Assembly: GCF_022271405.1 (NCBI RefSeq)
Contig: NZ_JAJNAL010000039.1
Location: 1-46,965, forward strand
Source of the DNA: Rhodopseudomonas infernalis
GTDB taxonomy: Bacteria; Pseudomonadota; Alphaproteobacteria; Rhizobiales; Xanthobacteraceae
Reading direction: 5' to 3'
Length of the DNA: 46,965 bases
Below, piece by piece: positions 1 to 46,965 of the stretch (the first letter of the stretch is position 1; the number at the start of each line of letters is the position of its first letter). The translations under genes were made by a program, and so were the position numbers. A model generated the notes under the pieces. The model had not been told where the DNA came from and did no database searches. It was given only the letters and a program-made list of their open reading frames with translations.

Positions 1-100
1 CCCCCCCCCCGCCCCCCCCCCGGGGGGGGGGTGGGGGGGGGGGGGCCCCCCACGCGGGCACAGTGCTCGTGGCCCCCCACCCCCGACCCCTCCCCGCAAG
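1..100. other. Low-complexity C/G homopolymer contig end
   Basis: The first ~50 bases are almost only runs of C and then G, followed by a C-rich stretch that gives way to normal sequence by about 100. This looks like a low-quality contig or read end rather than genomic sequence. The gene usually upstream of ruvA, ruvC, is absent because the window stops here. Confidence 0.75.
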
Positions 101-139
101 GGGGATGGGGGAAGAGGCGCCTTGCCTCGGAGCCATCGC

Positions 140-757
140 ATGATCGGCAAGCTCAAGGGCGTCATTGATAGTTACGGCGAGGACTATGTGGTGCTCGACG
201 TCCACGGCGTCGGCTATCAGGTGCATTGCGCCAGCCGCACGCTGCAGGCGCTGCCGTCGCCGGGCGAGGCGGCGACGCTGTCGATCGAGACCTATGTGCG
301 CGAGGACCAGATCAAGCTGTTCGGCTTCCGCACCGATACCGAGCGCGAGTGGTTTCGCCTGCTGCAGACCGTGCAGAGCGTCGGCGCCAAGGTGGCGCTG
401 GCGGTGCTGTCGACGCTGCCGCCGCACGATCTCGCCAATGCCATCGCGCTGCGCGACAAGGCCGCGGTGGCGCGCACGCCCGGCGTCGGGCCGAAGGTCG
501 CCGAGCGCATCGTCACCGAACTGAAGGACAAGGTGCCGGCGCTGAGCAACGTCGACCCCGCGGTGGTGCATCTGTCCGGCGCGATCGACGACAACACCGC
601 GCCGCGCGCGGTGGCGGACGCGATCTCGGCGCTGGTCAATCTCGGCTACGGCCAGCCGCAGGCGGCGGCGGCCGTCGCCGCGGCTTCCCGCGCCGCCGGC
701 GAGGACGCCGCGACCGCGCAACTGATCAAGCTCGGCCTGAAGGAGCTGTCGAAGTGA
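140..757 (+). CDS. ruvA: Holliday junction branch migration protein RuvA
   Basis: RuvA tetramers bind four-way Holliday junctions and load the RuvB motor for branch migration during recombinational repair. The 205-residue product has the typical N-terminus [13 protein letters not shown], an N-terminal OB-fold, helix-hairpin-helix regions (including [13 protein letters not shown] near residue 110-125) and a short C-terminal domain ending GLKELSK that contacts RuvB. The length is normal. The ATG at 140 is chosen because RuvA proteins begin MIGK; an upstream in-frame TTG at 122 would add six residues in poor sequence. It overlaps the next gene by 4 nt (GTGA), so translation is probably coupled. 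Confidence 0.97.
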
Positions 758-1179
758 GTATCACCGACGCCGACCGCGCGCTGATCGCAAGCGCCGTCGA
801 GACGATTACCAAGCGCTACCGCAACGACTGGCAGGAAGTCGGCGCCGCGCTGCTGACGCGCACCGGCCAGCGCTACGTCGCGGTCAATCTCGACGCTTAC
901 TTGGGCCGGATGGCGGTGTGCGCCGAAGCGGTCGCGCTGGGGCAGGTGATCACCGAAATCGGCGAAGCCGGCATCGACACCATCGTGGCGGTCCGCCACC
1001 CCAAGCCGCACGACACCGACCGCGAAGTCCGCGTCGTCTCCCCCTGCGGCGCCTGCCGCGAACTGATCTGGGACTACGACCGCCACGCCCGCGTGCTGGT
1101 GCCCGGCCCGGACGGCGTGGAGGCCGTGGGGATCAGCGAGCTGCTGCCGAACAAATACAGTCGGGAGCGGACGTTGTGA
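754..1179 (+). CDS. Cytidine deaminase-family protein
   Basis: A 141-residue zinc-dependent nucleoside deaminase. The catalytic pattern is clear: Cys56-Ala-Glu58 (AVCAEAVAL) and Pro-Cys98-Gly-Ala-Cys101, giving three Zn-binding Cys and the proton-shuttling Glu of the tetrameric cytidine/blasticidin-S deaminase class. The family hydrolyses cytidine-type substrates to uridine products for pyrimidine salvage; the exact substrate cannot be read from sequence. The GTG start at 754 overlaps the ruvA stop, so the gene appears to be translationally coupled inside the ruv cluster. The symbol cdd is avoided because the protein resembles the blasticidin-S-deaminase-like branch as much as Cdd. Confidence 0.88.
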
Positions 1180-1227
1180 GCAGAGCGTCGATGTTGGCCG
1201 TTGCGCTCACCCCCCGCACAGCGCGCT

Positions 1228-1352
1228 CCCTCTCCCGCTTGCGGGAGAGGGCTGGGGTGAGGGCGACGCGGGCACTGACTCTCCGACCCGTGGAGGGCTC
1301 TTCCCCCACCCGGATCGCTGCGCGATCCGACCTCCCCCGCAAGCGGGAGAGG
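1228..1352. repeat. Dispersed palindromic repeat, family A (composite)
   Basis: Two palindromes sit between the deaminase gene and ruvB. The first (1228-1251) has arms CCCTCTCCCGC and GCGGGAGAGGG around TT. The second (1331-1352) is a variant with the centre CCGCAAGCGG. The same palindrome recurs at 8094, 9955 and 10077, always between genes, and is often followed by a CTGGGGTGAGGGCGA-like tail. It behaves like a REP/BIME-type repeat and could fold in RNA as a processing or termination hairpin. Confidence 0.85.
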
Positions 1353-1395
1353 TTGCGCCGTGCCGGTTGGAGCGCGCGCATGCTATCCTCGCGCC

Positions 1396-2445
1396 ATGAC
1401 TGACCCCTCCCGCCTCGTCACCCCCGAGCGCCGCGGCGATGATCTCGGCGATGCGGCGCTGCGGCCGCAGACTCTGTCCGAGTTCGTCGGCCAGCAGCAG
1501 GCGCGCGCCAATCTGCAGGTGTTCATCGACGCCGCCCGCAAGCGCAAGGAAGCGCTCGACCATGTGCTGTTCGTAGGTCCCCCGGGCCTCGGCAAGACCA
1601 CGCTGGCGCAGATCGTCGCCCGCGAGCTCGGCGTCGGATTTCGCGCCACCTCCGGCCCGGTGATCGCCAAGGCCGGCGATCTCGCGGCGCTGCTGACCAA
1701 TCTCGAAGAACGCGATGTTCTGTTCATCGACGAGATCCACCGCCTCAGCCCGTCGGTCGAGGAGGTGCTGTATCCGGCGATGGAGGACTTTCAGCTCGAT
1801 CTGATCATCGGCGAGGGGCCGGCGGCGCGTTCGGTGAAGATCGATCTGTCGAAGTTCACGCTGGTCGGCGCCACCACGCGCGCCGGCCTGCTCACCAATC
1901 CGCTGCGCGACCGCTTCGGCATTCCGGTGCGGCTGAATTTCTACACCATCGACGAGCTGGAAAGCATCGTGCGGCGCGGCGCCCGCGTGCTCGGCACGCC
2001 GATCACCAATGACGGCGCCAACGAGATCGCCCGCCGCGCCCGCGGCACGCCGCGCATCGCAGGCCGGCTGCTGCGCCGGGTCCGCGACTTCGCCTCGGCG
2101 GCCGACGCCGAAGCGATCGACCGCAAGATCGCCGACCACGCGCTGGGCGCACTCGAAGTGGATAGCGCCGGGCTCGACGCGATGGACCGGCGCTACCTCA
2201 CGACCATCGCGCTGAACTACGGCGGCGGCCCGGTCGGGGTCGAGACCATGGCGGCGGCGCTGTCCGAGCCGCGCGACGCCATCGAGGACATCATCGAGCC
2301 GTATCTGATCCAGTGCGGCTACCTGCAGCGCACCCCGCGCGGCCGCCTGCTCACCGACCACGCCTTCCGCCACCTCGGCCTAGCCGCCCCGTCGCGCGAG
2401 CCGGGGCAATTCGGGCTGTTTGGCGATGCCGGGGATCCAGAGTAG
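1396..2445 (+). CDS. ruvB: Holliday junction branch migration helicase RuvB
   Basis: RuvB is the AAA+ hexameric motor that drives branch migration with RuvA. The 349-residue protein shows Walker A GPPGLGKT (residues 61-68), Walker B LFIDEIH (~109-115), a sensor-1 region VGATTRAG, an arginine-finger segment NPLRDRFG, and the C-terminal winged helix with YLQRTPRGR. Length and motifs are standard. ATG 1396 gives the usual N-terminus; an upstream in-frame start at 1360 would add 12 residues lying in repeat-derived sequence. It is followed 14 nt later by ybgC. Confidence 0.98.
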
Positions 2446-2459
2446 GCGTGCCGAAAGCA

Positions 2460-2918
2460 ATGAGTAATCCAGTGCCCCACCCCCTCGACGGCGCCATCAT
2501 CGACAGCGCCCATCACATGCAGGTTCGCGTCTACTACGAGGACACCGACTTCTCCGGCATCGTCTATCACGCCAACTATCTGCGGTTCCTGGAGCGCGGG
2601 CGGACCAACTATCTGCGGCTGCTCGGGGCGGCGCAGAGCGAGCTGTTTGCGGAGGCGGAGAGCGAGACGCCGGGGTTCGCGTTCGTGGTGCGGGCGATGC
2701 AGCTCGATTTCCTCAAGCCGGCCAAAATGGACGATGTGCTCGAGGTGATCACCCGGCCGATCGAGGTGCGCGGCGCCTCGATCAGCATGCATCAGCAGGT
2801 GAAACGCCGTGACGACGTGCTGATCGAGGCCAGGGTCAAGGTCGCCTTCGTCTCCGGCGGCCGGGCACGGCCGATCCCACTACCGCTGCGGGTGGCGATG
2901 AAGGCGGACGTGACTTGA
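2460..2918 (+). CDS. ybgC: Tol-Pal-associated acyl-CoA thioesterase YbgC
   Basis: A 152-residue hotdog-fold thioesterase. The motif VRVYYEDTDFSGIVYHANYL contains the catalytic Asp of the 4-hydroxybenzoyl-CoA thioesterase/YbgC family. YbgC proteins hydrolyse acyl-CoAs and are tied to phospholipid metabolism at the Tol-Pal complex. ATG 2460 is preferred; an in-frame GTG at 2448 would add four residues. YbgC is normally followed directly by tolQ, but here tolQ starts about 15 kb downstream. The last ~80 nt of the gene are duplicated at 3835-3918 beyond an inserted gene, so the present 3' end may have been contributed by the insert. Confidence 0.93.
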   Translation: MSNPVPHPLDGAIIDSAHHMQVRVYYEDTDFSGIVYHANYLRFLERGRTNYLRLLGAAQSELFAEAESETPGFAFVVRAMQLDFLKPAKMDDVLEVITRPIEVRGASISMHQQVKRRDDVLIEARVKVAFVSGGRARPIPLPLRVAMKADVT

Positions 2919-2920
2919 TC
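2837..2920 (+). repeat. Direct repeat copy 1: ybgC 3' end (candidate attL)
   Basis: These 84 bp, covering the last codons and stop of ybgC, recur at 3835-3918 exactly 998 bp downstream in the same orientation. I count 6 mismatches, mostly at the distal end near the stop codon. Duplication of a gene's 3' end around an insert is the signature left when an integrating element recombines at that site and restores the gene. Confidence 0.85.
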
Positions 2921-2935
2921 TGCTAGTATTCAGGA

Positions 2936-3745
2936 TCAAAAAATCGCAGGGTCGGAAATCGATGATTTAGTGACCAAGAGATCGGCACCAAGTCGCGCGA
3001 CCGTATCTTTTACAACGTCCGAGTACCATGCAGGAGCCGATGGCGAGATGCAGACTCTTTCGATCAAAGTGCGGATATCGCACGCAACATCTTGTCCGGA
3101 AGGATAAATGGCCTTCGCATTCCTTAAATCTTCGGGCTTCTCAACGCTCTGCAAGAAGCACGCTCGTAGCTCGCGTTCAGGTTCGAAGCTTCTTCGCTTT
3201 CGGAAGAATGGATTAAACATGTTGCCTGGTTCGATATGATCTCGGTCATAGTCGATGTACTGTATCGGGCCGATGCAGATACTTCTGGTGTCGTTTTTGA
3301 TGCTCTCCTTGAGTCTTCCAATTGTTGATTTGATTGCAACCCCGTCTGCGGGGGGTGCATAGACCGACCAAAGAAACGCCGATTCATGTTCATTCATGTT
3401 CCAACAGTTGATATAGATTAGGGCCGCGGAATTATCTCCATCTTGTTTCCGCCGTTGCGGATCAAAAAGATACTCGCGTAGCTCGCGCGAGCGGCAAGCT
3501 TCCAGCGGAAACCCCGTATATCGCTGCATGAACTCTTCATCCTTTATCAGCGCATTGCACAAATCAAGGTCTGGGCGTGATAGCGTTCCTTCGAACGGGT
3601 CTTGTTCGCGAAGCTCCAGCCCCCGACAGAAATAGATGGAAGACTTGGTCAGCAAGCTAAGAAACTTTGCCAAACTCATAAATCTCCAGATTACTGTCTC
3701 CTCCGGCGGCAATGTTCCAGCTGATACGTGAGGAAAGTAGGGCAC
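2936..3745 (-). CDS. DUF2971 domain-containing protein
   Basis: A 269-residue protein of the DUF2971 family, whose biochemical function is unknown to me. Family-like features are the N-terminal IWRFMSLAKFLSLL and IYFCRGLELREQDPFEG segments, the central CWNMNEHESAFLWSVY region (residues ~115-130) and IGPIQYIDYD followed by FRKRRSFEPERELRA. There is no signal peptide or membrane segment. The GTG start at 3745 keeps the conserved N-terminal WRF segment; the next Met (3679) would remove it. Codon use is markedly less GC-biased than in the neighbours (many AAA, TTT, TCT and AGA-type codons), and the gene lies antisense between duplicated ybgC ends. Both indicate horizontal acquisition. A role in defence or stress is possible but unsupported here. 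Confidence 0.8.
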   Translation of the reverse strand: MPYFPHVSAGTLPPEETVIWRFMSLAKFLSLLTKSSIYFCRGLELREQDPFEGTLSRPDLDLCNALIKDEEFMQRYTGFPLEACRSRELREYLFDPQRRKQDGDNSAALIYINCWNMNEHESAFLWSVYAPPADGVAIKSTIGRLKESIKNDTRSICIGPIQYIDYDRDHIEPGNMFNPFFRKRRSFEPERELRACFLQSVEKPEDLRNAKAIYPSGQDVACDIRTLIERVCISPSAPAWYSDVVKDTVARLGADLLVTKSSISDPAIF

Positions 3746-3834
3746 GCGCGCTACCCATTCATTTCTAGTGTTGGCTATGAAGGTTCAATTTATTCCCGCA
3801 GGGGAACCGCAACAATCCGCCCATTGGTTAGAAA

Positions 3835-3918
3835 CAAGGTCGCGTTCGTCTCCGGCGGCCGGGCGCGGCCGATCCCACTACCGCTGCGGGTGGCGATGAA
3901 GGCGGATGTTAACTGATC
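3835..3918 (+). pseudogene. Direct repeat copy 2: displaced ybgC 3'-end fragment (candidate attR)
   Basis: This second copy of the ybgC 3' end still encodes KVAFVSGGRARPIPLPLRVA and then MKADVN plus stop, but has no start or body of its own. It differs from copy 1 at six positions. It is either the original ybgC terminus displaced by the insert or a diverged duplicate. It does not look expressed: no start codon with a ribosome site leads into it. Confidence 0.8.
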
Positions 3919-4008
3919 CTGTGTGCGGCGGCGCACCGACGCTAGGGCGTCCGGTCGTTTGATGCTACGACAGGGTTCGTTCGCTGTCCCCCCGCGCCAG
4001 GATCGCCC

Positions 4009-5394
4009 ATGACTGGTACGATTTCTTCTGGTCCGTTTGCTGCTGGTCCGCTTGCTGCTGATAAGCCTGCTGCTGACAAGCCTGCTGCTGATACGCCCCA
4101 CCGGATCGTCATTGTCGGCGGCGGCGCTGGCGGCCTCGAGCTCGCCACCGCGCTCGGCGACAAATACGGCGACGCCGGTTCCGTCCGCGTCACGCTGGTC
4201 GATCGCAGCCGCACCCACATCTGGAAGCCGCTGCTGCACGCCATCGCGGCCGGCTCGCTACGCCGCTCGCAGCACGAGCTGAACTATCTGGCCCAGGCGC
4301 ACTGGCATCATTTCCACTACCGGCTGGGCGAGATGAACGGGCTGGATCGCGCCCGCAAGGTGATCAAGCTGGCGCCGGTGATCGACGACGAAGGCCGCGA
4401 GATCAATCCGCAAAGCGAACTCGGCTATGACACGCTGATCGTCGCGGTCGGCAGCGTCACCAATGATTTCGGCACGCCCGGCGCCAAGGACTACGCGGTG
4501 CCGCTGGAGACGCCGGAGCAGGCGACGCGGTTCAACCGCCGCATGGTCAATGCCTGCCTGCGCGCCCAGCATCAGCACACCCCGATCGAGCCGGGCCAGT
4601 TGCACGTCGCCATCATCGGCGCCGGCGCCACCGGCACCGAACTCGCCGCAGAACTCCACCACACCGCGCGAGAAATCATCGCCTACGGGCTCGACAAGAT
4701 CGATCCCGAGCACGACCTCAAGATTGTGCTGATCGAGGCGGCCGACCGCATCCTGCCGGCGCTGCCGGAGCGGATCTCGCAGGCGACCCTCAAGCTGCTG
4801 ACCGACCTCGGCGTCGAGGTCCGCACCCGCGCCCGCGTCGCCGAGGTGCTGCCCGACGGCATCAAGCTCGCGGACGGTCAGCACGTCCCGTCCGAACTGG
4901 TGGTGTGGGCGGCGGGCGTGCGCGCGCCGGATTTCCTCAAGGACATCGACGGCCTCGAGACCAACCGGATCAATCAGCTGGTGGTGAAACCGACGCTGCA
5001 GTCGAGCAGCGACGAGGACGTGTTCGCGCTCGGCGATTGCGCCGCCTGCGCGATCCCCGGCTACGAGAACAACGTGCCGCCGCGCGCCCAGGCGGCGCAT
5101 CAGGAGGCCGAGTTCCTGCTGGCGCAGATCGAGAAGCGGCTGGCCGGTCAGCCGCTGGGCGAGTTCCGCTATCGCGATCTCGGCTCGCTGGTGTCGCTCG
5201 GCAAATATTCCGCGGTCGGCAATCTGATGGGCTCGCTGGTCGGCCGAAGCTTCCTGATCGAGGGCTATTTCGCCCGCTTCATGTATCGCTCGCTGTACAA
5301 GATGCACGAAGCCGCTTTGTACGGCCGCGGCCGGACGCTGCTCAGCATGCTGTCCGGCTCGACCCGGCCGACACCGACGGTGAAGCTGCACTGA
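4009..5394 (+). CDS. ndh: Type II NADH dehydrogenase-like FAD oxidoreductase
   Basis: A 461-residue pyridine nucleotide-disulphide oxidoreductase of the NDH-2 type, which passes electrons from NADH to quinone without pumping protons. The FAD-binding motif IVIVGGGAGGLELA lies near residues 33-46 and the NADH-binding motif HVAIIGAGATGTELA around 200. The second FAD contact is VFALGDCAA. The C-terminal FARFMYRSLYKMH region is the usual amphipathic membrane anchor. The N-terminus is extended by about 25 low-complexity residues in which AADKP is tandemly repeated, encoded by CTGCTGCTGA-type repeats; the true start could lie later, but no better in-frame Met precedes HRIVIVGG. An AGGA sits just upstream of ATG 4009. 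Confidence 0.88.
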   Translation: MTGTISSGPFAAGPLAADKPAADKPAADTPHRIVIVGGGAGGLELATALGDKYGDAGSVRVTLVDRSRTHIWKPLLHAIAAGSLRRSQHELNYLAQAHWHHFHYRLGEMNGLDRARKVIKLAPVIDDEGREINPQSELGYDTLIVAVGSVTNDFGTPGAKDYAVPLETPEQATRFNRRMVNACLRAQHQHTPIEPGQLHVAIIGAGATGTELAAELHHTAREIIAYGLDKIDPEHDLKIVLIEAADRILPALPERISQATLKLLTDLGVEVRTRARVAEVLPDGIKLADGQHVPSELVVWAAGVRAPDFLKDIDGLETNRINQLVVKPTLQSSSDEDVFALGDCAACAIPGYENNVPPRAQAAHQEAEFLLAQIEKRLAGQPLGEFRYRDLGSLVSLGKYSAVGNLMGSLVGRSFLIEGYFARFMYRSLYKMHEAALYGRGRTLLSMLSGSTRPTPTVKLH

Positions 5395-5535
5395 CGGCTG
5401 CGGGCCTCGTTCGCGACGGAACAAGAGTGTCCCGCGTGCCGCAGCCGGCGGACTCCGTGTTGTCGCAGGGAGCTGTTCCGCTCCGCGTCGGATAGATTGC
5501 GCGGCTCAACAGATGATTCGGGCGAGGAGCGCGGC

Positions 5536-6774
5536 ATGGCGGGCGTAGACATCGGCAAGGAGCCGCGCGTCGAAATTCTCGGGCCGCGTGAACGCGATCT
5601 GCGGCTGGATTTTCTGCGCGGCCTCGGTCAGTGGATGATCTTTCTCGATCACATTCCCTACAACGTGATGAGCTGGCTGACGCTGCGCAACTACGGCTTC
5701 TGCGATGCCGCCGAGTTCTTCGTCTACATCTCCGGCTATTCGATCGGCTTCGCCTACGGCCCCGCGATCCGCTCCGGCGAGATGGTGGCGGCGATCAAAC
5801 GGCTGTGGACGCGGGCGGCGCAGCTCTATGTCGCGCACGTCTTCTTGTTCCTGTTCTTCACCGCGCAGATCGCGCGCGCCGCGCGGCGCTTCGACAATCC
5901 GATGTACAAGGACGAATTCAACGTCGCGCAGTTTCTCGAAAATCCCGACGTGATGATCCAGCAGGCGCTGCTGCTGAAGTACAAGCCCGTCAACCTCGAC
6001 GTGCTGCCGCTCTACATCGTGTTCGTGGTGGTGGCGCCGCTGATCCTGTGGGGACTGATGCGGCGCCCGACCGTCACGCTGGTGCTGTCGGGCCTGCTGT
6101 ATCTGGTGTCGCGCACGGCCGGCTGGAATCTTCCCTCGTTCCCGGATGGTCATTGGTACTTCAACCCGTTCGCCTGGCAGTTCCTGTTCGTGTTCGGCAT
6201 CTGGTGCGGCTTCGGCAACGGGCCGCAGATCCGCCCCTGGGTGAAGTCGTGGCCGAACCAGACGCTGTCGTGGATCATCGTCGCGGTGGCGTTCGTGATC
6301 GCGATGTCGTGGAATTTCGAGGCGCTGTGGGGGCTGGTGCCGGAGGCGGTCGGCAAGGTGATCTATCCGATCGACAAGACCAGCCTGTCGCCGCTGCGGC
6401 TGATCCATTTCCTGGCGCTGCTGACGATCGTGGTGAAGCTGCTGCCGCCGGATCTGCCGGCGCTGCGCTCGCGCGCGCTGCATCCGATCATCCTGTGCGG
6501 CCAGCGCTCGCTGCCGGTGTTCTGCTTCGGCGTGCTGCTGTCGTTCACCGCGCACTGGATCCTGCGCCAGGTCTCGGGCGGCGTCGCGATGCAGATATTC
6601 GTCAGCCTCGCCGGCATCGGCCTGATGATCGGTATCGCCTGGGTCGCCACCTGGTATCGCAGCCTGCCGACGCTGTTCACCGTGCCGGTGACGATGCCGG
6701 TCGCGGACGAGCCGGCGAAGCAACCGGGCGAGTCCAAGGCGGAGCAGCCGGAAATCGTCAAGGCGTCGGTCTAG
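5536..6774 (+). CDS. opgC: OpgC-like integral membrane acyltransferase
   Basis: A 412-residue polytopic inner-membrane protein of the OpgC/acyltransferase-3-like family. Family features are DLRLDFLRGLGQWMIFLDHI at the N-terminus (residues ~20-39), AAEFFVYISGYSIGFAYG and NPFAWQFLFVFGIWCG. About ten hydrophobic segments are apparent. OpgC proteins succinylate osmoregulated periplasmic glucans; OpgC-domain proteins of this class in alphaproteobacteria are seldom tested, so the substrate is inferred. The ATG at 5536 has GAGGAG upstream and is preferred over a TTG at 5497. The C-terminal tail of ~30 residues is charged and cytoplasm-like. Confidence 0.82.
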   Translation: MAGVDIGKEPRVEILGPRERDLRLDFLRGLGQWMIFLDHIPYNVMSWLTLRNYGFCDAAEFFVYISGYSIGFAYGPAIRSGEMVAAIKRLWTRAAQLYVAHVFLFLFFTAQIARAARRFDNPMYKDEFNVAQFLENPDVMIQQALLLKYKPVNLDVLPLYIVFVVVAPLILWGLMRRPTVTLVLSGLLYLVSRTAGWNLPSFPDGHWYFNPFAWQFLFVFGIWCGFGNGPQIRPWVKSWPNQTLSWIIVAVAFVIAMSWNFEALWGLVPEAVGKVIYPIDKTSLSPLRLIHFLALLTIVVKLLPPDLPALRSRALHPIILCGQRSLPVFCFGVLLSFTAHWILRQVSGGVAMQIFVSLAGIGLMIGIAWVATWYRSLPTLFTVPVTMPVADEPAKQPGESKAEQPEIVKASV

Positions 6775-6782
6775 GCCTTGGC

Positions 6783-6809
6783 TTGACTCGGTGTACCGAT
6801 CGGTACAAT
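6783..6809 (+). promoter_or_regulatory. Promoter with perfect 16-bp TetR-type operator
   Basis: A perfect palindrome TGTACCGATCGGTACA (6792-6807) lies between a -35-like TTGACT (6783-6788) and a -10-like TACAAT (6804-6809; 15-bp spacing). It begins 37 bp upstream of the DUF1348 gene and overlaps the -10. Palindromes of this kind are typical TetR operators, and a tetR gene follows at 7478. A bound repressor would block RNA polymerase. Confidence 0.7.
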
Positions 6810-6843
6810 CTTCGCGGCATTCGATCCGCCGTGGAGAAGCCCG

Positions 6844-7311
6844 ATGTCGCGCCCGCCGCTGCCGCCGTTCACCCGCGAGACCGCCGCCCAGAAGGCGCGG
6901 ATGGCCGAGGACGCCTGGAATTCGCGCGATCCCGTGAAGGTGTCGCTCGCCTACACGCCGGACAGCAGCTGGCGTAACCGCGCGGAATTCTTCCAGGGCC
7001 GCGACGCGATCGTCGCCTTCCTCACCCGGAAATGGGAGCGCGAGCACGAGTACCGGCTGATCAAGGACCTGTGGGCTTTCGACCGGAATTTCATCGCGGT
7101 GCGCTTCCAGTACGAATGGCACGACGATGCCGGCCAGTGGCATCGCTCCTATGGTAACGAGCAATGGGAGTTCGACGAAGCCGGCCTGATGCGCCGCCGC
7201 GAGGCGAGTATCAACGACGTTGCGATCAAAGAGAGCGACCGCCGCTTCCACTGGCCGGCACCGGGGCCACGCCCGGCGGACGTGCCGGGGCTGGCGGCAG
7301 AGCCGTTTTGA
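6844..7311 (+). CDS. DUF1348 / NTF2-like (SnoaL-fold) protein
   Basis: A 155-residue cytoplasmic protein of the DUF1348 family (nuclear transport factor 2-like cone fold). Typical segments are [38 protein letters not shown] and [11 protein letters not shown]-like [13 protein letters not shown]. No catalytic activity is established for the family as far as I know. It starts 37 bp after the palindromic operator and is followed by a tetR gene on the same strand. The natural reading is a small inducible unit: an NTF2-fold protein controlled by the TetR protein encoded at 7478. The ligand is unknown. Confidence 0.87.
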
Positions 7312-7355
7312 GCAGTCGCGCTCGATAGATATTAGGAAACGCGGTGAACCAACTC

Positions 7356-7446
7356 CGTCATGCCCGGGCTCGTCCCGGGCATCCTCGCCTTGCAGACTTC
7401 GACCGGGACAGAGGCGTGGATGGCCGGGACAAGCCCGGCCATGACG
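7356..7446. repeat. Dispersed inverted repeat, CGTCATGCCCGGG type
   Basis: The sequence opens CGTCATGCCCGGGCTCGTCC and closes with the near-complement GGACAAGCCCGGCCATGACGG, so the ~90 bp can form a long imperfect hairpin. It lies between the DUF1348 gene and tetR. Related termini (CGTCATT, CGTCATG) occur in the repeats at 33904, 43654 and 43811. Confidence 0.8.
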
Positions 7447-7477
7447 GGGAGGGGGTGCTTGCGTAGTTGAAGAAACA

Positions 7478-8062
7478 GTGCCTGTGAAAACGCCGCGCCC
7501 AGCTATCACCAAGCCATCCACCGACCGCGCCGCGTTGCTGCCGTTGCTCGGGGAGGTGTTCCGCGCCCACGGCTACGAGGGCGCGTCGCTGGCGCTGATC
7601 TCTGAGGCGACCGGGCTCGGCAAGGGCAGCCTGTATCACTTCTTCCCGGGCGGCAAGAAGCAGATGGCCGACGAAGTGCTGGCCGAGATCGACGGCTGGT
7701 TCGAAACCCACATCTTCGCGCCGCTGCGCGATCCGCAGGACCCGCGCGCCGCGATTGCCGCGATGCTGGCCGGCGTCGACGATTACTTCCGCTCCGGCGC
7801 CCGCGTCTGTCTGGTCGGCGTGCTGGCGCTCGGCCATGCGCGCGACGAATTCGCCGCGCCGGTCAATGATTACTTCGCCCGCTGGCAGGACGCGCTCGCC
7901 GCCGCACTGCGCCGCTCCGGCCTGTCGCCCGCGCCCGCACGTCGGCGGGCCGAGGATGCGGTGCTGTCGATCCAGGGCGCTTTGGTGCTCGCCCGCGCCC
8001 GCGACGACGCCAAGGTTTTCGGCCGCGCGCTGGCGGAGTTGAAGGCGCGGCTGCTGGCGTAG
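7478..8062 (+). CDS. TetR-family transcriptional regulator (YxaF/LmrA-like)
   Basis: A 194-residue TetR-family repressor. The helix-turn-helix is LALISEATGLGKGSLYHFFPGGKKQMADEV (residues ~35-65), in the variant form found in YxaF/LmrA-like members. The C-terminal ligand domain runs from ~75. GTG at 7478 is used (GTG 7484 is also possible); no strong SD is visible. The nearest clear palindromic operator is the 16-bp site at 6792, upstream of DUF1348, which this protein probably binds. That the ligand is an electrophile or small aromatic is only a guess from the subfamily. Confidence 0.85.
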   Translation: MPVKTPRPAITKPSTDRAALLPLLGEVFRAHGYEGASLALISEATGLGKGSLYHFFPGGKKQMADEVLAEIDGWFETHIFAPLRDPQDPRAAIAAMLAGVDDYFRSGARVCLVGVLALGHARDEFAAPVNDYFARWQDALAAALRRSGLSPAPARRRAEDAVLSIQGALVLARARDDAKVFGRALAELKARLLA

Positions 8063-8093
8063 TCCTCGACCGTCTCTCCCCGCGCAAAGCGCC

Positions 8094-8117
8094 CCCTCTC
8101 CCGCAAGCGGGAGAGGG
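8094..8117. repeat. Dispersed palindromic repeat, family A
   Basis: A 24-bp palindrome with arms CCCTCTCCCGC and GCGGGAGAGGG around AA, 30 bp after tetR. It is the same element as at 1228, 9955 and 10077, with the CTCTCCCCGCGCAAAGCGC-type flank also seen at 10055. Confidence 0.85.
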
Positions 8118-8226
8118 AGCGCGCTGCGGCCTCGGGCTCGCTCATCGGTTCAAGTCGCGGCGCAATCCATCCCTTACGACGGAACCGAACTGCCTGCCTT
8201 GGCCGGCGCAAACTTCTCCGCCATGC

Positions 8227-8253
8227 TGTCGGGCAACGGCGACACCGTTCGTC
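8227..8253 (+). promoter_or_regulatory. Candidate ECF42-type promoter
   Basis: TGTCGG (8227-8232), 17 bp, then CGTC (8250-8253), ending 23 bp before the DGPF gene. ECF42 sigma factors are reported to recognise a TGTCGA-like -35 and a CGA/TC-like -10, so this is a near match in the right place. The short motif could arise by chance. Confidence 0.45.
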
Positions 8254-8276
8254 TTGCAGTCATGGAGAAGCGCCGC

Positions 8277-8648
8277 ATGCTCTACGCCATCCTTTGCTAT
8301 CACGACGAAGACTTCGTCGGCTCCTGGAGCCGCGAGGAGGATGCCGCCGTGATGGAGCGGCTGAAGGCCGTCCACGGCAAACTCGCCGCGCAGGGCCAGC
8401 TCGGCCCGGTGGCGCGGCTGCTGCCGACCACGGCGGCGACAACGCTGCGCAAGGATTCCGAGCCGCCGCTGGTGATTGACGGCCCGTTCGCCGAGACCAA
8501 GGAGCAACTGCTCGGCTTCTACGTGGTCGAATGCGACGATCTCGACGGCGCGCTCGAGGTCGCGCGCGATCTCGGCCGCGCCAATCCGGGCGGCTCCTAC
8601 GAGATCCGCCCGATCGGCACCTTCATGCCTGGCCCGGCGCAGCCATGA
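8277..8648 (+). CDS. DGPF/YCII-family protein, ECF42 partner
   Basis: A 123-residue YCII-fold protein with the signature Asp68-Gly-Pro-Phe71 (VIDGPFAETKEQLLGFYVVE). This DGPF family is characteristically encoded next to ECF42 sigma factors, as here: its stop overlaps the sigma start by 4 nt (ATGA). Its biochemical role is unknown; YCII folds resemble small isomerases. ATG 8277 (MLYAILCYHDED) is chosen because the family starts there and GGAGAAG lies upstream. Confidence 0.9.
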   Translation: MLYAILCYHDEDFVGSWSREEDAAVMERLKAVHGKLAAQGQLGPVARLLPTTAATTLRKDSEPPLVIDGPFAETKEQLLGFYVVECDDLDGALEVARDLGRANPGGSYEIRPIGTFMPGPAQP

Positions 8649-9904
8649 CCGATCTCGCCTGGATCGAAACCGCCATCACGGCGGCGCGTCCCCAGGCGAT
8701 CGGCGCGCTGCTGCGCTATTTCCGCGATCTCGACACCGCCGAGGAAGCGTTTCAGAACGCCTGCCTGCGGGCGCTGAAAGCCTGGCCGCAGAACGGTCCG
8801 CCGCGCGACGCCGCGGCGTGGCTGATCATGGTCGGCCGCAACGTCGCGATCGACGATTTGCGCCGCGGCAAGCGGCAGCAGCCGCTGCCCGACGACGACC
8901 ATGCGATCTCCGACCTCGGCGACGCCGAGACCGAACTGGCGGAGCGGCTCGACGGCTCGCATTATCGCGACGACATCCTGCGGCTGCTGTTCGTCTGCTG
9001 CCATCCCGAACTGCCGCCGACCCAGCAGATCGCACTGGCGCTGCGCATTGTCTCCGGCCTCACGGTCCCGCAGATCGCGCGCGCATTCCTGGTGTCGGAC
9101 GCCGCCATGGAGCAGCGCATCACGCGGGCGAAGGCAAAAGTCGCTCGCGCGGGCGTTCCGTTCGAAACCCCCGGTGCGGTCGAGCGCAGCGAGCGGCTCG
9201 GCGCCGTGGCGGCGATGATTTATCTCGTGTTCAACGAGGGCTACTCCGCGGCGGGCGACAGCGCCGGCGTGCGCGCGCCGCTGTGCGAGGAGGCGATCCG
9301 GCTGGCGCGGCTGCTGCTGCGGCTGTTTCCGGCCGAGCCGGAGATCATGGGGCTGGCCGCGCTGATGCTGTTGCAGCACGCCCGCGCCGCCGCGCGGTTC
9401 GATACGCAGGGCGAGGTGGTGCTGCTGGAAGATCAGGACCGCAGCCGGTGGGCTCCGAAGCTGATCGCCGAAGGGCTGGCGCTGATCGACAAGGCGATGC
9501 GCCACCGCCGGCCCGGCGCGTACCAGATTCAGGCGGCAATCGCCGCGCTGCACGCCCGCGCGCCGCGCTTCAAAGACACCGATTGGACGCAGATCGATTT
9601 ATTGTACGGCTCGCTCGAGATCCTGCAGCCGTCGCCGGTGGTGACGCTCAACCGCGCGGTCGCAGTGTCGAAAGTCCGCGGCCCCGCCGCCGCGCTGGCC
9701 ATGATCACGCCGCTGGAAGACCGCCTCGTCAATTACTTCCACTACTTCGGCGCCAAGGGCGCCCTGCTGCTCCAGCTCGGCCGCGCCCCCGAGGCCCGGA
9801 CCGCCTTCGACCGCGCCATCGCGCTGGCGCGCACGCCGGCGGAGGCGAGCCATATTCGGATGCATTTGGATCGGCTCGCGCGGGAGCAGGCGGCAGGGAC
9901 GTAG
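8645..9904 (+). CDS. ECF42-type RNA polymerase sigma factor with C-terminal TPR domain
   Basis: A 419-residue extracytoplasmic-function sigma factor. Region sigma2 spans about residues 10-75 (FRDLDTAEEAFQNACLRALKAWP, AWLIMVGRNVAIDDLRRGKR) and sigma4 about 105-160 (LTVPQIARAFLVSDAAMEQRITRAK). A long C-terminal extension of ~250 residues follows: a DUF6596-type region with YLVFNEGYSAA, then TPR-like helices (GAKGALLLQLGRAPEARTAFDRAI). This architecture and the overlapping DGPF gene identify group ECF42, in which the C-terminal extension rather than an anti-sigma factor is thought to control activity. No anti-sigma gene is present nearby, in agreement. Confidence 0.93.
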   Translation: MTDLAWIETAITAARPQAIGALLRYFRDLDTAEEAFQNACLRALKAWPQNGPPRDAAAWLIMVGRNVAIDDLRRGKRQQPLPDDDHAISDLGDAETELAERLDGSHYRDDILRLLFVCCHPELPPTQQIALALRIVSGLTVPQIARAFLVSDAAMEQRITRAKAKVARAGVPFETPGAVERSERLGAVAAMIYLVFNEGYSAAGDSAGVRAPLCEEAIRLARLLLRLFPAEPEIMGLAALMLLQHARAAARFDTQGEVVLLEDQDRSRWAPKLIAEGLALIDKAMRHRRPGAYQIQAAIAALHARAPRFKDTDWTQIDLLYGSLEILQPSPVVTLNRAVAVSKVRGPAAALAMITPLEDRLVNYFHYFGAKGALLLQLGRAPEARTAFDRAIALARTPAEASHIRMHLDRLAREQAAGT

Positions 9905-9954
9905 TTACTCCGGAAAAGGAGCGAAGCGCAGCGCCCGCGTCGCCCTCACCCCAC

Positions 9955-9978
9955 CCCTCTCCCGCAAGCGGGAGAGGG
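9955..9978. repeat. Dispersed palindromic repeat, family A
   Basis: A 24-bp palindrome with arms CCCTCTCCCGC and GCGGGAGAGGG around AA, just after the ECF42 gene. A further copy lies ~100 bp away at 10077 in the inverted flank arrangement, so the pair forms a larger inverted module between the convergent sigma and SDR genes. Confidence 0.85.
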
Positions 9979-10076
9979 AGCCCGCCGCGTCGCTGGGCGA
10001 TCTCGTGCAAACTCGCTCATGTAATTTGGGATAAGCGCCCTCTGGAATCGGTGTCTCTCCCCGCGCACCGCGCGCC

Positions 10077-10100
10077 CCCTCTCCCGCTTGCGGGAGAGGG
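10077..10100. repeat. Dispersed palindromic repeat, family A
   Basis: A 24-bp palindrome with arms CCCTCTCCCGC and GCGGGAGAGGG around TT, followed by a GTTGGGGTCAGGGCGAGTCG tail like that after the 1228 copy. It is placed just downstream of the SDR stop on the minus strand. Confidence 0.85.
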
Positions 10101-10144
10101 TTGGGGTCAGGGCGAGTCGGGCACTACGCCCGCGATCATCCGGA

Positions 10145-10933
10145 CTACCCGTTCCGCCGCTCGCCGCGGAGCGTGGCAAGGCCGATGCCGGCGGCGTCGA
10201 AGCCGCCGTCGACGGCGAGGATCTGGCCGGTGATGTAGCTGGAGCGGTCGCTGCACAGGAAGTAGATCGCCTCCGCCAGCTCGGTTTCGAGGCCGTAGCG
10301 GCCGAGCGGAATGGCGTCGCGATAATCGGCGCGGATCTCCGGCGAATGCACCGCCTGAGCCATCGCGGTTTCGACCGGGCCGGGCGCCACGCCGTTGACG
10401 CGGATGCCGAGCCCGGCGAGTTCGACCGCGCATTGCTTCGTCAGATGCGCGAGGGCGGCTTTGCTGGTGCCGTAGGCCGAGCGGAGCGTCGAGGCGCGCA
10501 GTCCCGAGATCGAGGTGACGTTGACGATCGCGCCGCCGCCGGAGTCGCGCATCAGCGGCACCGACGCCTGGATCAGCTTGAACGGCCCCGTCAGGTTGAC
10601 GTCGATCACCCGCTGCCATTCGGCATGGGTCGTCTCCATCAGCGGCTTGAACACCGCCACGCCGGCATTGTTGACGACCGCGTCGAGCCGGCCGAACCGC
10701 TCGCCGATCGCCGCGATGTCGCCGGCGTCCGATGCGGCATCGGCGACGTCGCAATGCAGCGCCAGCGTCCGCTCCGGTGCGGCGAGCTGTTCGATCGCCT
10801 GACGCAGCCCGTCATCGTCGTTGTCGAGCAGCGCGACGCGCCAGCCTTCTGCGAGAAAACGGCGCGTGGTGGCGAGGCCGATGCCGCGTGCGGCGCCGGT
10901 GACAAGCGCGACTTTGGGCGGAGAGGTGGTCAT
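10145..10933 (-). CDS. Short-chain dehydrogenase/reductase (FabG-like)
   Basis: A 262-residue classical SDR. The coenzyme motif TGAARGIGLA is at residues ~14-23, the NNAG motif at ~88-91, and the catalytic Ser ... Tyr-x-x-x-Lys appears as TSISG ... YGTSKAALAHLTKQCA. The C-terminal VAPGPVETAM and GQILAVDGGFDA complete the pattern. These enzymes interconvert alcohols and ketones with NAD(P)H; the Asp in LLDNDDD after strand beta-2 suggests NAD(H) preference. The substrate is not predictable. It is a single gene convergent with the ECF42 sigma gene. Confidence 0.93.
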   Translation of the reverse strand: MTTSPPKVALVTGAARGIGLATTRRFLAEGWRVALLDNDDDGLRQAIEQLAAPERTLALHCDVADAASDAGDIAAIGERFGRLDAVVNNAGVAVFKPLMETTHAEWQRVIDVNLTGPFKLIQASVPLMRDSGGGAIVNVTSISGLRASTLRSAYGTSKAALAHLTKQCAVELAGLGIRVNGVAPGPVETAMAQAVHSPEIRADYRDAIPLGRYGLETELAEAIYFLCSDRSSYITGQILAVDGGFDAAGIGLATLRGERRNG

Positions 10934-11188
10934 AAATTGTCCCGTGGGCTGTCGTTGGTGAGCGATCTGGCGATCGCCCGCAGCGTTAGCACAGGCCGCG
11001 CGAGGCGAGGTTGCGTTGTTCGGGCGCAGCGGAGAATTTCCTGTCGCGGCCGCCGCATCGCGCAGCAGGCTGGCGGCGTCACTGTCGCGCGGTCCGGCCA
11101 GGAACCAGTCGCTGACATCAGGATTACATGAAGCTGAGATAGAAAACCCGACGCGCTACACGTGCCGCGTTCCGACCGGAGATCAGCC

Positions 11189-11365
11189 ATGGACGACGAA
11201 CTGACGCAGCGTATCCGCCACCGTGCCCGTGAAAAGTGGGAGCTCGCCGGCTACCCCGAGGGCCGTAGCGACGAATTCTGGCTTGAAGCCGAAAAGGAAG
11301 TCCGCGGCGAGCAGGACACCTATCAGGAGCTGAAGTCGGACCCCAGCGTCACGACCAACAGCTGA
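11189..11365 (+). CDS. DUF2934 small protein
   Basis: A 58-residue acidic protein with the DUF2934 pattern RIRHRAREKWELAGYPEGR followed by SDEFWLEAEKE. Many rhizobia carry several such short proteins of unknown function. ATG 11189 (MDDELTQ) follows CGGAGATC and is preferred over a TTG-type upstream reading. The upstream 255 bp (10934-11188) to the divergent SDR gene hold no other gene that I can support. Confidence 0.85.
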   Translation: MDDELTQRIRHRAREKWELAGYPEGRSDEFWLEAEKEVRGEQDTYQELKSDPSVTTNS

Positions 11366-11420
11366 TCGATCGCGCAACAAGCGAGTTTTCCAGATCGCTT
11401 AGTCTGCTCACGAGTCTATG

Positions 11421-11442
11421 ATGGCCGGGCATGTCCGGCCAT
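11421..11442. repeat. Hairpin downstream of DUF2934
   Basis: Arms ATGGCCGG and CCGGCCAT enclose GCATGT. There is no T tract, so it is not a classic terminator; it resembles the core of the GGCCGGGAC...-type dispersed repeat seen at 7440. Confidence 0.5.
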
Positions 11443-11499
11443 CCGCGCCATCGTGTCGGTCATCTGCGTGTCCGTCATCGATGCGTTGCGCCCACGTCC

Positions 11500-11601
11500 T
11501 CACCGCACATAGAACACCACCGAGGCGATCACCAGCAATGCGGCGACCGCCAGCAGATGGGCCATCGCGCGCGAGGCGGCGAGTTTGGTTGCTTCGTCCA
11601 T
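11500..11601 (-). CDS. 33-residue single-pass membrane micro-protein
   Basis: On the minus strand an ATG at 11601 is preceded by a strong SD (GGGAGGA, about 5 nt upstream). It opens a 33-codon frame ending TGA at 11500. The N-terminal ~12 residues (MDEATKLAASRA) are polar, followed by a hydrophobic helix (LLAVAALLVIASVVFYV) and a terminal Arg. This is the layout of a small inner-membrane protein with its N-terminus in the cytoplasm. No family is recognised. The SD plus composition support a real gene, but only conservation would prove it. Confidence 0.6.
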   Translation of the reverse strand: MDEATKLAASRAMAHLLAVAALLVIASVVFYVR

Positions 11602-11910
11602 TCCATCCTCCCGAGACAGCGTGGACGAAGGCGCAGCAAATCCCCGTCACCCGTCACCTTGCGTGACGTGTGAACTGCCCGCGCAATTGCGCAGTCCGGC
11701 CGATCGAGATTGCTACGCTGATACGCCCCGCGACGACGATTCGCTCTTCGCCTGGAGTCCCCACTCCGCGAACATCGACGGATGAACGTTCGTCAATCAA
11801 TGCGGCGGGAATTTGTCATACGATGCGTCAGCCAGCCGGACGATGCGTGCGCCAGCGTGCGGTCCGTCGGCGCAAATCTCGCACGCTAATCTCGCAGCTA
11901 CACATGCTGG

Positions 11911-11949
11911 CTTCACAAGCGAACTTCACAAGCGAACTTCACAAGCTGA
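11911..11949. repeat. Three tandem 13-bp repeats
   Basis: CTTCACAAGCGAA occurs twice in perfect tandem (11911-11923, 11924-11936), followed by a degenerate third copy CTTCACAAGCTGA (11937-11949). It lies in the ~400-bp stretch 11602-12016, where I see no gene apart from the terminator at 11966. Confidence 0.85.
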
Positions 11950-11965
11950 CCGCACAAACAATCGT

Positions 11966-11986
11966 GCCGGCAGAATCTCTGCCGGC
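11966..11986 (-). terminator. Hairpin terminator of the RoxA-like gene
   Basis: Perfect 9-bp arms GCCGGCAGA / TCTGCCGGC with a 3-nt loop lie 30 bp past the stop of the minus-strand cytochrome gene. On the minus strand a modest T-rich stretch (ACGATTGTTTG) follows. Confidence 0.6.
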
Positions 11987-12016
11987 GCGATCAGTCGTCG
12001 TTCGAGAAACGGCGCG

Positions 12017-13870
12017 CTACAACGACTTGAGATATTCCAGCAGTGCTTTCTTGTCCTCGTCGGACAATTGCGTGCCGAACTCGGGCCCCTCGTGGCCGCA
12101 ATTGCTGTTACCGGAATTGAGGTTGCTGCAGTCGGTGGTCACCAGCGTGTAGTCGAAATCGGTCTGGTCGGCGGCCAGGCCGACATTCACGGTGTCGTAG
12201 GCATTGCCGACCTTGAACTGCTTGGCGCGCTGGTTCGCCGGCTTCAGCAGATCGGCGAGAGTCGGCACCGAGCCGTTGTGCAGGTAGGGCGCGGCGGCCC
12301 AGATCCCCCGCATGACTCGCGCCTCATAGGCACCCTGCGGCGGCGGCGCGGCCGCGACCGGCGGGGCCGGAATCCGCAACCCCTGGACCGAGAAATTATC
12401 GAGCTGCGGCGGTGGCTGCGGCGTCGCCCCGCGAAACGCGCCGCGCAGATCGCGGAATTGCGGAGAGAGCTGCTGCAATTGCGGCGCGCCGGGTTGAAAG
12501 CCCTGCGCAGTCCTGCGTTCCGCCAGCGCGCGGTCCGACAGCGGCGGCTGCGCGGTCGCCACCGGCGCGGTCGTTGCCGCAGTGCCGATCGAGCTCAATC
12601 CCTGTTCGAGGATCGAGCCGATCACCGAGGTAGCCAGCATGTTGAAGGCGAGATCGGTTTCCTTCAGCGGCGTAGTCACTCCCGGGATGAAGGCGCCCTG
12701 CAGCACGCCGGTTTTCGCCGTCCAGGCGAGGATGTTGTATTCCCTTGTATCGGTGCCGACATTCTGCACCGGCGTCTTCCAGGTCTTGTTGTTGTAAAAA
12801 CGCGTTTCGCCGGGCTTGATGCCATGGCAATCGGCGCAACTGCCGGAAGCGTTGTAGATCGCCTTGCCCTTGGCGGCGAGACCGCCGTCGAGCAGCCACG
12901 GCCATTTCGGCGGGCCGATCTTCTTGACCAGATCCTCGAGCTTGCCGAGGCCGTCGAAATTCGCCGAATTGTTGTTGAGGAAGTTGACGTAGAAGCCGTT
13001 ATTGGTCGGCTGGAAAATGCCGAACACGCCGTAGACCTCGCCGAGATTGCGCGACAGCGCCAACAGGGCGCTGCCGTTGTCGGAGAAGCCCGGCCACTGC
13101 GTCTTGTCCTGGATCGGTGCGTTCCAGAGGAACGGATAGCGGACCGGCGCGTCCGCGACCTTGATGTTGTCGGCGATCATGAAGCTCGGCGGCGGCCCGA
13201 CATCGAGCCCGGTCAGGCGGTTGAAGATCATGCCGACGGCGTCGAGCCGCGCCGGTCCCCATTGGTGCTTCGGCAGCGCGCGCTGAACCAGCGTGTGATA
13301 GCGCGTGTACCACAGGTCGAAGGATTGCCGCAGCGCCAGCACGTCGTTGGGATCAGGCGATGGCGTTCGCAGCACGGTTGCGGCGAACGCCTTGAAGTCG
13401 GCGTCGGTCGCCGTCACGCGGCCGGCCGCGGCGTCCAGATCGGTCAGCAAGCTTTGGAAGTCGACGATCGCCGGGCCGCCGTCGATGCGATAGGTCTTGC
13501 CTTCGGCGACGATCTGCCTCGTGTGACAGGCCGAGCAGGTCATGCCGACGGTCTCGGCGCCGCCGGCGCCGGAGGTCGAAAACCCGACCGGCAGGTTGTT
13601 ACTCACCGCCGGGTTCGGCAGATAGCCGTAGCGTGCGAGGCTGCCCTCGAGAAACGGCGCGCCGTCCGGTTGTTTCAAGGCCTTGAGCCAGGCCAGCGGA
13701 ATCATCCGCGAGCCCTGATCGCGGATGTAGAAATCGGCGCGCTCGGCCGCTGTCCAGTCGCTGCCCTGGTCGACGTAGATCGGGGTCTGCGCCATCGCCG
13801 GCGCGGAGAGTGTGAGGATCGCGACGATCGCCGGAAGTGTGCGCGCAATACGCCGAAGCGGAGCCGTCAT
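12017..13870 (-). CDS. RoxA-like dihaem c-type cytochrome (peroxidase/oxygenase superfamily)
   Basis: A 617-residue exported protein. A Sec signal peptide ends at APAMAQ (about residue 28). There are two covalent haem sites: Cys112-Ser-Ala-Cys-His116 and CADCH near residue 345. The C-terminal region has AAPYLHNGSVPTLADLLKP and DFDYTLVTTDC, matching the RoxA/dihaem cytochrome c peroxidase-like family. RoxA itself is a rubber (polyisoprene) oxygenase of similar size; other members are uncharacterised, so oxidation of an organic substrate or peroxide in the periplasm is inferred. A proline-alanine-rich low-complexity linker lies at about residues 430-510. It has its own promoter region (13871-14206) and a hairpin terminator. 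Confidence 0.82.
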   Translation of the reverse strand: MTAPLRRIARTLPAIVAILTLSAPAMAQTPIYVDQGSDWTAAERADFYIRDQGSRMIPLAWLKALKQPDGAPFLEGSLARYGYLPNPAVSNNLPVGFSTSGAGGAETVGMTCSACHTRQIVAEGKTYRIDGGPAIVDFQSLLTDLDAAAGRVTATDADFKAFAATVLRTPSPDPNDVLALRQSFDLWYTRYHTLVQRALPKHQWGPARLDAVGMIFNRLTGLDVGPPPSFMIADNIKVADAPVRYPFLWNAPIQDKTQWPGFSDNGSALLALSRNLGEVYGVFGIFQPTNNGFYVNFLNNNSANFDGLGKLEDLVKKIGPPKWPWLLDGGLAAKGKAIYNASGSCADCHGIKPGETRFYNNKTWKTPVQNVGTDTREYNILAWTAKTGVLQGAFIPGVTTPLKETDLAFNMLATSVIGSILEQGLSSIGTAATTAPVATAQPPLSDRALAERRTAQGFQPGAPQLQQLSPQFRDLRGAFRGATPQPPPQLDNFSVQGLRIPAPPVAAAPPPQGAYEARVMRGIWAAAPYLHNGSVPTLADLLKPANQRAKQFKVGNAYDTVNVGLAADQTDFDYTLVTTDCSNLNSGNSNCGHEGPEFGTQLSDEDKKALLEYLKSL

Positions 13871-14206
13871 GGTGTCGCCTCTTGCAAATCGTTTGTTTAA
13901 AATTGCAGTGCTTTAGAAGTCTTCGACTGTCGCGCCGAATCTTGCAGGCGTGCAAGCGTCAAATATTGCGTGTGACAAAAGCCGCGACGCTGGTGTGGTA
14001 ACATCCGGTAGTAATTCGATCGCGGTCGCGGCGTAGTCGCGAAATCTTGAACGCGCGGCGCGCGTCTTGTCACAACGCGAGACGGCGACGCGGTAACAGC
14101 TGCGGTGTTTGTTTTCACCGCGCATGTCGGATGGCGTCCGGCCGGATCGTCATTCTCACGCGGGGGGCTGCTATCTGGCGGCCCGGCATCACGCGGGAGG
14201 ATGACG

Positions 14207-14523
14207 ATGCGTTTCATGGTGATCATGAAGGCAGCACGGGCAGCGAAGCCGGCGTGATGCCGTCGACCGAGATGTTCGCGGCGATGGGCCGCTTCAACGA
14301 GGAGATGATCAAGGGTGGCGTGATACATGGTCCGTTCGCGGGCGATCTCGCCGCGGGCTTCTGGCTGATCGAAACCGGATCGCTCGACGAGGCGGTCGGC
14401 TGGATCAGACGCGCGCCGTTCGGACCGGGCGATGCGATCGAGATCCGGTGGATCCTGGCCGCGGAGATTTCGGCGAGAGCGTCGGTATTTCATTTCGGCC
14501 GCCTGCGGGCGCCGGTAAGGTAG
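14207..14523 (+). pseudogene. Degraded YCII/DGPF-family gene
   Basis: An SD (GGGAGGATGACG) and ATG 14207 open with MRFMVIMKA, the usual start of YCII/DGPF proteins. That frame stops after 16 codons at TGA 14255. The rest of the family sequence continues in another frame: EAGVMPSTEMFAAMGRFNEE, GPFAGDLAAGFWLIETGSLD and DAIEIRWILAAEI. One missing base near codon 9-10 explains the shift. In addition, about 20-25 residues usually present between the GGV and GPF segments are absent, including the Asp of DGPF. The gene therefore has both a frameshift and an internal deletion. Confidence 0.75.
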
Positions 14524-14713
14524 CCCGCCACCGATTTCGCTGGGCAGGTGGCGCCTGCCCCGAGTTTGCCGCAAGACCATCCGCCGGATCGCGGCTGCCA
14601 CAGGTTTGCCGCATGGTTTTTCGCGCCCGAAATGCCGTTTCTGGACCGCCGGACGGGCGGGGAACCGGGAGCGCAACACGGCGCGATGCCCCGTGACCTT
14701 TCGGCCCCTCTCA

Positions 14714-14730
14714 TGTAAAAGCCCTTCACA
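14714..14730 (+). promoter_or_regulatory. Candidate autoregulatory operator of tetR (TGTAAA-N5-TTCACA)
   Basis: TGTAAAAGCCCTTCACA ends at the A of the tetR start codon (14730). It has the same length, spacing and outer half-sites as the perfect palindrome TGTAAATGTTATTTACA at 15528-15544 before DUF2852. Shared half-sites at both genes indicate binding by the same repressor. Confidence 0.6.
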
Positions 14731-15434
14731 TGAGCTGGCGCAAGGAAGACCGCCGCGCCGAGCGCGGCTATCATCACGGCAATCTGAAGGAAGCACTGCT
14801 GCAGGCCGCGCTCGGGCTGATCGCCGAGAAGGGGCCTGCCGGTTTCACTTTCGCCGACGCCGCCCGGATGGCCGGCGTCAGTCCGGCCGCGCCGTATCGG
14901 CACTTCCGCGATCGCGACGAATTGCTCTCCAACATCGCCCAGCGCGGCTTCGACCAGTTCGAGCAGGTGCTCGCCAAGGCCTGGGACGACGGCCGTCCCG
15001 ACACTTTGACCGCGTTCATGCGGGTCGGCCCGGCCTATCTGGCGTTCGCCCGCAACGAGCCGGCCTACTACTCGGCGATGTTCGAATCCGGCGTGCCGGT
15101 CGACGCCAATCCGCTGCTGATGGCCTCGTCGGAACGCGCCTTCAACGTCATCCGCGCCGCCGCCGAGCGCCTCGCCGCGCTGACGCCGCCGAATGTCGCG
15201 CGGCCGCCGGCGCTGATGATGGCGCTGCATATCTGGTCGATGTCGCATGGCATCGCTTCGTTGTTCGGCCGCGGCGATGCCGCCCGGCGCAAGCTGCCGA
15301 TGGCGGCCGAAGAACTGCTCGAAGCCGGTGTGCTGATTTATCTGCGCGGTCTCGGGTTTCCTGCCGACCTCCGCTCCCAGCCGGAAAAGCCAACCGAACC
15401 AAGGCGTTCTGGCCCGTGGGGCACCGCCCCGTAA
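14730..15434 (+). CDS. TetR-family regulator with WHG-type C-terminal domain
   Basis: A 234-residue TetR repressor. The N-terminal RGYHHGNLKEALLQAAL leads into the helix-turn-helix FTFADAARMAGVSPAAPYRHFRDRDELLSNIA (residues ~38-70). The C-terminal region with WSMSHGIASLFG is typical of the WHG family (PF13305-like). The ATG at 14730 has no good SD, so the message may be leaderless or poorly translated. Its own start overlaps a TGTAAA-N5-TTCACA site, which suggests tight autorepression. Its likely target is the DUF2852 gene 144 bp downstream. Confidence 0.88.
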   Translation: MSWRKEDRRAERGYHHGNLKEALLQAALGLIAEKGPAGFTFADAARMAGVSPAAPYRHFRDRDELLSNIAQRGFDQFEQVLAKAWDDGRPDTLTAFMRVGPAYLAFARNEPAYYSAMFESGVPVDANPLLMASSERAFNVIRAAAERLAALTPPNVARPPALMMALHIWSMSHGIASLFGRGDAARRKLPMAAEELLEAGVLIYLRGLGFPADLRSQPEKPTEPRRSGPWGTAP

Positions 15435-15499
15435 GGCGTGCGCTCACCTCGATGTGAGCGACGTGCGCAATTGTCGCCCCGACCGTTTCCCACGTTCGC

Positions 15500-15545
15500 T
15501 TGACAAAACCAGAGAATGAACTAGCTATGTAAATGTTATTTACAT
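15500..15545 (+). promoter_or_regulatory. DUF2852 promoter with perfect 19-bp palindromic operator
   Basis: A consensus -35 TTGACA (15500-15505) is followed by a -10-like TAGCTA/TATGTA region (15522-15531). The perfect palindrome ATGTAAATGTTATTTACAT (15527-15545) overlaps the -10 and the probable transcription start. It shares its half-sites with 14714-14730. A dimeric TetR protein bound here would occlude the promoter. Confidence 0.75.
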
Positions 15546-15577
15546 TCACACCGGCGCTGCCGGGAATGGAGAGGCTC

Positions 15578-16048
15578 ATGGCCAACGCCGCTGACTACAA
15601 TCGATGGGGTCCTGCCGAGGCGCGCTACCAGCCGGCGCCACGGTCGTCCTTCAGCCCGGGCTGGATCCTGCTGACGGTGGCCGGCTTCATCGTCTGGTGG
15701 CCGATCGGGCTGGCACTTCTCTTCTACACACTCTGGAGCAGAAACATGGGTTGCTGGGATCGCGGTGATCGCTTCTCGAACAAGATGGAGCGGATGCAGT
15801 TCAAGATGGAGCGGATGCGCCAGCGCATGGACCGCCACGGCTTCGGCTTCGGCCCGCCGTCCAGCGGCAACCGCGCCTTCGACGAGTACCGGATGGAAAC
15901 GCTCCGCCGGCTCGAAGAAGAGCAGGTCGAGTTCAAGGACTTCCTCGAGCGTCTGCGCCACGCCAAGGACAAGGAAGAGTTCGACGCCTTCATGGCGCAG
16001 CACCGTACCAAGCCGGCGGGTTCGCCCGACGCGCCGCAGCAGGGCTGA
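15578..16048 (+). CDS. DUF2852 membrane protein
   Basis: A 156-residue protein with one or two N-terminal hydrophobic segments (GWILLTVAGFIVWWPIGLAL and FYTLW, residues ~25-53), then a charged, Met/Arg-rich helical region (KMERMQFKMERMRQRMDRHG). A conserved-looking FDEYRMETLRRLEEEQVEFKDF coiled segment leads into a C-terminal tail. This fits DUF2852, which is common in Rhizobiales and functionally unknown. The ATG at 15578 has GGAGAGG upstream. It is probably expressed from the TetR-controlled promoter at 15500 and ends at a strong terminator. Confidence 0.87.
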   Translation: MANAADYNRWGPAEARYQPAPRSSFSPGWILLTVAGFIVWWPIGLALLFYTLWSRNMGCWDRGDRFSNKMERMQFKMERMRQRMDRHGFGFGPPSSGNRAFDEYRMETLRRLEEEQVEFKDFLERLRHAKDKEEFDAFMAQHRTKPAGSPDAPQQG

Positions 16049-16072
16049 TCGAGCTACGCAATCAGTGACATC

Positions 16073-16109
16073 GCCGCCCGCCTGGATCTCAGGCGGGCGG
16101 CTTTGTTTT
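16073..16109 (+). terminator. Rho-independent terminator after DUF2852
   Basis: A perfect 12-bp stem (GCCGCCCGCCTG / CAGGCGGGCGGC) with loop GATCT is followed by TTTGTTTT. It separates DUF2852 from the ECF41 module. Confidence 0.92.
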
Positions 16110-16137
16110 GGCTGCGGCAGAGTTTTGCTCGCGGCAA

Positions 16138-16164
16138 TGTCACACCCGGCGCCGCTGTCTCGTC
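16138..16164 (+). promoter_or_regulatory. ECF41-type promoter (TGTCACA-N16-CGTC)
   Basis: TGTCACA (16138-16144), exactly 16 bp, then CGTC (16161-16164), 29 bp before the AhpD-like gene. This matches the published ECF41 target consensus, which drives the partner gene and sigma gene in autoregulated fashion. It is the clearest promoter in the window. Confidence 0.88.
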
Positions 16165-16193
16165 CTATCATCGTGCAATCGCAGGAGATCACG

Positions 16194-16658
16194 ATGAAGC
16201 CCCGCCTCAACCCCGCCACTGCGGCGCCCGCTGCCTACAAGGCGATGGTCGCGCTCGAGACCACGATCAAGGCCAGCGGCCTCGAACCGAGCCTGATCGA
16301 ACTGGTGAAGATGCGCGCCTCGCAGATCAACGGCTGCGCGTTCTGCCTGGACATGCACAGCAAGGACGCCCGCGCCCATGGCGAAACCGAGCAGCGGCTT
16401 TTTCTGCTGAACGCCTGGCGCGAGTCGCTGCTCTACACCGACCGCGAACGCGCCGCGCTCGGCTGGACCGAGGCGCTGACGCTGGTGGCCGAAACGCATG
16501 CGCCGGATGCTGACTACGAACTTCTGGCGCAGCAGTTCAGCGGTGCCGAGCAGGCCAATCTCACCTTCCTGATCGGGGCGATCAACGCCTGGAATCGCAT
16601 CGCGATCGGCTTTCGCTATGTTCACCCGGTCGCCAACGCCCATGCCAAGGCCTCCTGA
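16194..16658 (+). CDS. AhpD/carboxymuconolactone decarboxylase-family protein, ECF41 partner
   Basis: A 154-residue AhpD-like alkylhydroperoxidase-fold protein. The redox motif is Cys-Ala-Phe-Cys-x-x-x-His (INGCAFCLDMHSKDAR, Cys at about 43 and 46), as in AhpD and related CMD proteins that reduce peroxides or thiols. It is the 'C' type of the COE (carboxymuconolactone decarboxylase, oxidoreductase, epimerase) partners linked to ECF41 sigma factors. AGGAG precedes ATG 16194. Its end overlaps the sigma start by 17 nt, so the two are translationally coupled and share the ECF41 promoter. Confidence 0.93.
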   Translation: MKPRLNPATAAPAAYKAMVALETTIKASGLEPSLIELVKMRASQINGCAFCLDMHSKDARAHGETEQRLFLLNAWRESLLYTDRERAALGWTEALTLVAETHAPDADYELLAQQFSGAEQANLTFLIGAINAWNRIAIGFRYVHPVANAHAKAS

Positions 16659-17544
16659 GCAGATCACTGCCGACGACGCCGCAGCGAGCTTCGCGCCGCT
16701 GCGGCCGCGGCTCGTCCGCGTCGCCTATCGGATGCTCGGCTCGGTCGCCGAGGCCGAGGATGTGGTGCAGGACGCGTACTTGCGCTGGCACCGCACCGAC
16801 CGCGCCGCGGTGCGCGACGCCGCCGGCTTTCTCACCCAGGTCGTGACGCGGCTGTCTCTCGACGTGCTGAAATCGGCGCGGGTCAAGCGCGAAACCTATG
16901 TCGGGCCGTGGCTGCCCGAGCCCCTGATCGCGCCGGAGGCCGAGGAGGAGGGCGATGATATCACCCTCACCTTGATGCTGGCGCTGGAGCGACTGTCACC
17001 GCTGGAGCGCGCTGCGTTTCTGCTGCACGACGTGTTCGGGCTGCCGTTCGACGACATCGCCCGCACGCTCGACCGCGATCCCGCCGCCTGCCGTCAGCTC
17101 GCCACGCGCGCGCGTGGTCACGTCCGCGCCGCGCGGCCGCGCTTTCCGGTGTCCGAAGAGCGTGGTCTGGCCATCGCCGGCGCGTTCTTCGAAGCCTCGC
17201 GCAGCGGCGATCTTGCGGGACTGACGGCACTGCTCGCCGACGACGTGGTGTTCACCGGCGATGGCGGCGGCAAGCGGCTCGCCGCGCTCAACCCGATCCA
17301 CGGCGCGGCACGCGTCCTGCGGTTCCTGGTCGGCGTCGCCCGAAAGAAGCCCGGCACCTCGACGCTGCTCGCGATGCAGTCGATCGATGGCCTGCCCGGA
17401 TTTCTCTCGCAGGAACGTGATGGGCCACAGACCACGGCGCTGGCGATCGAGGACGGCCGCATCGTCGCGATCTACGTGGTCCGCAATCCCGACAAGCTGC
17501 GCCATCTGCGGTTGCCGGCCTCCGGTTCTGCGCCGCTCCACTGA
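16642..17544 (+). CDS. ECF41-type RNA polymerase sigma factor with SnoaL-like C-terminus
   Basis: A 300-residue sigma factor: sigma2 (residues ~15-85, AYRMLGSVAEAEDVVQDAYLRW), sigma4 (~110-165, FLLHDVFGLPFDDIARTLDRDPAACRQLATRAR) and a C-terminal NTF2/SnoaL-like domain. All three ECF41 signature motifs are present: WLPEP (~90-94) in the linker, DGGGK (~207-211) and NPDKL (~282-286). In this group the C-terminal domain replaces an anti-sigma factor, and none is encoded nearby. Alternative ATG at 16618. It most likely activates its own operon through the promoter at 16138. Confidence 0.95.
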   Translation: MPRPPEQITADDAAASFAPLRPRLVRVAYRMLGSVAEAEDVVQDAYLRWHRTDRAAVRDAAGFLTQVVTRLSLDVLKSARVKRETYVGPWLPEPLIAPEAEEEGDDITLTLMLALERLSPLERAAFLLHDVFGLPFDDIARTLDRDPAACRQLATRARGHVRAARPRFPVSEERGLAIAGAFFEASRSGDLAGLTALLADDVVFTGDGGGKRLAALNPIHGAARVLRFLVGVARKKPGTSTLLAMQSIDGLPGFLSQERDGPQTTALAIEDGRIVAIYVVRNPDKLRHLRLPASGSAPLH

Positions 17545-17692
17545 GCAGCTACGCTCTCCGGGCAGTCACAGGCCCGTGCGATCACGGGCATTTTCCTGGA
17601 ACTGGTAACGCCTTCTTAACCCTGATTAGCGATTGGTTAGGGGCGTCAGGATGCGCTTTCAGCCCTCGTTTTGACACGTTGGCAAGGGATGC

Positions 17693-17716
17693 AGGGCCCG
17701 GCTTCGGACGGGCCCT
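17693..17716. repeat. Hairpin in the tolQ upstream region
   Basis: Arms AGGGCCCG / CGGGCCCT enclose an 8-nt loop. It lies in the 287-bp stretch 17545-17831 between the ECF41 gene and tolQ, which carries no gene. There is no T tract, so it may be either a weak terminator or a 5' leader structure of tolQ. TTGACA-like -35 boxes occur at 17671 and 17722, but I see no convincing -10. Confidence 0.5.
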
Positions 17717-17831
17717 CCCAATTGACAACTCAAAATTTGGCGGTGGCGCTCTTGCCGGACTGCGGCGCGTGCTGCGCGAACGGAGCCGATGCCGGCTGCG
17801 GCCGGACCCTTGCGTGAGAGGATAATCGATC

Positions 17832-18545
17832 ATGAATCCGGCCGACGTTGCCCAGTCAGCCATGCCGATGGTTTCCGCCGACGTCTCGCTGATCGCGCTG
17901 TTCTGGCAGGCGCACTGGATCGTCAAGTCGGTGATGCTCGGCCTGATCGGCTGCTCCGTCTGGGTCTGGGCGATCGCGATCGACAAGCTGATTCTCTATT
18001 CCCGCACCAAGCGGGCGATGGACCGCTTCGAACAGGCGTTCTGGTCGGGTGAATCCATCGATGATCTCTACCGGACGCTGTCGGCCAAGCCGACGCACTC
18101 GATGGCGGCCTGCTTCGTCGCGGCGATGCGCGAGTGGAAGCGCTCGTTCGAGAGCCATTCCCGCTCCTTCGCCGGCCTGCAGATGCGGATCGAGAAGGTG
18201 ATGAACGTCTCGATCGCCCGCGAGGTCGAGCGGCTGGAGCGCCGCCTGCTGGTGCTGGCGACGGTCGGCTCGGCCGGCCCGTTCGTCGGCCTGTTCGGCA
18301 CCGTCTGGGGCATCATGTCGAGCTTCCAGTCGATCGCCGCCTCGAAGAACACGTCGCTGGCGGTGGTCGCGCCGGGCATCGCCGAGGCGCTGTTCGCCAC
18401 CGCGGTCGGCCTGATCGCCGCCATTCCGGCGACAATTTTCTATAACAAGTTCACATCCGAGGTGAATCGCCAGACCCAGCGGCTGGAGGGTTTCGCCGAC
18501 GAGTTCTCGGCCATCCTGTCGCGTCAGATCGACGAGCGCGCATGA
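17832..18545 (+). CDS. tolQ: Tol-Pal system proton channel subunit TolQ
   Basis: A 237-residue inner-membrane protein of the MotA/TolQ/ExbB family. Membrane segments lie at about residues 30-50, 145-165 and 180-205. The conserved GPFVGLFGTVWGIMSSFQSI and GIAEALFATAVGLIAAIPA stretches form the channel helices. With TolR it converts proton-motive force into movement of TolA for outer-membrane constriction at division. GAGAGGA lies upstream of ATG 17832. It starts the tolQRAB run but is far from ybgC. Confidence 0.97.
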   Translation: MNPADVAQSAMPMVSADVSLIALFWQAHWIVKSVMLGLIGCSVWVWAIAIDKLILYSRTKRAMDRFEQAFWSGESIDDLYRTLSAKPTHSMAACFVAAMREWKRSFESHSRSFAGLQMRIEKVMNVSIAREVERLERRLLVLATVGSAGPFVGLFGTVWGIMSSFQSIAASKNTSLAVVAPGIAEALFATAVGLIAAIPATIFYNKFTSEVNRQTQRLEGFADEFSAILSRQIDERA

Positions 18546-18579
18546 TCCAGGCAGGTGAGCGCAAGGTGAGCATCCGACC

Positions 18580-19047
18580 ATGGGGATGAACGTAGCTGCG
18601 GGCGGCGGCGGACGTCGCGGCAGTCGCAAGCGTCCGGTGATGGCGGAGATCAACGTCACCCCGATGGTCGACGTGATGCTGGTGCTGCTGATCATCTTCA
18701 TGGTCGCGGCGCCGATGCTCACCACCTCGATCGACATCGACCTGCCGACCGCGCGCGGCGGCGCGCAGATCCAGTCGAACTCGCCGCCGCTGACGCTATC
18801 GGTGAAGCGCACCGGCGGCGCCTGCAACTCGCAGGTCGAGATGTATGTCGGCGACAGCGCGGTGCCGTCGGCCGAGCTGGACGCCAAGATCAAGGCGATC
18901 CGGGCGACGCGCTCGGACACCGACAACGTCATCTATCTCAGGGGTGACAAGGACGTCTGCTACACGGACATGATGAAGCTGCTCGGCCAGATCAAGGCGG
19001 CCGGCTTCAAGCCGAACATCGTGATTCTGCCGGAGCAGGGCTCCTGA
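18580..19047 (+). CDS. tolR: Tol-Pal system protein TolR
   Basis: A 155-residue ExbD/TolR-family protein: short cytoplasmic N-terminus, a single membrane helix (~residues 25-45) in INVTPMVDVMLVLLIIFMVA with the essential membrane Asp, and a periplasmic domain. It partners TolQ in the proton channel. Spacing to tolQ is 34 nt, in one operon. A periplasmic pair of Cys (CNSQ, CYTDM) is present. Confidence 0.97.
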   Translation: MGMNVAAGGGGRRGSRKRPVMAEINVTPMVDVMLVLLIIFMVAAPMLTTSIDIDLPTARGGAQIQSNSPPLTLSVKRTGGACNSQVEMYVGDSAVPSAELDAKIKAIRATRSDTDNVIYLRGDKDVCYTDMMKLLGQIKAAGFKPNIVILPEQGS

Positions 19048-19095
19048 ACCGGGAAGGCGACGACCGACACTGAGGATGGAGCAGGAATTCTGAAG

Positions 19096-20076
19096 GTGAA
19101 GATCGACAAGACATTGGTGGCCTCGGTGGCGTTGCACGTCCTCGTGCTCGGCTGGGCCATGCTGTCTTTTTCGTCGAAGGCCTTCGAACTCGAGCCGCAA
19201 GAGTCCGTTGCGGTCGATACGATCTCTGAAGATCAGCTCGCCAAGGTGATGGCCGGCATGAAGACCGGCAAGAAGGAAAACCCCAAGCCGCTGGTCGAGA
19301 AGGTCGCCGAAGCCAAGCCGATGGACGACGCCGTCGGCAAGATCGACGACAAGAAGCCGCCGGTGGTTACCGACACCGCGCCGCCGCCCCAGCCCAAGCC
19401 CGACAAGCCGGTCGAGAAGAAGCCCGATCCGCCGAAGCCGGTGGTGAAGGAAGAGCCCAAGAAAGAAGAGCCGAAGAAGGCTGAGAAGAAGCCCGAGCCG
19501 AAGGAAGAGACCAAGAAGGCCGAAAAGCCGGAGCCCGATCCCAAGGTCGATCCGATCGCCGAGGCGCTGAAGAAGGAAGAGAAGAAGAAGCCGACGCCGC
19601 CGAAGCCGCATGCGGAGGCGGCCGCCAAGCCGCCGGAGCCGACCAAGAAGGCCGAGCGGGTGTTCGATCAGTCCAAGATCGCTGCGCTGCTCGACAAGCG
19701 CGACCCGACGCGCCAGTCGGCGACCGGCGACGCGCTGAATTCGAATGCGGCGCTCGGTCTGGCCAAGGGCAAGTCGGCAGACAACTCCGCGACCTGGGGC
19801 GCGATGTTCAAGGAGCAGGTGCTGCGTTGCTGGAAGAAGCCGTATGGCGGCCTCGACGCCCAGCGCGTCGAAGCGGAATTCAGCATCCGGCTGAAGCAGG
19901 ACGGCACGCTGGAAGCCATGCCCGTGGCGGTGTCATCGCCGGCGAGCGCGTATCAGCGGGTGTTCCAGGAAAGCGGGCTGCGTGCCATCATCGAATGCGC
20001 GCCCTATCGGTTGCCACCCGGTTTCTTCGGGGAATGGCGTTATTTCAACCCTGTGTTTGATAGCAGAGACCTGTAA
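19096..20076 (+). CDS. tolA: Tol-Pal system protein TolA
   Basis: A 326-residue inner-membrane anchored protein. One membrane helix lies near the N-terminus (VASVALHVLVLGWAMLSF). A long Lys/Pro/Glu-rich central region (residues ~95-200) spans the periplasm, and the C-terminal globular domain (residues ~230-326, with FKEQVLRCWKKP) contacts TolB and Pal. It begins with GTG at 19096 after GAAGG; no ATG is positioned better. The central repeat-like segment is unusually rich in KKPEPK-type units rather than the Ala-rich helix of E. coli TolA, as is usual in alphaproteobacteria. Confidence 0.93.
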   Translation: MKIDKTLVASVALHVLVLGWAMLSFSSKAFELEPQESVAVDTISEDQLAKVMAGMKTGKKENPKPLVEKVAEAKPMDDAVGKIDDKKPPVVTDTAPPPQPKPDKPVEKKPDPPKPVVKEEPKKEEPKKAEKKPEPKEETKKAEKPEPDPKVDPIAEALKKEEKKKPTPPKPHAEAAAKPPEPTKKAERVFDQSKIAALLDKRDPTRQSATGDALNSNAALGLAKGKSADNSATWGAMFKEQVLRCWKKPYGGLDAQRVEAEFSIRLKQDGTLEAMPVAVSSPASAYQRVFQESGLRAIIECAPYRLPPGFFGEWRYFNPVFDSRDL

Positions 20077-20099
20077 CTCTGCGCTGAGGCTAAGCAACG

Positions 20100-21455
20100 A
20101 TGTCAGATTCACGAAAGCCGATCGCCGCGCCATTCGTCATCGGACGGCGGCAAGTTCTGTCCGGCTTGGCGGCGACCGGTCTGGTCGCGGCCGGCGCCGG
20201 TCGCGCCTTCGGCCAGGCGCGCGTCACCGTGACGGGCGGCGACGTTGCGCCGCTGCCGATCGCGATCCCGAATTTCATCGCCGGCACGCCGTCCGACACC
20301 GAAGTCGGCAACGGCGTCAGCCAGGTGATCACCAACAATCTGAAGCGTAGCGGGCTGTTCGCTCCGATCGATCAGGCTGCCTTCCTCGAAAAGATCGCCA
20401 ACATCGACGTGCCGCCGCAGTTCAAAAGCTGGAGCAGCATCAACGCCCAGGCGCTGGTGACCGGCCGGATGACGCGGCAGTCGGACGGCCGGCTCAAGGC
20501 CGAATTCCGGCTTTGGGACGTCGCCACCGGTCAGCAGCTCGCCGGCCAGCAGTACTTCACCTCGCCGGAATACTGGCGGCGCATCGCCCACATCATCTCG
20601 GACCAGATCTACGAACGCCTCACCGGCGAAAAGGGCTATTTCGACAGTCGCGTGGTGTTCATCGACGAAAGCGGTCCTGCCGAACGCAGGGTCAAGCGAC
20701 TGGCGCTGATGGATCAGGACGGCGCCAATGTGCGCTACCTGACCCGCGGCGCCGATCTGGTTCTGACGCCGCGGTTCTCGCCGTCGACGCAGGAAATCAC
20801 CTATATGGAGTTCGGCCAGGGCGACCCGCGGGTGTATCTGTTCAACATCGAGACCGGACAGCGCGAGATCGTCGGCAACTTCCCCGGCATGTCGTTTGCG
20901 CCGCGCTTCTCCCCGGACGGCCAGCGCATCATCATGAGCCTGCAGCAGGGTGGCAACTCCAACCTGTTCGTGATGGATCTGCGCTCCAAATCGACCACGC
21001 GGCTGACCGACACGCCGGCGATCGACACGTCGCCGTCCTACGCGCCGGACGGCAGCCGGCTCTGCTTCGAGTCCGATCGCGGCGGCAAGCCGCAGATCTA
21101 CGTGATGCCGGCCAATGGCGGGCAGGCGCAGCGGATCTCGTTCGGCGACGGCAGCTACTCGACGCCGGTCTGGTCGCCGCGCGGTGACTACATCGCCTTC
21201 ACCAAGATGGGCGGCGGTCAGTTCGCGATCGGCATCATGAAGCCGGACGGTTCCGGCGAGCGCATTCTGACCTCCGGGTTCCACAACGAAGGCCCGACCT
21301 TCGCGCCGAACGGCCGGGTGCTGATGTTCTTCCGCGATCCGGGCGGCAAGGCCGGGCCGTCGCTGTTTACGGTCGACGTCTCGGGCCGCAATGAGCTGCG
21401 GGTTCCGACGCCGGGCTACGCCTCCGACCCGGCCTGGTCACCGCTGCTGTCGTAG
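20100..21455 (+). CDS. tolB: Tol-Pal system beta-propeller protein TolB
   Basis: A 451-residue periplasmic protein: an N-terminal domain (~45-170), then a six-bladed propeller with repeated FSPDGQRI / YAPDGSRL / WSPRGDYI blade motifs (~200-440). It relays force from TolA to Pal. The signal sequence contains Arg-Arg ([21 protein letters not shown]), which resembles a twin-arginine rather than a plain Sec signal. It follows tolA by 23 nt. Confidence 0.96.
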
Positions 21456-21647
21456 TTAACAAAATCCTAGCGGGGGGCTGGCCGTCGCCGATCTTCGGCG
21501 TCGGATAGCGATCTCTTGCGTTGTTTCGATCGAATAATCGAACAACAGCTTGCTCTGCCCGAGTCATTACAACGATCCGCTAAGGATATTCCCTCAGTAT
21601 TAGTTCATTGAGAACAAGTAAACATGCCTTCGAACAGAGGCAAATGA

Positions 21648-23984
21648 GTGCGAATTCAGCTGGCTAAATCCGGTCGAACCACCGAGCAGGAGATGTCGCG
21701 GTCGATTTACGCCGCGCTCGTGGACTCGCTGTTCCAGAATCCTGCACCGATGTTCGCCGGGGCCTTGAGTGCGGCAGTGGCCGCGACCATGACCGCGCTG
21801 AAGACGGGCAATCATCTCTTGTGGGTGTGCGCCGCCCTGCTGATCGCCACCGGTGCGTTGCGTTCGCTCGATATGCGGGCTTATCAGCGCCGCAAGGAAG
21901 CGCTGACGTTCAAGGATGTCGAGGCGTGGGAAGTCCGCTATCAGATCGGCGCCATGCTCTATGCCGGCGTGCTGGGCGTCTGGTGCGTCATTGCGCTGAT
22001 CGCGACGGACGACACCGTGGCTCATATGATCTGCGTGTGCGTCACCCTCAGCTACATGGCTGCGGGAGCCGGCCGAACCTACGGCCGGCCGTGGATATTC
22101 CATCTGCAGATCCTGCTGGCATGCGGCTCGATGTCTGCGGCGCTCGCATGGCACGGCAATATCTACTATTGCGGTCTGGCGCTGCTCAACGTCATCTTCT
22201 TCATCGGCGTCAAGCACATCACCACCAGCCTGCAGCAGATCTTCGTTCGGGCTCTGCTCGGCCGTGAACGCGAATCGGCATTGGCCGCCCAGTTCGACAC
22301 TGCGCTCAACAACATGCCGCACGGGCTGTGCATGTTCAGCGCGCGCGGTCAGCTCGCGGTGATGAACCGCCGCTTCGCCGACATGATGAAACTCAAGGAG
22401 TCGCTGGTCGAAGGCGCGCCCAGCGCGACCGAGATCGTCGCATCCTGCGTGACCACCGGCGCGATCTCGGCGTCGAGCGGCCGCCTGATCCTGTCGGAGA
22501 TCGATAACTCGCTCGCCGGAGAAATCGTCACGGTCGGCGACGAAGCCAGTCCGCGTTCGCTGTCCTGGACGTTCCAGCCGATGGCCGGGGGCGGCACGGT
22601 CGTGCTGGTCGAGGACATCACCGAACGGCGTAACGCAGAAGCGCGCATCCTGCATTTGGCCCGCTACGACGAACTGACTGCGCTGCCGAACCGCGTGAAC
22701 TTCCGCGACGAGATCGAACGCATCTTGGCGTTGCAATCATCGGACCGGTCCGCGCTGTCGGCCCTGCTGTTCATCGACCTCGACCAGTTCAAGCAGGTCA
22801 ACGATACGCTCGGCCATCCCTGCGGCGATCGGCTGCTCTGCTCGGTCGCCGACCGGCTGCGCGACATGCTGCGGCCGGAAGATTTCGTCGCCCGCTTCGG
22901 CGGCGACGAGTTCGTGGTGTTCCAGCAGAACGTGCGCTCCAACGAGGACGCCGCGGTTCTGGCGCGCCGAATCGTAGACCGCCTCAGCGATCGCTATCTG
23001 ATCGACCACCACGTCGTCGAAATCGGCGCGTCGATCGGCATCGCGATGACCACCCCGGGCGTGCGCGCCGATATCCTGCTGAAGAACGCCGATATGGCGC
23101 TGTACCGCGCCAAGGCAGACGGCCGCGGCACCTATTGCTTCTTCCGCGACGAGATGGCCCACACGGTCGAGGCGCGGCGTATCCTCGAGCTCGATCTCCG
23201 CAAGGCGCTCGCCAACGAGGAGTTCGAACTCTACTACCAGCCGCTGGTCAATCTGAAGACCGGCCGGATCACCACCTGCGAAGCGTTGCTGCGCTGGAAT
23301 CACCCGGTTCGCGGCACTGTTTCGCCGGTCGACATCATTCCGGTGGCGGAGGAGATCGGGCTGATCGTCGATCTCGGCCGATGGATTCTGCGCAAAGCAT
23401 GCATGGAATGCATGATGTGGCCCGAGCATGTCAGCGTCGCGGTGAATTTCTCGTCGCAGCAATTTCATCAGCGCGACGTGCTCAACGAGGTGCGTTATGC
23501 GCTGGAGGTGTCCGGCCTGCCGTCGACTCGGCTGGAGATCGAGATCACCGAATCGTCGCTGCTCCGGAACACCCAGTTCACCCATGACGCGCTCGAGCAG
23601 CTCCACGCCGAGGGTGTCCGGATCTCGCTGGACGATTTCGGTACCGGCTATTCGAGCTTGAGCTATCTGCACAATTTCCCGCTGCAGAAGGTCAAGATCG
23701 ATCGTTCCTTCCTCGAAGGCATCGACACCGACCGGCCCCTCACGCTGCTTCGCGGCGTTGCGCGGCTGAGTGCCGACCTCGGCATGGCGGTGGTGGTGGA
23801 GGGGATCGAAACCAACGAGCAGCTCGAGCGTATCAGTGCCGATGGCACAGTGACCGAAGGTCAGGGTTATCTGTTCAGCCGTCCGGTGCCAGCCGCGCGG
23901 ATCCGACAATTACTCGTCGCCTCGCACAAGCGTCGGCCCAACGACGGCGATAAATTGGTCCTGCCGTTCCGGTCGATCGCCTAA
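21648..23984 (+). CDS. Membrane-bound GGDEF-EAL cyclic-di-GMP protein
   Basis: A 778-residue protein with five or six N-terminal membrane helices (residues ~30-190), a PAS-like sensor (~215-325; NMPHGLCMFSARGQLAVMNRRF), a GGDEF domain and an EAL domain. The diguanylate cyclase site RFGGDEF (GGDEF from residue 418) is intact, with an RPED inhibitory (RxxD) site five residues before it. The phosphodiesterase motif CEALLRW (from ~544) and DDFGTGYSSLSYL are also intact, so both synthesis and hydrolysis of c-di-GMP are possible. A GTG at 21648 with AGAGG seven nt upstream is chosen; ATG 21693 has no room for an SD. It sits between tolB and pal with its own 192-bp upstream region. Confidence 0.93.
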   Translation: MRIQLAKSGRTTEQEMSRSIYAALVDSLFQNPAPMFAGALSAAVAATMTALKTGNHLLWVCAALLIATGALRSLDMRAYQRRKEALTFKDVEAWEVRYQIGAMLYAGVLGVWCVIALIATDDTVAHMICVCVTLSYMAAGAGRTYGRPWIFHLQILLACGSMSAALAWHGNIYYCGLALLNVIFFIGVKHITTSLQQIFVRALLGRERESALAAQFDTALNNMPHGLCMFSARGQLAVMNRRFADMMKLKESLVEGAPSATEIVASCVTTGAISASSGRLILSEIDNSLAGEIVTVGDEASPRSLSWTFQPMAGGGTVVLVEDITERRNAEARILHLARYDELTALPNRVNFRDEIERILALQSSDRSALSALLFIDLDQFKQVNDTLGHPCGDRLLCSVADRLRDMLRPEDFVARFGGDEFVVFQQNVRSNEDAAVLARRIVDRLSDRYLIDHHVVEIGASIGIAMTTPGVRADILLKNADMALYRAKADGRGTYCFFRDEMAHTVEARRILELDLRKALANEEFELYYQPLVNLKTGRITTCEALLRWNHPVRGTVSPVDIIPVAEEIGLIVDLGRWILRKACMECMMWPEHVSVAVNFSSQQFHQRDVLNEVRYALEVSGLPSTRLEIEITESSLLRNTQFTHDALEQLHAEGVRISLDDFGTGYSSLSYLHNFPLQKVKIDRSFLEGIDTDRPLTLLRGVARLSADLGMAVVVEGIETNEQLERISADGTVTEGQGYLFSRPVPAARIRQLLVASHKRRPNDGDKLVLPFRSIA

Positions 23985-24141
23985 CCTCCGTCGCTTAGCA
24001 ACCCCTCCTTGGTGTCGTCGTGTCGCCGCAACCGCAAGGTATGCATTGCGATGGGTTAACCCTAATAGTTCTACTGCTTTGCTCCTGTATTAGTAGTTTG
24101 TTAACCTCTTAAAGTCGTTATCCGGAGTTGAGGTGCATTAA

Positions 24142-24894
24142 ATGAGCTCCGTTCACCAACAGACGAAGGTTCCCGGGGTGTCATCCCCTCGGGGCCATGA
24201 GTTGCTAGATCGCATCGACTATCGCCTGGCGGACACGCCCGCCGCGAAGGAAGCGATCTACCAGCTGCGCTATCGTGCCTACCTTGACGAAGGCGCGATC
24301 GAGCCGAATGCAGACGGCCGCGTCACCGACGCGCACGACGACATGCCCAACTCCTGGGTGTTCGGGGTTCACGTCGACGGCGTGCTGTCCGGATCGATCC
24401 GTATCAGCGTTGCAACGCCGGCAATGCCGACGTCGCCGTCGGTCGACGTGTTTTCGGATGTCCTCGGGCCGGAACTTCAGAACGGCAAGGTGATCGTCGA
24501 TCCGACCCGGTTCGTTGCCGATCCCGATCGGATTCAGCGTATTCCCGAGCTGCCCTATGTGACGGTGCGGCTCGGCTACGTCGCCTGCTGCTACTTCGAC
24601 GCCGACATCGGTCTTGCCACGGTCAGGGCCGAGCACCAGGCGTTTTATCGCCGTGTCTTCCTGCAGAAGCCGCTATGCGAGCCGCGGTTGTTTCCGGGGT
24701 TGTTGAAGCCGGTCGGGCTGATGGCGGCTGACTATCGTGAGATCCGCGAGCGGGTCTACGCGCGCTTCCCATTCATGCGTTCCAGTGCATTCGAGCGACG
24801 GATGTTGTTCGGGCGGGCGGCCGACGCGCCAACGCTGCGCGCTGCGGATGCGCCCAACATGGCCCCGGCGAAATCGTCCGAATGCTACATCTGA
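24142..24894 (+). CDS. FeeM-like N-acyl amino acid synthase / GNAT-fold acyltransferase
   Basis: A 250-residue protein resembling the FeeM/autoinducer-synthase branch of the GNAT fold. FeeM-like marks are YQLRYRAYLDEGAIEPN (residues ~42-58), VDGVLSGSIRIS, KVIVDPTRFVADPD and AEHQAFYRRVF. FeeM enzymes join an acyl chain from acyl-ACP to an aromatic amino acid; the substrate here is unknown. GAGGTGC lies before ATG 24142. It follows the c-di-GMP gene after 157 bp and ends at a hairpin terminator. Confidence 0.8.
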   Translation: MSSVHQQTKVPGVSSPRGHELLDRIDYRLADTPAAKEAIYQLRYRAYLDEGAIEPNADGRVTDAHDDMPNSWVFGVHVDGVLSGSIRISVATPAMPTSPSVDVFSDVLGPELQNGKVIVDPTRFVADPDRIQRIPELPYVTVRLGYVACCYFDADIGLATVRAEHQAFYRRVFLQKPLCEPRLFPGLLKPVGLMAADYREIRERVYARFPFMRSSAFERRMLFGRAADAPTLRAADAPNMAPAKSSECYI

Positions 24895-24938
24895 CGATCG
24901 AGTAGCGACGCCCCGCAGATGTCAGGATGCCCTGAAGA

Positions 24939-24963
24939 GCCGCCGGCCTCCCGGCGGCCTTCT
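24939..24963 (+). terminator. Hairpin terminator after FeeM-like gene
   Basis: Perfect 8-bp arms GCCGCCGG / CCGGCGGC with loop CCTC are followed by CTTCT. The remaining ~270 bp to pal (to 25236) hold no gene; they contain a TTGACG box at 25161 but no clear -10. Confidence 0.65.
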
Positions 24964-25236
24964 GCTATTTGAAGTCGCCTTTTCGGATCTTGAGACGAAT
25001 GGCACGGGCCGCAGCCGCGACGTCGCTTCTTCAAAGTCGGAAAACGGGCCATTTGGGCGCTCGGCTTCACCTTGGCGCCATATTTGCACCCCATTAACCA
25101 TCGCGATTGCTTTTATCCGGTCGGGGGCATTTGATCGGAGCAGGCAACGTCTCATCAAGGTTGACGGAACGTTCGCTTAACCATCGCCCTGTAGACCGGA
25201 TGACAGTCCGAATATCGCGAGCGTGGAGGCTCCGGA

Positions 25237-25734
25237 ATGACACATCAAAAGCGAATCCTCCAGGGGATGAAGTTGGCCGCGGTGCTCGCGGTGGCCCTGT
25301 CGATGGGCGCTTGCGCGAACAACAAGACCGGGATGGGTGCCGACGGGGCTATGGCCAGCGCGGCGAGTCCGGGGAGCCAGCAGGATTTCGTCGTCAACGT
25401 CGGTGACCGCGTGTTCTTCGAAAGCGACCAGACCGACCTGTCGCCGCAGGCGATCGCGACGCTCGAGAAGCAGGCCCAGTGGCTGCAGACCTACAATCGG
25501 TACTCCTTCACGATCGAAGGCCATGCCGACGAGCGCGGCACCCGCGAATACAACATCGCTCTCGGTGCTCGGCGCGCCCAATCGGTCCGTAACTATCTCG
25601 CCTCGCGGGGCATCGATGCCTCGCGGATGCGAACGATCTCCTACGGCAAGGAGCGCCCGGTCGCGGTCTGTAACGACATCTCGTGCTGGTCGCAGAATCG
25701 CCGGGCCGTCACCGTGCTGAACGCCGGCGCCTGA
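25237..25734 (+). CDS. pal: Peptidoglycan-associated lipoprotein Pal
   Basis: A 165-residue outer-membrane lipoprotein. The signal peptide ends in the lipobox LSMGAC (Cys ~26), then a short linker and the OmpA-like peptidoglycan-binding domain (~55-160) with TIEGHADERGTREYNIALGARRA. Pal links the outer membrane to peptidoglycan and docks TolB. ATG 25237 keeps a positively charged n-region; an internal ATG (MKLAAV, 25267) is also possible. Confidence 0.97.
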   Translation: MTHQKRILQGMKLAAVLAVALSMGACANNKTGMGADGAMASAASPGSQQDFVVNVGDRVFFESDQTDLSPQAIATLEKQAQWLQTYNRYSFTIEGHADERGTREYNIALGARRAQSVRNYLASRGIDASRMRTISYGKERPVAVCNDISCWSQNRRAVTVLNAGA

Positions 25735-25760
25735 GCCCGTCTCGCCATAGATCCAGCGGA

Positions 25761-25787
25761 CGGCGCCTTCGGGCGCCGTTTTCGTTT
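25761..25787 (+). terminator. Rho-independent terminator after pal
   Basis: A 7-bp stem CGGCGCC / GGCGCCG with loop TTCG is followed by TTTTCGTTT, 26 bp past the pal stop. Pal may therefore be expressed separately from cpoB. Confidence 0.88.
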
Positions 25788-25913
25788 GCGGAGCTCGTCT
25801 CCGTTCCGACGCCCTGCGACCTTCGCACGTCGCCGTAGTCACATTTTAGGCGTAGTCCGGCGGTCAATCCGGCGCTACTAATCTGGCGCGCAATTCTCAA
25901 CCGTCGTGGCCCC

Positions 25914-26948
25914 ATGTCATCATTCTCCGTTTCTGCGCGCTGCCTCGTCGTCGTCGCGACGCTTGCTTTCGCCGCTCCTGCGCTGGCCCAGCAATATGGC
26001 GGCGAGGTCGATCCCGAAATTCGCGTTCAGCAGCTCGAGGAGCGCCTCCGCGCGCTCACCGGTCAGAACGAGGAGCTGCAATACCGCAATCGTCGCCTCG
26101 AAGAGCAGCTTCGAACCCTGCAGAGCGGCGCCGGCGCGCCGCCGGCCGCTGCGGGCAACGCCGCGCCGCCGCAGCCCGCCCAACAGCCGCCGGTCTATAG
26201 CCCGCCGCAGCAGCAGTCCCCGGGCTATGGTCAGCCTCAGCAGGGCGGAGCCTATGGTCAGCAGCCTTATGGCCAGCAGCCACAGGCGCCGATCGTGCAG
26301 GAGCAGCCTGCCGCTCCGGCGCCGACCGGTCGGCGGCGCGGCGACGCGTTCGATCCGAGCCAGAATCCGCAGGCGCCGGGCGTGCCGCGCGCGCTCGGCG
26401 GCGGTCAGCTGCCGATGCCGGCGGAGCAAGGGCAGGGCCGTGCGGGTGAGCCGATCGACCTGTCGAACAACCCGGCAGGCCGCTATCCGGACGCCGGCGC
26501 GCAGCCGCCACGCGGCGGTGGAGCCGCCCCGGCCGGCGGCGGGCTGACGACGCTGCCGCCCTCCGCGACCCCGCGGGACGAATTCGATCTCGGCATCGGC
26601 TACATGCAGCGCCGCGACTATGCGCTCGCCGAAGAGACGATGCGTAACTTCACCACGAAATATCCCAACGATGCGCTGACTCCTGATGCGCAATACTGGC
26701 TCGGCGAGAGCTTTTATCAGCGCCAGATGTATCGCGACGCCGCCGAGGCCTTCCTGTCCGTGACCAGCAAATACGACAAGTCCGGCAAGGCGGCCGACGC
26801 GCTGCTGCGGCTCGGCCAGTCGTTGTCGGCGCTGAAGGAAAAGGAAGCTGCCTGCGCCGCGCTGGGCGAGATCGGCCGCAAATATCCCAAGGCTTCGGCC
26901 GGGGTGAAGCGGGCGGTCGAGGCCGAGCAGAAGAAGCTGAAGTGCTGA
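25914..26948 (+). CDS. cpoB: Cell division coordinator CpoB (YbgF)
   Basis: A 344-residue periplasmic protein. The Sec signal ends APALAQ (~26), followed by a coiled-coil (PEIRVQQLEERLRAL ... NRRLEEQLRTL, ~33-70), a Gln/Pro/Gly-rich linker (~75-215) and C-terminal TPR repeats (~220-344; EFDLGIGYMQRRDYALAEETM). CpoB/YbgF coordinates the Tol machine with peptidoglycan synthesis at division. The linker is much longer than in E. coli. Confidence 0.94.
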   Translation: MSSFSVSARCLVVVATLAFAAPALAQQYGGEVDPEIRVQQLEERLRALTGQNEELQYRNRRLEEQLRTLQSGAGAPPAAAGNAAPPQPAQQPPVYSPPQQQSPGYGQPQQGGAYGQQPYGQQPQAPIVQEQPAAPAPTGRRRGDAFDPSQNPQAPGVPRALGGGQLPMPAEQGQGRAGEPIDLSNNPAGRYPDAGAQPPRGGGAAPAGGGLTTLPPSATPRDEFDLGIGYMQRRDYALAEETMRNFTTKYPNDALTPDAQYWLGESFYQRQMYRDAAEAFLSVTSKYDKSGKAADALLRLGQSLSALKEKEAACAALGEIGRKYPKASAGVKRAVEAEQKKLKC

Positions 26949-26996
26949 ACTGAAGCTCCGGGGCGCCGGAGCGGATTTTCGGGGATCACGCCGCTG

Positions 26997-28055
26997 ATGT
27001 CCGGATCAGATGAGGGGACGATTTCGGCGCGCGACGCGAGCCGTCTGTTCGCCAATTGGAAAGCGGCGCCCGGTATCGTACTCGCCGTCTCCGGCGGACC
27101 GGATTCTGTGGCGCTGATGTGGCTCGCCGCGCGCTGGCGCCGGAGCCTCAAGCGTGGCCCGACGCTGTCCGTCGTCACCGTCGATCATGGCCTACGCCCC
27201 GCCGCAGCCCGGGAGGCGCGGACCGTCAAGCAGCTCGCGCACTCGCTCGATCTGCCGCACCGGACGCTGCGCTGGACCGGCGATAAGCCGGCCTCCGGTC
27301 TGCCCGCTGCCGCGCGAGAGGCGCGCTATCGCCTGCTGACGCGTGCGGCCAAAGCGTTGGGCGCAAGCCACATCATGACGGCGCACACCCGCGACGATCA
27401 GGCCGAGACCGTGCTGATGCGGTTGGCGCGCGGCAGCGGCATCGCCGGGCTGGCGGCGATGGCACGGGAAACTCCGCGCGACGGGGTGGTGCTGGCGCGC
27501 CCGTTGCTGGATGTCCCGAAACAGCGATTGATCGCCACGCTGGCCAGGGCAGGGCTCGACTTCGCCACCGATCCGAGCAACTCCGACCCGCGCTTCACGC
27601 GTCCGCGGCTGCGCGAACTGCTGCCGCTGTTGGCTGCCGAGGGATGCGATGCACACAGCCTCGCCCGGTTCGCGGCCCGGGCGGCCCGTGCCGATCAGGC
27701 GCTGGAATTGCTGACTGACGGCGCGGAACAATATCTGTCGGTCCGCAGCGCTGGACATCTTGTCCAAGGCTACGACGCCAAGGCGTTCTGCGGCCTCGCG
27801 GCCGAAATCCGCGTCCGCCTGCTGCTCCGCTTCCTGGGACGTGTCGGCTATGAGGGACGGCCCGAACTCGGCAAGGTCGAAGCGCTCGCGGAGGCGCTCC
27901 GGAGCGCCGCAGAGGCTCGCGCAGATCGTGGACAAATCAAGCTGAAACAGACGCTTGCCGGCGCCGTGATCACCTTGACGGCGGACCGCCTGCTGATCAC
28001 TCCGGCGCCGCCTCGGCGGCGCAAAGCCGGTACAGCCGCAGACACACCTAGGTAA
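26997..28055 (+). CDS. tilS: tRNA(Ile)-lysidine synthase TilS
   Basis: A 352-residue N-type ATP-pyrophosphatase with PP-loop Ser32-Gly-Gly-Pro-Asp-Ser37 (LAVSGGPDSVAL). The family segments are VDHGLRPAAAREA, TAHTRDDQAETVLMRLARGSG and DPSNSDPRFTRPRLR. It converts C34 of the CAU-anticodon tRNA-Ile to lysidine and is essential in most bacteria. ATG 26997 lies 48 nt after cpoB. The C-terminal part is shorter than in E. coli TilS, as is usual in alphaproteobacteria. Confidence 0.95.
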   Translation: MSGSDEGTISARDASRLFANWKAAPGIVLAVSGGPDSVALMWLAARWRRSLKRGPTLSVVTVDHGLRPAAAREARTVKQLAHSLDLPHRTLRWTGDKPASGLPAAAREARYRLLTRAAKALGASHIMTAHTRDDQAETVLMRLARGSGIAGLAAMARETPRDGVVLARPLLDVPKQRLIATLARAGLDFATDPSNSDPRFTRPRLRELLPLLAAEGCDAHSLARFAARAARADQALELLTDGAEQYLSVRSAGHLVQGYDAKAFCGLAAEIRVRLLLRFLGRVGYEGRPELGKVEALAEALRSAAEARADRGQIKLKQTLAGAVITLTADRLLITPAPPRRRKAGTAADTPR

Positions 28056-28137
28056 CCACCTGGGAAAAACAGCACGCCCTCGCCGGGATTTGAGCCGTAA
28101 GGCGTCTAAATTGCGCTAAATAGTCCCGTCAGCTTCT

Positions 28138-28166
28138 CTTGGCAGCGCGCCGTGTGACACCTAGAT
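28138..28166 (+). promoter_or_regulatory. Candidate heat-shock (RpoH) promoter of ftsH
   Basis: CTTG (28138-28141), 18 bp, then CCTAGAT (28160-28166), close to the alphaproteobacterial RpoH pattern CTTG-N17/18-CYTATNT (one mismatch in the -10). It lies about 80 bp before the ftsH start, and ftsH is a known heat-shock gene. Confidence 0.5.
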
Positions 28167-28246
28167 TGTGGGCTAGCCGGTCCGGGAGTCCCTGACGGCT
28201 CACCCGGGCCAACGGTCGCGATCCGCGCGACCAATAAGGAAGACCG

Positions 28247-30163
<1,917 letters not shown>

Positions 30164-30187
30164 TCGCCGGACAGCAATGAGATCGAA

Positions 30188-30213
30188 AACGCGGCGGAAA
30201 CGCCGCGTTTTTT
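30188..30213 (+). terminator. Rho-independent terminator after ftsH
   Basis: A 9-bp stem AACGCGGCG / CGCCGCGTT with tetraloop GAAA runs into TTTTGTT, 25 bp past the ftsH stop. It closes the tol-pal-ftsH region. Confidence 0.93.
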
Positions 30214-30307
30214 GTTGCCGGTCGGGCGGGCCGGGCAGGGCTGCGCGCTGGCGACTTGACCGGACTAAGCGAAGCGGTCAGGCGTGGGTGGCCATGCGGA
30301 AGCTGTC

Positions 30308-31045
30308 ATGACCACTCACATCACCAAAGCCCCGGCCTATTGGTCGCGCGAGGCGATCTGGCCGGGGATCGTCGCGATCGGCCCGATGCTGCCGGGCACG
30401 CTGGCGTTCGGCATGGCGTTCGGAGCGCTGTGCGCCCAAAAGAATTTTACGCTGGCCGAAGTCGAAATCATGATGGCGACGGTCTATGGCGGGCTGTCGC
30501 AATTCGTCGCCGTGCAGTCCTGGCCGGAGACGCTGACGCCATGGACAATCGCGACGCTGGCGCTGCTCACCACCACGGTCAACATCCGCTTCTTCCTGAT
30601 GACCGCGTCGATGCGGCCATGGTTCGGCACGCTGCCGCCGTGGCAGTCCTATCCGGCGATGCTGCTGGTGACCGACGGCGGCTGGCTGGCCGCGATGCGC
30701 TATCGCGAGCACGGCGGCGCCAACGCGACATTCTACGTCGCCGGCGGGCTGGTGTTGTACTTCGTCTGGCTGATCTCTTCGATCCCCGGATTTCTGCTCG
30801 CCGAGCAACTATCGGATCCGAAGAAATTCGGCGTCGACCTGGCGATGCCGGCGTTCTTCGCCGCGATGCTGGTGCCGGCCTGGAAGGGCGCGCGGCGCGC
30901 GATTCCGTGGGCTGTATCGGGCGCGGTTGCGCTCGCGGTGCATTGGCTGACGCCGGGCTACTGGTTCATCATCGCCGGCGCGCTGTCGGGCGCACTCAGC
31001 GCCGGCCTGATGGACGAGCCGCCGCCGCGGCAGCCGCAGGCGTGA
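30308..31045 (+). CDS. azlC: AzlC-family branched-chain amino acid exporter, large subunit
   Basis: A 245-residue polytopic membrane protein (about six helices). AzlC-type features are GIVAIGPMLPGTLAFGMAFGAL and TLALLTTTVNIRFFLMTASMRPWF. AzlC with AzlD exports branched-chain amino acids or analogues in B. subtilis and relatives (YgaZH in E. coli). ATG 30308 is used; its end overlaps azlD by GTGA. Confidence 0.9.
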   Translation: MTTHITKAPAYWSREAIWPGIVAIGPMLPGTLAFGMAFGALCAQKNFTLAEVEIMMATVYGGLSQFVAVQSWPETLTPWTIATLALLTTTVNIRFFLMTASMRPWFGTLPPWQSYPAMLLVTDGGWLAAMRYREHGGANATFYVAGGLVLYFVWLISSIPGFLLAEQLSDPKKFGVDLAMPAFFAAMLVPAWKGARRAIPWAVSGAVALAVHWLTPGYWFIIAGALSGALSAGLMDEPPPRQPQA

Positions 31046-31359
31046 GCGAGATGCTGCACAGCGACGTGATGATCGCATTCGCGGTGATGACGGCGGTGAC
31101 CGTCGCGTCGCGGCTCGGCGGCTTTTGGCTGATGGGCTACGTCAACGTCACCCCGCGGGTGCGGCGGATGCTGGATGCGTTGCCGGGATCGATCATCGTC
31201 GCCGCAGCGCTTCCGGTCGCCGTCAAGGGCGGCCCGATCGTGATGATCGCGTTGGCGGCCGCCATCGCCATCAGCATCCTCCGGCGCAATGATTTTCTGG
31301 CCGTCGCGACCGGTATGTTGGTAGCGACTCTGGCTCGCGCAGCCGGCTTTGGCGGCTAG
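31042..31359 (+). CDS. azlD: AzlD-family branched-chain amino acid exporter, small subunit
   Basis: A 105-residue membrane protein with about three to four helices (AFAVMTAVTVASRLGGFWLM, LPGSIIVAAALPVAV, IVMIALAAAIAISIL), matching AzlD/YgaH. The start is GTG 31042, overlapping the azlC stop; ATG 31051 would be three residues shorter. The pair forms one exporter. Confidence 0.88.
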   Translation: MSEMLHSDVMIAFAVMTAVTVASRLGGFWLMGYVNVTPRVRRMLDALPGSIIVAAALPVAVKGGPIVMIALAAAIAISILRRNDFLAVATGMLVATLARAAGFGG

Positions 31360-31407
31360 TCGGCTGGAGTGCTATTCACTCGTTGCTGTAAAGGCTTGCC
31401 TTCGCGT

Positions 31408-31423
31408 CTGAATAGGTGTTCAG
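31408..31423 (+). promoter_or_regulatory. Inverted repeat CTGAA-N6-TTCAG upstream of tetR
   Basis: CTGAATAGGTGTTCAG (31408-31423) has 5-bp arms and is 16 bp long, a common TetR operator size. It lies between azlD and the tetR gene starting 31551, inside an AT-richer stretch that should hold the tetR promoter. It is probably an autoregulatory site. The rest of 31360-31550 holds no gene. Confidence 0.5.
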
Positions 31424-31550
31424 TTTTTTCGACTGATTTGGCAGCGGGCGCTCGCAGTCTCGAGACCCACCCGTGCTCCAAGATCTTGATAAGCGACGAC
31501 TTTCCGGTCCCCTCAGGATCGGACGCGCCGGATTCCGGAACGAGAGCGCC

Positions 31551-32225
31551 ATGGTTTATCGGCGGACCCATCAGGTCGTGAAGCGGCTGGCTGCACGGCG
31601 CAGTGCGATCATTGCGGCGGCGCGCGAGACCGCGGAGGAAGGTGGCATGGCGGCGGTGCAGATCGCGCCGGTCGCCAGCCGGGCCAAAGTTGCGGCCGGA
31701 ACTGTGTACCGCTACTTCCCCTCCAAATCCGACCTGATCTCCGAACTGATCGCCGAGGTTTCGCGCGACGAACTCGCCGCCATCCGGCGCGCGGCCGATG
31801 CTGCGCCGGGGCCGTCCTCCGCGCTGGCCGCGGCGGTGACGACGGTCGCAGTCCATGTGCTGTCGCATCGCAAGCTGGCGTGGGGGATTCTGGCCGAGCC
31901 GGTCGACGTCGATGTCACCGCCTCGCGGCTTGCGAGCCGTCGCGAGATCGCCGGCGAGATCGAGTTGCGGATTACGGCCGCTGTGCGGGCCGGGCACTTG
32001 CCGGCGCAGGATACGGCCTTGGCGGCGACGGCGCTGCTCGGCGCCGTGCACGAGTCGCTGGTCGGGCCGTTGGCGCCCGACAATCTCGACGATCCGGCCA
32101 AACTACGTGATGCAGTGCAAACCGTGACGCTGCTGGCGCTGCGTGCCGTCGGCGTGATGGACGCTCGCGCCCGCGGGCTGGTGGTTCAGGCCGTGGTGCC
32201 GTCCCGGACCCTCGTCGGCGCTTAG
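31551..32225 (+). CDS. TetR-family transcriptional regulator
   Basis: A 224-residue TetR repressor. The HTH is VQIAPVASRAKVAAGTVYRYFPSKSDLISELIAEV (residues ~37-70), followed by an all-helical ligand domain. ATG 31551 (MVYRRTHQVV) is preferred to an upstream in-frame start at 31473. It lies between azlCD and glcDEF on the same strand and may control either. The only candidate operator visible is CTGAA-N6-TTCAG at 31408. The effector is unknown. Confidence 0.85.
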   Translation: MVYRRTHQVVKRLAARRSAIIAAARETAEEGGMAAVQIAPVASRAKVAAGTVYRYFPSKSDLISELIAEVSRDELAAIRRAADAAPGPSSALAAAVTTVAVHVLSHRKLAWGILAEPVDVDVTASRLASRREIAGEIELRITAAVRAGHLPAQDTALAATALLGAVHESLVGPLAPDNLDDPAKLRDAVQTVTLLALRAVGVMDARARGLVVQAVVPSRTLVGA

Positions 32226-32366
32226 TCGGTTCCGAAACAATCCGTTTGCCGAATGGAAGAGCTCTAAGTAAGGGTTGAGAGCGTACGCCGCTGCTCGTGC
32301 CGGCTTAGTCGATGCGGAGACGCCGCCGTTGCCACGGCCGAAGCCGGGTTCGCGCAGGAGTTCCTG

Positions 32367-33860
32367 ATGACCATTCTGATGCCGGAGCCCGATCAGGCCG
32401 TGCTGGCCCGCCGCGACGAGATCGTGGCGGCGCTGCGCAAAATCGTGCCGGGCGAGGGCACCATCTCCAGCGCCGCCGAGATGAAGCCCTATGAGTCCGA
32501 CGGGCTGATGGCGTATCGCCAGCCGCCGATGGTGGTGGTGCTGCCGAGCACGACCCAACAGGTCTCCGAGGTGCTGCGCTATTGTCATCAGCACGGCATC
32601 AAGGTGGTGCCGCGCGGCTCAGGCACGTCGCTGTCCGGCGGCGCGCTGCCGCTCGCCGATGCGGTGCTGCTCGGCCTCGGCAAGTTCAAGCGCATCCGCG
32701 AAATCGATTTCGACAACCGCGCCGTGGTGGTCGAGCCCGGCGTCACCAATCTGGCGATCAGCCAGGCGGTCGATCACGCCGGCTTCTACTACGCGCCCGA
32801 TCCGTCGTCGCAGATCGCCTGCTCGATCGGCGGCAACATCGCGGAGAATTCCGGCGGCGTGCACTGCCTGAAATACGGCATGACCACCAACAACGTGCTC
32901 GGCTGCGAGATCGTGCTGATGAACGGCGAGATCCTGCGGATCGGCGGCAAATGCGCAGAGAACGCCGGCTACGATTTGATGGGCGTGATCACCGGCTCCG
33001 AAGGTCTGCTTGGCGTCGTCACTGAGGTCACCGTGCGCATCCTGCGCAAGCCGGAGACGGCGCGGGCCCTGATGGTCGGCTTCACCGATGTCGAAGCCGC
33101 CGGGCAGTGCGTCGCCGATATCATCTCGGCCGGCATCATCCCGGGCGGCATGGAGATGATGGACCGGCCGGCGATCCACGCCGCCGAGGCTTTCGTGCAC
33201 GCCGGCTATCCGCTCGACGTCGAGGCGCTGCTGATCATCGAACTCGACGGCCCGCAGGTCGAAGTCGACGAACTGATCACGCGCGTCGAGACCATTGCGC
33301 TGGGGTGCGGCTCGACTACGTGCCAGATCTCGACCAGCGAGCAGGAGCGCCTGTTGTTCTGGTCCGGCCGCAAGGCGGCGTTCCCGGCGGTGGGCCGGAT
33401 CTCGCCCGACTATCTGTGCATGGACGGCACCATCCCGCGCGCGCAGCTGCCGCTGGTGCTGCGGCGGATGAACGAGATGTCCGAAAAATACGGCCTGCGC
33501 GTCGCCAATGTGTTCCACGCCGGCGACGGCAATCTGCATCCGCTGATCCTGTACGATGCCAATCAGCCCGGCGAGCAGGACCGCGCCGAAGCCTTCGGCG
33601 CCGACATCCTGCGGCTGTGCGTCGAGGTCGGCGGCGTGCTGACCGGCGAGCACGGCGTCGGCATCGAGAAGCGCGACCTGATGCCGGAGATGTTCTCCGA
33701 TATCGATCTCAATCAGCAGCAGCGCCTGAAATGCGCGTTCGACGCCGACGGCCTGCTCAATCCCGGCAAGGTGTTTCCGACCCTGCACCGCTGCGCCGAA
33801 CTCGGCCGCATGCACGTGCACGGCGGAAAGCTGCCGTTCCCGGACCTTCCGCGGTTCTGA
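32367..33860 (+). CDS. glcD: Glycolate oxidase subunit GlcD (FAD-linked)
   Basis: A 497-residue FAD-binding protein of the 2-hydroxyacid/lactate oxidase group. The PCMH FAD domain includes VVPRGSGTSLSGGALP (~residues 82-97) and SIGGNIAENSGGVHCLKYG. The C-terminal FAD-linked oxidase domain has NVFHAGDGNLHPLI and GGVLTGEHGVGIEKRD. GlcD oxidises glycolate to glyoxylate with GlcE and GlcF. CAGGAG precedes ATG 32367. First of glcDEF. Confidence 0.95.
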   Translation: MTILMPEPDQAVLARRDEIVAALRKIVPGEGTISSAAEMKPYESDGLMAYRQPPMVVVLPSTTQQVSEVLRYCHQHGIKVVPRGSGTSLSGGALPLADAVLLGLGKFKRIREIDFDNRAVVVEPGVTNLAISQAVDHAGFYYAPDPSSQIACSIGGNIAENSGGVHCLKYGMTTNNVLGCEIVLMNGEILRIGGKCAENAGYDLMGVITGSEGLLGVVTEVTVRILRKPETARALMVGFTDVEAAGQCVADIISAGIIPGGMEMMDRPAIHAAEAFVHAGYPLDVEALLIIELDGPQVEVDELITRVETIALGCGSTTCQISTSEQERLLFWSGRKAAFPAVGRISPDYLCMDGTIPRAQLPLVLRRMNEMSEKYGLRVANVFHAGDGNLHPLILYDANQPGEQDRAEAFGADILRLCVEVGGVLTGEHGVGIEKRDLMPEMFSDIDLNQQQRLKCAFDADGLLNPGKVFPTLHRCAELGRMHVHGGKLPFPDLPRF

Positions 33861-33903
33861 AGTTGATAGTTCGATCGGCGATGTACGAAGCACAGCCTCT
33901 CGA

Positions 33904-33985
33904 CGTCATTGCGAGCGGAGCGAAGCAATCCAGCGCCGCGCGCGCGGCGTGGATTGCTTCGTCGCTATCGCTCCTCGCAATGACG
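33904..33985. repeat. Dispersed inverted repeat, CGTCATTGCGAG type (family B)
   Basis: The 82-bp element opens CGTCATTGCGAGCGGAGCGA and ends with the complement, TCGCTCCTCGCAATGACG. A second inverted pair lies inside (GAAGCAATCCA / TGGATTGCTTC). It is inserted between glcD and glcE, within one operon. A longer relative is at 43654. Confidence 0.92.
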
Positions 33986-34026
33986 GTCGAGGATTTGCCC
34001 CCGATTTTGAAGGACGAAAGCCGCCC

Positions 34027-35268
34027 GTGGACACGCTGAAAGCACGCGATGCGCAGGACGTCGAAGACGTCGTGCGCGCCGCCATCGCCAATGAGCAGCC
34101 GCTCGAAATCGTCGGCCACGGCACCAAGCGGCAGGTCGGCCAGCCGATGGCGACCAATGCAGTGCTGGATCTGTCGGCGCTTAATGCCGTGGTCGCTTAC
34201 GAGCCCAACGAACTGATCATCACCGTGCAGGCCGGCGCGCCGCTCGCCGACGTTCTGTCGCTGATCGATTCCAAGAACCAGCAATTCGCCTTCGAGCCGA
34301 TGAACACCGCGCTGCTGCTCGGCACCGTCGAAACCGAGGGCACCGTCGGCGGCATGATCGCGGCCGGACTCGCCGGGCCGCGCCGCATCAAGTCCGGCGG
34401 TGCGCGCGATCATCTGCTCGGCGCCCACGCGGTGTCGGGCTTCGGCGAGAGCTTCAAGGCCGGCGGCAAGGTGGTGAAGAACGTCACCGGCTACGACCTC
34501 TGCAAGCTGCTGGCCGGCTCCTGGGGCACGCTGGCGGCGACCACGGAAGCCACGTTGAAGGTGACGCCGCGGCCGGAATGCGAGCGCACGCTGCTGCTGC
34601 GCGGCCTCGACGACGTCGCCGCCAACAAGGTGATGACCGCGGCGCTCGGCTCGCCCTACGATGTCAGCGGCGCGGCGCATCTGCCGGGCTCGGCGCTGCG
34701 CACCTCCGGCGGCGCGCTCGGCGACATCGCGCAACCCGACCAGGCGCTGACCCTGCTGCGGCTCGAGGGCATCACCTCGTCAGCGAGCCACCGCGCCGAG
34801 TCGCTGCGCCAGATGCTGGCGATCTATGGCGCGGCCGAGCTGATCACCGACGAAACCTCGGCGGCGCTGTGGTGCGCGGTGCGTGACGTCGAGCCGTTCG
34901 CGGCGGCTGGCCCGCGCGCGTTGTGGCCGGTCTGGCGGATCGTGTGCCCGCCGGCTTCGGGCGGCGCGTTCGGCCAGGCGCTGCAGCGGGAGAGCGGCGG
35001 CGAGGTGATCTACGATTGGGGCGGCGGCCTGATCTGGGCAGCGCTGCCGCCGGCCACCGATGCCCACGCCAAGGCGCTGCGCCAGCGCGTCGACAAGATC
35101 GGCGGCCACGCCACGCTGATCCGGGCCGGCGACGACGTTCGCGCCAGTGTCGACGTGTTCCCGCCGCAGCCTGCCGGGCTGGCGGCGCTGGGGCAGCGGG
35201 TGAAGCAGAGCTTCGATCCCAGGAACGTTCTCAATCGCGGCCGGTTGTCGCGTGGAACCGCAGCATGA
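34027..35268 (+). CDS. glcE: Glycolate oxidase subunit GlcE (FAD-binding)
   Basis: A 413-residue FAD-binding subunit. FAD-domain features are IVGHGTKRQVGQP, LIITVQAGAPLADV, TVGGMIAAGLAGPRR and GGKVVKNVTGYDLCKLLAGSWGTLA. The protein then diverges to the GlcE C-terminus. The GTG start at 34027 lies after AAGGACG; longer upstream reading would run into the repeat at 33904. It overlaps glcF by ATGA. Confidence 0.93.
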   Translation: MDTLKARDAQDVEDVVRAAIANEQPLEIVGHGTKRQVGQPMATNAVLDLSALNAVVAYEPNELIITVQAGAPLADVLSLIDSKNQQFAFEPMNTALLLGTVETEGTVGGMIAAGLAGPRRIKSGGARDHLLGAHAVSGFGESFKAGGKVVKNVTGYDLCKLLAGSWGTLAATTEATLKVTPRPECERTLLLRGLDDVAANKVMTAALGSPYDVSGAAHLPGSALRTSGGALGDIAQPDQALTLLRLEGITSSASHRAESLRQMLAIYGAAELITDETSAALWCAVRDVEPFAAAGPRALWPVWRIVCPPASGGAFGQALQRESGGEVIYDWGGGLIWAALPPATDAHAKALRQRVDKIGGHATLIRAGDDVRASVDVFPPQPAGLAALGQRVKQSFDPRNVLNRGRLSRGTAA

Positions 35269-36578
35269 AAACTGATTTCACCCTCGCTCAACTCGCCGAT
35301 CCGGATGTCGCCGAGGCGGACAAGATCCTGCGCGCCTGCGTGCATTGCGGGTTCTGCACTGCGACCTGTCCGACCTATGTGCTGCTCGGAGACGAACTCG
35401 ACAGCCCGCGCGGCCGCATCTACCTGATCAAGGACATGCTGGAGAACGACAAGCCGCCGACAGCGGATGTCGTCAAGCATATCGACCGCTGCCTGTCGTG
35501 CCTGGCCTGCATGACGACGTGCCCGTCCGGCGTGAACTACATGCATCTGGTGGATCAGGCGCGGGTGCGCATCGAGCGCGACTATCAGCGGCCGTTCTGG
35601 GACCGTGTGGTCCGCGAGGCATTGTCGTGGATGATGCCGCATCCCGGCATGTTCCGCGTCGGCATGTGGGCGGCGCGCATCCTGCAGCCGTTCGCGGCGC
35701 TGCTGCCGAGCTCGCACGATCTCGCGCGCCCGACACTGCTCGGCCGTATCAAGGCGATGCTGGCGCTGGCGCCGAAGCATCTGCCGGAGCCGGGCCCGGC
35801 TTCCGGCACCTCGTTTCCGGCGCTCGGTCCGAAGCGAGGCCGCGTGGCGCTGCTGCACGGCTGCGCCCAACAGGTGCTGGCGCCGCGGATCAACCGCGCG
35901 GCGATCAATCTGCTGACGCGTCACGGCATCGAGGTGGTGCTCGCCGCCGACGAGGCGTGTTGCGGTGCTCTGATCCATCATCTCGGCCGCGACACCCGCA
36001 CGCTCGACTATGCGCGGACCAACATCAAAGCGTGGCTGCGCGAGATCGATCGTGGCGGTCTCGATGCGATTCTGGTGACGACCTCGGGCTGCGGCACGGT
36101 GATCAAGGACTACGGCTACATGCTGCGCGAGGACCCGGAGTTCGCTGCCTCCGCCGCGCGCGTGTCCGCGCTGGCCAAAGATATCAGCGAGTACGTCAGT
36201 AGTCTGGAGCTGCAATCACAACAGCCGCATGACAATTTGGTGGTCGCTTATCACTCCGCATGCTCGCTGCAACATGGGCAGAAAATCACACGGCTGCCCA
36301 AAGAATTGCTTTCCAAGACCGGATTCGTGGTGAAAGATATCCCAGAGAGTCATTTGTGTTGTGGTTCGGCGGGCACGTACAACATTCTCCAGCCTGACAT
36401 CGCGACCAGATTGCGCGATCGGAAGGTCGCCAACATCGCTTCGGTCAAGCCGGATGTGATTGCTGCGGGCAACATCGGCTGCATGGTGCAGATCGCCAGC
36501 GGAACGGACGTCCCTGTGTTGCACACAATTGAACTGCTCGACTGGGCGACAGGCGGTCCCCGGCCTGCGACAAGCTGA
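35265..36578 (+). CDS. glcF: Glycolate oxidase iron-sulfur subunit GlcF
   Basis: A 437-residue protein with two 4Fe-4S ferredoxin sites, CVHCGFCTATCP and CLSCLACMTTCP, in the N-terminal 85 residues, then two Cys-Cys-Gly (CCG) domains (ADEACCGALIHH and ESHLCCGSAGTY). It transfers electrons from GlcDE to the quinone pool. From about 36210 to 36545, base and codon composition turns visibly less GC-biased (TTG, TTT, AGA, TGT codons) although the frame and motifs are intact, suggesting gene conversion or a junction of different DNA. Confidence 0.95.
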   Translation: MKTDFTLAQLADPDVAEADKILRACVHCGFCTATCPTYVLLGDELDSPRGRIYLIKDMLENDKPPTADVVKHIDRCLSCLACMTTCPSGVNYMHLVDQARVRIERDYQRPFWDRVVREALSWMMPHPGMFRVGMWAARILQPFAALLPSSHDLARPTLLGRIKAMLALAPKHLPEPGPASGTSFPALGPKRGRVALLHGCAQQVLAPRINRAAINLLTRHGIEVVLAADEACCGALIHHLGRDTRTLDYARTNIKAWLREIDRGGLDAILVTTSGCGTVIKDYGYMLREDPEFAASAARVSALAKDISEYVSSLELQSQQPHDNLVVAYHSACSLQHGQKITRLPKELLSKTGFVVKDIPESHLCCGSAGTYNILQPDIATRLRDRKVANIASVKPDVIAAGNIGCMVQIASGTDVPVLHTIELLDWATGGPRPATS

Positions 36579-36648
36579 GCGTTGCAGGCCCTGCTGGCGG
36601 ATGGCGTGATTGCCGAACTGGGGCGATCCGCCCAACAGGAGGACGACG

Positions 36649-37764
36649 ATGGCGAAGGACAAGAAGTCCAAAAAGAACAAGGCGGACAAGAAGGACAAGA
36701 AAGCCAAAAAGTCCGACAAGGCGAAGCTGCTGCTGAGCGCTAAGAAGAGCAAGAAGGACGGCAAGAAGTCCGCCAGGAAGTCCGAGAAAACAACCGCCAA
36801 GAAGGCCCCCAAGCCGGCTAGCAAGAAGGCCGGAAGCAAGCCCGGCAAGACTCCCGTAAAGTCCCCCGCCAAATCCCCCGCAACGACATCATCCGCCAAG
36901 ACGGGCTCGTCGAAGAAGGGCTCATCGAAGAAGGCCGTCGTCCCCAAGGCTTCTTCCAAGACCAGCAAGCCTGCCGGTCAGAAGCCGGGCGCATCGGCGA
37001 AGTCCGCTGCAAAGAAGAAGGTCGTCGCAGCCAAGGCGCCAGCCAAGAAGACTGCGGCGAAGACAACTAAGACGGCTTCCAGCCAGCCAGCTCCGGCCGG
37101 CAAAGCGTTGAAGGCCAAGGTGCCCGCCAAGTCACCTGCCAAGGCCCCCACCAAGGCAGCGAAGGCCTCATCGGCGGCCGCCAAGACGCCCGAGAAGACA
37201 CCAGCCAAAGCGCCGAAGCCGAGGACGTCCAAATCGGCTGCGCCGAAGCCGAAAACGTCTGACGCGCCCGAGGCCGCTCCGCAGGAGTCGCCGAGCGAAC
37301 TCCTCGAGGCGATCGACGCGGCTGCGCCCGCCGAGGCGCCGGCGGTCACCAAGGTCGCCAAGCCGCGGAAGCCGCGGGCGAAGAAGCCGGTGGCCCCCCC
37401 GATCCCGGATCCGGAAGGCACCGAAGAAGCTTCGGCGCCGGACGCGGATGGCGGAGACCGCAAAGCGGCTTCGGCCGATCTCGACGAGCCAGAGTCCGAA
37501 GCGCCGCCGCCCACCTCCTCGTCCGATGAGCCTGCGGATGAAGAAGCTGCAGAGCCGGAGGTCGAACCAGCGGCCTTTGAAGAGCCGGCTTCCGAAGAGC
37601 CTGCCGACGACGAGCCCGCAGAGCCATTTCCGGCGGAGGCCGAGGCTGGCCACGAGGACAACGTGCCGGTCGAGAAGCCTTCGGTTCAGGACGACGACGA
37701 GGATGCGGAGCCGGACGAGCAGAACACAGGCGACGAAAAGCCGAGGACCCCGGACTCGGTCTGA
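36649..37764 (+). CDS. Histone H1-like bipolar Lys/Ala/Pro-rich protein
   Basis: A 371-residue protein with no recognised fold. The N-terminal ~235 residues are Lys/Ala/Pro/Ser-rich with many PAKSPAKAPTK and KKAPKPASKK units, like the C-terminal tail of histone H1 or the AlgP/HC1-type histone-like proteins. The C-terminal ~135 residues are Glu/Asp/Pro-rich (EEPASEEPADDEPAEP). The whole chain should be disordered and strongly charge-polarised. A strong SD (AGGAGGA) lies before ATG 36649. It is monocistronic, ending at a terminator. DNA or RNA compaction by the basic half, with self-inhibition by the acidic tail, is inference. Confidence 0.8.
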   Translation: MAKDKKSKKNKADKKDKKAKKSDKAKLLLSAKKSKKDGKKSARKSEKTTAKKAPKPASKKAGSKPGKTPVKSPAKSPATTSSAKTGSSKKGSSKKAVVPKASSKTSKPAGQKPGASAKSAAKKKVVAAKAPAKKTAAKTTKTASSQPAPAGKALKAKVPAKSPAKAPTKAAKASSAAAKTPEKTPAKAPKPRTSKSAAPKPKTSDAPEAAPQESPSELLEAIDAAAPAEAPAVTKVAKPRKPRAKKPVAPPIPDPEGTEEASAPDADGGDRKAASADLDEPESEAPPPTSSSDEPADEEAAEPEVEPAAFEEPASEEPADDEPAEPFPAEAEAGHEDNVPVEKPSVQDDDEDAEPDEQNTGDEKPRTPDSV

Positions 37765-37791
37765 TCAGCCATCGCATCACGCCTCATACCG

Positions 37792-37824
37792 AAAGACCGC
37801 GGCGCCCCCGCGGTCTTTGCTTTT
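37792..37824 (+). terminator. Rho-independent terminator after H1-like gene
   Basis: An 11-bp stem (AAAGACCGCGG / CCGCGGTCTTT) with loop CGCCC continues into TGCTTTT, 28 bp past the stop. Confidence 0.92.
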
Positions 37825-37830
37825 GGAGCC

Positions 37831-38188
37831 ATGGCGGCGCTTGGGCGATCTGATGCGCAGGTCGGTATCCCGAAACGAGGCGAATCGCTGACATTCGATG
37901 GCCAGAGCCCACGTCATAGGTCTGTCATATTCGCCGAAAGTGTTGCTCTCGCAGCCGAATTTGGCCGCGGTAAGTGGGAACTATTCGCAAATCAGTTGTC
38001 AAACTGCAACACCCCACAACTACTCGTGATTGAAAGGGCTGAATTGCTCAAAAAACAGGCAGCTGCTTGTGTTTTTTGCTTCACGGTTCCGACCCTTCGC
38101 CGCAGATTGTGTGTGAGTTACTTAGCAGGTCGATGTCGCGTCTCTTGGACTTCGGGTCGGGCTGGATTTTAAATCGATGGGGATCACA
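37831..38188 (+). promoter_or_regulatory. Long AT-richer leader of the porin gene with inverted repeat
   Basis: This ~360-bp stretch has no convincing gene; an open frame through it has neither an SD nor a recognisable product. At 38050-38077 an imperfect palindrome runs AAAAAACAGGCAGCTGCTTG and ends GTTTTTT, centred on GCAGCTGC. It could form an attenuator or bidirectional hairpin. The ATTTTAAATCGATGGGGATC stretch just before the start provides a GGGG-type ribosome site. Confidence 0.5.
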
Positions 38189-39118
38189 ATGAACAAAGCA
38201 CTTCTGTCGGTCGCGGCTCTGCTCGCTGTCGGCGCAACTTCGGCCTCCGCCGCCGATCTGCCCGCGAAAGTTTACACCAAGGCTCCGCCGATCGTGGCGG
38301 TCGATCCCTGGGACATCGCTTTCGGCACCTCGATCTCGAGTGAATACGTGTTCCGCGGCATCACCCAGTCCAACCATCAGCCGTCGGTGACCGGCTACTT
38401 CGAGCCGCGCTACAACATCAATCCGAACCTGCAGCTCTATGCCGGTGTGTCGGCCTCGAGCATCTCGTTCACCAACCGCGCCGCGGTCGAGATCGATGGA
38501 TACGCCGGTATCCGCCCGACCTTCGGTCCGGTCGCGTTCGACTTCGGCTTCTGGTACTACGGTTATCCGGGCGGCCAGTGCATCGACTACGTGCAGGGCG
38601 GCGGCGTGGTTTGCCCGCTCGGATCGAGCGCCATCTTCAACGGCAACGCCATGAAGAAGGACGTGTCGTTCTACGAAGTGTACGGAAAGGTGAACTACAC
38701 CTTCAACGACGTCTTCACCGCCGGTGCCAGCGTCAACTACTCGCCGGACTTCCTGCGCTTCGGTACCGAAGGCACCTACGCCGCGGTGAACGCCAAGATC
38801 ACCATGCCGAGCAATTTCTTCGGCACCAGCGGCATCGGTTCGTACATCTCGGGTGAGTACGGCCGTCAGTGGCTGGGCACGACCGACGCGTTCTACCTGT
38901 TCACGGCTCTGCCGGACTACAACACCTGGAACGTCGGCGTCGGCTTCACCTACAAGGTGTTCACGCTCGACCTGCGCTACACCGACACCGATCTCTCCAA
39001 GGGTGGCTGCCAGGCGATCACCTCGGACTTCACTTCGAACGGCGTGACCTCCAACTGGTGCGGCGCCCGTTTCGTGGCGAAGCTGTCGGCCGATCTGTCG
39101 CTGGCCAGCGTCAAGTAA
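38189..39118 (+). CDS. TorF-family putative outer-membrane porin
   Basis: A 309-residue beta-barrel protein. A Sec signal peptide (MNKALLSVAALLAVGATSASA) is followed by alternating strand patterns of the TIGR02001/TorF family: FGTSISSEYVFRGITQSNHQ, YAGVSASSI, EIDGYAGIRPTFGPVAFDFG and WNVGVGFTYKVFTLDLRYTDTD. It ends in aromatic-poor KLSADLSLASVK. ATG 38189 is preferred; ATG 38177 in frame would add four residues. It has its own leader and terminator. Confidence 0.87.
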   Translation: MNKALLSVAALLAVGATSASAADLPAKVYTKAPPIVAVDPWDIAFGTSISSEYVFRGITQSNHQPSVTGYFEPRYNINPNLQLYAGVSASSISFTNRAAVEIDGYAGIRPTFGPVAFDFGFWYYGYPGGQCIDYVQGGGVVCPLGSSAIFNGNAMKKDVSFYEVYGKVNYTFNDVFTAGASVNYSPDFLRFGTEGTYAAVNAKITMPSNFFGTSGIGSYISGEYGRQWLGTTDAFYLFTALPDYNTWNVGVGFTYKVFTLDLRYTDTDLSKGGCQAITSDFTSNGVTSNWCGARFVAKLSADLSLASVK

Positions 39119-39144
39119 ATCCCCCCTTTCTCCAGGGGCTTATC

Positions 39145-39177
39145 AAGGGCGGCAGAGCAATCTGCCGCCCTTTTCGT
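39145..39177 (+). terminator. Rho-independent terminator after porin
   Basis: An 11-bp stem (AAGGGCGGCAG / CTGCCGCCCTT) with loop AGCAAT continues into TTCGTTT. Confidence 0.93.
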
Positions 39178-39265
39178 TTGCGAGGGCTGTTGCTGCAGTG
39201 TGCTGATGAAAGGCCTGGACTGATAAAAGCCAGATTGCCGCTGGGTTGATCCCGCTCGGCTCGCC

Positions 39266-39394
39266 ATGCCGTCATCGCTCTGGCTTGTCCGGGCACCTCG
39301 GTATCCCAGAGCGTTCGTTGGTCCGCTCGAGCTCGTGAACACACGATCTGCAAGACTGGATCACCCGCTTTCGCGGGTGACGACGCTTGGAACG
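39266..39394. repeat. Dispersed repeat, GTATCCCAGAG type (family E)
   Basis: It contains CTCGGTATCCCAGAGCGTTC and then an inverted pair TGGATCACCCGC / GCGGGTGACGA. The GTATCCCAGAG..TCGTTG core recurs at 46839-46918. It occupies the gap between the convergent porin and ABC transporter genes; no gene is seen in 39178-39412. Confidence 0.7.
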
Positions 39395-39412
39395 GTGGAA
39401 CCGCCTTCCTGC

Positions 39413-41161
39413 TCAGCCTCCCGCTGGCGCCGGGCTTTGCACCTTGTCCTGGAGCTCGAAGATATCGCCGGCTCGGCTCAGCACGGCGTTGCGCTGATGG
39501 AAGGCGTCGAGCGTCGAGCGGTGGCCGATCGACACGATGGTGGTGCCCGGCAGCTTGCGATCGAGCAGGCGGTACAGCGTGGCTTCGGACGGCTCGTCGA
39601 GCGAGGCGGTGGCCTCGTCTAGGAACAGATATTGTGGCGCGTGGAGCAGCGCGCGGGCGACGCCGAGCCGCTGCTGCTCGCCGAGTGACAACGTTCTGTT
39701 CCAATGGCCGTGCTCGCCGAGGCGATCTGCCAGTGCGGGCAGGCCGACCTCCTTCAGCACCTCACCGACCTGCGCGGCGGTGAAAGCGCTGGTTTCGGAT
39801 GGGTAGACGATCGCGGCCTGCAACTCGCCGACCGGGAAGTACGGCCGCTGTGGCAGCATCATCAGCGTAGCGTCGGCCGGGATCGCGATCGAGCCGGAGC
39901 CGAACGGCCAGATCCCCGAAATGGCCCGAAACAGTGTCGACTTGCCGGAGCCCGACGGGCCGGCGATCAGGGTCCGCTCCTTGGTGTTGATCTGAAAATC
40001 GTCGGCGGCGATCAGCGGCTGCCCGGCCGGCAGCGTCAGCTTCAGGTTGTCGAAGGCGATGGCGTCGCTGCTGCTGCGGATTCGGGCCACTCCGGGATTG
40101 GCGCGCAGCGCATCGGCGCTCTTGATCGCCGTCTCGAAGCCGTCGAGTCGGGCGACGACGGATTGCCATTCGGCGAGGGTGCGATACGCGGTGATGAAGA
40201 ACGACAACGAATCCTGCACGCTGCTGAATGCGGACGCAGTCTGCATCAGGCCGCCGAGCTGGACCTTTCCGGCGAAATAGGCCGGTGCGACCAGGATGTA
40301 GGGGAAGATGATCGAGGCTTGCGAGTAGCTCGCCGTGAACGCGGTGAGCTTCTTGGTGCGGGTCATGATCCGCATGAAGTTGTCGGCCACCAGCCCGAAC
40401 CGCGACGCCAGCTTGCCGCGTTCGGCCGGCTCGCCACGCAGCAGCGCGATCTGTTCGGCGTTCTCCCGCGCCCGCACCAGGTTGAAGCGGAAATCGGCTT
40501 CGAAGCGCTGCTGGCGGAAGTTCAGATCGGCGAGCGGTGAGCCGATCCAGTGCGTCAGCGCCGTGCCGACGATCGCGTAGATCAGCGCGCCCCACACCAG
40601 ATAGCCCGGGATCGGAATGTCCCGCCCGAACACGTGCAGCGGCGCCTCGTCGGACAGACCCCACAGGATCACCACAAAGGAGGCGAGGGTGACCACCGCG
40701 TTGAGCAGCCCGACGCCCAGCAACAGCGTCCGCTCGACGAACAGCTGGGTGTCTTCGGCGATCCGCTGGTCCGGGTTATCGGCGGCGTCGCCAAGGAGCT
40801 GCATCTTGTAGTGGTTGGCGTCGTGCAGCCAGTCGCCGAGATAGCGCTCGGTCATCCAACGCCGCCAGCGGATCTGCAGCCATTGGTTGAGATAGAGCTG
40901 ATAGACCTTGAGCGCGATGAAGATCGCCGCGAGCACGCAGAAATAGCTGAGCTGATAGACGAAGACGTCGAAGTTCCGCTCCTGCAGCGCGGTGTAGAAC
41001 ACGTTGTTCCAGCGGTTGAACAGCACCGATAGTCCGACGACGGCGAGTTCGATGACCACCACCGCCGTCAGCAGCGTCCATCCCATGCGTTTGTCTTCGG
41101 ATTTGAAGTAGGGCGCGGCGATCCGCCAGACGGTGGCGAGGGTGGATCGGATATTTGTCAC
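39413..41161 (-). CDS. ABC transporter, SbmA/BacA-like membrane domain fused to ATPase (YddA type)
   Basis: A 582-residue fused transporter. The N-terminal ABC_membrane_2 (SbmA/BacA-like) domain has about six helices (residues ~25-300; VLFNRWNNVFYTALQERNFD). The C-terminal ATPase has Walker A GPSGSGKST, signature LSLGEQQRLGVARALL, Walker B YLFLDEATASLD and the H-loop His in VSIGHR. Relatives import peptides or very-long-chain fatty-acid derivatives; BacA itself lacks an ATPase. GTG 41161 with GGAGAAG upstream is chosen; an in-frame start further out at 41341 is poorly supported. It is divergent from lldP; the 254-bp gap 41162-41415 shows no gene. Confidence 0.9.
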   Translation of the reverse strand: MTNIRSTLATVWRIAAPYFKSEDKRMGWTLLTAVVVIELAVVGLSVLFNRWNNVFYTALQERNFDVFVYQLSYFCVLAAIFIALKVYQLYLNQWLQIRWRRWMTERYLGDWLHDANHYKMQLLGDAADNPDQRIAEDTQLFVERTLLLGVGLLNAVVTLASFVVILWGLSDEAPLHVFGRDIPIPGYLVWGALIYAIVGTALTHWIGSPLADLNFRQQRFEADFRFNLVRARENAEQIALLRGEPAERGKLASRFGLVADNFMRIMTRTKKLTAFTASYSQASIIFPYILVAPAYFAGKVQLGGLMQTASAFSSVQDSLSFFITAYRTLAEWQSVVARLDGFETAIKSADALRANPGVARIRSSSDAIAFDNLKLTLPAGQPLIAADDFQINTKERTLIAGPSGSGKSTLFRAISGIWPFGSGSIAIPADATLMMLPQRPYFPVGELQAAIVYPSETSAFTAAQVGEVLKEVGLPALADRLGEHGHWNRTLSLGEQQRLGVARALLHAPQYLFLDEATASLDEPSEATLYRLLDRKLPGTTIVSIGHRSTLDAFHQRNAVLSRAGDIFELQDKVQSPAPAGG

Positions 41162-41415
41162 AGGCTGAGCTTCTCCGGATGCGGCGCCTCCGAACGGCGG
41201 CGCGCTAGACGAAAGTTGTAGGTAAATCGACCTACCGCGGCTTGTCGCGCCCCTTTGTCGCACCCTAGCATGAAGCCAACGGCGGGGGATGGTAGCTGGC
41301 CGATTTCGCGAGGTTGTGAGCGGCAGTGCGCTGCGGCTCAATTACCCGCGCGGCGCGCTCCCTTCTTGGTATCGGCAGAAAAAGCCGGCCGCTCGAACTC
41401 CAGGGAGGAATTCGG

Positions 41416-43080
<1,665 letters not shown>

Positions 43081-43101
43081 CCATCCGGAACCGCGACGGT
43101 G

Positions 43102-43137
43102 CAACCCCCGCGGCGCGAGCCGCGGGGGTTGACGTTT
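43102..43137 (+). terminator. Rho-independent terminator after lldP
   Basis: A perfect 12-bp stem (CAACCCCCGCGG / CCGCGGGGGTTG) with a 6-nt loop is followed by ACGTTTT. Confidence 0.88.
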
Positions 43138-43212
43138 TCAGGGTGGTCGCAATCTGGCCAAGCCGGCTGCGTGCGGGATAAACAGAGATCCGGCCACCAC
43201 ACCCGACGAGGC

Positions 43213-43629
43213 ATGATGCGACCAACTTCCCTGCTGACCTTCGCCGCATTTGCAGCATCGCTCCTGGCTGGATCCGCCGGCGTCGCGCCGGCGCAGCCCG
43301 CGAGCGAATTCCCGTTCGAACTGGAGATGACGCTCGACGCGCCGCCCAAGCCCGGGTCGAAGCGAATCCCCTCGATCGAGATCGACGACAAGGGCGAAGC
43401 CCGGCTGGAGCTGTGGTGCAAAGGCGGCTCGGGGCAATTCTCGGTGGCCGGCAACACCGTGATCTTCGTCCCCGGCACCATCGACAATCGCGCTTGCCCA
43501 CCCGACCGCGCCCAAGCCGACGACGCCCTGCTGGCCGCGCTCTCGGCCGCAACCACATGGTCGCGTCAGGGCGACACTGTCACCTTCACGGGCGGCGAGA
43601 CGCTGCGGTTTCGGCTGAATACGAACTAA
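43213..43629 (+). CDS. Exported META/HslJ-like domain protein
   Basis: A 138-residue secreted protein. The signal peptide ends AGVAPAQ (~26). The body (LWCKGGSGQFSVAGNTVIFV ... NRACPPD ... DALLAALSAATTWSRQGDTVTFTGGETLRFRL) follows the META/HslJ pattern, with two Cys that may pair. Such proteins are periplasmic and poorly understood. The tandem start codons ATGATG (43213, 43216) leave the exact start open. Confidence 0.65.
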   Translation: MMRPTSLLTFAAFAASLLAGSAGVAPAQPASEFPFELEMTLDAPPKPGSKRIPSIEIDDKGEARLELWCKGGSGQFSVAGNTVIFVPGTIDNRACPPDRAQADDALLAALSAATTWSRQGDTVTFTGGETLRFRLNTN

Positions 43630-43653
43630 CTCAGGCGAGCCAAGACCTCTCCC

Positions 43654-43770
43654 CGTCATTGCGAGCCAACGGGTCGGCGCAAAGCGCCGCCCGATGACAG
43701 GCTCCGCGAAGCAATCCAGCGCCGTGCATGGGGCGTGGATTGCTTCGTCGCTTCGCTCCTCGCAATGACG
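43654..43770. repeat. Dispersed inverted repeat, CGTCATTGCGAG type (family B, long form)
   Basis: A 117-bp element with the same ends as 33904-33985 (CGTCATTGCGAG ... CTCGCAATGACG) and the inner GAAGCAATCCAGCGCCGTGC / GTGGATTGCTTCGTCG pair, but with an extra ~35-bp GC-rich arm (GGCGCAAAGCGCC). Confidence 0.92.
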
Positions 43771-43810
43771 AGAGCGTAGAGTCGGTTCTCCAAGTAAACG
43801 CCCCATCGTT

Positions 43811-43850
43811 CGTCATTCCGGGTTCGCGCTGCGCGCGCCCCGGAATGACG
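43811..43850. repeat. Dispersed inverted repeat, CGTCATTCCGGG type (family D)
   Basis: Arms CGTCATTCCGGG / CCCCGGAATGACG flank a GC-rich loop (TTCGCGCTGCGCGCG). It sits between family B and the minus-strand oxidoreductase stop; no gene is seen in 43630-43869. Confidence 0.9.
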
Positions 43851-43869
43851 AGAGTGCGGGTCGCGAGTG

Positions 43870-45384
43870 TTACGAAGCCGCTCCGTCAGCCAAAATCATA
43901 TCCGCGCAGAGCGCGGCCGACTGGATGGCGCCACTGTGGCCGCCGATGCCTGAATAGGACGAGGCGAGGTAGAGGCCGGGCAGCACGGTGCGTGGCGAGC
44001 GATAGGGCTTGCCGCTGCCATCGGGCGGCAACGGGGCGAAGCCGTAGACCGAGCCTTCCGGCGCGCCGAGATATTGCTGCACCGACAGGGCGACGTTGAA
44101 CGAGCTCGCCGTCACCGCAGCTGCAAGCCCGGGATAGGAGCGATCGAGATAAGCGACGATCGCCTGCTGCCAGCGCGCGCGCTTGGCGCGGTACTCGTCT
44201 TGCGACAGGCCGTTCCAATTCGACAGCTGGTCCGGGCCGACCACCGACAGCACGTAAGGCGGGGCCGGCACGCCGGACTCGATGGCCGCGTAGTCGGCAA
44301 GCGCGAGCGGCGGCATCCGGTCGCCCGGCTCGCCGGCCATCAGCGTCTTGCCCTCGGCGTAGGACGCCAGCGTGCGCATCCAGTCGGGCAGCAGCTGTGT
44401 CACGAAGCTGCTGACGCCGAACTCGCGCGGCGGGGCCGACAGGCCCAGCGTCAGCGCGAACAGGGAAAGCCCGAGCGGACGATCCGCATTGCTGTGGTTG
44501 AGCCGCTCGGCCTGCGGCGCCGGCATCAGCGACGCCAGCGTGGCGGGCGCGGCGTTGCCGATCACGGTCGTCGCCTCGATGGTCTGCGGGTCGCTGCCGT
44601 CGCGTGCGGTGTGGGTGATGCGGCTCGGCGCGCCGGCTTCGCCGATTTCGATGCCGCTGACGAACCGCCGCAGCAGCACGTCACCGCCGCCCTTGCGAAT
44701 CTGCCGCGCGATCGCGCTCGACAGCCGCTGCGATCCGCCCTGCACGAAGCGCGCGCCCGACAGCAGGAAGCCGCCCTGCGCGATCGCGAACGACACCCAC
44801 CACAGCGCGGCGGTGTCGTCGTGGATGGAGCCGAGGTTGCCGGCGATCGCGCATTTCAGCGCTTCGTTGTCGCCGAACAGTGCCTGCAGCTTGTCGGCCA
44901 GCGACGCCGACCAGTCGGGAAATTCCGGCGCCAGCGCGAACACCGCGTCGAGCCCGCCGTCGCCGGCGGCGACCGCCAGCCGCCGCATTTCGCCGAGCAA
45001 GCGGTCGATCGCGGCGGCAGCCTCTGGGAAACGTGAGATCAGCGCGGCGTGCGCGCCGTCGAAATCGGCTGGCAGCACAAACGGCGGATCGAGCGGACCG
45101 CCGCGCATCTCGTAAAGGGCGCCGGTGGCGATCCACTGCACGCCGTCCAGTGCGCCGGCCCGGGCCAGTGCGGCATGCTTGAGGTCCTGCGGATGATGCG
45201 GGGCGCCGGTGAGATGCAGCGAGCCCTCCACGAACAGGTCGCCGACCTTGTAGCTCGAGGCGGCGCCGCCGACCGAATTGCTGCGCTCGATCACCACCAC
45301 ACGGCGTCCGTCGCGGGCAAGGATCGCGCCCGCCGTCAGGCCGCCGAGGCCGGCGCCGATCACCACTACATCAGTCCGCGTCAT
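43870..45384 (-). CDS. CrtI/phytoene desaturase-like FAD-dependent oxidoreductase
   Basis: A 504-residue flavoprotein of the amine-oxidase/CrtI fold. The dinucleotide motif VVVIGAGLGGLTAGAILARDGRRVVVIER lies at residues 6-34. GGAASSY follows, and FVQGGSQRLSSAIARQIRKGGGDVLL and the C-terminal PGLYLASSYSGIGGHSGAIQSA complete the FAD contacts. Similar proteins are phytoene-type desaturases or retinol/carotenoid saturases, but no other carotenoid gene is nearby, so the substrate is open. Confidence 0.88.
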   Translation of the reverse strand: MTRTDVVVIGAGLGGLTAGAILARDGRRVVVIERSNSVGGAASSYKVGDLFVEGSLHLTGAPHHPQDLKHAALARAGALDGVQWIATGALYEMRGGPLDPPFVLPADFDGAHAALISRFPEAAAAIDRLLGEMRRLAVAAGDGGLDAVFALAPEFPDWSASLADKLQALFGDNEALKCAIAGNLGSIHDDTAALWWVSFAIAQGGFLLSGARFVQGGSQRLSSAIARQIRKGGGDVLLRRFVSGIEIGEAGAPSRITHTARDGSDPQTIEATTVIGNAAPATLASLMPAPQAERLNHSNADRPLGLSLFALTLGLSAPPREFGVSSFVTQLLPDWMRTLASYAEGKTLMAGEPGDRMPPLALADYAAIESGVPAPPYVLSVVGPDQLSNWNGLSQDEYRAKRARWQQAIVAYLDRSYPGLAAAVTASSFNVALSVQQYLGAPEGSVYGFAPLPPDGSGKPYRSPRTVLPGLYLASSYSGIGGHSGAIQSAALCADMILADGAAS

Positions 45385-45445
45385 TCAACCGAAATCCTGC
45401 CGCCGAGAAGGGCGCTTCATTGCTGCAACGCGGCGGCATGTCAAA

Positions 45446-45465
45446 CGGCCGCCCGCGGGCGGCCG
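45446..45465 (-). terminator. Perfect GC palindrome, possible terminator
   Basis: The 20-bp perfect palindrome CGGCCGCCCGCGGGCGGCCG lies just past the stop of the 45472 gene on the minus strand. It is followed on that strand by TTTGACA, so it may terminate that transcript upstream of the oxidoreductase gene. Confidence 0.5.
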
Positions 45466-45471
45466 CTCCGG

Positions 45472-46668
45472 CTACGGCGATTGCCAGGTCGAGCTTTCGG
45501 AGTCCCAACGCTGCCCCTTCAGCTCCTTGGCCAGCGCCGCGACCGCGCCGCCGTCGCTGCGCGGCTCAGCTTCCTCGTCGCCGGTTGCATCGTCATTAAT
45601 GACGAGCTTCGGACCCGTGGTTTCGTCCGCCGTGGTATCGGTGGGGTTACCGACCCACACCAGCAGCTTGTCGGTTGCGCCCGGCTTGTCGGCGCTGACC
45701 ATCGCCTCGACCTCGATGATCTCGGTGAGTTGCAGCGACGGCACCAGGTCGCTCGGCTTCTTGAAGGTCATCTTCAGCTTGCCGGTCTCGTCGTTCCAGG
45801 CGGAGGTCGCCAGCGTTGCGCCGAGCGTCTGCGCCAGCACGCCGGCGATCGTCGTGGCGATCTTGTCGCGATTGAGCTTGTCGCCGTCACGCCAGCCGGC
45901 GGCCGGAAACAGGATGGTGCGATCGAGCTCGATGATGCCATTGGTCCAGCCCGCGGCGGTCACGCCCGGAAAGGTCTTGGCCTTGGCGATCACCGCGGCG
46001 GCGCGGGCCGGATCGGTGGTCAGGTTGATCACCAGCGTGCCGGCCCGCAAAGCGTCGCAACCGATGCTCAGGCTCGACAGCGAGACCTGCAGGTTCTGGC
46101 CTTTCAGCGTCTTCAGGAAATCAGCGGCGGCTTCGAGGCTGACCCGGACGCCGACAGCCTCGGGCGAGACCTCGGTGAAGTCCTTCGGCGCCGGCGCGAT
46201 GGCGTCGTCGGTCGACTGGTTCTCGAGATATTCCTTCTCGCTCAGATCGGAATTGTCCACCGAGGCGATCTCGTGGACCGTGCTGCCGATACTGATCTGG
46301 CCCTTGAAGTCGACGGTCTCGCCGTTCTGCTTGCGAGCGAGCTTCACCGTCACAGGGGCCTTGTCGCCGCTGGCCTGGGTGGTGCCGGTCAGCGCCGGGC
46401 CGTTGGCCTGCAGGTTGGCGACGAAGCGGTCCTTGTGGTCGGAGCCTTTGGTGGGCGCGTAGCAGACGTCGAGCACAGCGGAGGTCACCACCTTGCCCTG
46501 CCGGGTCTCCTTCAGGATGACGTCGGCGCCGTCCATGAAGCCGTCGAGCGCGGTGAAGTAGTGCACCTCGGAGGCCGGCGCGGCGGCCTTGGGGGCCGCC
46601 TTGCTCTGGGCACGGGCCAAATCGGTCGCAGGCAGCAGCATCAGCAGGCTGAACAGGAGCGCGCGCAT
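45472..46668 (-). CDS. Exported protein of unknown function
   Basis: A 398-residue secreted protein that I do not recognise. The signal peptide (MRALLFSLLMLLPATDLARA, start 46668) leads to a mature protein with an N-terminal domain (HYFTALDGFMDGADVILKET ... VLDVCYAPTKGSDHKDRFVA) and a mixed alpha/beta middle (IEL, SLSSLSIGCDALRAGTLVINL). The C-terminus is acidic (VINDDATGDEEAEPRSDGG). An in-frame start at 46767 would place the signal peptide internally and is rejected. Two Cys are widely spaced. It is co-oriented with the oxidoreductase gene downstream, but a hairpin separates them. Confidence 0.75.
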   Translation of the reverse strand: MRALLFSLLMLLPATDLARAQSKAAPKAAAPASEVHYFTALDGFMDGADVILKETRQGKVVTSAVLDVCYAPTKGSDHKDRFVANLQANGPALTGTTQASGDKAPVTVKLARKQNGETVDFKGQISIGSTVHEIASVDNSDLSEKEYLENQSTDDAIAPAPKDFTEVSPEAVGVRVSLEAAADFLKTLKGQNLQVSLSSLSIGCDALRAGTLVINLTTDPARAAAVIAKAKTFPGVTAAGWTNGIIELDRTILFPAAGWRDGDKLNRDKIATTIAGVLAQTLGATLATSAWNDETGKLKMTFKKPSDLVPSLQLTEIIEVEAMVSADKPGATDKLLVWVGNPTDTTADETTGPKLVINDDATGDEEAEPRSDGGAVAALAKELKGQRWDSESSTWQSP

Positions 46669-46838
46669 CGGGGGGATTCCTCGCAGGATTCTAGTGGCTA
46701 TAAGCCTTGTTTGATTCGAAGTGGACCGAACCAAGGCCTGCGTAGCAAATCGCCGGGCGTTCGCCAAAAAACATGGCGGGAGGGGCGGAGAGCGGAGCTC
46801 AGCGCGTGAGTTTCCTGCAGCGCCGCCGCAACTTCAGC

Positions 46839-46918
46839 CGTCATCCCCGCGTATGCGGGGACCCAGTATCCCAGAGAGCTCGTTGATGATCGCTGACGCC
46901 CTGCAATACTGGGTCGCG
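46839..46918. repeat. Dispersed repeat, GTATCCCAGAG type (family E)
   Basis: It begins with a hairpin GTCATCCCCGCGTATGCGGGG, then CCCAGTATCCCAGAGAGCTC and later AATACTGGGTC, which pairs with GACCCAGTATC. It shares the GTATCCCAGAG..TCGTTG core with 39266-39394. The rest of 46669-46838 holds no gene that I can support. Confidence 0.7.
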
Positions 46919-46919
46919 C

Positions 46920-46965
46920 GGCGGGGGGGGGGGGGGCGGGGGGGGGGGGGGGGGGGGCGCGGGGC
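46920..46965. other. Low-complexity G homopolymer contig end
   Basis: The last ~45 bases are almost only G, mirroring the artefactual 5' end. It should be treated as unreliable sequence. Confidence 0.8.

What the first reader, a model, noticed from the sequence alone, without database searches (positions are those of the whole stretch)
2837..3918. Repeat-flanked DUF2971 cassette at the ybgC 3' end
Seen: 84-bp direct repeats (6 mismatches) of the ybgC terminus lie 998 bp apart around an AT-rich, antisense, single-gene insert. Known: integrating elements often use a gene's 3' end as attB and carry a copy that restores the gene. Inference: a small, integrase-less cassette uses ybgC as its site, and the ybgC end now in use may be the imported one. 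The single cargo gene is of unknown function and could be a stress or defence gene.
Basis: partly seen in the sequence, partly recalled or inferred. Interest (0 to 1): 0.78.

Follow-up and report, generated by a model that had tools for sequence, protein, structure and literature searches.

The report
Repeat-flanked single-gene cassette behind ybgC
A purple bacterium carries one foreign gene, possibly a phage-defence enzyme, wedged between two copies of the tail end of a household gene, and the same layout turns up behind another household gene in other bacteria, which hints at a way for single genes to slip into genomes without an integration enzyme of their own.

Summary
84-bp direct repeats (78/84) of the ybgC 3' end flank a 914-bp insert (49% GC against 68%) with one long antisense gene. 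All 14 other same-genus genomes with ybgC have a single gene end. The right copy continues into native downstream DNA; what follows the left copy is foreign. Duplicated core-gene 3' ends around small inserts recur: ybgC in another genus (SLATT gene plus a broken SIR2-like gene), and lepA in three of 105 genomes of a Hyphomonadaceae genome's family, one with a homologue of the window gene. Of 30 testable loci of this gene family, 3 have close flanking direct repeats (one is a dispersed repeat); 0 of 1520 control segments do. I saw no integrase in the inserts read. I favour capture by host homologous recombination through the gene end; a decayed site-specific element (CIME) remains possible. The cargo matches PADLOC candidate PDC-S31. 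Its model (pLDDT 92.6) resembles ADP-ribosyltransferases, nearest DarT, with moderate scores; DUF2971 occurs in one paper of the library searched. Function and mobility are untested.

The parts
2460..2918 (+). ybgC (4HBT thioesterase family), intact; its last codon differs from the native type
   Evidence: Pfam 4HBT 3.3e-15; ends KADVT against KADVN at the right copy and in AAP120
2837..2920 (+). left repeat: ybgC 3' end, ends 2 bp past the stop
2868..2908 (+). 41-bp stretch identical in both copies (right: 3866-3906)
2921..3834 (.). AT-rich insert
   Evidence: GC 0.49 against 0.68; bases 2921-3010 matched none of 14 same-genus loci beyond pieces of 23 bp or less
2936..3745 (-). DUF2971/PDC-S31 family gene, 269 aa, predicted ADP-ribosyltransferase-like fold nearest DarT
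3835..3918 (+). right repeat: second ybgC 3' end, continuous with native downstream sequence
   Evidence: 77/84 to AAP120 and the next 90 bp 74/92 identical
4009..5394 (+). FAD/NAD(P) oxidoreductase, direct neighbour of ybgC in 10 of 14 relatives

Best explanation
A horizontally acquired single-gene cassette. Shown: a single gene end in relatives; foreign base composition; a right copy joined to native downstream DNA; repeats that in four of six cases end within 2 bp of the end of the stop codon; recurrence at other loci. Inferred: the incoming DNA already carried the cargo plus its own copy of the ybgC 3' end from a related bacterium, and joined the chromosome by a crossover inside that shared gene end, made by the host's homologous recombination (a circle by single crossover, or a linear piece by homology-facilitated illegitimate recombination), with no integrase of its own. 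ybgC stays intact because the left copy supplies a full end; the other end is left as a scrap. The direct repeats could later let the cassette loop out and enter another strain by the same route (not tested). The cargo is probably a single-gene anti-phage effector with a DarT-like ADP-ribosyltransferase fold.
Confidence: 0.5

Rival explanations
1. Remnant of a site-specific element (CIME-like): the ybgC end is an attB, the two repeats are attL and attR, and the integrase was lost or acts in trans.
For: Repeats span the end of a conserved gene and the reading frame is kept, as for elements in gene 3' ends; CIMEs keep attL and attR but have lost integration and transfer genes (PMC5704250, passages). 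Crossovers at lepA map to the last 19-25 bp in the two readable cases.
Against: I saw no integrase-bearing element between duplicated ends among the inserts read from surveys of 391 genomes at ybgC and 105 at lepA; a class survey of 289 at lepA gave two genomes with two matches, one read without an integrase nearby and one not followed. Inserts are about 0.5-2 kb. Repeat starts vary at lepA, and in G429 the right copy is unlike the two nearest relatives at three or four sites 19-34 bp upstream of the stop, homology that an att core would not need.
Confidence: 0.28
2. Local tandem or target-site duplication of the ybgC end, with the gene inserted between the copies and later drift.
For: The G096 case looks like this: a 251-bp ybgC end plus a duplicated VOC-type gene, running 28 bp past the stop.
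Against: In the window the repeat ends 2 bp past the stop codon and the DNA after the left copy is foreign; L/R differences are mostly synonymous, not the random decay of a spare copy; none of the 14 same-genus relatives has both repeats without an insert.
Confidence: 0.1
3. Transfer of a pre-existing repeat-flanked cassette by ordinary homologous recombination in the flanks; the founding insertion happened elsewhere by an unknown route.
For: Integrase-free hotspots with frequent recombination at flanking core genes are reported (PMC5635113, abstract and passages).
Against: It moves the question to the donor; no donor with the same ybgC cassette was found among 391 family genomes.
Confidence: 0.12

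Closest known systems
CIME (cis-mobilizable element) in a gene 3' end
   Same: No integrase; flanked by direct repeats that include the target gene's end; gene kept intact.
   Different: One gene only; no related integrase element seen at the site in the inserts read; repeat starts vary between cases.
Effector displacement by homology-facilitated illegitimate recombination (Vibrio T6SS immunity arrays, PMC5361080, passages)
   Same: A conserved stretch is proposed to anchor incoming DNA; an old gene 3' end is left downstream.
   Different: The target here is a household gene that keeps its product, and the cargo is unrelated to it.
Integrase-free hotspots with recombination at flanking core genes (PMC5635113, passages)
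   Same: Variable genes next to core genes, no mobility genes.
   Different: Those are inferred from recombination in flanking genes; here a duplicated gene end marks the insertion.
DarT DNA ADP-ribosyltransferase (DarTG)
   Same: Nearest solved fold.
   Different: 7-9% identity in the aligned part; a single gene with no second ORF as antitoxin in the cassette; catalytic residues not mapped.

Membership tests
CIME | flanked by attL/attR direct repeats including the target gene end | tested here: inconclusive
   Gene-end repeats present; that they are att sites is not shown
CIME | no integration or transfer genes of its own | tested here: met
   one long ORF in the insert, of the DUF2971/PDC-S31 family
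CIME | att sites recognised by the integrase of a related element at the same site | tested here: inconclusive
   none seen in the duplicated-end inserts read from the surveys; activity not testable
PADLOC PDC-S31 | profile match | tested here: met
   E 4.2e-16; three homologues 1.2e-16 to 5.4e-22; PADLOC gives no curated cut-off here
PADLOC PDC-S31 | protection against phage | not testable with these tools
   a candidate family; PDC is expanded as phage defence candidate in PMC11514479 (passages), which does not name S31 in the passages seen
ADP-ribosyltransferase superfamily | fold | tested here: met
ADP-ribosyltransferase superfamily | catalytic glutamate and NAD site | tested here: inconclusive
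   R20 and E191 invariant in 24 sequences, not mapped onto DarT's residues (named in PMC11543638, passages)
DarTG toxin-antitoxin | antitoxin partner beside the toxin gene | tested here: not met
   single long ORF in the insert
Pfam DUF2971 (PF11185) | gathering score | tested here: not met
   15.4 of 22 bits

The most novel reading that the evidence does not exclude
There is a widespread class of integrase-free, homology-armed gene cassettes: one or two AT-rich genes, often defence genes, each bounded by a duplicated 3' end of whichever core gene it sits behind, spreading between relatives by the host's own recombination; and DUF2971 is an unrecognised DarT-like ADP-ribosyltransferase family among their cargo.
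Probability: 0.3. Interest if true: 0.8.

Novelty: new variant of a known kind. Interest (0 to 1): 0.6.

Why it matters
Many gene-transfer hotspots show no mobility genes (PMC5635113, passages), and how single genes get in is an open question. A duplicated core-gene end is a simple mark that can be searched for across genomes and would make that question testable. The fold match also gives a testable activity to a family named in only one paper of the library searched.

Tried and rejected
Target-site or tandem duplication: rejected for the window (repeat ends at the stop codon; foreign DNA after the left copy), kept for G096. Dispersed repeats as the cause: rejected for the window, likely in G143. 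G444 was first noted as a lepA-end fragment (notes) and then dropped: its hit is the end of a lepA gene interrupted by a run of N. G461 was left out of the clean count: two lepA-end fragments lie on one 4-kb contig while a full lepA lies on another. G667's second lepA end is a 381-bp copy on another contig, among dispersed repeats, with no integrase seen among nearby ORFs; G502 was not followed (7% contamination). L069's 338-bp repeats lie 4.6 kb apart and L084's is 32 bp; neither met the later test. Left out of the test: L087 (no right flank), L064 and L065 (too short). The second YbgC hits in most of the 28 multi-match genomes look like full-length paralogues by frame length and identity; I did not inspect each. 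The place lists were cut, but their per-genome match counts were not. Found nothing: close relatives of the protein in genome and viral contigs with the single sequence; a solved relative by sequence below E 0.48; NCBIfam; a promoter on the gene's own strand by simple consensus. Literature: DUF2971 occurs in one held paper, seen as a listing. Searches for homology-facilitated recombination, PDC families, gene-end duplication, lepA/ybgC integration sites, CIMEs and integrase-less islets listed no title or abstract start that describes this layout. PMC2884548, passages, reports repeats flanking 10-18% of variable segments, most under 30 bp. PMC8565338, passages, did not mention PDC. The lepA survey was prompted by the L068 hit, so its rate is not unbiased.

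Full report
The observation. The window holds an 84-bp direct repeat of the ybgC 3' end, 78 of 84 identical, 998 bp apart. Between the copies lie 914 bp of 49% GC in a 68% GC region with one long antisense ORF of 269 aa. Pfam's DUF2971 match is below its cut-off; PADLOC's candidate defence family PDC-S31 (E 4.2e-16), phage family phrog_34615 of unknown function (1e-52) and annotated plasmid homologues place it more firmly.

The empty site. Of 16 same-genus genomes searched (own included), 15 have a ybgC match; G015 has none. In the 14 others the gene end is single (G012 also has a full-length paralogue elsewhere). In 10 of the 14 the oxidoreductase gene follows directly; G011 has a metallophosphoesterase gene between the two, without repeats; in G008, G001 and G002 that gene was not found there. 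Homologues at E <= 1e-10 are rare: 9 of 391 genomes of the family, own included.

Which copy is native. The right copy matches AAP120 at 77 of 84 bases and the next 90 bp at 74 of 92 columns; the left copy matches at 74 of 84, and bases 2921-3010 match none of the 14 genomes beyond pieces of 23 bp or less. At the six differing bases AAP120 reads R, neither, L, R, R, R from 5' to 3'. The last bases before the stop are thus native-like in the right copy and not in the left; the first two differences cannot be assigned. Five of the six differences are in third codon positions; four of the five changed codons are synonymous and one is T/N, so both copies probably descend from working genes.

Recurrence at ybgC. 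A scan of 391 family genomes with the YbgC C-terminal peptide, with the 28 other multi-match genomes searched again, gave two further partial duplications. G081 (another genus) has a decayed ybgC end 2,084 bp downstream of the end of an intact ybgC, just before tolQ; the insert holds a SLATT gene (Pfam SLATT_5 6.6e-34) and an interrupted gene whose second piece is SIR2-like (PADLOC 5.9e-7; Pfam 0.014, below cut-off; the first piece matches nothing well). G044 of the same genus has one ybgC end with tolQ about 0.3 kb on. G096 has a 251-bp ybgC end around a duplicated VOC-type gene, best read as a tandem duplication.

Recurrence at lepA. Of 26 homologue loci (21 from named genome records, 5 from viral contigs), one, L068 of a Hyphomonadaceae MAG, has the homologue directly behind lepA with a 145-bp lepA end repeated 923 bp on, 98.6% identical. 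A scan of 105 genomes of that family with the LepA end gave three clean cases: G391 (= L068), G398 (124 bp, 90%, one 170-aa ORF between) and G429 (66 bp, 92%, one antisense 413-aa ORF), plus G461, ambiguous. The 170-aa and 413-aa proteins match nothing in Pfam or PADLOC, so the cargo is not always recognisable as defence. In 289 genomes across the class two had two matches: G667, a dispersed duplication, and G502, not followed.

Statistics. With a common test (direct repeat of 50 bp or more within 300 bp on both sides), 3 of 30 testable homologue loci are positive: the window, L068 and L047 (G143, where the repeat is a dispersed intergenic one). None of 1520 random control segments in the same loci was positive. 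So repeats are over-represented, yet 27 of 30 homologue loci lack them. The gene has lower GC than its flanks in 24 of the 26 loci.

Mechanism. The repeats end +2, -2, +2 and -1 bp from the last base of the stop codon in the window, G391, G398 and G429; G081 ends at -11 and G096 at +28. Their starts differ. A duplication of local DNA would have no reason to stop at the stop codon, whereas two gene ends from different genomes would. In G429 the two nearest relatives side with the left copy at the sites from 34 to 19 bp before the stop (the further ones are mixed), and the DNA after the right stop resembles the relative G435. In G398 most of the eight nearest relatives side with the left copy up to 25 bp before the stop and with the right copy at -15 and -7, but the right copy there is decayed, so this is weaker. 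G391 has too few differences to tell. The pattern suggests an incoming molecule with its own gene end and one crossover near the stop. Host homologous recombination and a site-specific enzyme both fit: varying starts, homology upstream of the crossover and no integrase in the inserts read favour the first, the clustered crossovers the second. [quoted passage not shown] CIMEs are the site-specific alternative (PMC5704250, passages).

Noticed in passing
window 1206-1277, 8072-8128, 9929-10125: Copies of a dispersed repeat in both orientations.
   Followed up: no
window 33920-33985 and 43706-43770: A 66-bp direct repeat, 92% identical, nearly 10 kb apart; not examined.
   Followed up: no
window 4013-4072: Imperfect 15-bp tandem repeats in the start of the oxidoreductase gene give a repetitive N-terminus.
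   Followed up: no
L021 3147-3944 (after turning; AAP120): A 51% identical homologue of the window gene sits one gene further on, antisense, AT-rich, without repeats: two members of a rare family at neighbouring spots.
   Followed up: partly
L095 887-3154 (G461): A 755-aa protein with Mrr_cat and nSTAND3 domains (PADLOC PDC-S73, 1.9e-140) just past a second lepA-end fragment.
   Followed up: partly
L047 6220-7082 (G143): A homologue of the window gene split over frames, between 78-bp copies of a dispersed intergenic repeat.
   Followed up: partly
L061 (Caballeronia plasmid): DUF2971 gene beside DUF1837 and DEAD/DEAH helicase genes, with a site-specific integrase gene about 4.5 kb away.
   Followed up: no
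L150 9919-10815 (same genome as the window, contig 2): A 298-aa ORF that looks SIR2-like by eye, between two copies of a dispersed palindromic repeat.
   Followed up: no
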